This document shows positions 1 to 64,000 of a DNA stretch of 64,000 nt, piece by piece. The notes below the pieces were generated by a model. That model saw only the letters and a list, made by a program, of their open reading frames with translations. It did not search any database and was not told the DNA's origin. The translations under genes were made by a program, and so were the position numbers. This DNA comes from Novosphingobium barchaimii LL02 (GTDB lineage: Bacteria; Pseudomonadota; Alphaproteobacteria; Sphingomonadales; Sphingomonadaceae), in NCBI RefSeq assembly GCF_001046635.1, contig NZ_KQ130452.1, forward strand, positions 546,668 to 610,667, in the 5' to 3' direction. The number at the start of each line of letters is the position of its first letter. The stretch's first letter is position 1.

Positions 1-152
1 AACTGCTCGACGCGGGCGGCTGTCTGGTCGCGAGGCAGGCGGCCATTGCGCAGATCGGCCACAAAACGCGGGTCTTGGGCGGCCAGGCGACCGAACTTGG
101 TCCAGGGCATCTTGGTTTCGCGCAGGAAGCGCTCGATCTTGCGCAGGAGCAT
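1..152 (-). CDS. Small HTH-like protein, 3' end cut by window edge
   Basis: Reading down from an ATG at 152, an open frame runs off the window after 50 codons. The visible protein starts MLLRKIERFLRETKMPWTKF and continues with GRLAAQDPRFVADLRNGRLP. The pattern (basic N-terminus, then a helix, turn and 'FVADLRNGR' helix) looks like the small lambda-repressor-type HTH proteins of alphaproteobacteria, but this is inference. An AAAGGAC ribosome-binding site lies about 8 bases before the ATG. The gene is divergent from the S24 repressor gene at 252, and the two share a 99-bp spacer holding a perfect palindrome, so they may be co-regulated. The C-terminus is not visible. Confidence 0.6.
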   Translation of the reverse strand, partial: MLLRKIERFLRETKMPWTKFGRLAAQDPRFVADLRNGRLPRDQTAARVEQ

Positions 153-216
153 CCTGGCAGGTCCTTTCTGTGGGATTCGTCTTTCTGTTCCCATTATGTT
201 CCATTCGAAATCCTAC

Positions 217-245
217 TTGTCTAGGAAATTTCCTACGAGTATGGT
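217..245 (+). promoter_or_regulatory. Candidate promoter of the S24 repressor gene (leaderless)
   Basis: TTGTCT at 217-222 and TATGGT at 240-245 are separated by 17 bp. A transcript would start about 6-7 bases after 245, which is at or next to the ATG at 252. No Shine-Dalgarno sequence precedes that ATG, so a leaderless mRNA is likely. This is prediction from spacing and consensus only. Confidence 0.45.
222..235. promoter_or_regulatory. Perfect 14-bp palindrome, candidate operator
   Basis: TAGGAAATTTCCTA reads the same on both strands and sits inside the spacer of the predicted promoter at 217-245, between two divergent regulator genes. A second half-site TCCTA lies at 211-215, forming TCCTA-N6-TAGGA with the palindrome's left arm. 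A dimeric repressor bound here would block the forward promoter, so autoregulation by the S24 protein is a natural guess. Confidence 0.55.
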
Positions 246-251
246 TACAAG

Positions 252-902
252 ATGGAAATTGATCCTGCCCGCCGCCGCTTGCTGGAACTGGCTGACGAAC
301 GCCGGGTCAGCTTGACGCGGCTTTCGCAAATGCTCGGGAAAAACCCGAGCTATCTTCAACAATTTGTACGCAAGGGCAGTCCCCGGCGGTTGGAAGAGCA
401 GGATCGTGGAATGCTCGCCCGGTTCTTCGGGGTCGGCGAAGACGAACTGGGCCGGATGAGGGATAATTCCTACGCCATTGCCGACACGTCGAGGAAATCG
501 GACTGGATCGATGTGCCGCGCCTGGCCATCGGTGCCTCGGCTGGGCCAGGCTCTCTCGCGGAAGGGGAAGCGGCTTTCGATACCATCCGTTTCTCGAGTC
601 GCTGGCTGCGCACGATGGGGCTCCAGCCGGGCCATCTGTCGACCATCGTCGTGAGCGGCGATTCGATGGAGCCGACCTTGCGCGACGGCGACGAGATCTT
701 AGTGGATCGTGCGCTACGGCCTCGGCGTGACGGGATTCACGTCGTGCGTTTAGGGGAAAGTTTGCTGGTCAAGCGGCTCGACACTGCCCGTTCCGGCGTG
801 ATCGTGTTGATCAGCGACAACGCTGCTTATCCACCGGTCGAATGTGCGCCGCAGGATGTGGAGGTCATCGGCCGGGTCGTGTGGAAGGGCGGAAGAATTT
901 AG
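252..902 (+). CDS. S24 family peptidase / LexA-like transcriptional repressor
   Basis: 216 residues. Residues 15-70 form a helix-turn-helix-like N-terminus (SLTRLSQMLGKNPSYLQQFV). Residues 85-210 form a LexA/UmuD-type S24 domain. The Ser nucleophile is in VVSGDSMEPTL (Ser138) and the general-base Lys in LLVKRL (Lys174), so the Ser/Lys dyad is intact. An Ala-Gly pair at 97-98 is a possible self-cleavage site. Such proteins are phage-type or stress repressors removed by autoproteolysis. No ribosome-binding site precedes the ATG, in keeping with a leaderless start. The first ATG at 241 is out of frame. It is not the canonical LexA, whose N-terminus differs. The target genes are unknown. Confidence 0.85.
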   Translation: MEIDPARRRLLELADERRVSLTRLSQMLGKNPSYLQQFVRKGSPRRLEEQDRGMLARFFGVGEDELGRMRDNSYAIADTSRKSDWIDVPRLAIGASAGPGSLAEGEAAFDTIRFSSRWLRTMGLQPGHLSTIVVSGDSMEPTLRDGDEILVDRALRPRRDGIHVVRLGESLLVKRLDTARSGVIVLISDNAAYPPVECAPQDVEVIGRVVWKGGRI

Positions 903-943
903 CGTGGTTGCAATCGTGCGGAGGTACGGCCATTTTTGCCGGC

Positions 944-1666
944 ATGACCCAAAACACCGATACGGCCGTCCAGCAGGCCCCCGTCCAGCAAGCCATGCGC
1001 GTGGGCATTATTCCCGTGACCCCGCTCCAGCAGAACTGCTCGCTTTTGTGGTGCACGGCTACCATGCGCGGCGCGCTTGTCGATCCGGGGGGCGATCTGC
1101 CGAAGCTGAAGCAGGCTATCGAGAAGACAGGCGTCACAATCGAGAAGATTCTCGTCACGCATGGTCATCTCGATCACTGCGGCCAGGCGGGAGTGCTCGC
1201 CAAGGAACTCGGCGTCCCGATCGAAGGGCCGCACGAGGAAGACCGATTCTGGATCGCCCAGCTGACCGATGACGGCCCCCGCTGGAATATGGAGGCGCAT
1301 ACTTTCGAGCCCGACCGTTGGCTGGAAGACGGCGACAAGGTGACCGTTGGCGAACTGGAACTCGACGTCGTCCACTGCCCGGGTCATACGCCGGGGCACG
1401 TCGTATTCCACCATGCGCCAAGCCGTTTCGCGATGGTCGGCGATGTCTTGTTTCGGGGCGGCATCGGCCGCTGGGATTTTCCGCGCGGGAATCTGGAAGA
1501 CCTAGTCGATTCGATTACGCAGAAGCTCTGGCCGCTGGGCGATGATGTGACCTTCGTGCCCGGGCATGGCCCCGTCAGTACCTTCGGGCAGGAACGCCGG
1601 ACGAATCCCTATGTCAGCGATGATGCGCTCGATGGCCGCCGACCGGGACAGGGCCTTTACGGATGA
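944..1666 (+). CDS. MBL-fold metallohydrolase, glyoxalase II / YcbL-like
   Basis: 240 residues from the ATG at 944. The metallo-beta-lactamase zinc motif THGHLDHC gives His73, His75, Asp77 and His78. It is followed by CPGHTPGH and VGDVLFRGGIGR, which supply the remaining ligands, and by PGHGPVST near the end. The short length without the long C-terminal substrate domain fits the YcbL/GloC type of hydroxyacylglutathione-hydrolase-like enzyme rather than classical GloB. A strong GGAGG at 920-924 is 19 bases from the ATG but exactly 7 bases from an in-frame ATT at 932, so an ATT start is possible. The gene lies 41 bp after the S24 gene and may be co-transcribed with it. Confidence 0.85.
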   Translation: MTQNTDTAVQQAPVQQAMRVGIIPVTPLQQNCSLLWCTATMRGALVDPGGDLPKLKQAIEKTGVTIEKILVTHGHLDHCGQAGVLAKELGVPIEGPHEEDRFWIAQLTDDGPRWNMEAHTFEPDRWLEDGDKVTVGELELDVVHCPGHTPGHVVFHHAPSRFAMVGDVLFRGGIGRWDFPRGNLEDLVDSITQKLWPLGDDVTFVPGHGPVSTFGQERRTNPYVSDDALDGRRPGQGLYG

Positions 1667-1679
1667 CGTTTACCGGACT

Positions 1680-2072
1680 TCAGAAGTGCCCCAGCGCGAT
1701 CAGCACGGCTATTGCCGACAGGCCGAGCAGTACCAGCACGGTAGTGATGAAGCCGATTGCGCGCAGCGGCGATTGCTCGGCCTTGTCCATCCCGAAGGCA
1801 TGGGCGATGCGCGCGAGCATATAGAGCGAGCCGACGACCTCGAGCCAGGTGCCGCCTTTGCCCGTCATTTCGATCGCGGCGACAAGAATCAGCACGAAAG
1901 GCGTATTCTCCACGTAGTTCGAATGTGCGCGCATGCGCTGCAGGAGAATCGGGTTACCGCCATCGCCGTGCCATACTTTGCTGCCAATGCGGACCTTGCC
2001 GGTACGCACTGCAAGCCAGAAGTTTAGTACGGCTGCCGCTGCCGCAAGGCTCAGGGTGGTTTGAAGAATCAT
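1680..2072 (-). CDS. MAPEG family membrane protein
   Basis: 130 residues with four hydrophobic segments. The motif 'LLQRMRAHSNYVENTPFVLI' is the MAPEG signature (RxxRxHxNxxENxP). The family includes glutathione-dependent membrane enzymes, and bacterial members are mostly uncharacterised. I chose the ATG at 2072 (MILQTTL) because a GGAG lies 9 bases upstream and the resulting length is typical. An in-frame ATG at 2126 would add 18 residues but has no ribosome-binding site. The gene converges on the MBL hydrolase with only 13 bp between the stops. Confidence 0.85.
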   Translation of the reverse strand: MILQTTLSLAAAAAVLNFWLAVRTGKVRIGSKVWHGDGGNPILLQRMRAHSNYVENTPFVLILVAAIEMTGKGGTWLEVVGSLYMLARIAHAFGMDKAEQSPLRAIGFITTVLVLLGLSAIAVLIALGHF

Positions 2073-2144
2073 CTCGCGGTACTCCGGGTAGGCCTGCTGT
2101 TGGCTGGGCTCGTTCGTGGTTGTCATGAGCGAGGGAGTAACGGG

Positions 2145-2172
2145 TTGCAACTCGCCTGAAATGAGGTATAGG
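2145..2172 (+). promoter_or_regulatory. Candidate promoter of rpmF-plsX-fabH
   Basis: TTGCAA at 2145-2150 and TATAGG at 2167-2172 are separated by 16 bp, about 84 bp upstream of the rpmF ATG. It overlaps the upstream side of the divergent MAPEG gene. Predicted by consensus only. Confidence 0.4.
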
Positions 2173-2255
2173 CGCGCCTTCGCAAGCCGCCATGTCCGAC
2201 TTCGGCCATTGGCGGCGTTTTTTACAGAACAGCAGTTCCAGGAACAGGTGCCGAA

Positions 2256-2435
2256 ATGGCTGTCCCTAAAAGAAAAGTTTCCCCTTCACGCCGCGGTATG
2301 CGTCGTAGCCATGACGCGCTTACGGTCGCAGCATTCCATGAATGCTCGAACTGCGGTGAACTGAAGCGTCCGCACAACCTGTGCGGTGCTTGCGGTCACT
2401 ACAACGGTCGTGAAATCGTCGCGGTCGAAGTTTAA
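2256..2435 (+). CDS. rpmF: 50S ribosomal protein L32 (bL32)
   Basis: 59 residues, starting [20 protein letters not shown], the standard bL32 N-terminus. Two CxxC pairs (Cys30/Cys33 in HECSNCG and Cys43/Cys46 in LCGACG) form the zinc ribbon, so this is the zinc-binding C+ form. It leads the conserved rpmF-plsX-fabH cluster that ties ribosome production to lipid synthesis. plsX starts 29 bp downstream. Confidence 0.97.
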
Positions 2436-2464
2436 AGACACCTGACGAATTTCGGAGAGAGCCC

Positions 2465-3526
2465 ATGAGTTTGCCGCGTATCGCCATTGACGCGATGGGC
2501 GGTGACGAGGGCGTGCGTGTCATGATCGATGGCGCCGCACTCGCGCGCCGCCGGCACGACCGCTTCAAGTTCCTGCTTGTGGGCGATGAGACGCGGATCA
2601 AATCCGCGCTCGAATCGCATCCCAACTTGCGGGCCAGCTCCGAGATCCTTCACACCGAAGGCGTCATCAGCGGCGAGGAAAAGCCGAGCCAGGCCTTGCG
2701 GCGTGCCAAGGGCACGTCGATGGGCAAGGCCATCGAAGCGGTAAAGCTCGGCCATGCCGGCGCGGCCGTCAGCGCTGGTAATACCGGCGCGTTGATGGCG
2801 ATCGCAAAGCTTTCACTGCGCACGATGCCTGGCATTGATCGCCCCGCGCTTGCAGCCCTGCTGCCGACTCTGGGCGACAACGATGTCGTTATGCTCGACC
2901 TTGGTGCCAACACCGAGTGCGACAGCCGTAACCTGGTTCAGTTCGCGGTCATGGGCGCTGCCTATGCCCGCGTGGCGACCGGGCGCGAGCAGCCGCGCGT
3001 GCGTTTGCTCAACATCGGCAGTGAAGAGATCAAGGGCACTGATGAGGTGCGCGACGCCGTAGCCATTCTCAGGGGTGCAGCCAGCGATCTGTCGATGTCG
3101 TTCGACGGCTTTACCGAGGCGGACAAGATTTGCCGCGGCGAAGTCGACGTCGTCGTCACCGATGGGTTCTCCGGCAATGTCGCCCTTAAAGCGGTCGAGG
3201 GCACGGCGCGTTTTGTGGCGGACCTGCTGAAGCGCGGCTTCTCCAGTTCGCTGCGTTCAAAGATCGGCTTCCTGATCTCGAGACCGGCGACCGAACTGCT
3301 CAAGCACCATCTCGACCCCAACAATCACAACGGCGCGGTATTCCTTGGCCTCAACGGAATTGTGGTGAAGAGCCATGGCAGCGCCAACGCTGCCGGAGTG
3401 GCCAATGCCGTGGCGGTCACCGCCCGGCTCCTGGAGGAAAACGTGACCGAGCGCATCACCGCCGACCTAGCCCGCCTGGGAGGGTCGACCTTGCGTATGC
3501 CGCGTGTCCAGGAAGAAAGCGCCTGA
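2465..3526 (+). CDS. plsX: Phosphate acyltransferase PlsX
   Basis: 353 residues, full length. PlsX converts acyl-ACP to acyl-phosphate, the acyl donor for PlsY in phosphatidic acid synthesis, and works as a peripheral membrane enzyme. The N-terminus [11 protein letters not shown] and the motifs GNTGALM and VVTDGFSGN are family hallmarks. A GGAGAG site lies just before the ATG. Its stop codon overlaps the first base of fabH (TGATG), so the two are translationally coupled. Confidence 0.97.
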
Positions 3527-4497
3527 TGCTACGTTCGGTAATGATAGGGACGGGTTCGGCGCTTCCGCGCCAGGCGGTCAGCAACGCCGATCTCGCAACG
3601 CGGGTCGACACTACCGACGAGTGGATCGTCGAACGCACCGGCATCACCAACCGCTACATCGCCGCGCCGGACGAAACCACGTCCAGCCTCGCCACCGAGG
3701 CAGGCCTCAAGGCCATAGAGGCAGCGGGGATCGATGCGGCATCGATCGACCTGATCGTGCTGGCCACCGCGACACCTGATCAGACGTTCCCCGCCAGCGC
3801 CACAATCGTACAGAGCAACCTGGGCTGCCGCGCGGGCGGGATCGCTTTCGACGTTGCCGCCGTTTGCTCCGGGTTCCTCTATGCCGTCGGCGTAGCCGAT
3901 TCGATGTTGCGCACGGGAATGGCCAAGCGCGCGCTGGTAATCGGCGCGGAAACCTTCAGCCGCATCCTCGATTGGGAAGATCGCACGACTTGCGTTCTTT
4001 TTGGCGACGGTGCCGGTGCGGTTGTTCTCGAAGCGCAGGACCAAGACGGTGAAAACCCCCGGGGCATCCTCGCCACCCGTCTCCATGCCGATGGCGCGCA
4101 CAACCAGTTGCTCTTCGTCGACGGCGGTCCTTCGACCACCGGGACAGTCGGCAAGCTTCGCATGAAGGGCCGCGAGGTTTTTAGGCACGCTGTCGTCAAC
4201 CTTGCTCAAGTTCTACGAGAAGTGCTTGATGAAGTTGGACTTTCTACCGACGACATCGACTGGCTGGTGCCGCATCAGGCCAATGCGCGCATTCTCGATG
4301 CTACCGCCAGGAAGCTCAACATGCCGGCCGAGAAGGTCGTCATGACAGTGGGGCAGCACGCCAATACCTCTGCCGCTTCGGTTCCTCTCGCTCTGGACCA
4401 GGCAGTCCGTGACGGGCGGATTAAAGCCGGCGATCTGGTCATGCTTGAGGCCATGGGTGGCGGATTTACGTGGGGTGCGAGCCTGATTCGGGTCTAA
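3526..4497 (+). CDS. fabH: 3-oxoacyl-ACP synthase III (KAS III)
   Basis: 323 residues. FabH condenses acetyl-CoA with malonyl-ACP to start fatty acid synthesis. The catalytic triad is present: Cys114 in AAVCSGF, His in [11 protein letters not shown] (about residue 250) and Asn in QHANTSAAS (about residue 280). The final [12 protein letters not shown] is the usual C-terminal motif. It directly follows plsX with a one-base overlap. Fatty acid and phospholipid initiation are thus made from one transcript. Confidence 0.97.
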
Positions 4498-4520
4498 TGG
4501 TTGCCTGAATTTGCCCAGTT

Positions 4521-4538
4521 GCGTTCAATATTGGACGC
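4521..4538. promoter_or_regulatory. 18-bp near-perfect palindrome upstream of ihfA
   Basis: GCGTTCAATATTGGACGC is self-complementary apart from one T/G pair. Its core CAATATTG is perfect. It sits immediately upstream of the predicted -35 box of ihfA (4543), where activators usually bind. It does not look like a terminator for fabH because no T-run follows. The binding protein is unknown. Confidence 0.4.
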
Positions 4539-4542
4539 AGCA

Positions 4543-4570
4543 TTGCTTTCTTCGTGGTTTTTCATATTAT
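4543..4570 (+). promoter_or_regulatory. Candidate promoter of ihfA
   Basis: TTGCTT at 4543-4548 and TATTAT at 4565-4570 with a 16-bp spacer, in the 107-bp gap between fabH and ihfA. An AAGGGG ribosome-binding site follows about 11 bases before the ATG at 4605. Prediction by consensus. Confidence 0.4.
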
Positions 4571-4604
4571 CACTGCATCAGCGCACGAAGGGGATGCGGG
4601 CTTG

Positions 4605-4901
4605 ATGCGCTCAACAGATACTTTGACCAGGGCAGAAATCGCCGAGGCCATTCACAAGAAACTGGGCATATCCAGGGCGGAGTCGCTTGCCATGGTGGAG
4701 TCGATCCTCCAGCAGATGTGCTCGGCCCTCAGCAGCGGCGAGAACGTCAAGATCTCGGGCTTCGGGACTTTCCTGCTTCGCGATAAAGGCGAACGGGTCG
4801 GTCGCAATCCCAAGACGGGCGTGGAAGTGCCGATCACGCCAAGGCGCGTGATGACGTTCCGGGCCAGTCAAATGCTGAAGGACCGTATCGCCCAGGATTG
4901 A
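4605..4901 (+). CDS. ihfA: Integration host factor subunit alpha
   Basis: 98 residues, the usual size. IHF is a heterodimeric DNA-bending protein acting in transcription, recombination and replication. The sequence has the dimerising helices ([14 protein letters not shown]), the core VKISGFGTF and the DNA-intercalating arm GRNPKTG with its Pro. An upstream in-frame ATG at 4554 would add 17 non-conserved residues and is unlikely. The position after fabH and before a MerR gene is typical for alphaproteobacteria. Confidence 0.95.
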
Positions 4902-4929
4902 AGGGAGAACCCTTCGGGATAAGGCAGGT

Positions 4930-5367
4930 ATGAGCGTTTCAGACATCAACTCCGACCCGGTTGCCCACAAGGCGATCTACGGCTCGACGCCGTTGTTCGA
5001 AGATGGCAAGGACCCGGAAGCGCTGCGCACCATTGGCGAGGTGGGCAAGGCGCTCGGAATTCGTCCTCATGTCCTGCGGTATTGGGAAGAACAGTTTCCC
5101 GCTCTGAGTCCGATCAAGCGTAGCGGTTCGCGCCGGTATTACCGGCCTGAGGACGTGGCGTTGATTGCCCAGATCGACCATCTCGTCCACCGCGAGGGCT
5201 ACACGCTACGCGGCGCCGAGAAGGTGATTGCGGACCAGGTATTGCAGCCTAATGCAAGTATTTCGGAAGCAGTTCCTGAAATTGCAGCCATGTCGGGCGA
5301 CGAAGAGTTCTTCGGAAAACTTGCCGCGATTCGCGCTGCTCTCGCAGCGGGGCTGGCAGCAGCCTGA
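4930..5367 (+). CDS. MerR family transcriptional regulator
   Basis: 145 residues. Residues 32-100 form a MerR winged HTH: IGEVGKALGIRPHVLRYWEE then RRYYRPEDV and a recognition wing. The C-terminal part is short and lacks the metal-binding cysteines of true MerR/CueR. The family member next to ihfA is conserved in alphaproteobacteria but its regulon is unknown. It starts 28 bp after ihfA, so both are probably on one transcript. Confidence 0.9.
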   Translation: MSVSDINSDPVAHKAIYGSTPLFEDGKDPEALRTIGEVGKALGIRPHVLRYWEEQFPALSPIKRSGSRRYYRPEDVALIAQIDHLVHREGYTLRGAEKVIADQVLQPNASISEAVPEIAAMSGDEEFFGKLAAIRAALAAGLAAA

Positions 5368-5572
5368 GCGGCGCGCCCGTCAGCCTGTCATGCGGGCAAG
5401 TGCTGACCCGCTGCATGCCGCCATATCCAACCGACCCATTGATCTGTATGCGCCGTGGATGCCTGGGGCGGCAGGGGGTGCGGTGCGCAATAGCGCGCGG
5501 GCATCGCCGGGCCGCCTGCCGGTCCTTTCCCCGCTGGCCGGGGTCGAAAAAGAAAGTCGCTGCCGCAGTCTC

Positions 5573-6595
5573 ATGGAAGTGAATGTTCCCACTCTCGCCG
5601 ATCTTGGCTGGAAGCCGGTTTTCAGCACTCAGGTGTCGGCCGAGGAAGACCAGCAGTGCCAGCCGGTTCGCGTCATGGCCGTCCATCGCGGCATGATCGC
5701 GGTCGCGGGCGAGGGGCTGGAGGCGATGATTTCACCCCGCATTTCCAATTCTCAGGGCGAGGAAGATCGTCCGACGGTTGGCGATTGGCTGCTTATCGAC
5801 CGCGATAGCCAGGAAGTGATGCGTATCCTGACCCGCGTGAACCTGTTCAAGCGTCCGGCCCCGGGGCATGGGCGCAGCATCCAGCTCATCGCTGCCAATG
5901 TCGACACGCTGTTCATCGTTGCATCCTGCAACCAGGATTTCAGTGTTCCGAGGCTGGAGCGTTATCTGGTCCTTGCGCGCGAAGTTGGGGTGACGCCGGT
6001 CGTGGTGCTCACCAAGATCGATCTTACCAACGATCCTGAAGCGTTTCGTGAGGCCGCGTGCGAATTGCAGCCGGGCCTTCAGGTCGAACTCGTCAACGCG
6101 CGCGATCCCGCCAGTGTGGCCCGCCTTGCGGGGCGCTGCGGCCTTGGCGAGACGGTTGCGCTGCTGGGCTCGTCAGGTGTGGGCAAGTCGACGCTGGTTA
6201 ACACGCTGCGCGGTTCGGACAGCATTCTCACCCAGGCGGTACGCGAAATCGACGGCAAGGGGAGGCATACGACCACCGTGCGCGAGATGCACCGGCTGGA
6301 TCAGGGGGGGTGGCTTATGGACACCCCCGGCATGCGCGAATTCCAGATTTCGGATGCCACCTCGGGCATTGCGGAGGTGTTCGACGATATCGTCGCCCTG
6401 ACGCTGGAATGCCGCTTTACGAACTGCGGTCACGAGGCCGAGCCGGGGTGCGCCATTCAGGCCGCCATGGCGCAGGGCACGCTGACACTCACCCGCCTTG
6501 AGCGATGGCGCAAGCTGTCTGCCGAGGACATCGTCAATACCGACAGCCTGGCGGAGCGGCGCAGCCGCACGCGCGGCGCCGGAAAAAGGAAGTAA
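5573..6595 (+). CDS. rsgA: Ribosome small subunit-dependent GTPase A
   Basis: 340 residues with the circularly permuted GTPase order: G4 TKID (147-150) comes before G1 GSSGVGKS (199-206) and G3 DTPG (250-253). An N-terminal OB fold precedes it and a zinc site CRFTNCGHEAEPGC lies near residues 283-296. RsgA tests and matures the 30S subunit. The frame stays open upstream to 5228, but that part overlaps merR and has no family resemblance, so I used the ATG at 5573. The 205 bp between merR and this ATG hold no recognisable gene, only a small GC hairpin at 5529-5543 without a T-run. Confidence 0.93.
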   Translation: MEVNVPTLADLGWKPVFSTQVSAEEDQQCQPVRVMAVHRGMIAVAGEGLEAMISPRISNSQGEEDRPTVGDWLLIDRDSQEVMRILTRVNLFKRPAPGHGRSIQLIAANVDTLFIVASCNQDFSVPRLERYLVLAREVGVTPVVVLTKIDLTNDPEAFREAACELQPGLQVELVNARDPASVARLAGRCGLGETVALLGSSGVGKSTLVNTLRGSDSILTQAVREIDGKGRHTTTVREMHRLDQGGWLMDTPGMREFQISDATSGIAEVFDDIVALTLECRFTNCGHEAEPGCAIQAAMAQGTLTLTRLERWRKLSAEDIVNTDSLAERRSRTRGAGKRK

Positions 6596-6598
6596 CGT

Positions 6599-6754
6599 AT
6601 GGCCGATCTATATCTCAAGGCTCTGGAATCCGAGCGCAAGAGCCTGTGGGCCGCCTGCCGCCTGAAGGGCCTAGCCAAGGGCACGCCTGAGCGGCTGAGG
6701 ATCGAGGAACTGGACAAGCTGCTGGCTGAGCACAAGGCCAAGAAGGCGGGTTGA
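6599..6754 (+). CDS. Small conserved protein of unknown function
   Basis: 51 residues, charged and probably all helical: it begins MADLYLKALESERKSLWAAC and ends with a Lys-rich tail (LAEHKAKKAG). It starts 3 bp after the rsgA stop, with GGAAAAAGGAAG as a ribosome-binding region, so it is translated from the rsgA transcript. The spacing and codon use look like a real gene. I do not recognise the family. A role with RsgA on the ribosome is possible but unsupported beyond position and basic charge. Confidence 0.65.
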   Translation: MADLYLKALESERKSLWAACRLKGLAKGTPERLRIEELDKLLAEHKAKKAG

Positions 6755-6765
6755 TCCCCGCCTGT

Positions 6766-7323
6766 TCAGTCGTTCAGGTCAGGTCCCAGCGAGGCGTCCA
6801 GATCGCGCGGGCGGACCAGATGGACAAGTCGCCCGCAGTTTTCAGCCAGATCGGCCCAGTTCTCGATATCGAGCTGGATCACGGCGTAGGCGGCGGTGGG
6901 GAACTTGTCCTCCACCACGTCGCGCAGCGGGTTTGAGCCGTCATCTGGCACCAGGTCGAAGATCAGGTCTTCCAGACCCGGATTGTGGCCCACCAGCATG
7001 ATGGAGCGGGGATCGCCGTCCTGCTCACGCAGCACTTCGATCAGCGTCGCCGAATTGGCGAGGTAGATGCGCCGGTCCCAGGTGATCGGCGGGGTTTCGC
7101 CTGCGGCTTCTCCGGCTAGTTCGATGGTCTGGGTCACGCGCACGGCGGGGGATGCGAGAATGCGCTTCCAGCCCACCAGGTTCTCGAGTCCATAATCGCG
7201 GATATGCTTGCCCATGACGCCCGCGCCAACCCGGCCACGCTTGTTGAGTGGCCGGTCGAAATCACGCAGGCGCGCATCGTTCCAGTCCGATTTGGCGTGG
7301 CGGAAAATGCCCAGGGTTTTCAT
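6766..7323 (-). CDS. SixA-like phosphohistidine phosphatase (histidine phosphatase family)
   Basis: 185 residues. The catalytic RHAK motif is at the N-terminus (Arg8-His9) and GHNPGLEDL holds the second catalytic His. The short size and RHAK instead of RHG fit the SixA subfamily, which removes phosphate from phospho-His in Hpt domains or PTS proteins. It converges on the small protein after rsgA (11 bp between stops) and follows the DinG-like helicase gene on the same strand (30 bp). A role with the Hpt-like protein at 57714 cannot be inferred from this distance. Confidence 0.85.
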   Translation of the reverse strand: MKTLGIFRHAKSDWNDARLRDFDRPLNKRGRVGAGVMGKHIRDYGLENLVGWKRILASPAVRVTQTIELAGEAAGETPPITWDRRIYLANSATLIEVLREQDGDPRSIMLVGHNPGLEDLIFDLVPDDGSNPLRDVVEDKFPTAAYAVIQLDIENWADLAENCGRLVHLVRPRDLDASLGPDLND

Positions 7324-7353
7324 GATTGCGAACCAGTTCCTGCAGGCGAGGGA

Positions 7354-10071
7354 TCAGATCAGCGGCCGCGTGTCTTCGGCCGGGACCGCCGGTGACCCTG
7401 AAGCATGGGCGACCACGCGATGTAAAGCCTCCTCCAGCGAAATACGCCGGATCGGGGTGCCTTGCGGGAAGGCGAAGAGCAGGCGTGAGGGGAACGCAGG
7501 GGACAGCACCACGAAATGGCCATGGTCCTCGCGGCTGCGAATCAGACGCCCGAAGGCCTGCGCCAGCTTCGCGCGGATGAGGGAATCGTCGTATGCGCTA
7601 CCTCCGTTCGCCAGTCGCCGTGCGCGGTGGAGGATCGAAGGGCGCGGCCAGGGCACCTGTTCCATAACCACCAGGCGCAGCGAATGGCCGGGCACGTCCA
7701 CCCCGTCACGCAAGGCATCGGTGCCCAGCAGCGAGGCGGCGGGATCGTCGCGGAAGATGTCGACCAGCGTGCCAGTATCGATCGGGTCGACATGCTGGGC
7801 GTAAAGCGGCAATCCGCCGCGCGCGAGACGATCGGCGATGCGGCCGTGGACTGCGCGCAGGCGGCGGATCGCGGTGAACAGGCCCAGCGCGCCGCCCTGC
7901 GATGCCTCGATAAGGCGGCCGTAAGCCCCCGCTAAAGCCGGGATATCGCCCTTGGGTACATCGGTGACGATCAGCACTTCGGCCTGCGCGGCATAGTCGA
8001 ACGGGCTCTGGTGCGCGGAGAGGCGCGGCGCCACGTCGATCTGCGCCGCGCCCGATTTGGCCACGGCCTTGTCCCAGTTCTCCCCGTCGCGCAGCGTGGC
8101 CGAAGTCAGCATCACGCCGTGCGCCGGTTCGAGCACGACTTTGGCGAAAGGCTTCATCGGGTCGAGCCAGCGGCGGTGGATGCCGATGTCGTATTCGCGC
8201 GCCTCGGACCGGTCCACCGCCAGCCAGTCGACGAATTCGGGATCGGCCGCGCCGCCCAGCCGGTTGAGCAGCGATTCCCACGCGGCAAGGGTATCGATGC
8301 GCCATGTCAGCGAATGGCGGGCACCTTCCAGCCGCGCGCGGCCGGGGCCGTCGAGCCAGTCCGGCGGTTCTTCCAGCAACGCTTCCAGCCTCATGCCGAG
8401 CCGGATCAGCGGTTGGCGCAGTTCCACCAGCGCCATGCGCGCGGCCTGCGATACTTCGACGAAAGCGCCCTCCAGCCCGGCCGCCTCGGTTTCCAGCGCA
8501 TAGCCGGCGTCCTGACCGCCGCTTTCGTCGCGGGCGTAGACGGTGGCGCGCACCGCCGAGAGCAGTTCCTCCAGCGGGCCAGAGGCGGCGTTTTCTGCCA
8601 GACGCTGCATCCAGCCGTCTCCCGGCAGGGCTTCTGCGGCAGCGCGTGCGTCGGTAATGGCCTTGCCGCCGACCTCATCATAGCTGGCGATGTCGGCAAG
8701 GCGCGCGGCAAGGCCCCGGCGGCGGCCGCGTGCGTTCTTTTCCGGGCCGATCACCCAGCGGCGCAGTTCGATCGCCTCGGCCCCAGTGAGGGCGGCGGCA
8801 AAGGTCGAATCGGCGGCATCGAAAACGTGGTGACCCTCGTCGAAGACGATGCGGGTGGGGCGCGAGGCAGGGTCGCGGCCGCGCGCGGCATTGACCATCA
8901 CCAGCGCGTGGTTGCCGATCACCAGGTCGGCGCCGATGCTGGCGCGGGTGGCGCGCTCGATGAAGCATTTGCGGTAATGCGGGCAGCCGGCATAGACGCA
9001 TTCGCCGCGCTGGTCGGTGAGCGAGGCGATGCCGCGCTGGCGAAAAAGGGTGCCCAGCCAGCCCGGCAGATCGCCGCCGATCATGTCACCGTCGCGGCTA
9101 TAGGCGGCCCAGCGCGCCACCAACTGCGCCAGGATCGCCGCGCGGCCCTGATAGCCGCCTTGCAGCGCATCCTCCAGATTGAGCAGGCACAGGTAATTCT
9201 CGCGCCCCTTGCGCACCACGACCGGGCGGGTGCCGTCTGCGCGGCGTTCCGGCCATGCGCGGCGGCTTTCCTGTCGGAGCTGGCGTTGCAGCGCCTTGGT
9301 ATAGGTGGAAACCCATACCGTGCCGCCGGACTGCTCGGTCCACAGCGAGGTGGGGGCGAGGTAGCCCAGCGTCTTGCCGATGCCGGTTCCGGCCTGTGCC
9401 AGCAGGACATGCGGGCGGCCCGAGCGTTCGCGCGGGGCGAAGGCGTGCGCGGCTTCGGCGGCGTAGGCGCGCTGGCCAGGGCGCTGCTCGGCGCTCGATC
9501 CGGTCAATTGCGCCAGCCGGGCCAGGACGGCCTCGTCTTCCAGAACGATCTGGCGGGGCTGCGCGGGTTCTGGGGTTTCCTCCCATTCGGGCAGGCGGGT
9601 GAACAGCCAGCGCTCGGCGCGTTCGGGGCGGCGGACGCGGGCGGATAGCAGGGTTGACCACGGCCAGCGCATCTTGGTGAGCGATTGCAGTGCAGTCCAT
9701 GCGCCTTCACGCTCGGGCCACTGATCGTTCTCGCACATTTCGAGCAAGGCGCCTGCTGCTTCCTGAAGCAGGCGGGGGACGTCCGGGTCTCCGGTTGGCT
9801 CGGTCAGGCCCAGCGCATGGGCGAGGCCCTTGGGTGTGGGCACCACGAAGCGCGCCGGATGGATGAAGGCGTAAAGCTCCAGCAGGTCCAGCCCGGCCAG
9901 GTCGGGATAGCCAAGCCGCGTTGCCAGCAGCGGGGCGTTCAGGATCAGCTGCGGCGTGTCCGCAGCCACCGTCACGGCCTCGCCCTTGGAGATCGTGCGC
10001 GTCGAACCGCCATCGCGCCGCCAGCAACCGCTGTGACTGGCATGAAGTGCGGGAAGGGGCAGGGCGGCCAT
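7354..10071 (-). CDS. DinG/YoaA-type ATP-dependent DNA helicase
   Basis: 905 residues. Superfamily 2, XPD-like: Walker A GTGIGKT at 228-234, DEGH box in VFDEGHHVFDAADS, and motif VI QAFGRLIRSREDHG near the C-terminus. Four cysteines between motifs Ia and II (one in YLCLLNLED, three in GECVYAGCPHYRKC) match the Fe-S cluster of the family. Such helicases unwind forked DNA, R-loops or recombination intermediates. The N-terminal 170 residues are an extra domain that I cannot assign. It lies 30 bp upstream of the SixA-like gene and may share its transcript. Confidence 0.9.
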   Translation of the reverse strand: MAALPLPALHASHSGCWRRDGGSTRTISKGEAVTVAADTPQLILNAPLLATRLGYPDLAGLDLLELYAFIHPARFVVPTPKGLAHALGLTEPTGDPDVPRLLQEAAGALLEMCENDQWPEREGAWTALQSLTKMRWPWSTLLSARVRRPERAERWLFTRLPEWEETPEPAQPRQIVLEDEAVLARLAQLTGSSAEQRPGQRAYAAEAAHAFAPRERSGRPHVLLAQAGTGIGKTLGYLAPTSLWTEQSGGTVWVSTYTKALQRQLRQESRRAWPERRADGTRPVVVRKGRENYLCLLNLEDALQGGYQGRAAILAQLVARWAAYSRDGDMIGGDLPGWLGTLFRQRGIASLTDQRGECVYAGCPHYRKCFIERATRASIGADLVIGNHALVMVNAARGRDPASRPTRIVFDEGHHVFDAADSTFAAALTGAEAIELRRWVIGPEKNARGRRRGLAARLADIASYDEVGGKAITDARAAAEALPGDGWMQRLAENAASGPLEELLSAVRATVYARDESGGQDAGYALETEAAGLEGAFVEVSQAARMALVELRQPLIRLGMRLEALLEEPPDWLDGPGRARLEGARHSLTWRIDTLAAWESLLNRLGGAADPEFVDWLAVDRSEAREYDIGIHRRWLDPMKPFAKVVLEPAHGVMLTSATLRDGENWDKAVAKSGAAQIDVAPRLSAHQSPFDYAAQAEVLIVTDVPKGDIPALAGAYGRLIEASQGGALGLFTAIRRLRAVHGRIADRLARGGLPLYAQHVDPIDTGTLVDIFRDDPAASLLGTDALRDGVDVPGHSLRLVVMEQVPWPRPSILHRARRLANGGSAYDDSLIRAKLAQAFGRLIRSREDHGHFVVLSPAFPSRLLFAFPQGTPIRRISLEEALHRVVAHASGSPAVPAEDTRPLI

Positions 10072-10153
10072 AAAGCTGTCTTAGGGACGGTGTGGCGCCT
10101 TGGGAACGGCGGGGGCGGGGATGCTCACGCAAAAATTACAGGCCGATACATTT

Positions 10154-10191
10154 TTGGCTCTTGCAAGAAATCATTCTAGATATATCTTAGA
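10154..10191 (+). promoter_or_regulatory. Candidate promoter and operator of the PadR operon
   Basis: TTGGCT at 10154-10159 and TAGATA at 10177-10182 are 17 bp apart. Overlapping the -10 box is an inverted repeat at 10175-10191 built on a perfect GATATATC core with TCTA / TTAGA arms. PadR proteins often bind such AT-rich dyads and repress their own operon, so autoregulation is likely. The repeat is 6 bp from the PadR ATG. Confidence 0.5.
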
Positions 10192-10197
10192 TCCATC

Positions 10198-11019
10198 ATG
10201 AGAAATGTGGAACGTCAAATGAGAAATGAAGACAACACACTGGAGCGCGGCCACGGACGTGGCCGCAGGGGCCGCAGGTTCGGTCATGGCCATGGCCATG
10301 GGTTTGACAGGGAGACGCTGATGGCCGCGATGATGGCCAGGGCTGAGGAGGGCGTGGATGAAGTCCGTGCAGTGCTCGGCCGGCGCGGCAAACATGCCAT
10401 GGTGCGGGGCCTGATGGGCGCCGGCGCTTTCGGCGGTCGCGGCGGGTTCGGGGAAGGTTTCCCCGGCGGGCGCGGCGGGTGGGGCATGGGGCCGGGTGGT
10501 CCCGGCGGTGGCCGCGATGGCGGCGGTCGTGGTGGCCCCGGCGGTGGACGCCGCAAGCGTCTGTTCGATCAGGCTGAACTGCAGACGCTGCTCCTTGCGC
10601 TGATCGCGGAAAGCCCGCGTCATGGCTACGACCTGATCCGCGAGATCGAGGCGCTTTCGGGCGGCGACTATGCGCCCAGCCCCGGCGTGGTCTACCCCGC
10701 GCTTACCTATATGGAGGAATCGGGCCTGATCGCGCCAGTCGCCGATGAAACCTCGCGCAAGGCGTTCGCGCTGACCGACGAGGGCCGCGCCAGGGCCGAG
10801 ACGGACAGCGCCAAGGCTGCCGAACTCAAGGAGCGCCTCACCGCGCTTGCCGCCCAGCGCGACAAGGTGGACCCTGCGCCGGTGCGCCGCGCCATGCATG
10901 CGCTCAAGACCGCGATGTTCGACCGCCTCTCGCAGGACGGCGCGGACCGCGAACTGGTCCTCAAGGTGGCCGATGCCATCGACGAGGCAACTCGCAAGAT
11001 CGAAAGGATCGAAGGATGA
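10198..11019 (+). CDS. PadR family transcriptional regulator with His/Gly-rich N-terminus
   Basis: 273 residues. The PadR winged helix covers about residues 122-195 (LLLALIAESPRHGYDLIREI, then PGVVYPALTYMEESGLI). It is followed by a C-terminal helical dimer region. The first 120 residues are low complexity: a basic His stretch (RRGRRFGHGHGHGF) and a long Gly/Arg/Pro run around 78-118. Such a tail is unusual for a regulator and could bind metal or nucleic acid. An alternative ATG at 10219 would remove seven residues. The gene overlaps the following DUF2218 gene by four bases (ATGA), so regulator and partner are made together. Confidence 0.88.
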   Translation: MRNVERQMRNEDNTLERGHGRGRRGRRFGHGHGHGFDRETLMAAMMARAEEGVDEVRAVLGRRGKHAMVRGLMGAGAFGGRGGFGEGFPGGRGGWGMGPGGPGGGRDGGGRGGPGGGRRKRLFDQAELQTLLLALIAESPRHGYDLIREIEALSGGDYAPSPGVVYPALTYMEESGLIAPVADETSRKAFALTDEGRARAETDSAKAAELKERLTALAAQRDKVDPAPVRRAMHALKTAMFDRLSQDGADRELVLKVADAIDEATRKIERIEG

Positions 11020-11309
11020 ACACCATCGCAGCAAACGTGAAGACGGCCAGCGGCGGCAAGTACGTGAAGCAGCTGTGCAACCATTGGAGCCATAAGCTGG
11101 AAACGCAGATGGAGGGAGATACCGGTACGGTGACTTTCCCCACCGCCGTTGCCACCATGACCGCGGATGATAGCGGCATCGCCATCGCCATCACCGGCGA
11201 AAGCCGCGAGGATGTGGAGAAGCTGACGGGCGTGGTGGCGAACCACATCGACCGTTTCGCCTTTCGCGAGGCGCCGCTGACTTACGAGTGGTCCTGGCGC
11301 GAGGGGTGA
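11016..11309 (+). CDS. DUF2218 domain-containing protein
   Basis: 97 residues, full length for the family, with the pattern KYVKQLCNHWSHK at the N-terminus and a closing WSW. DUF2218 proteins are small alpha/beta proteins, often encoded beside siderophore-uptake or metal-related genes. The conserved Cys and two His in CNHWSH suggest a metal or redox role, which is inference. It is translationally coupled to the PadR gene and is the probable target of its autoregulated promoter. Confidence 0.85.
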   Translation: MNTIAANVKTASGGKYVKQLCNHWSHKLETQMEGDTGTVTFPTAVATMTADDSGIAIAITGESREDVEKLTGVVANHIDRFAFREAPLTYEWSWREG

Positions 11310-11366
11310 TAGGGGCAAGGGCGGGCCAGCGTGCCCGCCGGTCCCCACCTCCCAACTATACACCGC

Positions 11367-11498
11367 GTCATCCTGAACTTGTTTCAGGATCCATCGCGCG
11401 GTTGACGAGGAAACGTGGGTGCGCTTGCCGCGCCAACGGCTTGCTTTTTCAATCCCCGGTTGGCGGCGGGATGGACCCTGAAACAAGTTCAGGGTGAC
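11367..11498. repeat. Pair of inverted REP-like palindromic repeats
   Basis: Arms at 11367-11395 and 11470-11498 face each other; the core CCTGAACTTGTTTCAGG of the left arm returns as its complement on the right. Each core can also fold on itself (CCTGAA / TTCAGG). Translated, this class of repeat gives the well-known spurious peptide HPELVSGS, common in sphingomonad intergenic regions. The pair lies in the 266-bp gap between the DUF2218 gene and lysK, which has no gene. It could act as a transcription stop for the PadR operon. Confidence 0.75.
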
Positions 11499-11575
11499 AA
11501 TATCTTTGGGCGGATAGCTGCGACACCGCATTCCCGAAAACGACTCCACCCTTGCGAAAATCGCGCTTTTCGCCA

Positions 11576-13201
11576 ATGAGCGCGGCCATGACTGAAAATG
11601 CCCTGATAGAAGCCGCACGCGTATCCAAGGCCTGGCCCTTCCAGGAGGCCCAGAAGCTGCTCAAGCGGTATCCGCAGGGCAAAACGGCCGTTGACGGTAC
11701 GCCGCTGCCAGTGCTGTTCGAGACGGGCTACGGCCCCTCGGGCCTGCCGCATATCGGCACTTTCCAGGAAGTGCTGCGCACTACGCTGGTGCGCCGCGCC
11801 TATGAAGCGCTGACCGGCGGCGCGCCGACGCGGCTCGTCGCCTTCTCGGACGACATGGACGGGCTGCGCAAGGTGCCAGACAATCTTCCGAACGGCGATC
11901 TGCTGCGCGCCAACCTCGGCAAGCCGCTCAGCCGCATTCCCGATCCGTTCGGCACACATGAGAGCTTTGCGCATCACAACAATGCGATGCTGCGCGATTT
12001 CCTTGACCGTTTCGGCTTCGACTATGAATTCGTCTCGGCCAGCGATCGCTACAATTCGGGCGGTTTCGATGCCGCGATGAGCAACGTCCTGGCCCGTTAC
12101 GAGGGCATCATGGGCGTCATGCTGCCGACCCTGCGCGAAGAGCGCCGCAAGACTTATTCGCCGGTCCTGCCGGTCTCGCCCACCAGCGGCGTGGTGCTTC
12201 AGGTTCCGGTCGAGGTACTCGACGCCGCCACCGGCATGATCCGCTTTACCGACGAGGACGGCACCGTCATCGAGCAAACCGCGTTCGGCGGGCAGGCCAA
12301 GCTGCAGTGGAAGGTCGACTGGGCGATGCGCTGGTACGCGCTGGGCGTCGACTATGAGATGTGCGGCAAGGATCTGACCGATTCGGTCACCCAGTCGGGC
12401 AAGATCGTCCAGATCCTTGGCGGCAAGCGCCCCGAAGGCCTGATCTACGAACTGTTCCTCGACGAGAACGGCGAGAAGATCTCCAAGTCCAAGGGCAACG
12501 GCCTGACCATCGACCAGTGGCTGACCTACGGCACCGAGGATTCGCTTGGCTTCTACCTGTTCCGCGAACCCAAGAGCGCCAAGCAGCTTCATGTCGGTGT
12601 GATCTCCAAGCCGGTCGACGAATACTGGCAGTTCCGGGGCAACCTGGCGGGCCAGGCGCTCGACAAGCAGCTCGGAAACCCGGTCTGGCACCTGCTGCGC
12701 ACCAATGGCGACGAGCCGGGCGCGGGCGATACCGTGCCGGTGACCTTCGCGCTGCTGCTCAACCTTGTCGGCGTGCTGGGCGCGGATGCGACGGCGGAGC
12801 AGGTGTGGTCGTATCTCGGCAATTACGTGGCCGACGCCAATCCCGAGGCGCACCCCGCGCTGGCGGACATGGTGCGCGCCGCGCTGGCGACCAACCGCGA
12901 TTTCATCGCGCCGACCCTCAAGCGCCGGGCTCCGTCCGCGAACGAGGCCGAGGCGCTGAAAGCCCTCGACACGCAGCTTGCCGCTGCCGGTGCAGATGTC
13001 ACCGCCGAAGACCTGCAGAACGCCGTCTACGAGATCGGCAAGAACGAGGCTTACGGCTTCGAGAACCTGCGCGACTGGTTCAAGGCGCTTTATGAAACTC
13101 TGCTCGGTTCGCCTCAGGGGCCGCGTATGGGTAGCTTCATCGCCCTTTACGGTGTGCCCGAAACGCGCAAACTGATTGCTGAGGCACTGAGCGCCGCCTG
13201 A
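11576..13201 (+). CDS. lysK: Lysyl-tRNA synthetase, class I
   Basis: 541 residues. It charges tRNA-Lys. The fold is class I: the HIGH-type motif is in GLPHIGTF and the KMSKS-type motif in EKISKSKGNG. The C-terminal helical domain matches archaeal-type LysRS, which alphaproteobacteria commonly use in place of the class II enzyme. I used the ATG at 11576. Another in-frame ATG lies 12 bases later, and neither has a clear ribosome-binding site. Its stop overlaps the start of the DUF1003 gene. Confidence 0.93.
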   Translation: MSAAMTENALIEAARVSKAWPFQEAQKLLKRYPQGKTAVDGTPLPVLFETGYGPSGLPHIGTFQEVLRTTLVRRAYEALTGGAPTRLVAFSDDMDGLRKVPDNLPNGDLLRANLGKPLSRIPDPFGTHESFAHHNNAMLRDFLDRFGFDYEFVSASDRYNSGGFDAAMSNVLARYEGIMGVMLPTLREERRKTYSPVLPVSPTSGVVLQVPVEVLDAATGMIRFTDEDGTVIEQTAFGGQAKLQWKVDWAMRWYALGVDYEMCGKDLTDSVTQSGKIVQILGGKRPEGLIYELFLDENGEKISKSKGNGLTIDQWLTYGTEDSLGFYLFREPKSAKQLHVGVISKPVDEYWQFRGNLAGQALDKQLGNPVWHLLRTNGDEPGAGDTVPVTFALLLNLVGVLGADATAEQVWSYLGNYVADANPEAHPALADMVRAALATNRDFIAPTLKRRAPSANEAEALKALDTQLAAAGADVTAEDLQNAVYEIGKNEAYGFENLRDWFKALYETLLGSPQGPRMGSFIALYGVPETRKLIAEALSAA

Positions 13202-13731
13202 TGGACGGCGTCTCCCGGTCCCCCGAGGAACTCTGCGAGGAACTGCTCGGCCGCAAGCTGGTCGACGTGGACAATGAGGAGCGGCGTGTGCTCGAACGCG
13301 TCGCGTCGGGCACCCTGATGGGCCCGGATGCGCAGGAGGAAGCCGCGCTTCACGCCACCTTCGCCGACAAGCTGGCGGACCGGGTGGCTGCCGTCGGCGG
13401 TTCGTGGGGCTTCATCATCGCCTTTGGCGCGGTGCTGTTCGGGTGGATGCTGATCAACAGCAGCGTCCTGGAAATGTTCGGGCTGCATGCCTTCGATGCC
13501 TACCCCTACATCTTCCTCAACCTGATGCTGTCGACGCTGGCGGCGATCCAGGCGCCGGTCATCATGATGAGCCAGAACCGCGCCTCGGACAAGGATCGCA
13601 TCGCCGCCCGCCACGACTACGAAGTCAACTTGCGCACGCAGATGGAGATCATCCGGCTGCACAAGCGCATGGATCACCTGTTCGAACTTCTCGCTGACTG
13701 CTCCCCGGCAAGGGGCGGCGCGGACACGTGA
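13201..13731 (+). CDS. DUF1003 family membrane protein
   Basis: 176 residues. The DUF1003 core lies at about 55-150: two membrane helices (WGFIIAFGAVLFGWMLI and AYPYIFLNLMLSTLAAIQAP) joined by a short loop, then IMMSQNRASDKDR and an amphipathic helix. The function is unknown. Its ATG overlaps the lysK stop (TGATGG), so it depends on lysK translation. Its last 58 bp overlap the 3' end of the convergent DUF885 gene. Confidence 0.88.
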   Translation: MDGVSRSPEELCEELLGRKLVDVDNEERRVLERVASGTLMGPDAQEEAALHATFADKLADRVAAVGGSWGFIIAFGAVLFGWMLINSSVLEMFGLHAFDAYPYIFLNLMLSTLAAIQAPVIMMSQNRASDKDRIAARHDYEVNLRTQMEIIRLHKRMDHLFELLADCSPARGGADT

Positions 13732-15554
13732 GCGATCCAGCGGTCGACCACTGTTTCCAGAACCGGCAGGGGCAGCGAGCCTGATCCCAGCACGGCGGCA
13801 TGGAAGCCGCGAATGTCGAAGCGGTCGCCCAGAATCGCCCGCGCCTTGGCTTGCAGGCGCTGGATGGTGAGGGCGCCGATCTTGTACGACAGCGCCTGTG
13901 CCGGCATCGCGATATAGCGATCGACTTCGGTCTCGGCATCGCTGCGGCCCATCCCTGAATTGGCCAGCATGTAGTCGATTGCCTCGGCGCGCGACCAGCC
14001 CTGCGCATGGATTCCGGTATCGACCACCAGACGCATGGCGCGCAGCATCTCGTCGTCGAGTGTGCCCCAGTGCTGCAGCGGGTCAGCATAGAGGCCCATG
14101 GGATAGCCCAGCGTCTCGGCGTAGAGCGCCCAGCCTTCAACGAAGGCGCTATTGTCGCCGTAGCGCTGGAACGGCGGCAGGTCGGCATTGGCGCGGGCCA
14201 AGGTGACCTGCAGGTGATGGCCGGGCAAGGCTTCGTGAAGGTAGAGCGTGGTCATGCCGCTGAGGAAGCGGTGCGGCAGGTCGTATGTGTTGAAGAAGAA
14301 CACGCCGGGGCGACCGCGCTCGGGTGAGCCTTCGGCGTAGGAACCCCCGGCCTCGAAGCGGCCCCGGTAGGCGGGGTAGGGCTCGATCAGCAGGGGTGTG
14401 GCAGGGCCTTGCGAAAAGTATCGCGGCAGGGCGGCATCGACTTCGCGTTCGATGCGCGCGAAGCCCTGGGCCAGTTGCTCGGCTGACTTCGGGTGGAAAC
14501 GGGAATCGTCGCGCATCCGGTCGAAGAAGGCGCCAAGATCGCCCGTGCCGCCCAGTTCGCGCTGCACGCCTTCCATCTCGCGGCGGATGCGTGCGACTTC
14601 GGACAGGCCGAGCCTGTGCACATCGTCCGGGTTCAGCGGCAACGTCGTCTCGCGGTGGATCAGCGTGCGGTAAAGCTGCGCGCCGCCCTTCATCTGTGAC
14701 AGGCCCACACCCGGTGGCGCTGCGGGCAGGTATTCCTCGGCAAAGAAGGTGCGCAGGCGGCGGTAGGCGGGCAGGACCTCGTCATGGACGGCGGCTGTGA
14801 TCGAAGTGCGCAGGGCAGCGCGCCGGCTTTCGGGCACCGCGTCCGGGAACTTGTCCAGCGACTGAAGAAACGGCGAATCTTTTCCACTGCGGACGAGGGT
14901 CGCGTCGATCTGGGCGATCATGTTCTCGACCGTCAGGCGCGGTTCGATCACCTGGCTGGTCAGCCCTTCGCGAAAACGCAAGATCGCATTGTCGATCATT
15001 TGCGGGAAGACACGGTAGAGCGCGAGGGCGCGCGCGTAGTCGTCCTCATCGGCATAGGCGATGACGCCGCCGGGGGCGATGAGCGAGGGAAACTCGACAT
15101 GCAGGCCGCCAAAGTGGTTGAAAGGGCGCACGTCTGTCAGCGCGCGTACTTCCGGGCGTAGCGCGGTAAGTTCCTCGTCCTTGCGGGCGGCGAAAACATC
15201 ATAGGAAATCTGAAGGTCGGCTGGCAGGTCGGCACGTTGGATTGTCGTCAGCGTGCTGCGGCTGCGGCGCGCTGACGACAGCTGGTCGCGCGCGAGGGCA
15301 TCGGTATAGATGCGGGCGAGGTCGGCGACGTCACCGATATCGCCGCGATAGAGCGCGGCGAGCGGGTCGAGCGCCTCTTCCCGAGCGGCATCGTCGGCGA
15401 ACAGGTCCCGCAGGAGGCTGGCCGAGGTCTGTGCGCTGGAAGGGGCCTCTGCGGCGATCTGAGGGGCAGCCGCGAGAGCAGCCGTTCCCGGTAGCGCCGC
15501 AGGGGCGCTGGCAAGGGCCAGTGCCGCGATCTTCGAACCTTTCCGCATTATCAT
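13674..15554 (-). CDS. DUF885 family secreted metallopeptidase-like protein
   Basis: 626 residues. A signal peptide (MRKGSKIAALALASAPAALP plus AALAAAP) is followed by the DUF885 domain. The key motif LHEALPGHH is HExxxGHH-like, which suggests a zinc peptidase. The family is periplasmic and poorly studied. I chose the ATG at 15554 because it overlaps the stop of the upstream oxygenase gene by four bases (ATGA); a second ATG at 15548 is also possible. The 3' end overlaps the convergent DUF1003 gene by 58 bp, in a tail (SAPPLAGEQSARSSNR) that is probably dispensable. Confidence 0.87.
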   Translation of the reverse strand: MIMRKGSKIAALALASAPAALPGTAALAAAPQIAAEAPSSAQTSASLLRDLFADDAAREEALDPLAALYRGDIGDVADLARIYTDALARDQLSSARRSRSTLTTIQRADLPADLQISYDVFAARKDEELTALRPEVRALTDVRPFNHFGGLHVEFPSLIAPGGVIAYADEDDYARALALYRVFPQMIDNAILRFREGLTSQVIEPRLTVENMIAQIDATLVRSGKDSPFLQSLDKFPDAVPESRRAALRTSITAAVHDEVLPAYRRLRTFFAEEYLPAAPPGVGLSQMKGGAQLYRTLIHRETTLPLNPDDVHRLGLSEVARIRREMEGVQRELGGTGDLGAFFDRMRDDSRFHPKSAEQLAQGFARIEREVDAALPRYFSQGPATPLLIEPYPAYRGRFEAGGSYAEGSPERGRPGVFFFNTYDLPHRFLSGMTTLYLHEALPGHHLQVTLARANADLPPFQRYGDNSAFVEGWALYAETLGYPMGLYADPLQHWGTLDDEMLRAMRLVVDTGIHAQGWSRAEAIDYMLANSGMGRSDAETEVDRYIAMPAQALSYKIGALTIQRLQAKARAILGDRFDIRGFHAAVLGSGSLPLPVLETVVDRWIAHVSAPPLAGEQSARSSNR

Positions 15555-16216
15555 TGCCAGGTGCGCGCCCGGAACCACTTGGTGACGACGTATTTCACGC
15601 CCCGCACCACCGGTCTGGCCGCGTGCAGCGTCCAGGGATTGGGAGCACCGCAAGGCTGTGCATTATTCCACAGCAGCAGGGTTCCTGAGCGCGGGGGGAT
15701 GCTCAGTTCCATGCGGGGAAAGTCGGTCAGGCCGCCTTCGTCGACGGCGTTGAGATAGACCATTGCCGTCCAACTGCGCTGCCCGCCGCAATGCCGCTCG
15801 CGCCGCCAGTATCGCGAGTCGGTGTCGAACCAGTCACAGTGCTCGCGAAAGTACTGGCCGCATTGGTAGCGCTGGCCCTGGGCGGATTCTCCGCAGGCAG
15901 AAGCGATGCCGGTCAAGATGGAGATGCGTGTCTCCAGATCCTGCACACAAGTGTCCATCGCATCGAGGTCGCCTGAGAAGCTGGTCCGGTAGTCGGGCCA
16001 GTCTGTACCGTCAATCAGGCTGGAGGGGCAGGCGACGGCATCGATCGCCGCCATCAGGTGGATACAGGCAAGGACCGGCAGAAAGTCGTCGATGGCGTAG
16101 ATTTCCGCGCGCTCATCGGGCAGGCGCCGTACGCAGGTTTCACCGGCGAGCCTTTCGCGGACGCTGGCGCCTATCCGGGCGAGGGCCTTGCGGTCGGGAT
16201 GGGCGGCTATCGTCAT
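15551..16216 (-). CDS. Prolyl 4-hydroxylase-like 2OG-Fe(II) oxygenase
   Basis: 221 residues. The iron-binding triad is His126-x-Asp128 (REHCDWFD) and His198. Lys208 in RGVKYVVTKWFR would bind 2-oxoglutarate, at the classical ten-residue distance from the second His. The layout matches the P4H-alpha-like family, which hydroxylates Pro or other residues of proteins. The substrate is unknown. It has no signal peptide. It is translationally coupled to the DUF885 gene downstream. Confidence 0.85.
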   Translation of the reverse strand: MTIAAHPDRKALARIGASVRERLAGETCVRRLPDERAEIYAIDDFLPVLACIHLMAAIDAVACPSSLIDGTDWPDYRTSFSGDLDAMDTCVQDLETRISILTGIASACGESAQGQRYQCGQYFREHCDWFDTDSRYWRRERHCGGQRSWTAMVYLNAVDEGGLTDFPRMELSIPPRSGTLLLWNNAQPCGAPNPWTLHAARPVVRGVKYVVTKWFRARTWQ

Positions 16217-16308
16217 CTACCGGGCAGAGTACCTGCGATGCCCTGCAGATCAATTGCGGGTCGTGCCGCAGCTGGTGAAAAGTAACCGGCGGCTGCTTTT
16301 CCGAGGAA

Positions 16309-16346
16309 ACCCCCAGGCTCATCGGACCTGGGGGTCTTTCGTTTTC
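16309..16346. terminator. Intrinsic terminator-like hairpin
   Basis: ACCCCCAGG and CCTGGGGGT form a 9-bp GC-rich stem (16309-16335) with a 9-base loop. On the + strand it is followed by CTTTCGTTTTC. On the - strand it is followed by TTTCC only. It lies just after the RcnB-like gene (stop at 16362, - strand), so it most likely ends that transcript, perhaps in both directions. Confidence 0.6.
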
Positions 16347-16361
16347 AGCTTTTCCTGACGC

Positions 16362-17285
16362 CTACCAGAAGAAGTCGTAAATAACGTCGACCACTTCGCC
16401 GCTGTAGGTATCCACCAGCACCACGTCGTCGTAGTAGCGGACCCAGCGATAGGGACCGTAAACTGCGGGCAGACGGTACTGCCACGGATCATTCACCCAG
16501 TATCGGTTCCCGTAGAACATCGAGCCCAGCGAGAAGCCGATGCCCACGCGCCGGTACGAATAGTTTTGGTAAGGCGCATAATAACGCCCGATCTGGTAGG
16601 TGGAGCGATTGCGGCTGCGATAGCTTTGCCAATCATACCGATTGTCGCGGCGCCAGCTATTTCTGTCCCAGTTGCGGTTCTGGTTGTTGCCGTTGCCGCG
16701 CCAGCGGTCGTTGTCTCCGCGCCGGTCGTTGTTGTTGCCGTTGCCGCGCCAGCGGTCATTTTCTCCGCGGCGATCGTTGTTGCCCTGCCAGCCCGAGCCA
16801 CGGTCACGATTGTCATCGCGGCGGTCGTTGTTATTTTGCCATGAGGAACCGCGGTCACGGTCGCGGTTATCGCCGCGGCCGTTGTTGCGGTCACCGCCGC
16901 GATCAACGCGCACGTTGCCTTGCGGCGGGTTGGTGCGGCTTACCGGCTCGCCGTTACGGGTGCCGCCAGCCCAACCCGGCAGGTTGCGGCGGATTTCGTT
17001 GGGGCTTGCCTGCTGGCCCTGCGGCGGGCGCTGTTGCTGGCGGTCCACCTGCTGCTGGGGTCGACCAGCGTTGCCGCGCCAGTTGCCACGCTGGCCATCG
17101 TTCCCGCGTGCCTGCGGTTGGCCCTGGGGCTGAGGCTGGGGATGCGCGGCTTCGCGCTGGGCGCGTTCCCCGCGATCACCGTCGCCGCGCTGCGCGAAGG
17201 CGGGCGTGGACATCCCCGCTACCGCCAGCGCCATGGCGCCGGCCGTGAACAGTACACCTGCTTTTATCTTTATAGTTCTTGCCAT
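16362..17285 (-). CDS. RcnB family protein, secreted, Arg/Asn/Gly-rich
   Basis: 307 residues from the ATG at 17285 (GGAG nine bases upstream). A signal peptide ends at AFA-QRG (about residue 31). Residues 35-210 are low complexity, rich in Gln, Arg, Asn, Asp and Gly, with a 16-residue unit based on NDRWRGNGNN repeated in tandem. The C-terminal 90 residues hold the RcnB-like module, with YYAPYQNYSYRRVGIG and WVRYYDDVVLVDTYSGEVVD. RcnB in E. coli is a periplasmic nickel/cobalt homeostasis protein. Here only that domain is shared, so a metal role is inference. Confidence 0.8.
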   Translation of the reverse strand: MARTIKIKAGVLFTAGAMALAVAGMSTPAFAQRGDGDRGERAQREAAHPQPQPQGQPQARGNDGQRGNWRGNAGRPQQQVDRQQQRPPQGQQASPNEIRRNLPGWAGGTRNGEPVSRTNPPQGNVRVDRGGDRNNGRGDNRDRDRGSSWQNNNDRRDDNRDRGSGWQGNNDRRGENDRWRGNGNNNDRRGDNDRWRGNGNNQNRNWDRNSWRRDNRYDWQSYRSRNRSTYQIGRYYAPYQNYSYRRVGIGFSLGSMFYGNRYWVNDPWQYRLPAVYGPYRWVRYYDDVVLVDTYSGEVVDVIYDFFW

Positions 17286-17393
17286 TGTTCCGGTCTCCAA
17301 AACCGAATTCGCCGGACGGCGATTGCGGCTCATCGTGGAACACCTAATAAAACACCCCCGCTGTCGCGGACGTTAACCGCAGTGTTGCTCGTC

Positions 17394-17421
17394 GTTCATT
17401 TTCACAATTATGAAAATGAAC
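17394..17421. repeat. Perfect 10-bp inverted repeat
   Basis: GTTCATTTTC (17394-17403) and GAAAATGAAC (17412-17421) are exact complements with an 8-base AT-rich loop. It sits between the terminator of ettA and the promoter side of the RcnB-like gene. It could be an operator for the RcnB-like gene or the second stem of a tandem ettA terminator. Confidence 0.55.
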
Positions 17422-17422
17422 A

Positions 17423-17450
17423 GCCGCCGTCCCGGTTCCGGAACGGCGGC
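17423..17450 (-). terminator. Terminator of ettA
   Basis: GCCGCCGT and ACGGCGGC form an 8-bp stem with a GC-rich inner part. Read on the - strand it is 44 bp past the ettA stop and is followed by TGTTCATTTTCAT, a T-rich tract. Predicted Rho-independent terminator. Confidence 0.6.
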
Positions 17451-17493
17451 CTGTTTCATGTGGCGGCAAGCGCGGGCTGAGCCGCGCAAGCGG

Positions 17494-19173
<1,680 letters not shown>

Positions 19174-19278
19174 GGGCGTCCTTTGGATGGAAGAATACGA
19201 TATAGGAGTTCTTGGCAACGGCCCTTACAGGCCCGGACATGCGCCCGCAAGATGGGCGGGCATCGAGCGAGGCGCGCT

Positions 19279-20310
19279 TCAGGCGGGTCGGCGCAGGGCT
19301 TCGACCAGTTGGCGCGCCATGCGGGGCACGAAGGCCAGCCCAGCGGTCACCATCGGCACTGCAAGGATCGCCCAGTAGAAATTCACCGGTCGGGCGAAGC
19401 CGGCGAGCAGGACCGCGACGGCGCCGAGCCAGGGCAGGGCGATCCGCGCCAGCGGAGTGGGCGCGCCCAGAAAGCCCGTCAGTGCAAGCAACGCGACGAG
19501 ATAGGACAGCGGCGGCGGCAGAAGGTTGAGGAGGGTCACGTCCACGACATCCCGCAAGGGCGCTGCGGGCCCGCGCATCCCGCCCCACCCTTGTGAAAGA
19601 GCATCGCCCGGCAGCGAGAAAGGCGTAACCGCCAGTTTGTGCAGATAGAGCGCAATGGCATAGGCAGCGAGCAGGGCGATCCAACCAGCCGCCTCGCGCT
19701 TTCTGCCGCCGCGCAGAGCCCAGAATGCCGCGATGGGCACGAAAGGCAGCGCCAGTTCGCGGATCGCCAGTGCGCAGGCGATGATGAGAAGCGCGGGAAC
19801 CCACAGGCCGCGCGCCAGCAGCGCCGTCGCCAGCGCGATGAGGACGCCCGCCCACAGTTCATGGGTCACTACCAGATTGGCGCTGGCCACCATGGCGCCG
19901 CCGACGAGAACCAGCAGTGGCGCGCCCAGCCTCTCGGCGGCGCTGCCCAGCGGCCGCAACATCGCGTACCAGGCGAGGGCGGTGATCGCCAGCAGGGCGC
20001 CCAGCAGCAGGTGCGCGGCTTTCAACCCCAGCGCGGCCTCGATCCAGGCGAGGGTCGGCAAGCGGACGGTGACGAAGGGGCTGGTGGGAAAGCCGTGGGC
20101 GCGGTGAAGGCGGGTGGCGGCGTGGTAATAGCCCTCGCCGCGGCTCACGGCCTGGGCGATGTCGACGTAGAGCTTCACGTCGGAATATGTGCCGCTTCCG
20201 GTAATCGCAGTGCCGCCTGGCTCAGCGTGGATAGTGAGCGCCAGCGCCGCGAGCAGCACCAGCCCGGCAAGGACGACAAGAGCCTGAAGGCGAGAGAGCG
20301 AGGCTAACAT
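19279..20310 (-). CDS. Multi-pass membrane protein of unknown function
   Basis: 343 residues with about nine hydrophobic helices spread along its length and a cleavable-looking or anchoring first helix (ALVVLAGLVLLAALALTI). The first loop contains YSDVKLYVDIAQAV and a Pro-rich SPFVTVRLPT. This layout, an acidic first loop followed by many helices, recalls GT-C type glycosyltransferases (DUF2029/GT39 groups), but no diagnostic motif is clear. It is divergent from the M28 peptidase gene and 105 bp upstream of ettA on the same strand. Confidence 0.7.
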   Translation of the reverse strand: MLASLSRLQALVVLAGLVLLAALALTIHAEPGGTAITGSGTYSDVKLYVDIAQAVSRGEGYYHAATRLHRAHGFPTSPFVTVRLPTLAWIEAALGLKAAHLLLGALLAITALAWYAMLRPLGSAAERLGAPLLVLVGGAMVASANLVVTHELWAGVLIALATALLARGLWVPALLIIACALAIRELALPFVPIAAFWALRGGRKREAAGWIALLAAYAIALYLHKLAVTPFSLPGDALSQGWGGMRGPAAPLRDVVDVTLLNLLPPPLSYLVALLALTGFLGAPTPLARIALPWLGAVAVLLAGFARPVNFYWAILAVPMVTAGLAFVPRMARQLVEALRRPA

Positions 20311-20433
20311 GGCGCGGTTGTGTTCGCTGGGATGGCTTACCGCAAGTAGCCCGCGCGCCGCTTTTCCACATCGACACGGGAGGCGCCTAACCGCACCTTG
20401 GCAGGACCTTACCGCTCGGTTAGCACCTGCAAC

Positions 20434-21813
20434 ATGAGCATTGTCACCAAGCCCCGCCCGCCCATCGCTTTCGGCCTTGCGGCCGCCGCGCTGACCGTTG
20501 CCGTCCCCGCCTTTGCCGCGCCCGTTCAGGGGTCCGGTGTCGCCTGGGATATCGTCGAGGGGCTAACCACCGAGATCGGCCCGCGCCCTGCCGGTTCGTC
20601 CGCCGAGGACCGGGCGCGGGACTGGGGCGCGCAAAAGCTCAAGTCGCTCGGCTTCCAGAAGGTCGCGGTCGAGGAATTCAAGACCCGCGCCTGGACGCGC
20701 GGCCCCGAAAGCGCGGCTCTGACCGCGCCTTATGCCCAGCCGCTGGCGATCACGGCGCTGGGCTTTTCGGTGCCCACGCCAAAGGGTGGGCTGAAGGCGC
20801 AGCTGGTCTATTTCCCCACGCTCGCCGCGCTGGAGGCTGCGCCGGATGGCTCGCTAAAAGGCAAGGTCGCTTTCATCGACCACGCCATGCGGGCCGCGCA
20901 GGACGGTTCGGGTTACGGCCCTTATGGCAACGTGCGCAGGCAGGGGCCGACCATCGCCTCGCGCAAGGGAGCAGCCGGCGTCGTCATCCGTTCGGCGGGC
21001 ACCGACAGCCACCGCAATCCGCATACCGGGGTCACGACTTTCGCCAGGGACGTGACGCCGATCCCCTCGGGCGCGGTCTCCAACCCAGATGCCGACCTGA
21101 TCGCCCGCACCGCCGCGCGGGGCAAGCCGATGGCGATCGACCTGACGCTGATGGGCAAGCCGTTTCCCGATGCGACGTCGGGCAACGTGGTGGCAGAACT
21201 GCCGGGCCGCGATCCTTCGCTTCCGATCATCGTCGTCGCCTGCCACCTCGATTCCTGGGATCTGGGCACCGGTGCGGTGGACGATGCCTCGGGCTGCGCG
21301 ATCGTGACGGCGGCTGCGCTGGCCGCCAGCAAGGACGGGCAGACCTTGCGCACCATCCGGGTGCTATGGTCCGGCAACGAGGAGATGGGCCTTTCCGGCG
21401 GCGGCGGCGAACATTACGTCAGGCTGCATGGCAGCGAGCCCCACGCGATGGCGATGGAAAGCGATTTCGGCGCCGACAAGGTGTGGCAGTTGAAGTTCAA
21501 CACCGCGCCCGCCGACAAGGCGATGGCCGACAAGGTTAAGGCCGCGCTCTGGCCCATGGGCATCGTGCCTCATGAAGGCGCTGCCGACGGCGGCGAGGAC
21601 GTTTCCGCGATCATCAAGGCGCAAAACCTGGCGGTGATCGACCTGGGGCAGGACGGGATGCATTACTTCGACCTGCACCACACGCCCGACGATACGCTCG
21701 ACAAGGTCGATCCGCTGGCGCTTCAGCAGAATGTCGATGCCTGGGCTGCGGTGCTCAAGGTGGTGGCTAATGAGGCCGGGCCGATCGGCAAGGCCACCGC
21801 GAAGGCGGAATAG
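20434..21813 (+). CDS. M28 family zinc peptidase, secreted
   Basis: 459 residues with a signal peptide (ends near PAFAAPV). The zinc ligands of the M28 family are visible: HLD in ACHLDSWDLG, the bridging Asp in GAVDDASG, Glu-Glu in GNEEMGLSG, Asp in MESDFGAD and His in DLHHTPDDT. A PA-like insert lies between about 120 and 240. This order matches M28B carboxypeptidase Q-like aminopeptidases or dipeptidases. The ATG at 20434 gives a proper signal peptide; a TTG at 20398 would add 12 residues. It is monocistronic, ending at a strong hairpin. Confidence 0.9.
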   Translation: MSIVTKPRPPIAFGLAAAALTVAVPAFAAPVQGSGVAWDIVEGLTTEIGPRPAGSSAEDRARDWGAQKLKSLGFQKVAVEEFKTRAWTRGPESAALTAPYAQPLAITALGFSVPTPKGGLKAQLVYFPTLAALEAAPDGSLKGKVAFIDHAMRAAQDGSGYGPYGNVRRQGPTIASRKGAAGVVIRSAGTDSHRNPHTGVTTFARDVTPIPSGAVSNPDADLIARTAARGKPMAIDLTLMGKPFPDATSGNVVAELPGRDPSLPIIVVACHLDSWDLGTGAVDDASGCAIVTAAALAASKDGQTLRTIRVLWSGNEEMGLSGGGGEHYVRLHGSEPHAMAMESDFGADKVWQLKFNTAPADKAMADKVKAALWPMGIVPHEGAADGGEDVSAIIKAQNLAVIDLGQDGMHYFDLHHTPDDTLDKVDPLALQQNVDAWAAVLKVVANEAGPIGKATAKAE

Positions 21814-21838
21814 GCCAGCGTTTCGTCCGGCCTGAAGG

Positions 21839-21877
21839 AAGCGGGGCCGCCCGATAAGGCCGGGGCCCCGCTTTACT
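21839..21877. terminator. Bidirectional terminator between convergent genes
   Basis: AAGCGGGGCC (21839-21848) pairs exactly with GGCCCCGCTT (21864-21873). On the + strand TTTACTTCT follows. The hairpin lies between the stops of the M28 gene (21813) and the CitE-like gene (21879, - strand), so it can serve both. Confidence 0.7.
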
Positions 21878-21878
21878 T

Positions 21879-22751
21879 CTAGTCCGCCGCAGCAATCCTC
21901 TGCGCCACGGAAACCAGCCGCTTGGCCTGTTCCAGATGTAGCAGTTCGGTCATCTTGCCATCGACGCGGATAGCGCCCTTACCCTGGTTCTCGGGCAGGG
22001 TGAATGCCTCGATCACCGTCTGCGCCCAGGCGAGGTCCACTTCTCCGGGCGAGAACACCGTGTTGCACGGATCGACCTGCGCCGGGTGGATCAGGCTCTT
22101 GCCGTCGAAGCCGAACAGCAGCCCCTGCCGGGCCTCGGCGGAGAAGATATCGAGATCGCGGAACTCGTTGCACACGCCGTCGAGCACCGCGACGCCGTGC
22201 GCGCGGGCGGCAGCGACCGCCATCGACAGGAACGGCAGGAACGGCGTTCGCTCCGGCGTCAGTTGCGCGCGCATTTCCTTGGCGAGGTCGTTGGTCCCCA
22301 TGATCCACAGCGAAAGGCGGCTGGAATGGGCCATTGCCGCGATGGGCTCCAGCGCGAAGACGCTGGCGCAAGTCTCGATCATAGCCCAAAGCTGCATCGA
22401 GGCGGGCGCGGCGGACAGCGCCAGTTCGTAACGGGCGATGTCCTGCGGGCTGTCGACCTTGGGCACCAGCACCGCATCGGCCTTCGATCCGACGATGGCG
22501 GCAAGGTCCGCCGCGCCCCATTCGGTGTCGATGCCGTTGGCGCGGATGGCGACCTCGCGGTGGCCGAAGCCGCCTTCCGCGACCGCGGCGACGGCGGCTG
22601 CGCGCGCCTCTGCCTTGGCCTCAGGCGCGACCGCGTCTTCAAGGTCCAGGATGACCACGTCGCAGGGCAGCGTGCGGGCCTTGGCAATGGCCTTGGCATT
22701 GGAGGCAGGCAGATAGAGCGCGCTGCGGCGGGGACGGTCGGCTGGGGTCAT
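21879..22751 (-). CDS. HpcH/HpaI aldolase / CitE-like CoA ester lyase
   Basis: 290 residues. A TIM-barrel lyase of the citrate lyase beta family: RSALYLPASNAKAIAKA at the N-terminus, the Asp-Glu motif VILDLEDAVAPEAK, metal-binding Glu in MIETCAS, and GFDGKSLIHPAQ near the C-terminus. Family members split malyl-CoA, methylmalyl-CoA or citramalyl-CoA. No citrate lyase alpha or gamma gene is nearby, so it is a stand-alone enzyme, and the exact substrate cannot be told from the sequence. Confidence 0.88.
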   Translation of the reverse strand: MTPADRPRRSALYLPASNAKAIAKARTLPCDVVILDLEDAVAPEAKAEARAAAVAAVAEGGFGHREVAIRANGIDTEWGAADLAAIVGSKADAVLVPKVDSPQDIARYELALSAAPASMQLWAMIETCASVFALEPIAAMAHSSRLSLWIMGTNDLAKEMRAQLTPERTPFLPFLSMAVAAARAHGVAVLDGVCNEFRDLDIFSAEARQGLLFGFDGKSLIHPAQVDPCNTVFSPGEVDLAWAQTVIEAFTLPENQGKGAIRVDGKMTELLHLEQAKRLVSVAQRIAAAD

Positions 22752-23067
22752 GCAGGCAGGTTCCCAAGATCAAGAATGTCACCGCTTCCTTGCGGCGGCC
22801 AATAGCGACCGGTCAAGCGCAAGCGGTATGCTTGCTCCAGTATTACCGCGGCCCTCAGGGGTTCCCTCTAATCCCAAAGTCCAATTGCAAACGATTTAAC
22901 GCAGCTTATGTTCAGGCTGTCGCCAGCGAGCATCGGGTACAATGGTCACGACGCGGAGAGGTTACTCTCGTTTTCTCCGCGCACACTCGCGGCAAAAGCC
23001 CTTCGTGGGTCGCACTTGTCGCCCCGTGACCCGTTCCGTCAAAGAACGGGCGCGGGGTGACGTTTGC
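22752..23067. other. Intergenic region with a long hairpin at 23018-23061
   Basis: 316 bp without a convincing gene. At 23018-23061 a two-part hairpin forms: inner stem CCCGTTC / GAACGGG, outer stem GTCGCCCCG / CGGGGTGAC. It lies 7 bp past the stop of the SDR gene (- strand) and could terminate it, although no T-run follows. The rest presumably holds the promoter of the CitE-like gene; I see no clear boxes. Confidence 0.5.
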
Positions 23068-23955
23068 TCAGGCGTTTACGCTTTCGAGCATTCGCTCGCT
23101 TTCCCTCCAGAGCCGCGATGCGGCCTCGTCGTCCAGCGCCTGCGGCGCGGCTTGTGCTTCCGCGAGATCGTAGAAATAGCGTCCACCATGCATGCCCGGC
23201 TCGGGCGCGGTTGCCAGCCATACGATTGTGCGGGCGGGCTGTTCGGGCATGATAAGGTTCTGCGTGGCCATGTAGGCCTTAAGCGAGGGCTCGCCGTGGC
23301 TGGAGAAATTGGACCTGACCTTGCCGGGGTGCATCCCCTGGGCAACGATACCGCGTCCCTCCACCTTGCGGTTGAGTTCGCGCGTGAACAGGAGGTTCGC
23401 GAGCTTGGCCTGACAATAGGCCGATCCCGCGGCGAAGTCCTCGCGCATCATCAGGTCATTCCAGCGCATCGCGGAGCACTGCTTGTGGGCGAGCGAGGAG
23501 ACGGCGATGACGCGCACCGTACCCGGTGCGGAAGTCTCGCTGGCTTGCTCCAGCAAGGGCATGAGTTCGCGGGTCAGGAGGAATGGTGCAAGGTGGTTGG
23601 CCGCGAAAGTCCACTCGAGCCCCTCGGACGACGTGTAAAGACCATCGCGAACTCCGCCTGCGTTGTTGACGAGGACGTGGACCCGGTCCGTCAGCGCGGC
23701 GATCTCTGCGGCGATGCGGCGCACGTTGGCCATCTCGGCAAAATCGCCGCGCAGAAAATCGACACGTCCGCCGGGCGGGGAGAGAGCGCGAAGGTCAGTC
23801 TCCGCAGAGGCGCTCCGCTCGGCATCGCGGCCGGTGCCGATGACGTGCCAGCCCATGCGGGCAAACGCCTCGGCGCTGGCCTTGCCGATGCCGGAACTGG
23901 CGCCGGTGACTACGACGCAGCGTCCTACGGGGGTATTCGGATCGGGAGCGTTCAT
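23068..23955 (-). CDS. Short-chain dehydrogenase/reductase
   Basis: 295 residues. Rossmann motif TGASSGIG (17-24), NNAG in VLVNNAGGV, the catalytic Ser in AVSSLAHK and the Tyr-Lys pair in SAYCQAKLAN. The size and the C-terminal extension resemble the retinol dehydrogenase-like or WW-oxidoreductase-like SDRs. The substrate is unknown. A GGAGG ribosome-binding site lies nine bases before the ATG at 23955. Confidence 0.9.
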   Translation of the reverse strand: MNAPDPNTPVGRCVVVTGASSGIGKASAEAFARMGWHVIGTGRDAERSASAETDLRALSPPGGRVDFLRGDFAEMANVRRIAAEIAALTDRVHVLVNNAGGVRDGLYTSSEGLEWTFAANHLAPFLLTRELMPLLEQASETSAPGTVRVIAVSSLAHKQCSAMRWNDLMMREDFAAGSAYCQAKLANLLFTRELNRKVEGRGIVAQGMHPGKVRSNFSSHGEPSLKAYMATQNLIMPEQPARTIVWLATAPEPGMHGGRYFYDLAEAQAAPQALDDEAASRLWRESERMLESVNA

Positions 23956-24285
23956 TTCAGGTATCCTCCGGTGTTTTGTTCATTCACGCATCCGTTTTCC
24001 GGATCGCGCCTGATCTCCTGCCGTCTTGGCTCTGCGCTCTTGTGGCACGAAACTTAGCGTGAAGCGCAGGCGCCTGTCGATATCGCGAGGCAAGCCAGAG
24101 CCAGTGCGTGAGCAGGGCCGCGCCTGAACGCCCTCCCGGCATCGCCGACACGGATTGTCGATCAGCAGGCGGACGGGGCACTTGCCTGGCTCGGCCAGTA
24201 CGCTACCCATCGTCCAAATGCCCGGCTGCGCGAGGAAGATAACACGCGGGTCGTTTCAGAAATGTCGTAGAGGATCACCAGTACC
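23956..24285. other. Intergenic region, possible gene remnant
   Basis: 330 bp between the SDR and lipoyl-domain genes, which point away from each other. A frame of 52 codons (24112-24270) stays open to a stop 15 bp before the lipoyl gene. It has a plausible amino-acid composition (DQQADGALAWLGQYATHRPN within it) but no usable start codon. It may be the decayed 3' end of a lost gene. Otherwise I see only the expected promoter space. Confidence 0.35.
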
Positions 24286-24516
24286 ATGGCCGTCGAAATC
24301 CTGCTCCCGAAGATCGGTTTCTCCATGCAGGAGGGCCAGGTTGCCGAATGGCTCGCCAAGGACGGCGACGCTGTGAGCGAGGGGCAGCCGCTATTCTCGC
24401 TCGAAGCCGACAAGTCGACCAACGAAGTCGAGGCGCCGGCATCGGGTACGCTCAAGATCGTCGGACAGGTCGGCGAAACCTACGAAGTCGGCACGGTACT
24501 CGGCTACATCGAGTAA
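24286..24516 (+). CDS. Stand-alone lipoyl/biotinyl carrier domain
   Basis: 76 residues, exactly one biotinyl/lipoyl domain. The modified Lys would be Lys43 in LEADKSTNEVEAP, which is the lipoyl-type DKxxxEV context rather than the biotin MKM. In E2 proteins this domain is fused to a catalytic acyltransferase, but here nothing follows and no 2-oxoacid dehydrogenase or glycine cleavage gene is adjacent. It must serve an enzyme encoded elsewhere, or act as a free carrier. The start has an AGGATCACC stretch upstream as a weak ribosome-binding site. A start at ATG 24286 gives the complete fold. Confidence 0.85.
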   Translation: MAVEILLPKIGFSMQEGQVAEWLAKDGDAVSEGQPLFSLEADKSTNEVEAPASGTLKIVGQVGETYEVGTVLGYIE

Positions 24517-24566
24517 TCCTGCTCATTCTGCTGGACAGCGCGGCGCTGCCAGACCAGATTGCCCGG

Positions 24567-25109
24567 ATGCTCAAGACTTTCCTTGCTCCGCTCGCCGCTG
24601 CGACTTTTCTGTTCGCGCCCGGTGTCGCCAGCGCCAGCCTTCCGGTTGGCGCGAAGGCCCCTGAATTCGCCACCAAGGGCGCGAAGGGCGGCAAGGTCAT
24701 GGGCTTCGACCTTAAGCAGGCGCTCAAGCGCGGGCCCGTCGTGCTTTACTTCTATCCGAAGGCCTTCACGCAGGGCTGCACGCTGGAGGCTCACGCTTTC
24801 GCCGAGGCGTCGGACGATTTCGCCAAGGCCGGTGCGTCGGTGGTGGGCATGTCGGCGGATGACTTGCCCACCCTGCAGAAGTTCTCGACCGAGGCCTGCC
24901 GTGACAAGTTTGCTGTTGCCATCGCGACGCCCAAGATCATCAAGGACTACGACGTCGCCCTCAAGCGTGAAGGCGCCCCGGCCGGGATGACCGACCGCAC
25001 CAGCTACGTCATCGCCAGGGATGGACGGATCACCATGGTCCATTCCGAACTGGACTACCGCGATCACGTCAAGCTGACGCTCGAAGCTGTGCAGAAGCTC
25101 AAGAAGTAG
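24567..25109 (+). CDS. Peroxiredoxin (BCP/PrxQ-like), exported
   Basis: 180 residues. A signal peptide (MLKTFLAPLAAATFLFAPGV then ASA) precedes a thioredoxin-fold peroxidase domain. The peroxidatic Cys71 is in YPKAFTQGCTLEAHAF, the PxxxTxxCTxEA pattern of BCP/PrxQ. A second Cys at 111 (STEACRDKF) is a likely resolving residue. It reduces peroxides outside the cytoplasm. It begins 50 bp after the lipoyl-domain gene and may be co-transcribed. Confidence 0.88.
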   Translation: MLKTFLAPLAAATFLFAPGVASASLPVGAKAPEFATKGAKGGKVMGFDLKQALKRGPVVLYFYPKAFTQGCTLEAHAFAEASDDFAKAGASVVGMSADDLPTLQKFSTEACRDKFAVAIATPKIIKDYDVALKREGAPAGMTDRTSYVIARDGRITMVHSELDYRDHVKLTLEAVQKLKK

Positions 25110-25317
25110 CAGGCTTCCTCTGCCCGGGCCCGTTCGCTGCGGGGCAGGGCGGGGCTGGCGGGACGGCGTGATGGCGCCCGCTCACTTGCGTGCTTGAACA
25201 TCACCCCCATCACCGGGTAATAGCGCCGCCTTCCAGCGCGCCGATATCTTAGCGCGCTTTACATACGCCGCTCTCGCGTTATGCGCACGGCGTAGCAGTT
25301 TCGTTGGAGAATTCCCC

Positions 25318-26445
25318 ATGCGTGCCGAAGGGCAGGCCCACATAGCGCGTATCGAGAAGGCCCTCGCGCTGGTCCGCAAGTTCCTCGACTGGGACCGCGC
25401 CCTGCGCCGGTTCGACGAGTTGAACGCGCGCGTCGAGGATCCCACTCTCTGGGACAAGCCCAAGGAGGCCGAGGCGGTCATGAAGGAGCGCCGCCGGCTG
25501 GAGGCCTCGATCGGGACCGTCAACGAGATCAGCGCCGAGATGGCTGACGCCGCCGAATTCGTCGAACTGGGCGAGATGGAAGGCGACGAGGATACCATCA
25601 AGGAAGGCCTCGCCACGCTTTCGGCGCTGGCCGACCGCGCCGATGCCGACAAGATCCAGGCGCTGCTTGGCGGCGAAGCCGACAGCAACGATACCTACCT
25701 CGAAGTCCATGCGGGCGCGGGTGGTACGGAAAGCCAGGACTGGGCTGAAATCCTCCAGCGCATGTACACCCGCTGGGCTGAGCGCCGGGGTTACAAGGTC
25801 GAACTGGTCGATTACCATTCGGGTGAATCCGCTGGCATCAAGAGCTGCACGCTGCTGATCAAGGGCGAAAACGCCTATGGCTATGCCAAGACCGAAAGCG
25901 GTGTCCACCGTCTGGTCCGCATCAGTCCGTATGACAGCGCGGCGCGCCGCCACACCAGCTTCTCGTCGGTGTGGGTATACCCGGTGATCGACGACACCTT
26001 CGAAATCGATATAAACCCGTCTGACCTGAAGATCGACACGTACCGCGCTTCGGGTGCGGGCGGTCAGCACGTCAACACCACCGATTCGGCCGTGCGCATC
26101 ACCCACCAGCCGTCCGGCATCATCGTTGCCAGCCAGATTGACCGTTCACAGCACAAGAACCGCGAAATCGCCATGGGCATGCTCAAGGCGCGCATGTTCG
26201 AGGCCGAAATGCGCCGCCGCGAGGAAGCCGCCAGCGCCGAACACGCCAGCAAGAGCGACATCGGCTGGGGCCACCAGATCCGCTCCTACGTGCTGCAGCC
26301 ATACCAGCAGGTGAAGGACCTGCGCACCGGCTACGTATCGACCGCGCCGGACGACGTGCTCGACGGTGAACTAGATCCGTTCATGGCCGCTGCGCTCTCG
26401 CAGCGTGTCACCGGCGAGAAGGTCGACGTCGAGGACGTGGACTGA
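25318..26445 (+). CDS. prfB: Peptide chain release factor 2
   Basis: 375 residues. It ends translation at UGA and UAA codons. The GGQ loop is in ASGAGGQHVNTTDSAVRITH. The codon-reading SPF tripeptide is SPY here (VRISPYDSAARRHTSF). The gene is a single open frame: there is no internal UGA frameshift as in E. coli, as usual for alphaproteobacteria. The 208 bp upstream hold no gene. It stands alone, with its start at the ATG after GGAGAATTCCCC. Confidence 0.95.
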   Translation: MRAEGQAHIARIEKALALVRKFLDWDRALRRFDELNARVEDPTLWDKPKEAEAVMKERRRLEASIGTVNEISAEMADAAEFVELGEMEGDEDTIKEGLATLSALADRADADKIQALLGGEADSNDTYLEVHAGAGGTESQDWAEILQRMYTRWAERRGYKVELVDYHSGESAGIKSCTLLIKGENAYGYAKTESGVHRLVRISPYDSAARRHTSFSSVWVYPVIDDTFEIDINPSDLKIDTYRASGAGGQHVNTTDSAVRITHQPSGIIVASQIDRSQHKNREIAMGMLKARMFEAEMRRREEAASAEHASKSDIGWGHQIRSYVLQPYQQVKDLRTGYVSTAPDDVLDGELDPFMAAALSQRVTGEKVDVEDVD

Positions 26446-26551
26446 TCCAGCCTTTTATGAACCTGTTGGACGTCCCGCCGCGAGACGGGGCGCCTGGTTC
26501 ATGCTGCCGCAAGGGTTTTGCCAACGTGACCTCGAGTCGCTAAGGGGCCGC

Positions 26552-27307
26552 ATGTTTCGCGCCCGTCCTTTCGTTCCCACTGTTCTGGCTCTGGCGCTTG
26601 CCGCCTGCCAGCAGTCTGCGGTCAATGACGGCAGGGCCGAGAGCGCGCGCGCATTTCCCGCGGCCGATCGGCCTGTTTCCAAGGCCGGGGCCAATAGTTT
26701 CGCGTCGGAAGCGCAGCGCGACAGCAAGCATGAGGCGAACACCGTCATGGACCTGGCCGGCATCGCCCCGGGCATGAGCGTCGCCGATCTCGGCGCGGGC
26801 GAGGGCTATTACACCGTCCGCATGGCCCAGCGCGTGGGCAGGCACGGGCGGGTCCTGGCCGAAGATATCAGCGCGGCCGCCAACGAGCAGCTGGCAGCGC
26901 GCGTCATGCGCGAAGGGATCGACAACGTGTCGATCAAGCTGGGCAAGCCGGACGATCCGAGTTTGCCGCGCGGCAGTTTCGATCGTATATTACTGGTCCA
27001 CATGTACCACGAGGTGTCCGAACCCTACGCGTTCCTGTGGCGTATGCGCCCAGCGCTGCGTCCAGGCGGGAGGATCATCGTGGTCGACGTCGACAGGCCT
27101 ACCGACACGCACGGCATCGCGCCGTCGCTGCTGTTCTGTGAATTCGCCTCGGTGGGCTTTCGTTTGACTGAATTTGTTCGTAAGCCGGAACTGCAAGGAT
27201 ATTACGCGCAGTTCGAGGCCGTGGACACACGGCCCAAACCGGCCGACATCAAACCTTGCCGCATAGCGGGCGAGGCGCCGCCGAAAACTGACGGATCGCA
27301 GGGCTGA
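26552..27307 (+). CDS. Class I SAM-methyltransferase-like lipoprotein
   Basis: 251 residues. The N-terminus MFRARPFVPTVLALALAACQ is a lipoprotein signal with lipobox LAAC (Cys19). The rest is a Rossmann-like methyltransferase fold: SAM motif I VADLGAGEGYYT, motif II LAEDIS, and RPGGRIIVVDVDRP. An AAGGGG ribosome-binding site lies six bases before the ATG at 26552; the frame is open further upstream but lacks a sensible start. The combination of export and a SAM-binding fold is odd, since SAM is cytoplasmic, so the protein may have lost methyl transfer or use another ligand. Confidence 0.82.
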   Translation: MFRARPFVPTVLALALAACQQSAVNDGRAESARAFPAADRPVSKAGANSFASEAQRDSKHEANTVMDLAGIAPGMSVADLGAGEGYYTVRMAQRVGRHGRVLAEDISAAANEQLAARVMREGIDNVSIKLGKPDDPSLPRGSFDRILLVHMYHEVSEPYAFLWRMRPALRPGGRIIVVDVDRPTDTHGIAPSLLFCEFASVGFRLTEFVRKPELQGYYAQFEAVDTRPKPADIKPCRIAGEAPPKTDGSQG

Positions 27308-27337
27308 GCCTCGCGCTCGGGAAAGACGAAAGAGAAG

Positions 27338-28744
27338 ATGGGTTTCAAGGGTCTAAAGCCGATTCTGTACGGCGGTCGCGAAGTGTGGCCACTGGTCGAA
27401 GGTGGCAAGGGCGTTTCCGCCAGCAATCACATGAGTTCTGGCGCCTGGGCGGCGGCGGGCGGCATCGGGACGGTCAGCGCGGTCAACGCCGACAGCTATG
27501 ATGCCGAAGGCAAGATCGTGCCTCAGGTGTACAATGCGCTGACCCGCAAGGCGCGGCATGAAGAACTGATCGCCTACGCCATCGACGGGGCTGTCGAGCA
27601 GGTGCGCCGTGCCTACGAGATTTCGGGCGGCAATGGTGCGATCAACATCAACGTGCTGTGGGAAATGGGCGGCGCGCAGCCGATCCTCGAAGGCGTGCTG
27701 GCACAGACCCGTGGCATGGTCACCGGCGTCACCTGCGGCGCGGGTATGCCGTACAAGCTGTCCGAGATCGCAGCGCGCTACGATGTCAATTATCTTCCGA
27801 TCGTCAGCTCGGCGCGTGCTTTTCGTGCGCTGTGGAAGCGGGCCTACCACAAGGTCCCCCATCTGCTGGGCGCGGTGGTTTACGAGGACCCCTGGCTTGC
27901 CGGCGGGCATAACGGCCTGTCGAATGCCGAAGACCCGCTCAAGCCGGAAGATCCGTATCCGCGCGTCAAGGCGCTGCGCGACACCATGCGCAACGAGGGC
28001 GTTGCCGACAGCGTGCCGATCGTCATGGCTGGCGGTGTGTGGTTCCTGCGCGACTGGGAAAACTGGATAGACAACCCGGAACTGGGCTCGATCGCGTTCC
28101 AATACGGCACCCGCCCGCTGCTGACGCACGAAAGCCCGATTCCGATGCAGTGGAAGGATGCCCTGCGCGAACTGGAGCCGGGCGATGTATTGCTGCACCG
28201 CTTCTCGCCGACTGGCTTTTATTCCTCGGCCGTGCGCAACCCGTTCCTTCGCAACCTCGAAGCGCGTTCGGAGCGCCAGATTCCTTACTCCAAGGTCGAA
28301 GCGGGGGTGCATACCGTGCGTCTCGATGTCGGGGTGAAAGGCAAGAACTTCTGGGTCGCGCCTAAGGATCTCGAACGTGCCCGCGCATGGTCGGCGCAGG
28401 GCCACACCGATGGCCTGCGCACCCCGGACGACACCATCGTCTTCGTCAGCCCGGAAGAGCGCGACGTGATCCGCAAGGACCAGGCCGACTGCATGGGCTG
28501 CCTGTCGCATTGCGGGTTCTCGTCGTGGAAGGACCATGATGATTACACCACCGGTCGCCTCGCCGATCCGCGCAGCTTCTGCATCCAGAAGACCCTGCAG
28601 GACATCGCCCACGATGGCCCGATCGACGAGAATTTGATGTTTGCAGGCCACGCAGCCTACAAGTTCAAGCAGGACCCCTTCTATTCCAACGGCTTCACGC
28701 CCACGGTGAAGGAATTGGTCGACCGCATCCTGACCGGCGACTGA
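27338..28744 (+). CDS. NAD(P)H-dependent flavin oxidoreductase / nitronate monooxygenase family
   Basis: 468 residues. An FMN TIM barrel of the nitronate monooxygenase / enoyl reductase II group, with GIGTVSAVNAD, VTGVTCGAGMPYKL, PIVMAGGVWF and AFQYGTRPLLTHESP. The C-terminal 110 residues are an extension with a cysteine cluster, DCMGCLSHCGFSSW plus a later Cys in RSFCIQKT, which could hold a metal or Fe-S centre. The longer form is unlike fungal or Pseudomonas enzymes. It is a single gene, and its substrate is unknown. Confidence 0.85.
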   Translation: MGFKGLKPILYGGREVWPLVEGGKGVSASNHMSSGAWAAAGGIGTVSAVNADSYDAEGKIVPQVYNALTRKARHEELIAYAIDGAVEQVRRAYEISGGNGAININVLWEMGGAQPILEGVLAQTRGMVTGVTCGAGMPYKLSEIAARYDVNYLPIVSSARAFRALWKRAYHKVPHLLGAVVYEDPWLAGGHNGLSNAEDPLKPEDPYPRVKALRDTMRNEGVADSVPIVMAGGVWFLRDWENWIDNPELGSIAFQYGTRPLLTHESPIPMQWKDALRELEPGDVLLHRFSPTGFYSSAVRNPFLRNLEARSERQIPYSKVEAGVHTVRLDVGVKGKNFWVAPKDLERARAWSAQGHTDGLRTPDDTIVFVSPEERDVIRKDQADCMGCLSHCGFSSWKDHDDYTTGRLADPRSFCIQKTLQDIAHDGPIDENLMFAGHAAYKFKQDPFYSNGFTPTVKELVDRILTGD

Positions 28745-28766
28745 TCGCCACTGTCAGAACAAGGGT

Positions 28767-29285
28767 TCAGACGGCCGGCGCGGATTTTTCCGTGTCGGCC
28801 GTTTCCGTTTGTGTAGGCACACTTTGCGGCGCCAGGCCGAAGCGGTTTGTACCCTTTTTCCCGGGCCATGCCGCCATGGCGGCGAATACGGCAACGGAGG
28901 GGATCGTCGCCAGCCAGTCGATGTAGCTGAGTATGCCTTCGATGGCGCTGCGCACGGGCCAGCCCGCCGTCAGGCCGATGAGGTCGAGTATCAGGGTGCG
29001 ACCGATCAGGACCAGCAGCGGCAGGCTCCACCAACCGCTATGCCCGAAATCGTGAAGTCGCCGCACGCCAAGCGCGAACAGCGGAGCTGAAATCACGAAC
29101 GCCGCTGCAAGCATTATCGCGTCGGCAACCGGCGGGGGCGCAAACCAGCTTGCGGTCCAGTGGGCCACCACAAGCGGCAGCTGCGAGACCACCAGATAAA
29201 TCAGAAACTCGCCGCGACAGGAACGAGTACGGAAATCCAGCGTCCGCAATGCGGTGCGGCCAACTTGCCGAAAATAGGCGTTCAT
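28767..29285 (-). CDS. DUF805 family membrane protein
   Basis: 172 residues. The family pattern is present: RSCRGEFLIYLV at the start, four membrane helices, RRLHDFGHSGWW in the middle and GTNRFGLAP near the end. Function unknown. I start it at the ATG 29285 (MNAYFRQVGR); upstream in-frame codons run into the spacer after amtB. It lies 31 bp downstream of the ammonium transporter gene on the same strand. Confidence 0.87.
   Translation of the reverse strand: MNAYFRQVGRTALRTLDFRTRSCRGEFLIYLVVSQLPLVVAHWTASWFAPPPVADAIMLAAAFVISAPLFALGVRRLHDFGHSGWWSLPLLVLIGRTLILDLIGLTAGWPVRSAIEGILSYIDWLATIPSVAVFAAMAAWPGKKGTNRFGLAPQSVPTQTETADTEKSAPAV
28771..28810 (+). terminator. Possible terminator of the flavin oxidoreductase gene
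   Basis: ACGGCCG (28771-28777) and CGGCCGT (28796-28802) form a stem with an 18-base loop, followed by TTCCGTTTG. It lies 26 bp past the + strand stop but inside the 3' end of the convergent DUF805 gene. Weak because of the large loop. Confidence 0.35.
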
Positions 29286-29316
29286 CGCCCCATTTCTTGT
29301 GTGAAGTGACTGAGTG

Positions 29317-30633
29317 TCAATCGAAATCCCAGGCCCGCTCGCCGTGAGTGGTGGTATCGAGTCCCTCCCGTTCGGCATCTTCGGAGACGCGCATCGGGAA
29401 GGCCAGCGAGGACATCAACGCCAGGATCACGGTTCCCACCACCGACCACACGGTGACCACCGCAATTCCGATTGCCTGGGCCACCACTTGGGCGATCGGG
29501 TTCATATCCTCGCCGTAGCCGACCCCGCCGAGGCGCTGCGACAGGAAGACCGCGAGAAGCAGCGATCCGAGCATTCCGCTGACGCCGTGGACAGCAAAGA
29601 TGCCCAGCGAATCGTCGACTTTCAGTGTCCGCCGGACGAACCGCATCGCGAAATAGGCGGCGCCGGCACCGCCGATACCGAACAGGATCGCAGCGCCCGG
29701 AGAAATGTAACCGGCCGCCGGGCTGACCGCGGCAATTCCTGCGACGGCGCCAATGGCAAAGCCGGTGCCGCTGGGCTTGCCCAGAGCCATGCGCTCGATC
29801 AGCAGCCAGGTAAGGGCTGCGGCAGCGGCGGCGATATGGGCGGTTATCATCGCGGCGGCGGCGTCGTCGGTGGCGGTCAGGGCGGAGCCGCCGCTCAGCG
29901 CCAGCGAGGCGGTCCACAGCAATGCCGCGCCGCCGATCGTCAGCGCAGGGCTATGTGCCGCCGCGCCTCTTGCCGGGGGGGCCGTCAAGGCGCCCTTGCG
30001 CTTTCCCAGCATGACCGCGACGACCAGCGCCGAGACGCCTGCGCTGGTGTGGACGACGATGCCGCCCGCCCAGTCCAGCGTGCCGACGCCCTGCGCCAGC
30101 CATCCGCCGCCCCATATCCAGTGCGCGATCGGTGCGTAGACAACAAGGCTCCACAGGCCGGCAAAAATGACGGCCCAGCCAAAGCGCGCCCGTTCGGCCC
30201 AGGCGCCTGCCACAAGAGCGGGCGCAAGGGCGGCAAAAGCCATTTGAAATAGCGCGAAGGCGCTTTCGGGCACATTGGTTCCGATGCGGACATTACCTAA
30301 GTTGATCAGCATCCAGGCATTGCCCGTACCGAGCCATCCGTTAACTACGTCCCCGAAGCCAAGGGTGTAGCCGACGATGATCCACAGGATCGACACCAGC
30401 GCGAAGATCGCCCCGGTCTGGGTCAGAACCGATACCACATTCTTGCGACGCACGCGGCCGCTGTGAAACAGCGCAAGGCCCGGCAATGCCAGCAAGGCCA
30501 GCACGGAGACGGCCAGCAGCCATGCGGTGTCTCCGGCTTCAGCCACGTCGATTCTGCCGTCCTGCGCCTGCGCGGAAGCGGGCAGCAGGGCGGTAATCAT
30601 GGCGGCGAATGGCAGCAGGCGCTGCTGGATCAT
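29317..30633 (-). CDS. Ammonium transporter (Amt/MEP family), divergent
   Basis: 438 residues with a signal-like first helix and about eleven membrane helices. The pore histidines are kept (GGIVVHTSAG and GIFAVHGVSG), as are the Asp before the first (LDWAGG), FQMAFAALAPALVAGAWAER and the GKP / AVAGIAAVSPAAGYI block. The first-helix signature is changed to LALFHSGRVRRKN where most members have LALFYGGxVRxKN. No glnK lies next to it, whereas amtB usually has a glnK neighbour. It could be an ordinary transporter or a sensor-like variant. Confidence 0.85.
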   Translation of the reverse strand: MIQQRLLPFAAMITALLPASAQAQDGRIDVAEAGDTAWLLAVSVLALLALPGLALFHSGRVRRKNVVSVLTQTGAIFALVSILWIIVGYTLGFGDVVNGWLGTGNAWMLINLGNVRIGTNVPESAFALFQMAFAALAPALVAGAWAERARFGWAVIFAGLWSLVVYAPIAHWIWGGGWLAQGVGTLDWAGGIVVHTSAGVSALVVAVMLGKRKGALTAPPARGAAAHSPALTIGGAALLWTASLALSGGSALTATDDAAAAMITAHIAAAAAALTWLLIERMALGKPSGTGFAIGAVAGIAAVSPAAGYISPGAAILFGIGGAGAAYFAMRFVRRTLKVDDSLGIFAVHGVSGMLGSLLLAVFLSQRLGGVGYGEDMNPIAQVVAQAIGIAVVTVWSVVGTVILALMSSLAFPMRVSEDAEREGLDTTTHGERAWDFD

Positions 30634-30764
30634 CGGTATCGTATCCCCTTTAAGGTCTGCGGCGAATACCTGCGAACGCTTTACGCCCGGTTAGATCAGG
30701 AAATTAACCCAAGACAAGCATTTGCCGCGCCGCACGGACCGGAATTCGAGCATCGACGTAGTCT

Positions 30765-31787
30765 TCAGGGTAATTCGGGCAGGACCATGTCATGGGGGCG
30801 GTGGCCGTCCACCCAGAAGCGGATGTTGGCGATGAGCCGCTCGCCCGCTGCGCCGCGCCCTTCGTAAGTGGCGCTGCCGAGGTGTGGCAGCGCGACGAGG
30901 CCGGGCAGGTCGAACAGGCGCGGGTCCACTTGCGGCTCGCGGGCGAAAACATCCAGCCCGGCGCCGGCGATCCTTTCCTCCGATAGGGCGGCGATCAGAG
31001 CCTCTTCGTCGATGAGCTGGCCGCGTCCTGTGTTCACCAGGCAGGCGCCGGGCTTCATCAAGGCGATCCGCCGCGCATCCATCAGATGCATGGTTTCCGG
31101 TCCGGCCGGGCAGTGGAGCGTGAGAATATCGGCCTCGGCGACGAGCGTGTCGAGGTCTGGTACGTGGGTGGCAGCGAACATGTTTTCGATCGCAGCAGGC
31201 AGGCGGTGGCGGTTGTGGTAGCGGATATTCATGCCGAATGCGCGAGCGCGGTGGGCCACCGCCTGCCCGATCCGGCCCATGCCCACGATCCCTAGCGTCT
31301 TGCCACCCAGTGCGTGCCCCAGCATGACCGAGGGGCCCCAGCCGGCCCACTTGCCTTCGCGCAAGGTCTGCGCGTTCTCGCTGAAGCGGCGCGAGACAAG
31401 GATGATGAGCGCCAGCGTCAGGTCGGCGGTATCGTCGGTGAAGACACCGGGGGTATTGGTCACCATGATCCGGTGGGCGTGCGCGGCGGCTACGTCGATA
31501 TGCTCGGTGCCGGCGCCGAAACTGGCGATCATGCCGAGTCGGGCGCCGGGTTCACAAGCGGCGGCGATCATCGCTGCGTCGATGATGTCCGTAACTGTGG
31601 GCACCAGCACGTCGCAATCGCGCATCGCTGCTTCCAGCTCTGTACCGGTCATAGGGGTGTCTTCATGGTTCAGCACCACGTCGAAAAGCTCGGCCATCCG
31701 CGCTTCGACGGACGGCAGCAGCCGCCGCGTGACGATCACCCGGGGGCGCGGCGGGATCGGACGGAAGGTTTCGCTGTGCTGGGTCAT
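30765..31787 (-). CDS. D-2-hydroxyacid dehydrogenase (glyoxylate/hydroxypyruvate reductase-like)
   Basis: 340 residues. NAD(P)-binding GIVGMGRIGQAVA, catalytic Arg in NTGRGQLIDEE, Glu in FAREPQVDPR and His in LPHLGSATYEGR. These define the D-isomer 2-hydroxyacid dehydrogenase family and the length fits GyaR/GhrB-type reductases. The precise substrate is not determined. The ATG at 31787 gives the normal N-terminus; a longer frame runs into the divergent SH3 gene. Confidence 0.9.
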   Translation of the reverse strand: MTQHSETFRPIPPRPRVIVTRRLLPSVEARMAELFDVVLNHEDTPMTGTELEAAMRDCDVLVPTVTDIIDAAMIAAACEPGARLGMIASFGAGTEHIDVAAAHAHRIMVTNTPGVFTDDTADLTLALIILVSRRFSENAQTLREGKWAGWGPSVMLGHALGGKTLGIVGMGRIGQAVAHRARAFGMNIRYHNRHRLPAAIENMFAATHVPDLDTLVAEADILTLHCPAGPETMHLMDARRIALMKPGACLVNTGRGQLIDEEALIAALSEERIAGAGLDVFAREPQVDPRLFDLPGLVALPHLGSATYEGRGAAGERLIANIRFWVDGHRPHDMVLPELP

Positions 31788-31869
31788 GGACAAGGGAGCT
31801 ATGCCTTCCACAGGGTCAGGGTCAAGAAGCCTTGAAGCGGTGTCTCGCCGCGCGGTATGGGCAGGTGTT

Positions 31870-32346
31870 ATGAACGCCCGCAAACTCCTCTTGCCGCTGC
31901 TCGTTCTGGGCATTGCCGCAGCCACTCCCGCCCGCGCCGCGGACGACGACAAGGTGCCGTACTGGGCGTCCGTCGATACCGACATAGCCAACCTGCGGGT
32001 AGGGCCTGGCGATTCGTACAGGATCGACTGGGTCTACCGCCGCCCGCATCTGCCGGTGAAGGTCCTGCGCCGCGAGGGGCCATGGCGCCTGATCGAGGAC
32101 CCGGACGGCGCCAAGGGCTGGATGCGCGACCTTCTGCTCTCTCGGCAACGGGCCGGGCTGGTTAAGGACGGCGGCCTGATCGAGATGCACGCGGCCGGCA
32201 GCAGTGCCTCGCCGATGCTCTGGCGCATCGAGCCGGGTGTGGTCGGCATGCTGGGGGCGTGCAAGGACGGCTGGTGCGGCTTCGATACAGCCGGCCACAA
32301 GGGCTTCGTGCGTGAGGACGCAGTGTGGGGGACGGGGGCGCCCTGA
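31870..32346 (+). CDS. Secreted bacterial SH3-domain protein
   Basis: 158 residues. A signal peptide (MNARKLLLPLLVLGIAAATP then ARA) is followed by two SH3-like repeats, about 35-95 (ANLRVGPGDSYRIDWVYRRP, VKVLRREGPWRLIED, GWMRDLLLS) and 100-150. Such domains bind peptidoglycan or proteins in the periplasm. It is divergent from the 2-hydroxyacid dehydrogenase gene (82 bp) and ends at a strong terminator. Confidence 0.88.
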   Translation: MNARKLLLPLLVLGIAAATPARAADDDKVPYWASVDTDIANLRVGPGDSYRIDWVYRRPHLPVKVLRREGPWRLIEDPDGAKGWMRDLLLSRQRAGLVKDGGLIEMHAAGSSASPMLWRIEPGVVGMLGACKDGWCGFDTAGHKGFVREDAVWGTGAP

Positions 32347-32387
32347 GCCTCCGAACGCTCTCCGTAGCGATGCGTGCCCCTCAAACG

Positions 32388-32426
32388 AAAACCCCCGCCG
32401 GTTAGGGCGAGGGTTTTCTTTTTTCT
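32388..32426. terminator. Strong bidirectional terminator
   Basis: AAAACCC.CGCC pairs with GGGCGAGGGTTTT and is followed on the + strand by CTTTTTTC. On the - strand the same stem is followed by TTTTCGTTTG. It lies between the stops of the SH3 gene and the thiolase gene, so it ends both transcripts. Confidence 0.85.
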
Positions 32427-32440
32427 GCAGTGTAGAGCGA

Positions 32441-33634
32441 TCAGACCAGTTCGATCGCCACTGCAGTAGCCTCGCCGCCGCCGATGCAAAGCGACGCGAC
32501 GCCTTTCTTCAGGCCCTTTTCCTTCAGCGCGTTGACGAGCGTCACGATGATGCGCGTGCCCGAGGCGCCGATCGGGTGGCCGAGCGCCGTAGCGCCGCCG
32601 TTGATGTTCACTTTGTCGTGCGGGATGCCAAGGTCATGCATCGCGAACATGGCTACGCAGGCGAAAGCCTCATTCACTTCGAACAGGTCGACGTCGGAAA
32701 GCTGCCAGCCCACCTTGTCCATCAGCTTGGTGATCGCGCCGACAGGCGCGGTGGTGAACTTGGCAGGTTCATGCGCATGGGCCGAAACGCCGACCACGGT
32801 GGCGAGCGGGGTCAGGCCCTTGGCCTGCGCCACGCTGGCGCGGGTGAGGACGACCGCCGCAGCGCCGTCCGAGATCGAGCTGGAACTGGCGGCGGTAATC
32901 GTGCCGTCCTTGGCGAACGCGGCGCGCAGGGTCTTGATCTTGTCGGGGTTGCCCTTGGGCGGCTGCTCATCGGTGTCGACGATCACTTCGCCCTTCCGAG
33001 TCTTGACCGTTACGGGTACGACTTCGTTTTTGAAGGCGCCGCTGGCAATGGCTGCCTGTGCGCGGCGCAGGGACTCGATCGAATAGTCGTCCTGGCCTTC
33101 GCGGGTCAGTTGATACTCATCGGCGGTGACCTGCGCGAAGGAGCCCATCGATCCACCCTCATAGGCGTCTTCCAGCCCGTCAAGGAACATGTGGTCGTAC
33201 AGGGTGTCATGCCCGGCGCGAGCGCCCGAACGGTGCTTCTTGGACAGGTACGGCGCATTGGTCATCGATTCCATGCCGCCGGCGATCACGACGTCGAGCG
33301 AACCGGAAGCCAGCGCCTCCGCGCCCATGATGACCGTCTGCATGCCCGATCCGCAGACCTTGTTGATCGTGGTTGCCTCTACCGATTTAGGCAGTCCAGC
33401 CTTGAGCGCGGCTTGGCGGGCAGGGGCCTGGCCCAGACCGGCAGGGAGCACGCAGCCCATGTAGATGCGCTCGATGTCTTCACCGGCGACTCCGGACCGT
33501 TCGACTGCGGCTTTGACCGCAGTGGCGCCCAGGTCAGTGGCGGAAACTTCGGCGAAGACACCCTGCAGACCGCCCATTGGCGTGCGTGCATAGCTCAAGA
33601 TGACGATGGGGTCGGATGCGGAGATCTGGGCCAT
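32441..33634 (-). CDS. Acetyl-CoA C-acetyltransferase (thiolase)
   Basis: 397 residues, typical for the biosynthetic thiolase family. Catalytic Cys94 in NKVCGSGM, His in ATALGHPIGASG and the second Cys in SLCIGGGEA. It condenses two acetyl-CoA or cleaves acetoacetyl-CoA. No acetoacetyl-CoA reductase or PHA synthase gene is beside it, so phaA versus atoB cannot be decided. The ATG at 33634 has GAAAGG upstream. Confidence 0.93.
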   Translation of the reverse strand: MAQISASDPIVILSYARTPMGGLQGVFAEVSATDLGATAVKAAVERSGVAGEDIERIYMGCVLPAGLGQAPARQAALKAGLPKSVEATTINKVCGSGMQTVIMGAEALASGSLDVVIAGGMESMTNAPYLSKKHRSGARAGHDTLYDHMFLDGLEDAYEGGSMGSFAQVTADEYQLTREGQDDYSIESLRRAQAAIASGAFKNEVVPVTVKTRKGEVIVDTDEQPPKGNPDKIKTLRAAFAKDGTITAASSSSISDGAAAVVLTRASVAQAKGLTPLATVVGVSAHAHEPAKFTTAPVGAITKLMDKVGWQLSDVDLFEVNEAFACVAMFAMHDLGIPHDKVNINGGATALGHPIGASGTRIIVTLVNALKEKGLKKGVASLCIGGGEATAVAIELV

Positions 33635-33668
33635 TAATATGCCTTTCGCATTGGAAATCGGTAAAGCG

Positions 33669-33701
33669 ATTGACGCCCGGATAATGTTGCGATGCGTCAA
33701 T
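33669..33701. promoter_or_regulatory. Inverted repeat upstream of the thiolase gene
   Basis: ATTGACGC (33669-33676) and GCGTCAAT (33694-33701) are exact complements with their centres 25 bp apart, 35 bp upstream of the thiolase ATG. The geometry suits a dimeric regulator. The binding protein is unknown. Confidence 0.4.
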
Positions 33702-33833
33702 TGCAATGATGCGACGCCTTGGTGACAACGTCGCGGCAGCGTTCATCGCCCCGCCGCGATTTGCCGCAGGCATCAGCGCATCTGCCCAGCCAAGATGGGA
33801 TCGCCTCTCGAATTGCCAAGAGATGTCGCGAAC

Positions 33834-33879
33834 GTTTCGCATTAATTACGCAGATGGTTTCGCATTAATTACGCAGATG
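33834..33879. repeat. Perfect 23-bp tandem direct repeat
   Basis: The unit starts GTTTCGCATTAATTACGC and ends AGATG. Two identical copies lie end to end (33834-33856, 33857-33879), immediately followed by a TTGCGCAA palindrome (33881-33888). Each unit holds the palindrome ATTAAT. It lies 236 bp upstream of nuoA and 200 bp upstream of the thiolase gene. It resembles a double binding site of a regulator. Confidence 0.8.
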
Positions 33880-34114
33880 ATTGCGCAAATTGACGATGAC
33901 GATTGCACAAACCGGCACCATGGCCGCTTTCTCCGGGAAATCCCGTGGGTGAGGACCTTCCCGTGTTGCAATGCAATGCAAATGGGCGGATTTATGCAAC
34001 CGGACACCTTGCCTGCCGGGGAGGGCTGGCCTAAGAGCGCGCCAACTTGATGGCTCGGCCCATGACCTTTTGCCGAGTCCGTCAACGTCGCATCCGGTAT
34101 GAGGCAAGAGACCA

Positions 34115-34489
34115 TTGACCGATCTGTCACAATACCTGCCGATCCTGATATTCATCGTGATCGCGGTGGGACTGTCATCCGTTATCGTGTTGCTGCCGAT
34201 GGGCGTTGCCCGCCTGACCGGTACGCACCAGCCGAGTGCTGACAAGAACAGTGAGTATGAGTGCGGCTTCCCCGCCTTCGAGGACCCGCGCAGCCAGTTC
34301 GATGTCCGCTTCTACCTGGTCGCGATCCTGTTCATCGTATTCGATCTTGAAGCCGCGTTCCTGTTCCCCTGGGCCGTCTCGCTCAAGTTCACCGGCTGGG
34401 CCGGTTGGCTGACGATGATGGTGTTCCTGGCGGAACTGGCAATTGGCCTCGCCTATGCATGGAAGAAGGGAGCTCTGGACTGGGAATGA
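34115..34489 (+). CDS. nuoA: NADH-quinone oxidoreductase subunit A
   Basis: 124 residues with three membrane helices. The conserved loop [20 protein letters not shown], which is exposed in the quinone-site switch, is intact, with its Cys. It starts at a TTG (34115), since no in-frame ATG exists before residue 29; GAGG lies about ten bases upstream. First gene of the 14-subunit complex I operon. It overlaps nuoB by four bases (ATGA). Confidence 0.95.
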
Positions 34490-35055
34490 GCACGCTCGTC
34501 AACAGCGCGGGTCAGCCTCTGGCCCCGACTTCGCCGGTCGGCGGCGCCATCACGGCGCCCGACCAGTCGTTTTTCAAGGATCTGAACCAGGAAGTGTCCG
34601 ACAAGGGCTTCCTTGTCACCAGCACCGAGGAACTTTTCCAGTGGGCCCGCACCGGCTCGCTGTGGTGGATGACCTTCGGCCTCGCCTGCTGCGCGGTGGA
34701 GATGATCCACGTCAACATGCCCCGCTACGACATGGAGCGCTTCGGCGCTGCGCCGCGCGCTTCCCCGCGCCAGTCGGACGTGATGATCGTGGCCGGCACC
34801 CTGTGCAACAAGATGGCTCCGGCGCTCCGCAAGGTCTACGACCAGATGTCGGAACCCAAGTACGTCATTTCGATGGGCAGCTGCGCCAATGGCGGCGGCT
34901 ACTATCACTACAGCTACTCGGTCGTGCGCGGCTGCGACCGGATCGTGCCGGTGGACATCTACGTGCCGGGTTGCCCGCCGACAGCCGAAGCGCTGCTCTA
35001 TGGCGTGATGCAGCTCCAGCGCAAGATCCGCCGCGTGGGCACTGTCGAGAGGTAA
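34486..35055 (+). CDS. nuoB: NADH-quinone oxidoreductase subunit B
   Basis: 189 residues. It carries the terminal cluster N2, which passes electrons to quinone: the tandem Cys in GLACCAVEM, then GSCANGGG and PGCPPTAE supply the four ligands. The start at 34486 overlaps the nuoA stop. The N-terminal 30 residues are variable, as usual. Confidence 0.97.
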
Positions 35056-35062
35056 GGACAAG

Positions 35063-35872
35063 ATGCCCGTTCTGCATTCCGCTCCGAAGATCGCGTCCAA
35101 CGAGGGCGTGCTTGACGCGCTCGTCGCCGCGCTCGGCTCGATGGTCGTGGCCTCGAAGGAGGAGCACGGCGAGATAGTGCTCACCGTCGCCCGCGCCGAG
35201 GTCGAGAACGCTCTGCGCGCGTTGCGCGACGATCACGGCTACCAGCAGCTCATGGAGATGGCAGGGGTAGACTACCCGTCGCGGCCTGAGCGTTTCGACG
35301 TCGTCTACATGCTGCTCTCGGTGACGAAGAACCATCGCCTGATGGTGAAGGTGACCGCTGCCGAAAACACGCCGGTGCCGACAGTGACCACGCTGTGGCC
35401 CAACGCTGGCTGGCTGGAACGCGAAGTGTTCGACATGTACGGCGTGATCTTCGCCGGCAACCCGGACCTGCGTCGCATCCTCACCGACTACGGTTTCGAA
35501 GGCCATCCGTTCCGCAAGGACTTCCCGCTCACCGGCTATGTCGAACTGCGCTATTCGGAAGAGGACAAGCGCGTCGTCTACGAGCCGGTAAAGCTGGCCC
35601 AGGACCTGCGCAGCTTCGACTTCATGAGCCCGTGGGAAGGTGCCGACTACATCCTTCCGGGTGACGAGAAGGCGGCCGAAGCCGCATCGCCGCCCCCGGT
35701 CGCCGACAAGAAGACGACCGAGACCAAGGCCGACACCGGCGCCGGTGACAAAGCGAACGACAAGGCCGCCGAAAAGGCTTCGGCACCTGCGCCCGCCAAG
35801 GCGGAAGACGGCAAGGCGCCCGAGGCTCCCAAGTCTACCGACAGCCGTCCTGAGAAGGGAGACGACAAGTGA
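35063..35872 (+). CDS. nuoC: NADH-quinone oxidoreductase subunit C, with long charged tail
   Basis: 269 residues. Residues 1-205 are the 30-kDa subunit domain ([39 protein letters not shown]). Residues 206-269 are a low-complexity tail of Lys, Ala, Asp and Pro, clearly disordered, which many NuoC proteins lack. The subunit is not fused to NuoD. It starts 7 bp after nuoB. Confidence 0.95.
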
Positions 35873-37080
35873 GCATGCAGCTTGAGACGTCGCCCACCAC
35901 CGGCGACGAGGTCATCACCAACTACACGATCAACTTCGGCCCCCAGCACCCTGCGGCGCACGGCGTGCTGCGCATGGTCATGGAGCTGGACGGCGAGATC
36001 ATCGAGCGGATCGATCCGCACGTGGGCCTGCTTCACCGCGGCACCGAAAAGCTGATCGAGCACAAGACGTATCTTCAGGCGCTGCCGTATTTCGACCGTC
36101 TGGATTACTGCTCGCCGCTGGCGATGGAACACTCCTACGTTCTCGCGATCGAGAAGATGCTCAATCTGGAAGTGCCGCTGCGCGCCCAGTACCTGCGCGT
36201 CCTGTTCGCCGAGCTGACCCGCATCTGCAACCACATGATGAACATGGGTTCGCACATCATGGATATCGGCGCGATGACGCCGAACCTGTGGCTGTTCGAG
36301 GTGCGCGAGGACTGCCTCAACTTCTTCGAGCGTGCCTCCGGCGCGCGTATGCACTCGGCCTGGTTCCGCCCCGGCGGCGTACACCAGGACGTGCCGCTCA
36401 AGCTGCTGACCGACATCGCCGACTGGCTCGACACGCGTTTGCCCGAACTCTTCGGCGACGCGCTGAGCCTGGTGGTCGACAACCGCATCTTCAAGCAGCG
36501 CAACGTCGACATCGCGATCGTCTCCAAGGAAGACGCGCTGGCATGGGGCTTCTCGGGCCCGATGATCCGCGCGGCGGGTATCCCCTGGGACATCCGCAAG
36601 AGCCAGCCTTACGACGTCTACGACCGCATGGACTTCGAGATTCCGGTCGGCACCAACTCGGATTGCTACGACCGTTTCATGGTCCGCGCCGAGGAAGTGC
36701 GCCAGTCGATCAAGATCATGAAGCAGTGCCTGCGCGACATGCCTGAAGGTCCGGTGGCCTCCACCGACCGCAAGGTATCGCCGCCCAAGCGCGCCGAGAT
36801 GAAAAGCTCGATGGAATCGCTGATCCATCACTTCAAGCTCTACACCGAGGGCTTCCACGTCCCGGCCGGCGAAGTCTATGTCGCCACCGAAAGCCCCAAG
36901 GGCGAATTCGGCGTCTATCTCGTCTCGGATGGCTCCAACAAGCCGTACCGCTGCAAGATCCGGCCTACCGCGTTCAGCCATCTTCAGGCGATGGACTTCA
37001 TGTCCAAGGGTCACATGCTGCCTGACGCCACCGCGATCCTGGGCGCCATGGATATCGTGTTCGGGGAGTGCGACCGTTGA
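35869..37080 (+). CDS. nuoD: NADH-quinone oxidoreductase subunit D
   Basis: 403 residues. The 49-kDa subunit forms the quinone pocket with NuoB. Motifs: [14 protein letters not shown] at the N-terminus and the hydrogenase-like C-terminal [21 protein letters not shown] at 35869 overlaps the nuoC stop and has GGGAG seven bases upstream; an ATG two codons later is the alternative. Confidence 0.96.
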
Positions 37081-37427
37081 GCAATCTCGACACCGCCAAG
37101 GCCATGATCGCCGCCTACAACGCGCAGGACGCTGATCTGTACGTATCTTTCATGACCGACGACGCCTGCGAAGCGAACTACCGGGGCGCGGTCGTTCGCG
37201 AGGGCAAGGAAGGCACGCGTTCGGGGCTTGCCGCCGCATTCGTGCGCTGGCCTGAAAACAACGCCCAGATCGTCGAGGCTTCGCAGATCGGCTGCTATGT
37301 GCTGATGCGCGAGCATGTGACGCGCGGCCCGGCAACCGACGGTTCGGAATTGGTCGAGCCGTTCGACGTCGTCGCAGTCTACACGTTCGAGGGCGACAAG
37401 TGCGCCCGCGTCGAGTTCATTCGCTAA
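37077..37427 (+). CDS. NTF2/SnoaL-like protein inside the nuo operon
   Basis: 116 residues. N-terminal helix [20 protein letters not shown], then TDDACEAN and a cone of beta strands ending [19 protein letters not shown]: the NTF2-like / SnoaL fold. Such folds bind small molecules or serve as protein scaffolds. The start is a TTG (37077) that overlaps the nuoD stop, with GGGGAG eight bases upstream. It is not a standard complex I subunit. The tight coupling suggests a role in assembly or in regulating complex I, but nothing in the sequence proves it. Confidence 0.8.
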
Positions 37428-37440
37428 AGGAGCGGGGCCG

Positions 37441-37644
37441 ATGGTGAAGTTCAACACAACCGAGATGATCCGCATCTGGGCGAGCCTGACGGGGCTGTTT
37501 CTCGTCTGTCTCTACTTCGCGGTGATATGGGCAGGGATCGAACCTTCCCCGATGATCGCGATGTTGGCCACCGCCATTGGCGGCTTCGAAATTTTCTTTT
37601 TCGGCCAGGATCAATGGCTGAGGCGCAGAGGTAAGCATGGCTGA
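37441..37644 (+). CDS. Small single-helix membrane protein inside the nuo operon
   Basis: 67 residues. Two hydrophobic stretches (about 12-30 and 38-53: WASLTGLFLVCLYFAVIWAG and MIAMLATAIGGFEIFFF) with a Lys/Arg-rich end [13 protein letters not shown] lies seven bases before the ATG. It overlaps nuoE by eight bases. I do not recognise a named family. Its place between nuoD and nuoE, next to the NTF2-like gene, suggests an accessory complex I protein. Confidence 0.75.
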   Translation: MVKFNTTEMIRIWASLTGLFLVCLYFAVIWAGIEPSPMIAMLATAIGGFEIFFFGQDQWLRRRGKHG

Positions 37645-38305
37645 CCGCTATATCGAACCCGATACGCCCGAACTGCGGGCGCGCTGGGGCAATTTCGCCT
37701 GGACCGAGGCCAATGCGGCCAAGGCGAAGGAAGTTGTTGCACGCTATCCCGAAGGGCGTCAGCGCTCGGCGGTTATGCCGCTCCTCGATCTGGCCCAGCG
37801 CCAGGTCGGTGCAGAGCTGAACACGCAGGGCTGGCTGCCGATCCCGGTGATGGAATTCCTCGCCGAATATCTGTCGATGCCGGTTATCCGCGTGGTCGAG
37901 GTCGCCTCGTTCTACACGATGTACAACATCGCGCCGATCGGCCGGTTTCATGTGCAGGTCTGCGGGACCACGCCGTGCATGCTGCGCGGTTCGGACGACA
38001 TCATCGCCGCCTGTAAGTCGCGCGGGATGAAAAAGGGCCACATCACCGGCGACGGCATGTGGTCGTTCACCGAGGTCGAGTGCATGGGCAACTGCGCATC
38101 GGCGCCGATGGTCCAGATCAACGACGACAACTACGAAGACCTGACGGCAGAGCGCATGGACGCCGTGCTCGACGCGCTGGCACGAGGCGAAAGCCCCAAG
38201 GCCGGTACGCAGGACCCGGCGCGTCACACCGTTGAACCCGTGGGCGAGCCGACCAACCTGGCGGCGATGGTTTCGGCCAACCATGACTACCGGAGTGAGT
38301 GGTAA
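37637..38305 (+). CDS. nuoE: NADH-quinone oxidoreductase subunit E
   Basis: 222 residues. Thioredoxin-like [2Fe-2S] subunit of the NADH dehydrogenase module. The cluster ligands are in VCGTTPCML and [10 protein letters not shown]. The stop overlaps the ATG of nuoF (TAATG). Confidence 0.97.
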
Positions 38306-39615
38306 TGGCTCTCGCGGATAAGGACCGCATCTTCACGAACCTCTACGGCTATCAGCCGTGGAATCTGAAGGAAGCGCAGGCGCGCGGCGCCTGGGACAAC
38401 ACCAAGGCCCTGATCGAGCGCGGCAACGCGGCCATCATCGACGAGATGAAGGCTTCGGGCCTGCGCGGGCGCGGCGGTGCGGGCTTCCCCACCGGCATGA
38501 AGTGGTCCTTCATGCCCAAGCAGCCCCCGCTCGACCAGAACGGCAACCCGAAGCCCAGCTTCCTGGTCATCAACGCCGACGAATCCGAGCCCGGTTCGTG
38601 CAAGGATCGCGAGATCATGCGCCACGATCCGCACCTCCTGCTCGAAGGCGCGCTGGTCGCGGGCTTCGCAATGGGCGCGCGCGCGGCCTACATCTACATT
38701 CGCGGCGAATACATCCGCGAAGCAGAAACGCTTTTTGCCGCGCGTGACGAGGCCTACGCGGCCGGTCTGCTGGGCAAGAACGCCTGCGGTTCGGGCTACG
38801 ATTTCGACGTCTTCGTCCACCGAGGCGCGGGCGCCTACATCTGCGGCGAGGAAACCGCGATGATCGAGAGCCTGGAAGGCAAGAAGGGCCAGCCCCGTCT
38901 CAAGCCTCCGTTCCCGGCCGGCGCGGGCCTCTATGGCTGCCCGACCACAGTGAACAACGTGGAGTCGATCGCGGTCGCCCCCACCATCCTGCGCCGAGGC
39001 GCGGCATGGTTCTCGTCCTTCGGGCGCGAGAACAACAAGGGCACCAAGCTGTTCCAGATCAGCGGGCACGTGAACCGTCCCTGTGTGGTCGAGGAAGAGA
39101 TGTCGATTCCGTTCAGCGAACTGATCGAGCGTCACTGCGGCGGCATTCGCGGCGGCAAGGACAACCTGCTGGCGGTGATCCCCGGCGGTTCGTCGGTTCC
39201 GCTGGTTCCGGCCGCCGACATCTGGGACGCGCCGATGGACTTCGACGGCCTCAAGGCGGTCGGGTCGGGCCTCGGGACCGCTGCGGTCATCGTCATGGAC
39301 AAGTCCACCGACATCGTCCGCGCCATCAGCCGCATCTCGTACTTCTACAAGCATGAGAGCTGCGGCCAGTGCACGCCGTGCCGTGAAGGCACGGGCTGGA
39401 TGTGGCGCGTGATGGAGCGCCTGCGCACCGGCGACGCGCATGTCGATGAAATCGACATGCTCCAGCAGGTGACCAAGCAGGTCGAAGGCCACACCATCTG
39501 CGCCCTGGGCGACGCTGCGGCGTGGCCGATCCAGGGCCTGATCAAGCACTTCCGCCCCGAGATCGAGCGCCGCATCGAAGCGCGCGCCGGCTCGCTGCAA
39601 GAGGCTGCCGAATAA
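38305..39615 (+). CDS. nuoF: NADH-quinone oxidoreductase subunit F
   Basis: 436 residues. Binds NADH and FMN and holds cluster N3. [13 protein letters not shown] is the FMN loop, [12 protein letters not shown] the NADH region and [13 protein letters not shown] the Fe-S ligand motif. The ATG at 38305 has GGAG ten bases upstream. It overlaps both nuoE and nuoG by one base. Confidence 0.97.
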
Positions 39616-41633
39616 TGCCCAAAGTCAAAGTAGACGGCATCGAGATCGAGGTCCCTGCAGGCGCTACCGTCCTGCAGGCCGCCGAACTCGCCGGTAAGGA
39701 AATCCCCCGCTTCTGCTATCACGAGCGTCTGAGCATTGCCGGCAACTGCCGCATGTGCTTGGTCGAAGTGAAGCCCGGACCGCCCAAGCCCCAGGCTTCG
39801 TGCGCGCTTCCGGCCGCCGACGGCCAGGAAATCCGCACAGATTCCGAAATGGTCAAGAAAGCGCGGGAAGGGGTGATGGAGTTCCTCCTCATCAACCACC
39901 CGCTCGACTGCCCGATTTGCGATCAGGGCGGCGAATGCGACCTTCAGGACCAGTCTGTGGCCTATGGCCGCGGTGGTTCGCGTTACCACGAGCACAAGCG
40001 CGCGGTGACCGAGAAGTACATGGGCCCGCTCATCAAGACCACGATGACGCGTTGCATCCACTGCACCCGCTGTGTGCGCTTCTCCGAAGAAGTCGCCGGT
40101 GTGGACGAGATCGGGGCGCTCTATCGCGGCGAATCGATGCAGATCACGACGTATCTGGAAAAGGCCGCTCATCACGAGATGAGCGCCAACGTGATCGACC
40201 TCTGCCCGGTTGGTGCGCTCACCAGCCGTCCTTACGCTTTCGAGGCGCGTCCCTGGGAACTGAAGAAGACGCTCGGTATCGACGTCTCGGATGCGACCGG
40301 CGCCAACATCCGTATCGACAGCCGTGGCCGTGAAGTGCTGCGTGCGCTTCCGCGCAATAACGATGACGTCAACGAGGAATGGATCAGCGACAAGGCGCGC
40401 TATCAGGTCGATGGCCTGACCAAGCGCCGGCTCGACAAGCCGTACCTGCGCCGTGACGGTAAGCTGGTCCAGGCCACCTGGAACGAGGCTTTCGCTGCGA
40501 TTGCTACGCTGAACCCCGGCAACTCGATCGCTGCCGTCGCCGGTGACATGGTCGATTGCGAGACGATGTTCGCCGCCAAGGCGCTTGTCGGTGCGCTTGG
40601 CTCGACACTGCTTGAAGGTCGCCAGACCGGCATGGACTATGACACGTCCAGCCTCGCGGCCGTCAATTTCAACACCACGCTGAACGGTATCGAGACCGCA
40701 GACGCGATCCTGATCGTCGGCTCGATGGTCCGCTGGGAAGCACCTACCGTCAACGTCCGCCTGCGCAAGGCGGTCAAGCGCGGCGCCAAGGTATTCCTGA
40801 TCGGGCCGGAGTGGGAAACGACTTTCGGCGGCGAATTCCTGGGTGACGATCTTTCGGCGCTCGGCAACCTGCCCGGCCACGTCGCGGATGCGCTCTCGGG
40901 CGCCAAGCGTCCGGCAGTGATCCTGGGCGGCGCGGCGCTGGGACGCGGTGGTCTCGAAGCGGCTCTGGCCCTTTCGGCCCAGTTCAACCTCGTTCGCACG
41001 CTTGAGGACGGTTCGGCCTGGAACGGCTTCAATGTCCTGCACATGGCGGCATCGCGCATGGGTGGCCTCATGCTCGGCTACGCGCAGAAGGGCGGCATTG
41101 CCGATCTCGTCGCCGCCAAGCCAAAGGTGCTCATCTCGCTCGGCGCCGACGAAGTCGACTATGCGAAGTTCGCCGGCTCGATGATCGTCTACATCGGCCA
41201 CCACGGTGACAAGGCGGCGCACGCTGCCGACGTCGTGCTGCCTGCCTCGGCCTATACCGAGAAGGCCGGCACTTACGTCAACACCGAGGGCCGTGTGCAG
41301 TTCGCCGACAAGGCGGTTTTCGCCCCCGGCGATGCGCGTGAAGATTGGACGATCCTGCGCGCACTGGCCGATGCCTTCGGCGTTTCGGTGGGCTTCGACA
41401 GCTTCGACGCCCTGCGCGGCGCAATGATAGCGTCGGTGCCTGCGCTTGGCACCGAGGGCCTCGCCGATTACGGCAGCGCCCTGCCTGCCGGCGGTGGCTC
41501 GGTTTCTGGCCAGGTCGCCTATCCGATCAAGGATTTCTACATGACCAACTCCGTCGCTCGCGCCAGCGAGACGATGCAGCGCTGTTCGGCAGAACTGCTG
41601 CACGGCGTGGACTTCGCGGAGGCGGCGGAATGA
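39615..41633 (+). CDS. nuoG: NADH-quinone oxidoreductase subunit G
   Basis: 672 residues, the short alphaproteobacterial form. N-terminal [2Fe-2S] ferredoxin domain ([20 protein letters not shown]), then [15 protein letters not shown] and [11 protein letters not shown] for clusters N4/N5, then a molybdopterin-oxidoreductase-like domain without cofactor. The C-terminus ends [18 protein letters not shown]. It overlaps nuoH by four bases. Confidence 0.96.
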
Positions 41634-42676
41634 CTTCCTTCTTCCAGTCCCTAGGGATGACCCATGACTGGGCGTGGTTCGTCTCGACGATCTGCGGCAT
41701 CCTGCTGATCGCGCTGCCGCTGATGCTCAGCGTGGCGATGATCATCTACGTCGACCGCAAGATCTGGGCCGCCATGGCGCTGCGCCGCGGGCCCAATGTC
41801 GTCGGACCGTTCGGCCTGCTGCAGTCCTTTGCGGACGGCCTGAAGGTTTTCCTGCAGGAAACAATCGTTCCCTCCGCGGCGAACAAGGGCCTCTTCCTGA
41901 TCGCGCCGGTGCTGACCTTCAGCCTTGCGCTGCTGGCCTGGGCGGTGATCCCGTTCAATTCCAACGCGATCCTGGCGGACATCAACGTCGGCCTGCTCTA
42001 CATTCTCGCGATCAGCTCCCTGGGTGTCTACGGCACCATCATGGCAGGCTGGGCTTCGAACTCGAAGTACCCGTTCTTCTCGGCGATGCGCGCATCGGCG
42101 CAGATGATCTCCTACGAGGTCTCGATCGGCTTCATCGTGATCTGTGTCGTCCTGTGGTCGGGCACGTTCAACCTCAACGGCATTGTCATGGCCCAGAAGG
42201 GCCACGTCTTCGGCATCATCAACGGTTTCGTCGCGAACCCGCTGCTCTTCCCGATGTGGGTGATGTTCCTGATCTCCAGCCTCGCGGAAACGCAGCGCGC
42301 ACCGTTCGACCTTACCGAGGCTGAATCGGAGCTCGTCGCCGGTTACCAGACGGAATATTCGTCGATGGCCTTCGCCGCCTACTGGCTGGGCGAATATGCC
42401 AACGTGCTGCTGATGTGCGCGCTCAACGCGACCCTGTTCTGGGGTGGCTGGCTGCCGCCGCTCGACATCCCGATCCTGTACCTCGTGCCAGGCTTCATCT
42501 GGTTCCTGCTCAAGGTATTCTTCTTCTTCTTCGTGTTCAGCTGGGTCAAGGCGACGGTTCCCCGTTACCGCTACGACCAGCTGATGCGCCTGGGCTGGAA
42601 AGTCTTCCTGCCCGTATCGCTGCTGTTCGTCGTCATCGTCAGCGGCTACCTCATGGCAACCGGACACTTCGCATGA
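41630..42676 (+). CDS. nuoH: NADH-quinone oxidoreductase subunit H
   Basis: 348 residues, eight membrane helices. Joins the peripheral and membrane arms and forms the quinone channel. Motifs: [20 protein letters not shown] near the N-terminus, [20 protein letters not shown] (the E-rich loop) in the middle, and [20 protein letters not shown] before the last helix. Overlaps nuoI by four bases. Confidence 0.97.
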
Positions 42677-43158
42677 CCGTCGCACATCTCATCAAGAGCT
42701 TCACGCTCTGGGAGTTCGTGAAGGCGCACTGGCTGACCCTGAAGTATTTCTTCAGGCCCAAGGCGACCATCAACTACCCGTTCGAGAAGAACCCGCTTTC
42801 GCCCCGCTTCCGCGGTGAGCACGCGCTTCGCCGTTATCCCAACGGCGAGGAACGCTGCATCGCCTGCAAGCTGTGCGAGGCGATCTGTCCGGCGCAGGCC
42901 ATTACCATCGAGGCAGCTCCCCGCGTCGACGGTTCGCGCCGCACCACGCGCTATGACATCGACATGACGAAGTGCATCTATTGCGGTTTCTGTCAGGAAG
43001 CCTGCCCGGTCGATGCCATCGTCGAGGGGCCGAACTTCGAGTACGCGACCGAAACGCGTGAAGAACTGCTCTACGACAAGGCCAAGCTGCTGGCGAACGG
43101 TGACAAGTGGGAGCGGGCTATCGCCGCGAACCTTGAAGCCGATGCGCCGTACCGTTAA
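42673..43158 (+). CDS. nuoI: NADH-quinone oxidoreductase subunit I
   Basis: 161 residues. Two [4Fe-4S] motifs, [14 protein letters not shown] and [14 protein letters not shown], carry clusters N6a and N6b. The N-terminal amphipathic helix ([15 protein letters not shown]) docks on the membrane arm. The ATG at 42673 overlaps the nuoH stop. Confidence 0.97.
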
Positions 43159-43187
43159 CCGGCACGCGCAAGGACACAGGGCTTTCC

Positions 43188-43805
43188 ATGATACACGTAA
43201 TCGCCTTCTATCTCTTCGCGGTGATGACCGTCGCTTCCGGCGCGATCACCATCCTGTCGCGTAACCCGGTGCACTCGGTTCTCTGGCTGATCCTGGCGTT
43301 CTTCAACGCTGCCGGCCTGATGATCCTGGTGGGCGCCGAGTTCATCGCGATGCTCCTCGTCATCGTCTATGTGGGCGCGGTCGCGGTGCTGTTCCTGTTC
43401 GTCGTCATGATGCTCGACATCGACTTCGCCGAACTGCGCGCCGGCTTCGTACGCTACTTCCCGTTCGGTGCGCTGGTAGCCATCGTGCTGCTGGCCGAGA
43501 TGGTCCTGGGCATCGGCGCCTACCGCGCCGGTTCGCTGACCCTCGGCACGCCCGACGGCACTGCCGCAGCGCCAGCGGGCGCTTCGAACATCGAGGCGGT
43601 CGGCGCGCTGCTCTACAGCCGCTACCTGTTCCTGTTCGAGGCCGCGGGCATCATCCTGCTCGTCGCCATGATCGGCGCCATCGTCCTGACGCACCGTCAG
43701 CGCGGGGGAACGCGCGGCCAGAACATCGACAAGCAGAACCGTCGCCGTCCCGATGAGGCGACCTTCAACGTCAAGCCTGAAGTGGGCAAGGGGGTCCAGC
43801 TGTGA
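43188..43805 (+). CDS. nuoJ: NADH-quinone oxidoreductase subunit J
   Basis: 205 residues, five membrane helices. The pi-bulge helix [20 protein letters not shown] is conserved. The C-terminal tail after helix five is polar ([20 protein letters not shown]). The stop overlaps a GTG start of nuoK. Confidence 0.96.
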
Positions 43806-44107
43806 TCGGCGTAGAACACTATGTCGTGGTGAGTTCGATCCTCTTCGTGCTCGGCGTGCTCGGCATCTTCATCAACCGCAAGAACGTCATCGTCATCCTG
43901 ATGTCGATCGAACTGATCCTGCTTGCGGTGAACATCAATCTCGTCGCGTTCAGCGCCTTCCTCCACGACCTTACTGGCCAGATCTTCGCCATGTTCGTGC
44001 TGACGGTTGCTGCCGGCGAGGCCGCAGTGGGGCTTGCTATCCTCGTGATCTACTTCCGTGGCCGCGGCACCATTGCCGTCGACGACGTCAACCGGATGAA
44101 GGGATAA
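43802..44107 (+). CDS. nuoK: NADH-quinone oxidoreductase subunit K
   Basis: 101 residues, three membrane helices; the two essential Glu are in [11 protein letters not shown] and [11 protein letters not shown]. Starts at GTG (43802), four bases inside nuoJ. It follows NuoJ in the antiporter-like chain. Confidence 0.97.
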
Positions 44108-44111
44108 GGCC

Positions 44112-46223
<2,112 letters not shown>

Positions 46224-46224
46224 G

Positions 46225-47763
46225 ATGATGAGTGGTTTTCCCATCCTCAGCCTGATGCTGGCCGTGCCGCTTATCGGCGCACTGGCCTGCCTCTTCCTAG
46301 AAGCCAAGGCGGCGCGCAGTGTCGCCCTGATCGCCACGCTGGTGGACTTCGCCCTTGGCGTCGTCCTCTGGATGAATTTCGATGTGGGCGGCGCCCAGTG
46401 GCAATTCACCGAACGTCTCGAGATCTTCTCGGGCTTCTCCTGGGCCCTGGGCATTGACGGCATCGCACTGCTGCTGATCATGCTCTCGGTCTTCCTCATG
46501 CCGATCTGCATCGGCGCGAGCTGGAACTCGATCGAGAAGCGCGTCGGTGAATACATGGCGGCCTTCCTGCTCGTCGAAACGCTGATGATCGGCGTTTTCG
46601 CGGCCCAGGACATCTTCCTGTTCTACATGTTCTTTGAAGCCGGCCTGATCCCGATGTACCTTATCATCGGCATCTGGGGCGGTACGGACAGGATTTACGC
46701 CAGCTACAAGTTCTTCCTCTACACGCTGCTGGGCTCGGTGCTGATGCTGGTGGCGATGCTGTGGATGGTCCACACCGCCGGCACCACTGATATCCCGACG
46801 CTGATGGCCTACGATTTCGATCCGCATGCCCAGACCTGGCTATGGCTTGCCTTCTTCGCCAGCTTCGCGGTGAAAATGCCGATGTGGCCCGTCCACACCT
46901 GGCTTCCGGCGGCGCACGTTCAGGCGCCGACGGGCGGCTCGGTGATCCTGGCCGGTGTCCTGCTGAAGATGGGCGGCTACGGCTTCATCCGCTTTTCGCT
47001 GCCGATGTTCCCTGAAGCCTCGGCATACTTCGCGCCGCTGGTATGGGGCCTGTCGATGGCCGCCGTCGTTATCACCTCGCTGATCGCGATCGTGCAGAGC
47101 GACATGAAGAAGCTGATCGCATATTCCTCGGTCGCGCACATGGCGATCGTGACGATCGGGCTGTTCGCCTTCAACACGCAAGGGCTGGAAGGCTCGATGC
47201 TGGTGATGCTCAGCCACGGCCTAGTTGCCGGCGCGCTGTTCCTCTGCGTCGGCGTCATCTACGACCGCCTGCATACCCGTGAGATCAGCCGTTACGGCGG
47301 TCTTGCCATCAACATGCCGCGTTACGCGCTGTTTTTGCTGCTGTTTACGATGGCTTCCATCGGTCTGCCGGGTACCAGTGGTTTCGTGGGCGAGTTCCTG
47401 AGCCTTGGCGGCATCTACCAGGTATCGACGTGGGCGGCGCTCATCTGCACCACCGGCATCATTCTGGGCGCTGCCTACATGCTCTACCTCTATCGCCGGG
47501 TCGCCTTCGGGGACCAGAACAACGCCGATGCCGCCGCAATGCCGGATCTCGACCTGCGCGAACTGTTGATGGTGGTTCCGCTTGGCCTCGCGGTCCTGTG
47601 GATGGGTATATACCCTGAGAGCTTCCTCGCTCCGATGCGCGCCGACATCGCCGCGCTCGATGCCCGCCTCGCCCGTGCGAAGCCGGTGGGGGACAGCGCG
47701 CCGACAATTGGAAAAGTTAAGCCTGCGCACGAAGAATCCGTTGCGCACGGGGGGTCACACTGA
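46225..47763 (+). CDS. nuoM: NADH-quinone oxidoreductase subunit M
   Basis: 512 residues, 14 helices, antiporter-like. LFYMFFEAGLIPMYLIIGIW carries the key Glu; PVHTWLPAAHVQAPTGGSVI and DMKKLIAYSSVAHM are family blocks. Starts at ATG 46225 (a second ATG follows). Its stop overlaps nuoN (TGATGG). Confidence 0.97.
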   Translation: MMSGFPILSLMLAVPLIGALACLFLEAKAARSVALIATLVDFALGVVLWMNFDVGGAQWQFTERLEIFSGFSWALGIDGIALLLIMLSVFLMPICIGASWNSIEKRVGEYMAAFLLVETLMIGVFAAQDIFLFYMFFEAGLIPMYLIIGIWGGTDRIYASYKFFLYTLLGSVLMLVAMLWMVHTAGTTDIPTLMAYDFDPHAQTWLWLAFFASFAVKMPMWPVHTWLPAAHVQAPTGGSVILAGVLLKMGGYGFIRFSLPMFPEASAYFAPLVWGLSMAAVVITSLIAIVQSDMKKLIAYSSVAHMAIVTIGLFAFNTQGLEGSMLVMLSHGLVAGALFLCVGVIYDRLHTREISRYGGLAINMPRYALFLLLFTMASIGLPGTSGFVGEFLSLGGIYQVSTWAALICTTGIILGAAYMLYLYRRVAFGDQNNADAAAMPDLDLRELLMVVPLGLAVLWMGIYPESFLAPMRADIAALDARLARAKPVGDSAPTIGKVKPAHEESVAHGGSH

Positions 47764-49226
47764 TGGACTGGTCGCAGTCGCTGCGCCTGATCGCGCCGGA
47801 AGAAACGCTAAGCATTGCAGGCCTCGTCCTGCTCCTGATCGCCGCCTGGGGCGGTGACAAGGCAAGCCGCCTGATCTCGATCCTCGCCGTCGCGGTGTTG
47901 GTCGGGGCCATGGCGCTCGTCGCACCCGCACTTTGCGGTCAGGCGATGGGACCGGATACCTCGGCCTTCTTCGGCCAGTTCCGGGCCGATGCTTTCGCCA
48001 GCTACGCCAAGATCCTGATCTACCTCTCGGCCGCCGCCACCCTGGTGATCGCGCCTGCTTTCTTCGAACGCCTCGGAGCCATGCGTGCCGAATTCCCGGT
48101 GCTCGTGGTCTTCGCCGCGCTTGGCATGGGCATCATGGTTTCGGCCACCGATCTGCTCACGCTCTATATCGGCCTCGAGATGAACTCGCTGGCAGCTTAT
48201 GTCCTCGCCGCGTTCCTGCGCACCGACGGACGTTCGGCCGAAGCGGGCCTCAAGTACTTCGTATTGGGCGCACTGGCTTCGGGCATCCTGCTGTTCGGCA
48301 TGAGCCTGACGTATGGGTTCACCGGCACCACCTCGTTCAGCGGCATCAACGCTGCTGTGGCGGGCGGTTTGTCGCATGGCGCGCTGTTTGGTGTGATCTT
48401 CATGCTGGCGGGCCTGTCCTTTAAGATCAGCGCCGTGCCGTTCCACATGTGGACGCCCGACGTCTACGAAGGCGCACCGGCTCCTGTGACGATGTTCTTC
48501 GCCTCGGCTCCCAAGGTCGCGGCGCTGGGACTGACCATGCGTGTCCTGCTCGACGCGTTCGGCGATCAGGCACAGGCCTGGCAGCAGATCGTCGTATTCC
48601 TGGCGCTGGCTTCGATTGTCGTCGGCGCAATCGGCGCCATCGGCCAGAAGAACATCAAGCGCCTGATGGCCTACTCGTCGATCAACAACGTCGGCTTCAT
48701 GCTGGTCGGGCTTGCCGCGGCGAACCAGCAGGGCGCTGCCGCCATGCTGTTCTACCTGACGATCTACGTGGCCATGACGCTGGGCGGCTTCGTTGCCATC
48801 CTGATGCTCAGGGACGAAGACGGGAACACAGTCGAGGACATCGCGAGCCTTGCGGGTCTGTCGCGCACTCGTCCGGGTCTCGCGCTCGGCCTAGCTATCA
48901 TCATGTTCAGCCTTGCCGGCATCCCGCCGCTGTTCGGCTTCTGGGGCAAGTTCCTGGTCTTCCAGGCTGCCGTCGATGCCGGCATGATGCCGCTCGCCGC
49001 GATCGGTTTCGCTGCCTCGGTGATCGGCGCCTTCTACTACCTCAAGGTCGTCAAGGTGATGTACTTCGATGAACCGGCGGACGTGGTGAAGGGTGAGAGC
49101 GACGTGTGGCACAAGGCGATCCTCGCGGTTTCCTGCCTGTTCATCTCCCCGCTCGGTTACCTGTTGACCAAATGGCTGGGCGGACTCGCCGCCACCGCAG
49201 CGATGGCACTGTTTTTCGCGTCTTGA
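47763..49226 (+). CDS. nuoN: NADH-quinone oxidoreductase subunit N
   Basis: 487 residues, 14 helices. TLYIGLEMNSLAAYVLAAF, PFHMWTPDVYEGAPAPVTMF and NIKRLMAYSSINNVGF are conserved in NuoN. The last complex I gene; its stop overlaps the TTG start of birA (TTGA). Confidence 0.97.
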   Translation: MDWSQSLRLIAPEETLSIAGLVLLLIAAWGGDKASRLISILAVAVLVGAMALVAPALCGQAMGPDTSAFFGQFRADAFASYAKILIYLSAAATLVIAPAFFERLGAMRAEFPVLVVFAALGMGIMVSATDLLTLYIGLEMNSLAAYVLAAFLRTDGRSAEAGLKYFVLGALASGILLFGMSLTYGFTGTTSFSGINAAVAGGLSHGALFGVIFMLAGLSFKISAVPFHMWTPDVYEGAPAPVTMFFASAPKVAALGLTMRVLLDAFGDQAQAWQQIVVFLALASIVVGAIGAIGQKNIKRLMAYSSINNVGFMLVGLAAANQQGAAAMLFYLTIYVAMTLGGFVAILMLRDEDGNTVEDIASLAGLSRTRPGLALGLAIIMFSLAGIPPLFGFWGKFLVFQAAVDAGMMPLAAIGFAASVIGAFYYLKVVKVMYFDEPADVVKGESDVWHKAILAVSCLFISPLGYLLTKWLGGLAATAAMALFFAS

Positions 49227-49939
49227 TCCATAAGGTCGCGGAAACCGGGTCCACCAACGCTGACCTGGCCGCCCGGATCAAGGGCGGCGACTACTTGCCC
49301 GAAGGCGATTGGTTGATTGCCGATCGCCAGACGGCAGGAAAAGGCCGCTTGGGCCGCGCGTGGAATGACGGCTCCGGCAATTTCATGGGATCGACCGCGG
49401 TGCGTATCGCACCCGGCGATCCCTTGCCGGCCACCCTCGCATTGCTGACGGGCCTCGCGGTTCACGAATCGCTGTCCGGGTTCAAACCTCAGGGCAGGGG
49501 TCTTGTGCTCAAATGGCCCAACGATCTCTTGCTGGACGGCGGCAAGGTCGCTGGTATCCTTCTGGAAATGACCGCCGGCGTCGTCGTCGTTGGCATAGGG
49601 GTCAACCTCGCGAGCGCTCCCAAAATCCTCGGTCGCAAGGTTTGCGCTTTGGCCGACTACGGCGCGGTCCCGAGCCGCGATGATTTCGCCCGGGCGCTGG
49701 CCTCCGCTTTCGACACAGAACTGCAACGCTGGCGTTCGGTCGGCCTTGCCCCGCTCTTGCGTCGCTGGCAGAGTGCCGCGCATCCGAAGGGAACGCCGCT
49801 GACGGTGCTGCCGCCCGGAGAGGACGCGGTGCAGGGCACTTTCGCCGGGCTTGCCGATGACGGAAACCTTCGTCTCGCCCTGGCCGGCGGTTCGGTTCGC
49901 ACGATCCATGCCGGCGATGTCCTGCTCGCGCAGACCTGA
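49223..49939 (+). CDS. birA: Biotin--[acetyl-CoA-carboxylase] ligase
   Basis: 238 residues, catalytic domain only: no N-terminal HTH, so it is a ligase but not a repressor. The biotin-adenylate loop is TAGKGRLGRAW, followed by KWPNDLLLDGGKVAGILLEM. The C-terminal SH3-like domain ends the protein. The start is the TTG at 49223 (LIHKVAETGSTNADL), overlapping the nuoN stop; frames further upstream are shadow. This birA after nuoN is usual in alphaproteobacteria. Confidence 0.93.
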   Translation: MIHKVAETGSTNADLAARIKGGDYLPEGDWLIADRQTAGKGRLGRAWNDGSGNFMGSTAVRIAPGDPLPATLALLTGLAVHESLSGFKPQGRGLVLKWPNDLLLDGGKVAGILLEMTAGVVVVGIGVNLASAPKILGRKVCALADYGAVPSRDDFARALASAFDTELQRWRSVGLAPLLRRWQSAAHPKGTPLTVLPPGEDAVQGTFAGLADDGNLRLALAGGSVRTIHAGDVLLAQT

Positions 49940-49961
49940 GTGTTGAGGAACGATACGTCCC

Positions 49962-50741
49962 ATGCTGCTCGCAATTGACGCCGGCAATACCAATGTCGTG
50001 TTCGCCTTGCTCGATGGCAGCGCCATCCGGGGGCGGTGGCGCATCGCCACCGATCCGCGCCGCACCGGCGACGAATATGCCGTCTGGCTGATGCAACTCC
50101 TAGCCATTCGCGGGGTCGAGGCAAAGGCGATCGACCAGATCATCATCTCCACAGTAGTGCCGCGCGCGCTGCATAACCTGGAGATCCTGGCGCGGCACTA
50201 CTTCGAGATTGAGCCGCTTATCGCCGGCGTCGGCAAGGCAGACTACGGTATCGATATCGACGTGGATGAGCCACGCTCGTTGGGCGCCGACCGCGCGGTG
50301 AATTCCATTGCCGCTCATGCCAAGCACGCGGGCGACCTCATCGTCGTCGACTTCGGCACCGCCACTACGTTTGACGTGATCGATTTCAACGGCGCCTACA
50401 AGGGCGGCATTATCGCCCCCGGCATCAACCTTTCGCTTGACGCGCTAGTAGGCAATACTGCGAAACTCCCGCGCATCGCAATCCAGGTGCCCAAGAGCGA
50501 CAGCGTAGTCGGCCGCAACACGGAGGACCAGATGCTCATCGGGGTCTTCTGGGGCTATGTCGCAATGATGGAGGGCTTGATCGCCCGCATCCGTGCTGAA
50601 ATCGGCCGTCCGGCCAAAGTCATCGCCACCGGCGGGCTCGCCGTGCTGTTTCACGAAGCAACCAATATCTTCGACGCCGTCGATGCGGATCTCACGATCG
50701 ACGGCCTCGCCATTCTTGCGCAAAGGGCCGCATCTAAGTGA
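49962..50741 (+). CDS. coaX: Type III pantothenate kinase
   Basis: 259 residues. First enzyme of CoA synthesis. ASKHA fold: [15 protein letters not shown] (phosphate 1), [27 protein letters not shown] (phosphate 2) and ATGGLAVLF (adenosine). Starts 22 bp after birA. The stop overlaps the GTG start of the RNase J gene. Confidence 0.96.
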
Positions 50742-52363
50742 TTCCAGGTAATGAACTGCTGTTCTGTGCGCTCGGCGGCTCGGGCGAGATCGGCATGAAC
50801 GTCAATCTCTACGGCTGCCAGGGCAAATGGCTCATGGTCGATCTCGGCATGACCTTTTCGGGTAACGAGTATCCCGGCGTGGACCTCGTCTTTGCGGATC
50901 TCGAATTCATCGAGAACGAGCGGGAAAACCTGCTCGGCATCGTCCTGACCCACGCGCATGAGGACCACATCGGTGCGGTTCCTTATTTCGCGCAGGAGCT
51001 GGGCGTGCCGCTCTATGCCACCCCCTTCACCGCCAAGCTGGTCGCGGCCAAGCTTGAAGAAGCGGGCATCCTCGATGAAATCGAGCTGAACGTCGTCGAC
51101 GATCTCGAACAGTTCCAGCTTGGTGCCTTCGGCATCCGCTATGTGCCGCTGGCGCACTCGATCGCCGAGGGCAATGCACTTGTGATTGAGACGCCGTACG
51201 GCCGCATCTTCCATACCGGCGACTGGAAGCTGGACGATGAGCCGCAGGTCGGCACTCCGGCGACGCAGGCGGAACTGACCGCCATCGGCGATGAGGGCGT
51301 GCTGGCGCTGGTCTGCGATTCCACCAATGTCTTCAATCCGGAAGCCTCGGGGTCTGAAGGCGAGGTTTATCGCGGGCTGATGGCCGAAGTGAAGCGCCAC
51401 AAGGGCCGGCGCGTGGTGGTGACTACGTTCGCCTCCAACGTCGCTCGTCTGCAGACGCTGGGCGATGTCGCCAAAAAGACCGGGCGTCAGCTTTGCGTCG
51501 CCGGCCGTTCGCTTGATCGGATCATCTCCGTGGGCCAGTCCTGCGGTTATCTCAAGTCACTCCCCGAGATGATCGACGTCGAGACGGCGATGGGGCTGCC
51601 TCCCGGCGAAGTGCTGATCGTCGCCACCGGCGGGCAGGGCGAACCCCGTGCCGCTCTGGCCCGCATCGCCGACGGTAACCACCCGATCAAGCTGGCCAAG
51701 GGCGACGTGGTGCTGTTCTCCAGCCGTCAGATCCCCGGCAATGAGATCCAGATCGGCCGCATCCAGAACCGTCTTGCGGATGCAGGCATTGTCGTGGTCA
51801 CCGACCGGCAGAGCCCGATTCACGTTTCCGGCCATCCGGGGCGCCCCGAACTGGAGGCGCTGTACAGCTGGCTGCGTCCGCAAATCCTGATGCCCGTTCA
51901 CGGCGAAATCCGCCATATGAAGGAACAGGCGCGCCTCGGGATCGCCAGCGGCATTCCTCATGCGGTGTTCCAGAAGAACGGCGATCTTGTTCGACTGGCG
52001 CCCAAGCAGCCCGGCAAGTTCGGTGAAGTCCATGCGGGACGCCTGCTGCTCGACGGCGACATCATCTCGGCGGCCAATGGCGAGGCGATCACGATGCGCC
52101 GGCGGATTTCGCTCAACGGCGTTGTCTCGGTGGCGGCGAACCGCAAGGGCCATGTCGAAATCTCGGCTCTCGGCCTGCCGCTGGATGAGGACTACGATCA
52201 GTTCGTGGCCGAGGCCAAGCGCGATGTCGCGGACGCCCTGGGCCGCGCCAAGAAGGCGGACCGGCCAATCCGCGTCGAGGCTGCGCGCTTGGCTGCCCGC
52301 CGTGCCGCAACGCGCTGGTGCGGCAAGAAGCCGCAGGTCCAGGTCCTGCTACTCGAGGACTGA
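50738..52363 (+). CDS. rnj: Ribonuclease J
   Basis: 541 residues. MBL beta-CASP ribonuclease: zinc motif [11 protein letters not shown], then DSTN in VCDSTNVF, the beta-CASP region GRSLDRII and [12 protein letters not shown], and FHVSGHP-type [12 protein letters not shown]. It is an exo- and endonuclease for mRNA and rRNA maturation in alphaproteobacteria. GTG start at 50738, four bases inside coaX. Confidence 0.94.
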
Positions 52364-52369
52364 CGCGAA

Positions 52370-52666
52370 ATGGCGATGAACTGGACCTCGATGATCGCGA
52401 TCTACACCCTGTTCTGGGTGCTCAGCGCATTTCTGGTCATGCCCTTCGGCCTGCGCACGCCGGACGAAGTGGAGGGCCACCAGGTCCAGCTCGGCCATGC
52501 AACCAGCGCCCCGGTGAACTTCCGGCCCAAGCTTATCGCGATGCGCGCAACGGTACTCGCGGTGGTGCTGTTCGGCGCCTATTATGCGAACTACGCCGAG
52601 CAATGGATCACGACCGACGACCTCAACTTCTTCGGCAAGCCGCCGGTGGATGATCTGGGGTACTGA
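52370..52666 (+). CDS. DUF1467 family small membrane protein
   Basis: 98 residues, two membrane helices (SMIAIYTLFWVLSAFLVMPF and ATVLAVVLFGAYYANYAEQW). The block GLRTPDEVEGHQVQLGHATS is the DUF1467 signature. Function unknown. It follows the RNase J gene by 6 bp, as in many sphingomonads, and ends the long forward gene series. Confidence 0.88.
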   Translation: MAMNWTSMIAIYTLFWVLSAFLVMPFGLRTPDEVEGHQVQLGHATSAPVNFRPKLIAMRATVLAVVLFGAYYANYAEQWITTDDLNFFGKPPVDDLGY

Positions 52667-52695
52667 CCTCCAACCACGCGCCGCCGCAGCCAAAT

Positions 52696-52724
52696 GCGAA
52701 GGGTCGATGCAAGCGACCCTTCGC
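52696..52724. terminator. Hairpin after the DUF1467 gene
   Basis: GCGAAGGGTC (52696-52705) pairs with GACCCTTCGC (52715-52724), a perfect 10-bp stem with a 9-base loop. It lies between the stops of DUF1467 and the convergent TonB-like gene. No T-run follows, so the call rests on stem and position. Confidence 0.55.
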
Positions 52725-52746
52725 CATTACGCCGGCGGCTAATACT

Positions 52747-53262
52747 TCAACTCCCCATCGGTGCGAGTTCCAGCATAGCCACGTTCCCGCTTCTGGTGAA
52801 CCATGCGTTGTTGCGGGCAGCCTCGGCACGCATCTCAGCGCTTTTCCTTTGCAGATCCTCGGTAGAGTTCGCAAAGAGCACCCGAACGATGTACTTCTGG
52901 TTGTTCGAAAGCCCCCTTGGCAGAGGGTGGAGCGTGGAAATGCGCTTTACTGCCCGCATGGTGGCATGATCCAGATCGCGATGGCCAGATGATTTCTGAA
53001 TTTCAATTCCTACCGGCGCGCCTGTTTCTTCGTTGCAGTTGAATTTTACGGCCACCACTCCGGTATGGGTGGGCATCCCGACGAGGCTCGACGGATATCG
53101 CAGGCCCTGGTCCAGATCCTTAAATACTTTTGCCGACCATGCCTCCAGGGAGGGCGAGATGACGACAATCGCATTGTCCCTCGGCGGATTATTGGCAGCA
53201 GAGGCTAAACCAGACGACAGTATACTCAATGCCGTCCCAGCCAGAATGATTTGACGTTGCAT
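52747..53262 (-). CDS. Secreted TonB C-terminal-domain protein
   Basis: 171 residues. A signal peptide (MQRQIILAGTALSILSSGLA then SAAN) is followed by a TonB_C-like fold (GVVAVKFNCNEETGAPVGIE, then IQKSSGHRDLDHATMRAVKR). It lacks the usual N-terminal membrane anchor and Pro-rich linker, so it is not a canonical energy transducer. GGGAGG lies eight bases before the ATG. An IS256 element sits 42 bp upstream of the ATG and probably separates the gene from its native promoter. Confidence 0.8.
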   Translation of the reverse strand: MQRQIILAGTALSILSSGLASAANNPPRDNAIVVISPSLEAWSAKVFKDLDQGLRYPSSLVGMPTHTGVVAVKFNCNEETGAPVGIEIQKSSGHRDLDHATMRAVKRISTLHPLPRGLSNNQKYIVRVLFANSTEDLQRKSAEMRAEAARNNAWFTRSGNVAMLELAPMGS

Positions 53263-53303
53263 TTCAGTAACCTCCCAAAGTAGCGCCATCGGCAAACTTC
53301 GAG

Positions 53304-54650
53304 GAATGGCGGGTTGTGTGCGTCAAGTTCTGCAAATTGGCGGTCATGGTGCTGGTCATGCGGCTTTGCGTAGTTCGGTTTTCTTCTGCTCGCGCAGTTC
53401 GTCCATATTGAGGTAGCGGTTGGCTTCGAGCCAGTTTTCGTGGGTTTCGACGGCGAGTGCGCGGACCAGGCGCAGGCAGCTGGGGGCGTTGGGGAATATC
53501 CGCACGACATAGGTTCGCCGCCGGATTTCCTCATTGAAGCGTTCGAGCATGTTGGTGCTTTTCATGTGCTTGTGATGCCTGCGTGGCAGCCGGTAGAAGG
53601 AGAAGGTCTCCTCGATCGTCTCCTCGGCCCAGTCGGTGAGCCTGGGATATTTGGCGCTCCATCGGGCGAGCCACTGGGCGAGATCGGCGCGGGCCTCGGC
53701 GAGGTTGCGCCGGTCGTAGAGCCAGCGCAGTTCCTGCAGGCAGTCGTCGTCGGCCTTCCTTGGCAAGTGATCGAGCGCGTTCCTCAGGAAGTGCACGTAG
53801 CAGCGCTGGTATGCGGCGCCGGTCAGCACCTCGCGGATCGCCGCGCGCAGGCCGGCATGATCGTCGGCGACGACGAACTCGGTGCCATGCAGGCCCCGGT
53901 CACGCAGGCGCAGCAGGAAGTCCTTCCATGACGTGGCGCTCTCGCGATTGGCCATCTCCACGGCCAGTATCTGCCGCCTGCCGTCCCAGTCGATGCCGAT
54001 CGCGATCAGCACCGCCTGGCTTCCAACCACGCCGCCTTCGCGCACTTTCTCGTAGCGGGCATCAAGGATCAGATAAGGGAACGGCTCGTCGAGGCGGCGC
54101 TGGGCAAAGGCCGCCAGGCTGCCATCGAGCTTCTTGTTGATCGCCGAGATCGTCGAGGCCGAGAAGGCATGGCCGCACAGCTCTTCGGTGATCGCCTTGA
54201 CCTTGCGCGTCGAAACGCCCTGGACATACATCTCGGCCAGCGTCGCCACCAGCGCCTGCTCCGACCGCTGGTAGCGCTCGAACAGCTCGGTCGAGAAGCG
54301 CCCGGCACGGTCCTGCGGCACCCGCAGCTCCAGCTTGCCGACCCGCGTCACCAGCGTGCGCGGGTAATGCCCCGAACGGTAGCCGAGCCGCGCATCGCTG
54401 CGCTCGCTCTTGCCCGCGCCCAGCGCCTCGTCCATCTCGGCTTCCAGCATCGCCTGCATCACGCTGCGCACAATCTCGCGAAGCGCATCCGGCTCCTGCG
54501 CCAGCAACTCTTTGACAGCGGATACAGCAGGCTTAATCTCGGTCCTGGTCATGGCGGGTCTCCTCGGTGACGTTGAACATCACCAGCCTGCCATGACCGC
54601 CTCGCTCCTCAAGCGATTTTGCAGAACTTCACGCACACTACCGAATGGCG
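53304..54650 (-). mobile_element. IS256-family insertion sequence with 8-bp target duplication
   Basis: The element is 53312-54642 (1331 bp). Its ends are imperfect inverted repeats of 27 bp (24 matches), left beginning GGTTGTGTGCGTCAAG and right GGTAGTGTGCGTGAAG. Both are flanked by the duplicated GAATGGCG (53304-53311 and 54643-54650). A second subterminal inverted block (53339-53360 and 54578-54601, with GCGGTCATGG) is also shared. The transposase is intact, so the element is probably still active. Removing it joins the TonB-like gene's 5' region to the sequence at 54651. Confidence 0.92.
53356..54552 (-). CDS. IS256 family transposase
   Basis: 398 residues, complete and with no frameshift. 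DDE catalytic residues: Asp in LDARYEKVREGG, Asp in VADDHAGLRAAIREVL, and Glu in MLERFNEEIRRRTYVV. The N-terminal part holds the DNA-binding region (ARLGYRSGHYPRTLVTRVGK). A GAGGAG ribosome-binding site lies eight bases before the ATG at 54552. Codon use is similar to the surroundings, as these elements are common in sphingomonads. Confidence 0.95.
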   Translation of the reverse strand: MTRTEIKPAVSAVKELLAQEPDALREIVRSVMQAMLEAEMDEALGAGKSERSDARLGYRSGHYPRTLVTRVGKLELRVPQDRAGRFSTELFERYQRSEQALVATLAEMYVQGVSTRKVKAITEELCGHAFSASTISAINKKLDGSLAAFAQRRLDEPFPYLILDARYEKVREGGVVGSQAVLIAIGIDWDGRRQILAVEMANRESATSWKDFLLRLRDRGLHGTEFVVADDHAGLRAAIREVLTGAAYQRCYVHFLRNALDHLPRKADDDCLQELRWLYDRRNLAEARADLAQWLARWSAKYPRLTDWAEETIEETFSFYRLPRRHHKHMKSTNMLERFNEEIRRRTYVVRIFPNAPSCLRLVRALAVETHENWLEANRYLNMDELREQKKTELRKAA

Positions 54651-54989
54651 CAATTACCATGACTGTTATGGTCAATAGTTTAATAGACTCTCGTTGGTGG
54701 AGTCGTTGGCGGCCGGATTGCTGATTGGACCCATGTTCAATAAGAGTCTACATCATCAAAACAACTGTGAGTTGTTAATGAAACAAGGCAATGAAACTGC
54801 GCCGATGTTTTTTGATATCTTGCCGCGCTCTGTTCGTCTGTCGCAAAGCGGGGCTCTGGCTTCCAGCTATTCGTGCACCGCTTGCGGCGGTAACATTTGG
54901 TAAGCCACAGCAAAACGCCTGATCAGTATCTTGGATTGAAAGGCGCGGGAGCGCGAGGGCGTTCGCCCTCACATAGTCCCTTCGGCATT
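54651..54989. other. AT-richer spacer between IS256 and the coiled-coil gene
   Basis: About 340 bp, clearly less GC-rich than the flanks in its left two thirds. Short frames exist (one of 69 codons at 54694-54903) but have no start signals or family resemblance. At 54955-54970 a hairpin GAGGGCG / CGCCCTC lies 20 bp past the stop of the coiled-coil gene on the - strand and may terminate it. Confidence 0.5.
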
Positions 54990-57644
54990 TCAGTTGCGCA
55001 AACGCTCAATACCCTGGGCCAAGGCAACATAGAGCTTGCCCATATCCGAGGATAGTAAGGTGACGCCCAGCGCATTGCCATCGCGGGTGGAGAGGACTTG
55101 CCTGAGGATCGCTTCAAAGTCGTGAATGTAACGGCTGACGTTGGCGCGGAATGCCTCGTCGCGTTCGAAGACCTGCTGGATCGCCTTGGCCTCGCCCGCA
55201 TCCAGCAGGCTGACTGCGCGGCGGGTGAAGATGCCGCGGTCGCCGCGCAGATAGGCTGCCCAAGCGGTGTCTGCGATGTCACTGGAAAGCACCGAGGCGA
55301 TGTCGATCGCGTTTGAATTGAGCGATTCGGTGATGACCGCGACGCGGCGCGAAAAGTCATTGTCGACCTGTTCCTCGGCGCGGCGGCGCGCTTCGGTGAT
55401 ACGGCCTTCGAGGTTGCCGACCAGTTCGTCGACCTTGGCGACTTGCTCGCGCAGCTGCCCGGTCGCTTCGCGGGTAACGCCGGCAGAATGGGCGACGGCC
55501 TGTTCCAACTGGCCGGAAATCTCGGCTACCTTGGTACGCATGGCCTTGTCGATGGCCGACGCGCTTTCAGTAGCCAAGGTCTGCGCGACGTGGGCGATGC
55601 GGTTGGTGCTGTCGCCTTCGATTGCGGCGACCGATTCGATCAGGCTGCTATCGAGTGCAGCTATGGCCTCACTGAGCACACCCCCGGCCTTGTCGGCTGC
55701 GGTCTGGGTGGCCTGGTCGATTTCGGTAACTGTGGTGCGCAGTTCAGTGAGCAGTACGGCATGGTCAGCGCCATGTGAGGCGATATCTGCCTGGGCCTGC
55801 GCGAGGCCGGTCATCAGTTTGTCCAGGTTGCGGCCCGACGCGTCGATCCCGGTTGCAACGCTTTCACCGCCTTGAGCTGAAAGATGAAGCTGCGCGATCA
55901 GGGCGGCAACGCCTTCCTGCAACCGTGCGATACGGTCTTCGGATAAGGCAAGGGCTTCGGGCAGGGCGGTGTGTGTCTGCCTGGCGCTCGACTGGATCAG
56001 CTCGAGAAGGCGCACACTGTCGCTCGTCAGCTTCTCTACGTCGCCGTCGGTGGCGGTAAGAGTGGCGCGCGCAGCGGTCAGACGCTGGGTCAGCGTGCCA
56101 AGGCTGGCTGTCAGGCGGCTTTCGGCTTCGCCTGTATGGTGGACGATGGCTTCAAGCCGGGCTTCGAACTCCGAAAGCTCACCGGTAACGGCCGAAGCGC
56201 GTTCGGCCAGTGTAGCGGCTTGGATGCGGTGGCGTTCGAGGCGCTCGGCGATAGTGCCGTCAAGTTCGCCCAGCATGTGGTCGATGCGGGCGACGGCATG
56301 GCGTTCCTGCTCGATTTGCCGGGATTGACGGTCTTCGGCCTCCATAGACAGGCGCTCAGCCCTCAGTCCGATCGATTCGTCTACCTGCCGCGCCTCTGCA
56401 GCGATTGCAGCGACACGGCCGGCCAAGGCGTCAATGGCAGTCTGCTGGGCAGCGGAAATGGCCTGGGTGGTTGCCGCCTGTTGCTGGGACAGCCCGGTCA
56501 GCGCCGCGCGAAGCGCTTCGCCGGCACGGTCTTCGGCCTCTCGCAGCGCGCGGCTGACGACATCGCTTTCGTCGCGCAGCGCGACCAAGCGCGCTCGCAG
56601 TGAGGTCAGGCTCTCCGCCTCGTGGCGGTCTAACTGATTGCCGGTCTCGTCGATTTCGTCGGCCAACGCCTTGGCACGGGTACGGATTGCGGTAAGCGCC
56701 TCCACCTCATGGCCGTCGAGCCGGGTGCGGAAGTCCTCGCTGCGCTGGGCAAGTTCCGCGAAACGGGCGGAAGCCACGACGTCGATCTGCTCGCACTGGC
56801 GGGTAAATCCGTCCAAGGTTTCACCCACCTGTTCGCGCAGCATCGCAACCTGCCGGGTACTGGCAGAGCCGAACTCGTTGAGGCGGTTGAAGCCTGAAAC
56901 CATGTCTTCAAGCTGGGCATGCGCGGTACGACCGGCATTGGCGATATTGTTGGTGACGTCCTTGGCGGAGCTGGCGATGACCGGCAACTGCCCGCGCAGC
57001 TTTTCCATGTTCTCGAGCGCGGCGTTGCTGACGGTGCTGATCGAATCGACGCGCAGGCCGTTTTCGCGCACCAGTTCCTGCAATCGCTCGGCGTTGTGAG
57101 AGAGCCGCTCGGCGGCGATGCGACCTAGCGATTCAAGGTCTCGCGATTGTGATGCGATGAATTCGCGCGCAAGGCTGAGTTCGCGATTGACCGTGGTCAG
57201 GCGTCGTTCGAGCAGCGCGGATTCGCTCGACAGCGTCCTGGCAATCTCGCCGAAGCGGCGGCCTTCTCGGCTGCTGTGGCGCATGACCAGAAGCCAGACG
57301 AGGCCGACCAGCAGGACCGGCGCGCACCATTGGGTTACGAGCGCTGGAACCTGGGCGAGTGGCAATCCGGCGCTGAATGCAGGTAGCAGCGCGGCGAAAA
57401 ACAGCACGGTCCAGGCAATAACCACCGCGCCTGCCACAGCGGGCATGAGGGGTACGCGCGGTGCGGTAGGGGGCGGAACATCGCCATCTTCCTCGGCCGC
57501 GACCCAGGCGTCATCCCAGTTTTCCTGGGGTAGCGCGCCGGATGCGGTGTCGACAGGCCTGTCGGTATCGGCTTGCGAATTCTCGCCTCCGGAATTCTTG
57601 CCGCTGCCTGCACCTAGTGCGACGATCCTGTTTTCCCCAACCAT
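54990..57644 (-). CDS. Large coiled-coil membrane protein, TipN-like architecture
   Basis: 884 residues. An acidic disordered N-terminus (1-65) is followed by two membrane helices (about 67-89 and 104-121) and then more than 600 residues of heptad-rich helix with many Ala, Glu, Arg and Leu. The last 110 residues are a distinct, less repetitive block (SSDIADTAWAAYLRGDRGIF, EAFRANVSRYIHDFEAILRQ, LGVTLLSSDMGKLYVALAQG). Size and layout match the Caulobacter birth-pole marker TipN (about 880 residues, two helices, long coiled coil), and I infer a polarity or cell-division scaffold. The homology itself is not proven here. It is divergent from the Hpt-like gene, 69 bp away. Confidence 0.7.
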   Translation of the reverse strand: MVGENRIVALGAGSGKNSGGENSQADTDRPVDTASGALPQENWDDAWVAAEEDGDVPPPTAPRVPLMPAVAGAVVIAWTVLFFAALLPAFSAGLPLAQVPALVTQWCAPVLLVGLVWLLVMRHSSREGRRFGEIARTLSSESALLERRLTTVNRELSLAREFIASQSRDLESLGRIAAERLSHNAERLQELVRENGLRVDSISTVSNAALENMEKLRGQLPVIASSAKDVTNNIANAGRTAHAQLEDMVSGFNRLNEFGSASTRQVAMLREQVGETLDGFTRQCEQIDVVASARFAELAQRSEDFRTRLDGHEVEALTAIRTRAKALADEIDETGNQLDRHEAESLTSLRARLVALRDESDVVSRALREAEDRAGEALRAALTGLSQQQAATTQAISAAQQTAIDALAGRVAAIAAEARQVDESIGLRAERLSMEAEDRQSRQIEQERHAVARIDHMLGELDGTIAERLERHRIQAATLAERASAVTGELSEFEARLEAIVHHTGEAESRLTASLGTLTQRLTAARATLTATDGDVEKLTSDSVRLLELIQSSARQTHTALPEALALSEDRIARLQEGVAALIAQLHLSAQGGESVATGIDASGRNLDKLMTGLAQAQADIASHGADHAVLLTELRTTVTEIDQATQTAADKAGGVLSEAIAALDSSLIESVAAIEGDSTNRIAHVAQTLATESASAIDKAMRTKVAEISGQLEQAVAHSAGVTREATGQLREQVAKVDELVGNLEGRITEARRRAEEQVDNDFSRRVAVITESLNSNAIDIASVLSSDIADTAWAAYLRGDRGIFTRRAVSLLDAGEAKAIQQVFERDEAFRANVSRYIHDFEAILRQVLSTRDGNALGVTLLSSDMGKLYVALAQGIERLRN

Positions 57645-57713
57645 CGGCGCAGGATATCACGTGGCGAGCGGCAATAAACCCCACCTTAAGACCTTGCCCA
57701 CTATTCTGGGGAA

Positions 57714-58016
57714 ATGGCGTATGAAGCAGGTGCCCTCGAAGCGACTCTGGCCGCTGCAGCAGGCGGCGATCCCGTGCTTATGGCGGAACTTCGCGGCGCT
57801 TTCGTCGAAAGCGTGATGCGGCAGGTTGATCTGCTTGAACGCTCGCGCTGTGACGGCAACTGGGTAGTCGCGGCGATGCGCCTGAAGGGGCTCGCGGCGA
57901 GCTTCCATTCGTCTCGCCTTCTGGCGCTGGCCGACAACGCGCTAGACGCTGCCCCCGGTGAGCCGACCGTTATCCGCCGGCTGAAGGCTTATCTCTCAGA
58001 GTTTTCCGTCGGCTGA
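57714..58016 (+). CDS. Hpt-like protein lacking the phosphorylatable histidine
   Basis: 100 residues, all helical. The central MRLKGLAASFHSSRLLALAD aligns with the Hpt signature (HRLKGxxxxxGxxxLxxLA), but Met55 stands where the phospho-accepting His should be. A His at position 65 is ten residues later, on the wrong part of the helix. It could be an inhibitor or docking domain for a kinase, or a degenerate Hpt. First gene of a four-gene forward cluster ending in a histidine kinase. Confidence 0.65.
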   Translation: MAYEAGALEATLAAAAGGDPVLMAELRGAFVESVMRQVDLLERSRCDGNWVVAAMRLKGLAASFHSSRLLALADNALDAAPGEPTVIRRLKAYLSEFSVG

Positions 58017-58105
58017 TTGTCCGGTTCCGCTTGGCACCCGCCTCCCGCTTGCCTACATCGGGATGTGGGTGCTGGAGTTCTTACTTGCGAATAGCATTGC
58101 TTGCC

Positions 58106-59287
58106 ATGACGGAGCCTGCCGGAGCAGGGCAGCCGTACCCGCGCGCGTTCCTGCGTGTTGCGGGGGCGAGCGTTGCGCAGCACCAACTGGGCATGGCGCT
58201 GGCGCTCGAATGCCAGCGCGTGATCTGTATGGCGCGTGGGACCTCACCCGAATTGATCGCGCTTCAGCATGATGCCGAGCATGCCGGCCTGCAGTTCACG
58301 ATCGCTACCGGACCGGGGCAGCTTGCCGGGCTGGTGACGGCTAGCGACGAACTCATCGTGATTTCAGAAGGACTTTTCGCCGATTCCGCGCAGGCAGTTG
58401 CTTTGCTGGATGGCCGTGCGCCGGTCGTGCTGGTGCAGCCGGTCGAGGGCGCGCTCGTCGCCGGCTTCGAGAGGATCGATATCAACCGCGCCAGCGCCGG
58501 GCTGATGCGGCTGCCGGGCCAGATGCTTGAGCGGCTGCACGAATTGCCGGCCGATTGTGATGTGATATCGGCTCTCACTCGTATCGCGCTGCAAACCGGG
58601 GTCGCCATGCGCGAGGTTTCGGCCTCGGCGCGCGCGGGTTCGGGCTGGCGCATGATTCGCAGCGAGGCTGAAGCCTATGCGCTGGAGGACGAATGGTTGC
58701 GTTCCCGCTTTGGCGAAGGAAGCTGCAGTTCTCCGGGCCGGGCGGCGGCGCGCTTTGGTGTGCTCAGTTTCGGCACGTCGCTGCTTCATGCGGGCAACGC
58801 CAGTAATGCGGTTTCCGCGGCGGTTCTCGTCTGTGTTGCCATCGCGGCAGGACTGGGATGGTTCGGCCTGATTTGGGGCGGGTTCGTCTTCGCCGCGATC
58901 GGTTGGCTGCTGGTTGAAGCGAGCCGGCTGCTGCGTGCTGCCGAAAGGCACGCCTTGGGGCAGCCTTCCCCTGCGATTCCGCGCGCGGATGCGATGGTTT
59001 GGCTGGTTGACGCCATTTTTGCGGCGCTGATCCTGCTCGCCACACCCCGTTTTCCGGGAGAACCCGCGATCGCCTGGCTATGCGTGCCGGCAATCCTGAT
59101 GCTGCTGCTGGTACTGTCGCCGCGTATTACCGGCGGCCCGTTCACCGGATGGATCGCAGACCGGGCCTTGTTCGGTCTGATTCTGGCCGTGGCTTCGGGT
59201 TTTGGACAAGTGCTGCTGGCCGTGCGGCTGCTTTGTGTAGGCTTGGTGCTTGCGGCGTTGCTGCTGCCGCCCCGGCGGCACGGCTAA
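58106..59287 (+). CDS. Membrane protein with possible nucleotidyltransferase-like N-terminus
   Basis: 393 residues from ATG 58106. Residues 15-195 are soluble, starting RAFLRVAGASVAQHQLGMAL with alternating strands and helices (QRVICMARG, ELIVISEGL, APVVLVQPVEG) reminiscent of a sugar-phosphate nucleotidyltransferase or MobA-like fold, though the nucleotide-binding loop is not intact. From about 240 there are six membrane helices. This order recalls proteins where a nucleotidyltransferase is fused to a CDP-alcohol phosphatidyltransferase, but the DG(x)2AR motif of the latter is absent. Function unknown. Second gene of the cluster after the Hpt-like gene (89 bp). Confidence 0.65.
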   Translation: MTEPAGAGQPYPRAFLRVAGASVAQHQLGMALALECQRVICMARGTSPELIALQHDAEHAGLQFTIATGPGQLAGLVTASDELIVISEGLFADSAQAVALLDGRAPVVLVQPVEGALVAGFERIDINRASAGLMRLPGQMLERLHELPADCDVISALTRIALQTGVAMREVSASARAGSGWRMIRSEAEAYALEDEWLRSRFGEGSCSSPGRAAARFGVLSFGTSLLHAGNASNAVSAAVLVCVAIAAGLGWFGLIWGGFVFAAIGWLLVEASRLLRAAERHALGQPSPAIPRADAMVWLVDAIFAALILLATPRFPGEPAIAWLCVPAILMLLLVLSPRITGGPFTGWIADRALFGLILAVASGFGQVLLAVRLLCVGLVLAALLLPPRRHG

Positions 59288-59322
59288 CTTCGATTTAACC
59301 AAATGCCGGTTATACGGGTCAG

Positions 59323-60279
59323 ATGATCGATCAGGCCGCTCCTCCGGCAACCAGCGAAAGCGTAGAGGCCGCACTGCGAGCCGAACTGGCGCGGGCCGAC
59401 GCCATGGCCGGAACGGCAGCCCCGATCCTGCGGCACCTTGTCGCTGCGCGCGACATTCCTGTCTTCAGTGAAGAGATGCTGGCGCGAATCCGCGCCATGC
59501 TGGCCAGTCTCGCGGGGGAACTGCTCGACGCACTAATCGGAGCTGATGGCCGCCGTGCGCATTCACCTGCCGAGGTCGAAGTGCTGGGCGGCGCGCTACT
59601 CGATAATCCGGCGCTGCTTGCGCACCTGCATGGATTAGCGCAGGAATGGCAGCTTACCGAACGCCTGCAGGCACGTCTCGCGCTTGATCCGGTGGCATCG
59701 CCGATGCTGCGAAGCTTGATCCACGGACCTGACGGGGCGCCCAAGGAACTGGCCATGGCCTTCCTCGCCGCCCAGGCCCGCTGGTGCCAGGCACAGCGGC
59801 GGATGGAGTTGCCGCTGGGCGAACTGCCCGCCGACCTGCTGAATGTTGCACTTTACACCCTGCGCACGCTGGCGGGCATCGAACCGGCGCTGGCCGAGCG
59901 CGCGGGCGTCGTCGAGGGCAAGGTTCGCCAGACGTATGACGAAAACGCGACCCGTATCGGCCTCGCCGAAAGGCTTGTAAAAAGCCTTGGCGACGGCGTT
60001 CATGCGGCGCTGAGGGTCGATAATGCCGGCGCGGCGCTGTTCCTGACCGCGCTCGCGCTGGGCTCGCGGCAGCAGCGTGACGCTGCCGTGCATTCCACCC
60101 ACGACACCCAGATGGCGCGACTTGCGCTTGGCCTTCGCGCCTCTGGCCTGGGAGCGGTCGCGGTGGAGGAGCAGTTCCTTGCGCTCCACCCCGAAGTGAC
60201 CTTGCCTGCCGGCTTCGAGCGGCTAGACGCGGAGCGAGCGGCAATGCTCCTTTCGTCGCCTGTGGGATACCGCTCTTGA
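59323..60279 (+). CDS. All-alpha protein of unknown function, possibly DUF2336-like
   Basis: 318 residues, almost entirely helical, rich in Ala and Leu, no signal or membrane segment. HEAT-like helical pairs run from about 20 to 300 (ILRHLVAARDIPVFSEEML, LGGALLDNPALLAHLHGLAQ). The pattern is close to DUF2336 proteins of alphaproteobacteria, which is a guess. Its stop overlaps the ATG of the histidine kinase gene by one base (TGATG), so the two proteins are made together. Confidence 0.6.
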   Translation: MIDQAAPPATSESVEAALRAELARADAMAGTAAPILRHLVAARDIPVFSEEMLARIRAMLASLAGELLDALIGADGRRAHSPAEVEVLGGALLDNPALLAHLHGLAQEWQLTERLQARLALDPVASPMLRSLIHGPDGAPKELAMAFLAAQARWCQAQRRMELPLGELPADLLNVALYTLRTLAGIEPALAERAGVVEGKVRQTYDENATRIGLAERLVKSLGDGVHAALRVDNAGAALFLTALALGSRQQRDAAVHSTHDTQMARLALGLRASGLGAVAVEEQFLALHPEVTLPAGFERLDAERAAMLLSSPVGYRS

Positions 60280-61655
60280 TGTTCGATGACGGCACCATCC
60301 TGGCCCTGGCTACAAGCGATGCTGAGGACCGGTTGCTGAGTGCGGACGAGCCACTATCCGGCCTGCAGGTGCGCTGCGGCGGAGAGTTGCCCGGCATGAT
60401 CGCAGTGCCCGAATTGCTCGAACTGGTGCGCAAGGCCCGTCTGTCGCGCTTCCGCCTTGCCCGGGCGATCAATGCGCAGGATGGTAGCGATGCGATCAGC
60501 GCATGGGTCGAATGCGAACCTGCGCAGGACAGTCAGGGCTGCACGATCCGCGTGCGCACCTGGCAGACGGCGCAGATCCTACCCGAGGACGGCGAGATTG
60601 CCCAGCAGCGCCGGGCTGTGACGGACCGTCATATCGCCGAACTGTCCGCCTACCTCGACGCAGGCCAGCGTCTCCTCGCGGTGACGGCCGATTCCAGGGA
60701 ACTGGGCGAAGTTGCAGCAGCCATGGCAAGCGGCACCGGACAGGTCTGGACCGATTTCCTCGCACCGGAGAACGTCACCCACCAGCAGCCGCTCCACTGG
60801 CGCCTGCTTGACGGCACGCGCGTGATCGTGCCGGGCTCGCAGCGTTCCTGGCGTGTTTCACTGATCCCGCACATGACCCCCGGCTTCGAGCCCGCTGGCT
60901 TCGAACTGCTGCTGCTGTCCGATGAGCCCGCGCCAGAGCCGCCCATCGCAGTGGAGCCGAGCCCGAAAGCGCCACGCCGCAGTCTCGTCGGGCAGGATCT
61001 GGCGCCTGTGCTCAAGCAGCCGATTTCGCGTATCATAGCAAATGCCGAAACGATCCGCACGCGCCTCGCCGGTCCTTTGCCCGATGCCTATGCAGAATAT
61101 GCGGGCGAAATCGCCAGTGCGGGCACACTTCTGCTGGGTCTGCTGGAAGACATGGCCGATCTCGAAGTGGTCGAATCGGACAGTTTCACGACCAGCCCCG
61201 ATCCTATCGACTTGTCCGAAGTGGCGCGTCAGGCCGCCGGCATCCTGGGCGTACGGGCGCGTGAGAAGAATATATTCCTCGACGTTCCACCGCCGGAATG
61301 GACACTGCCCGCCCGAGCGGAGTTTCGCCGCGTCTTGCAGGTGCTGCTGAACCTGATCGGCAATGCCATCCGCTATTCCCCCGAAAATTCGCGCATAGTG
61401 ATCCAGCTGGAGCATGCGGGCGAATGCGCTCGCATCGCCGTAGCCGACCAGGGTCCGGGCCTGAGCGACGAGGATCAGCCGCGTGTTTTCGACAAGTTCG
61501 AGCGACTTGGTCGCAGCGGCGACGGCGGGTCTGGCCTTGGGCTTTACATCTCGCGAAGCTTGGCAAGGGCGATGGGCGGCGATCTGACCGTGCAAAGCAT
61601 GCCCGGATACGGCGCTCGCTTCATCCTTGAAGTTCCGGCCGACCCGGACGCCTGA
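60279..61655 (+). CDS. Soluble histidine kinase-like protein with Pro in place of the H-box His
   Basis: 458 residues, no membrane segment. Residues 1-230 are an unassigned, probably PAS-like, sensor region. Residues 235-300 form a dimerisation helix pair in which the H-box reads LAPVLKQPISRIIANAE; by alignment with SHELRTPLxxI the His is replaced by Pro243. The ATP-binding domain is complete: N-box NLIGNAIRYSP, G1 VADQGPGLS, F-box KFERLGRSG and G2 GSGLGLYIS. It can probably bind ATP but not autophosphorylate in the classical way, as for Caulobacter DivL, where the His is a Tyr. The gene overlaps the all-alpha gene by one base. Confidence 0.75.
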   Translation: MFDDGTILALATSDAEDRLLSADEPLSGLQVRCGGELPGMIAVPELLELVRKARLSRFRLARAINAQDGSDAISAWVECEPAQDSQGCTIRVRTWQTAQILPEDGEIAQQRRAVTDRHIAELSAYLDAGQRLLAVTADSRELGEVAAAMASGTGQVWTDFLAPENVTHQQPLHWRLLDGTRVIVPGSQRSWRVSLIPHMTPGFEPAGFELLLLSDEPAPEPPIAVEPSPKAPRRSLVGQDLAPVLKQPISRIIANAETIRTRLAGPLPDAYAEYAGEIASAGTLLLGLLEDMADLEVVESDSFTTSPDPIDLSEVARQAAGILGVRAREKNIFLDVPPPEWTLPARAEFRRVLQVLLNLIGNAIRYSPENSRIVIQLEHAGECARIAVADQGPGLSDEDQPRVFDKFERLGRSGDGGSGLGLYISRSLARAMGGDLTVQSMPGYGARFILEVPADPDA

Positions 61656-61696
61656 TTACGCCCTGAAATAGGCATGTAGCCCGTCTCAGCGATCCC

Positions 61697-61897
61697 CTAG
61701 CACCCGCGCCGCGCCAGCCAGACTACGATTCCGCCGACTACTGCCAGCACTGCGCCGCGCACGGCCCAGGCTTTGTCCGCCATCATGAAACTATCGGCTG
61801 GCCACCGTACCACCCCGGTTCCTTGTCCGACAAAGAGCAGCCCTGCCGCGATGGCGAGCAGGCCCAAGATCATCGCCATGATTCGAATGAACAGCAT
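61697..61897 (-). CDS. Small two-helix membrane protein
   Basis: 66 residues: two membrane helices (FIRIMAMILGLLAIAAGLLF and AVRGAVLAVVGGIVVWLARR) joined by a polar loop with GTGVVRWPADSFMM, a pattern kept in many small proteobacterial membrane proteins. Function unknown. I start at the ATG 61897; a longer frame upstream to 62113 has no sensible N-terminus and runs through the gltA terminator. Confidence 0.7.
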   Translation of the reverse strand: MLFIRIMAMILGLLAIAAGLLFVGQGTGVVRWPADSFMMADKAWAVRGAVLAVVGGIVVWLARRGC

Positions 61898-61984
61898 TGT
61901 CGTCGCGCCCCGTACTTTGCCCAAGGGTGATCTCAGGATGCGGCCGGATTGTGGCGCAGATCGCCTCTGAGCGCCAGCCGCAAC

Positions 61985-62012
61985 AAAAAAGGCCCCCGCT
62001 TTCGCGAGGGCC
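61985..62012 (-). terminator. Terminator of gltA
   Basis: On the - strand GGCCCTCGC-GAAA-GCGGGGGCC is followed by TTTTTTG. The stem has one G-T pair and a GAAA tetraloop. It lies 33 bp past the gltA stop, a textbook Rho-independent terminator. Confidence 0.92.
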
Positions 62013-62045
62013 TCCTTCGGATACCGCGACTGCTTGCGGATTTCG

Positions 62046-63329
62046 TTAACGCTGGCCGATGGCCAGGTAGTCGCGCTGCGTCGGACCCGTGTAGAGCTGA
62101 CGCGGACGACCAATCTTCTGGCCTGGATCCGAGATCATTTCGTTCCACTGCGCGACCCAGCCCACGGTGCGGGCCAGAGCAAAGAGAACGGTGAACATCG
62201 TGGTCGGGAAGCCGATTGCCGACAGGATGATGCCTGAATAGAAGTCGACGTTCGGGAACAGCTTTTTCTCGACGAAATACGGGTCGCTCAGTGCCAGTTC
62301 TTCAAGGCGCAGCGCGGTTTCGAAGAGCGGATCGGTAACCTTGAGCGCGTCGAACACCTCGCGCAGAGTCGACTGCATGACCGTCGCGCGTGGATCGTAG
62401 TTCTTGTAGACGCGGTGACCGAAGCCCATCAGACGGAACGGATCGTTCTTGTCCTTGGCGCGCTCGATGTAGTGGGGGATGCGATCGGGAGTGCCGATTT
62501 CCTTGAGCATGTTGAGCGCGGCTTCATTGGCGCCGCCATGCGCGGGGCCCCACAGGCAGGCGATGCCGGCGGCGATGCACGCGAACGGGTTCGCGCCCGA
62601 CGAACCGGCAAGGCGCACGGTTGAGGTCGACGCGTTCTGCTCGTGGTCGGCGTGAAGAATGAAGATGCGGTCCATCGCCTTTTCGATGGCGGGGATCACT
62701 TCATACTCTTCCGCAGGCACACCGAAGGTCATGCGCAGGAAGTTGCCGGTGTAGCTCAGCGAGTTGTCCGGATAGACGAACGGCTGGCCGACCGAATACT
62801 TGTAGGCCATCGCGGCGATCGTCGGCATCTTCGCGATAAGGCGATGCGAGCTGATCTTGCGATGCTCGGGGTCCGCGATATCGGTCGAATCGTGATAGAA
62901 CGCCGAAAGCGCGCCTACGACGCCGCACATGATCGCCATCGGGTGCGCATCACGGCGGAAACCGCGATAGAACGTCGCCAGCTGCTCGTGCAGCATGGTG
63001 TGGCGCGTGATGGTGTTTTCGAATGTGGTGAGTTCGCTTGCGCTCGGCAGTTCGCCGTTGAGCAGAAGGTAGCTCGTTTCCATGAACGAGGAGTGCTCGG
63101 CCAGCTGACCGATCGGGTAGCCGCGGTGCAGCAGCACGCCTTCGTCCCCGTCGATGTAGGTCAGCGCCGACTCGCAGCTTGCGGTCGAAGTGAAGCCTGG
63201 ATCGAACGTGAACTTGCCGGTCTGGGCATAGAGCTTGCGGATGTCGACGACATCCGGGCCAACGCTGCCCTTAAGGATCGGATATTCGAAGTCCGCGCCA
63301 CCAGCGCTCAGTTTAGCCTGATCACCCAC
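62046..63329 (-). CDS. gltA: Citrate synthase
   Basis: 427 residues, hexameric type II form. Active-site His in [11 protein letters not shown] and [14 protein letters not shown], Asp in [10 protein letters not shown], and the [15 protein letters not shown] block. First step of the TCA cycle. The start is a GTG at 63329 with AAGGAG nine bases upstream. It follows gltX by 21 bp, so the two are probably co-transcribed. Confidence 0.97.
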
Positions 63330-63350
63330 CAGTTATATCTCCTTATGAGG

Positions 63351-64000
63351 TTACTCGACTGGAACGTCCGCCTGCGCACCGATGCGTGCGAGGCTCTCTT
63401 CCCGTCCGAGTAATACCAGTACGTCGAAAATCCCCGGCGAGGTCGTCTGACCTGTCAGGGCCGCCCGCAAGGGTTGTGCGAGCTTGCCGAGTCCCAGTCC
63501 CAGTTCTTCGGCCATTGCCTTCAGGTTTGCTTCCAGTTCCTCCAATGTCCAGTCGGTGAGACCGGACAGGCGCTCGCATATCACGCCAAGGCGGCCACGC
63601 GCCTCGTCGGACAGGAGGCCAAGCGCCTTTTCGCTCATCGCGAGCGGACGCTTGGCAAACAGGAAGGCGGAGCCCTCTGCAAGTTCGTTGAGGTCCTTTG
63701 CTCGGACCTTGAGAACGGGCATGGCGCGCGCAAGCAGATCGAGGTTCGCGTCGGCGATCCCTTCGAGGCGCGGCAGTACCAGGCCGGCAAGGCGATCGTC
63801 GTCGGCCTCGCGCAGGTAATGCCCGTTGAGATTTTGAACCTTTGCGAGATCGAAGCGCGAAGGCGCCTTGCCCACGCCGACCATGTCGAACCATTCGACG
63901 GCCTGATCGCGGGTGATGATCTCATCGTCGCCATGACCCCAGCCAAGGCGGAGCAGATAGTTGAACAGCGCTTCGGGCAGGATGCCAAGGTCATCACGAT
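63351..64000 (-). CDS. gltX: Glutamyl-tRNA synthetase, C-terminal part (5' end beyond window)
   Basis: About 216 C-terminal residues, entering the window with DLGILPEALFNYLLRLGWGH and running to a TAA at 63351. The visible part is the connecting and anticodon-binding helical domain (APSRFDLAKVQNLNGHYLR, KALGLLSDEARGRL, KLAQPLRAALTGQTTSPGIF). The start and HIGH motif are outside. Spacing of 21 bp to gltA suggests one operon. Confidence 0.93.
   Translation of the reverse strand, partial: RDDLGILPEALFNYLLRLGWGHGDDEIITRDQAVEWFDMVGVGKAPSRFDLAKVQNLNGHYLREADDDRLAGLVLPRLEGIADANLDLLARAMPVLKVRAKDLNELAEGSAFLFAKRPLAMSEKALGLLSDEARGRLGVICERLSGLTDWTLEELEANLKAMAEELGLGLGKLAQPLRAALTGQTTSPGIFDVLVLLGREESLARIGAQADVPVE

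Follow-up and report, generated by a model that had tools for sequence, protein, structure and literature searches.

A conserved locus of phosphorelay-type proteins lacking acceptor residues beside a TipN/GPR-like gene in Novosphingobium barchaimii

Layout and conservation of the locus

The stretch analysed here (the window) is 64,000 nucleotides of the Novosphingobium barchaimii LL02 genome. The features considered are the following:

54990-57644, minus strand: TipN/GPR-like gene, encoding a putative coiled-coil membrane protein of 884 aa
57645-57713: divergent spacer of 69 bp between the TipN-like and Hpt-like genes
57675-57689, plus strand: CtrA-like box TAAA-N7-TTAA inside the spacer, with one mismatch to TTAA-N7-TTAA
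57714-58016, plus strand: pseudo-Hpt of 100 aa, with Met at the phospho-acceptor His position
about 58106-59287, plus strand: membrane protein of IPCT-DIPPS fold, CDP-alcohol motif lost
59323-60279, plus strand: all-alpha protein of 318 aa, probably a divergent DUF2336 family member
60276 or 60279 to 61655, plus strand: pseudo-histidine kinase of 458-459 aa, H-box His replaced by Pro

An earlier interpretation made from the letters alone (the sequence-only reading) had described a TipN-like gene divergent, over 69 bp, from four forward genes, and this arrangement was confirmed. A kinase-based scan gave 526 confirmed relatives, the best 80 of which are referred to below as the named loci; the nearest by kinase, among the matches listed, was Novosphingobium sp. 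18050 (95% identity), and Novosphingobium appeared in 54 of the 80 titles. Gene order, whose conservation had been left to be checked, proved to be conserved. All five genes were present, in order, in 65 of these best 80 of 526 relatives, and 11 of the remaining 15 were loci shorter than requested. At genus level, the order scaffold gene, then divergently Hpt, membrane, alpha and kinase genes, was found in 30 of 32 fetched loci, a count that includes L041, whose sequence ends within the scaffold gene; the two exceptions were L032, with an insertion, and L058, at a contig end. Many divergent Sphingomonadaceae members had the identical order (family, order and class are taxon codes, read here as Sphingomonadaceae, Sphingomonadales and Alphaproteobacteria). 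Across all five genes, dN/dS was 0.03-0.27 (19 comparisons, four near relatives; several pairs were saturated at silent sites, with dS > 1), and the locus is therefore not decaying but is under purifying selection. A citrate synthase gene lay within the same 13 kb in 31 of the 32 genus-level loci, the exception being L046.

The spacer measured 64-78 bp in 64 of the 65 named loci having both genes, and held a single block at a fixed place, TAAA-N7-TTAA; the CtrA consensus is TTAA-N7-TTAA. When the spacers of the window and 64 named loci were aligned, the box fell in the same column in 62 of 65. It had at most one mismatch to the consensus in 59 of 65, as compared with 1.3% of letter shuffles; because the 65 rows are related, this comparison is not an independent test. 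The box was weaker in more divergent loci, with at most one mismatch in 12 of 37, and its right half was kept in 18 of the 22 having two mismatches. A genome-wide search of three genomes with the strict pattern gave nine sites against six for the reversed control, no clear enrichment. Two of the nine lay in the scaffold/Hpt spacer, one shortly beyond the scaffold gene of G028, one before the gene of what we take to be a CtrA-like regulator and one before a presumably flagellin-like gene; the regulator protein matched the Pfam receiver and Trans_reg_C models. The box supports, short of proof, a putative control of the locus by CtrA.

Relay proteins without their acceptor residues

The canonical Hpt motif is AHxLKG, in which the Lys at H+3 serves receiver binding; the Hpt-like protein of the window has AMRLKG. 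Alone, this protein gave no Pfam match, but 16 of 30 members of its family matched Pfam Hpt (best E 3e-4), a further member reached 22.6 bits against a cut-off of 24.6, and stray TetR C-terminal domain matches occurred in up to five of the 30. A profile of scaffold-linked Hpts recovered members of the family (best E 6.5e-9), and comparison of the two profiles gave E 0.0013. Judged by these matches, the protein belongs, remotely, to the Hpt sequence family. The only PDB sequence match of the scaffold-linked Hpt of L189 was ShpA (2ooc; E 1.7e-10), and the window protein looks to be derived from a ShpA-type single-domain Hpt; the acceptor His is present in ShpA and other single-domain Hpts, whereas it is replaced here.

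The absence of His claimed for the window protein extends to its relatives. In the 72 Hpts obtained from the best 80 of 526 relatives, the position was occupied by Met (46), Leu (21), Thr (4) or Gln (1) and never by His, while Lys at H+3 was kept in 67 and Gly at H+4 in all 72. This Gly matters in receiver binding (PMC6341664, in part). The acceptor His was present in one of 59 Hpts in a set wider than the named loci, and in five of 69 Sphingomonadaceae Hpts.

The kinase-like protein matched Pfam HATPase_c (E 1.2e-26) and, below the cut-off, HisKA (E 6.2e-4). The canonical H-box is HELRTP; that of the window kinase is PVLKQP, its sequence reading APVLRQPIARII where HELRTPL is canonical. The change of His to Pro reported by the sequence-only reading was found in 80 of 80 kinases (the best 80 of 526), and in the same 80 the N, G1 and G2 ATP-box residues were invariant. 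Among 70 Sphingomonadaceae kinases, the position held P in 53, A in five, R in three, Q in two, and N, K, S, T, D and H in one each, with one gap; Tyr did not occur among them. The single His-bearing protein (L310) has Ser next after the His. In the wider set, none of 64 kinases had the His, and ATP-box residues were kept in 62-64 of the 64. Of 96 Sphingomonadaceae loci, 26 (some of them cut) yielded no kinase, which is therefore not needed everywhere. Both relay proteins thus lack the acceptor while keeping residues of the fold, as had been claimed. Such loss of the acceptor with retention of the docking residues and ATP site looks like a reused fold, not a dying gene.

The parallel drawn earlier with DivL of Caulobacter holds in part. 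According to the excerpts of PMC4211667, DivL likewise has a kinase core without His, retains the basic residue at H+3 and acts in a context of polarity; this core is a proposed sensor of a phosphorylated receiver, and the model put forward below is drawn by analogy with it. However, DivL has Tyr at the position occupied here by Pro, and binds ATP weakly, whereas the ATP boxes are invariant here (PMC4211667, in part). The window kinase differs also in having, by eye, no transmembrane stretch, and in adjoining a pseudo-Hpt.

Scaffold, membrane and all-alpha proteins

The scaffold protein has hydrophobic N-terminal stretches (judged by eye), a long middle region and a very conserved C-terminal domain of 150 aa. 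A profile of this domain matched in all 199 sampled Sphingomonadaceae genomes; in the class, 102 of 289 genomes had a match. The open frames concerned were 377-2752 aa long. This occurrence supports the scaffold link put forward by the sequence-only reading. Its wider suggestion of an unfamiliar cell-pole system is supported in part, and the labels of two components and the likeness to DivL needed correction. Two polar coiled-coil scaffolds are the nearest known proteins. TipN, of 882 aa, marks the new pole in Caulobacter (PMC13170164; PMC10127582, both in part), and GPR, of 2115 aa, organises polar growth in Agrobacterium (PMC13170164; PMC8262873, both in part). The scaffold here, at 884 aa, is close in length to TipN of C. 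crescentus, and L129, a class member, carries the same C-terminal domain in a protein of 2115 aa (read from the first start codon), the length of GPR. The domain may be of the TipN/GPR type, an assignment resting on protein length. A link to dead signalling genes is absent from the excerpted descriptions of TipN and GPR.

The membrane protein had been credited with a possible nucleotidyltransferase-like part. That fold was found, but as one part of a two-part IPCT-DIPPS fold, the other being CDP-alcohol phosphotransferase-like. CDP-alcohol phosphotransferases carry the motif D-x2-D-G-x2-A-R, which is absent from the window protein; a pattern search found it in six of 86 Sphingomonadaceae members, although L318 among the six may represent a different protein. 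The closest known proteins are the IPCT-DIPPS enzyme of Archaeoglobus fulgidus (4mnd) and AF2299 (4o6m, 4o6n), from which the window protein differs by replacement of this motif. Its sequence best fits an IPCT-DIPPS-type enzyme whose active site has been lost.

The all-alpha protein is present as stated earlier, but its label can be refined. With the single protein as query, relatives turned up in 34 of 37 genus-level genomes but in no genome of the 24 belonging to other Sphingomonadales families; the family profile matched in 94 of 199 Sphingomonadaceae genomes and in five of 289 class genomes, four of them Sphingomonadaceae. Neither the window protein nor any of its 32 near members matched DUF2336 (PF10098). 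At the corresponding position in L307, L311, L310, L165, L170 and L161, homologues scored above the PF10098 cut-off, that of L171 fell below it, and those of L147 and L149 gave none. The window family profile recovered L161, L165, L170, L307 and L310, and its direct comparison with the L307 profile was weak (E 0.014). The protein is probably a divergent DUF2336 member, and the locus gives DUF2336 a setting; no paper naming DUF2336 was found in the open-access literature searched.

Judged by the residues that define each class, none of the parts is a phosphotransferase, histidine kinase, DivL or IPCT-DIPPS enzyme, although they are built from those folds.

Origin and possible role of the locus

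The neighbourhood upstream of the scaffold gene was compared in 54 loci outside Sphingomonadaceae, two rows being left out. An Hpt-type gene stood there in 27: in 16 of 17 loci of other Sphingomonadales families, the miss being a contig end, and in 11 of 37 loci elsewhere in the class, in one case as part of a kinase protein; none was found in the other 26 of the 37. The His is present in every one of the 18 stand-alone canonical Hpts. Among relatives with a His-bearing Hpt at this place are L209 and L222. Eight of the 16 order-level loci had a stand-alone canonical Hpt and the other eight a second Hpt only. A receiver and second Hpt occurred in 16 of 16 order-level loci with upstream sequence, and also in the Sphingomonadaceae members L223, L313 and L317; in L209 the receiver matched Pfam Response_reg (1e-15) and the second Hpt fell just below the Pfam Hpt cut-off (5.8e-5). 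Among Sphingomonadaceae genomes, a strong match to the second Hpt was found in three of 59, with a weak match in a fourth, and the receiver in two of eight, not including the nearest relative.

In a tree built from the scaffold domain, with outgroup rows restricted to those having a canonical Hpt, the Hpt His state required three changes over 85 rows. Because the outgroup Hpts keep the His, and from the tree of His state, it is most likely that the relay genes originally bore the His. The His-bearing Hpts of L159, L311 and L312 were placed among His-less rows, a position that does not distinguish regain of His from several losses. One observation speaks against a simple account: of 19 receivers from order-level and basal loci, 15 have Asn in place of the acceptor Asp. 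Acceptor loss therefore probably started earlier than the change in the Hpt, and some of the ancestral genes may themselves have been unable to pass phosphate.

The reading towards which we lean, with modest confidence, is that the locus is a kept and reused remnant of phosphorelay genes, now specifying a CtrA-controlled complex for docking or sensing at the pole. It would have begun with an Hpt, a receiver and a second Hpt gene beside the TipN/GPR-like scaffold gene. In most of Sphingomonadaceae the receiver and second Hpt would have been lost, and the remaining Hpt would have lost its phospho-acceptor His. Three genes would have been gained, for an IPCT-DIPPS-type membrane enzyme whose active site was then lost, a DUF2336-like protein and a His-less kinase with an ATP site. 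The products and the scaffold would form a CtrA-controlled complex at the cell pole, working by docking and sensing instead of phosphate transfer. We propose, by analogy, that this scaffold-linked complex binds receivers through the Hpt surface of the pseudo-Hpt and the DHp surface of the pseudo-kinase, ATP binding acting as a conformational switch. A fuller version is possible but doubtful: a TipN-like scaffold recruits the His-less Hpt, the ATP-binding His-less kinase, the dead inositol-lipid-type enzyme and the DUF2336-like protein, which jointly read the phosphorylation of free receivers at the pole and carry none. On this view Sphingomonadales would show a stepwise loss of acceptors at one locus, involving the receiver Asp, the Hpt His and the kinase His.

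Bacterial polarity offers known examples of single pseudo-kinases; the locus here is a variant of such polarity-linked pseudo-signalling, with acceptor-bearing forms at the same place in relatives. Several signalling and lipid-type enzymes without active sites are brought together in one conserved operon beside a polarity-type scaffold gene, which would be a rare record of a phosphorelay turning into a non-phosphorylating control complex. The open-access literature searched yielded no study of a TipN-like scaffold in sphingomonads, no paper joining TipN with a histidine phosphotransferase and none on the window locus, and the locus makes the role of such a scaffold in sphingomonads testable.

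The main rival is a dedicated phosphatase, in which the His-less kinase dephosphorylates a receiver through its H+4 Gln and the pseudo-Hpt presents that receiver, forming an off-switch for a polar receiver. In known kinases, Thr, Asn or Gln near H+4 serves phosphatase activity, and the best argument for this rival is that Gln occupies H+4 in 80 of 80 kinases (the best 80 of 526) and in 52 of 70 from Sphingomonadaceae. In the same 80, nevertheless, the acidic residue after the His position is also gone, being replaced by V, A or I in every case, and the pseudo-kinase DivL has no phosphatase activity (PMC4211667, in part). The Pak-SdrG-PhyT-PhyR system of Sphingomonas melonis, of a related genus and likewise made of two-component parts, includes a membrane protein, PhyT, that binds and holds a receiver (excerpts of PMC5898713), which favours this rival; PhyT, however, passes phosphate on a conserved His, and none is left in the window locus. 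Overall, a phosphatase role appears unlikely. The invariant N, G1 and G2 boxes (80 of the best 80 of 526) would also suit a kinase that phosphorylates another protein or residue in trans, by an unusual phosphate route. We regard this as very improbable, as the partner Hpt is also without His and no residue able to take phosphate is constant at the H-box position among the 70 kinases.

Gene neighbourhood by itself does not prove a single complex, and it is conceivable, though improbable, that the scaffold gene and the operon share a promoter region but serve separate processes, the dead enzymes acting in envelope or inositol-lipid control. Against mere adjacency stand the conserved spacer length and CtrA-like box, and the Hpt-scaffold neighbourhood, which recurs in several families across the class and at 16 of 17 order-level loci. 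In its favour, the kinase and DUF2336-like genes were not found in some Sphingomonadaceae loci where the scaffold gene stays, and some relatives have an intact CDP-alcohol phosphotransferase, adjoined in L311 by inositol-phosphate synthase and Wzi genes.

Receivers and kinases associated with the scaffold gene

A gene encoding a receiver lies near the gene of the TipN/GPR-like coiled-coil scaffold in 19 of the fetched loci of relatives (L208–L223, L226, L313 and L317). In 15 of these the phospho-acceptor Asp is replaced by Asn, while the Asp was kept only in four of the five loci of the family-level taxon f8. Judged from the Asn at the acceptor position, this protein is a predicted pseudo-receiver in most of the Sphingomonadales.

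Two kinases were found in single genomes, the first in an outgroup at the level of the class and the second in a small genome of 2.1 Mb:

L142:6210-8867, same strand as the scaffold gene and immediately before it; 886-aa kinase that includes an Hpt-like part
L310:3398-4822; kinase with His at the H-box position

In the L310 kinase, the residue that follows the H-box His is Ser, replacing an acidic residue. In several outgroups (L143, L192, L132, L209 and L211) the scaffold gene is adjoined by a gene for a small protein of 84–132 aa, in which the motif GGKLPLFD was seen in L143, L192, L132 and L211.

Putative mobile elements and citrate synthase at the locus

Three features flank or interrupt the module:

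window 53356-54552, downstream of the scaffold gene; transposase-like gene, 398 aa
L227:4219-5340 (also L032), Novosphingobium sp. 18050, within the spacer that separates the operon from the scaffold gene; element carrying an integrase-like gene
window 62046-63329, convergent with the module; citrate synthase

We take the transposase-like gene to be of the IS256 kind; in L031 a 36% relative is located on this side too. The scaffold gene is absent from the fetched 17 kb of the Novosphingobium sp. 18050 locus.

Among the fetched loci, the convergent citrate synthase gene is a frequent neighbour of the module across the Sphingomonadaceae. In Caulobacter, a tipN cpdR mutant screen yielded citrate synthase as a cell-cycle regulator (PMC7083601).

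Relatives with a CDP-alcohol phosphotransferase part

The CDP-alcohol phosphotransferase part is apparently intact in the relatives L311, L307, L325, L326 and L321. The next gene encodes inositol-phosphate synthase in L311 (by Pfam) and in L307 and L325 (by eye), a gene order pointing to inositol lipids.
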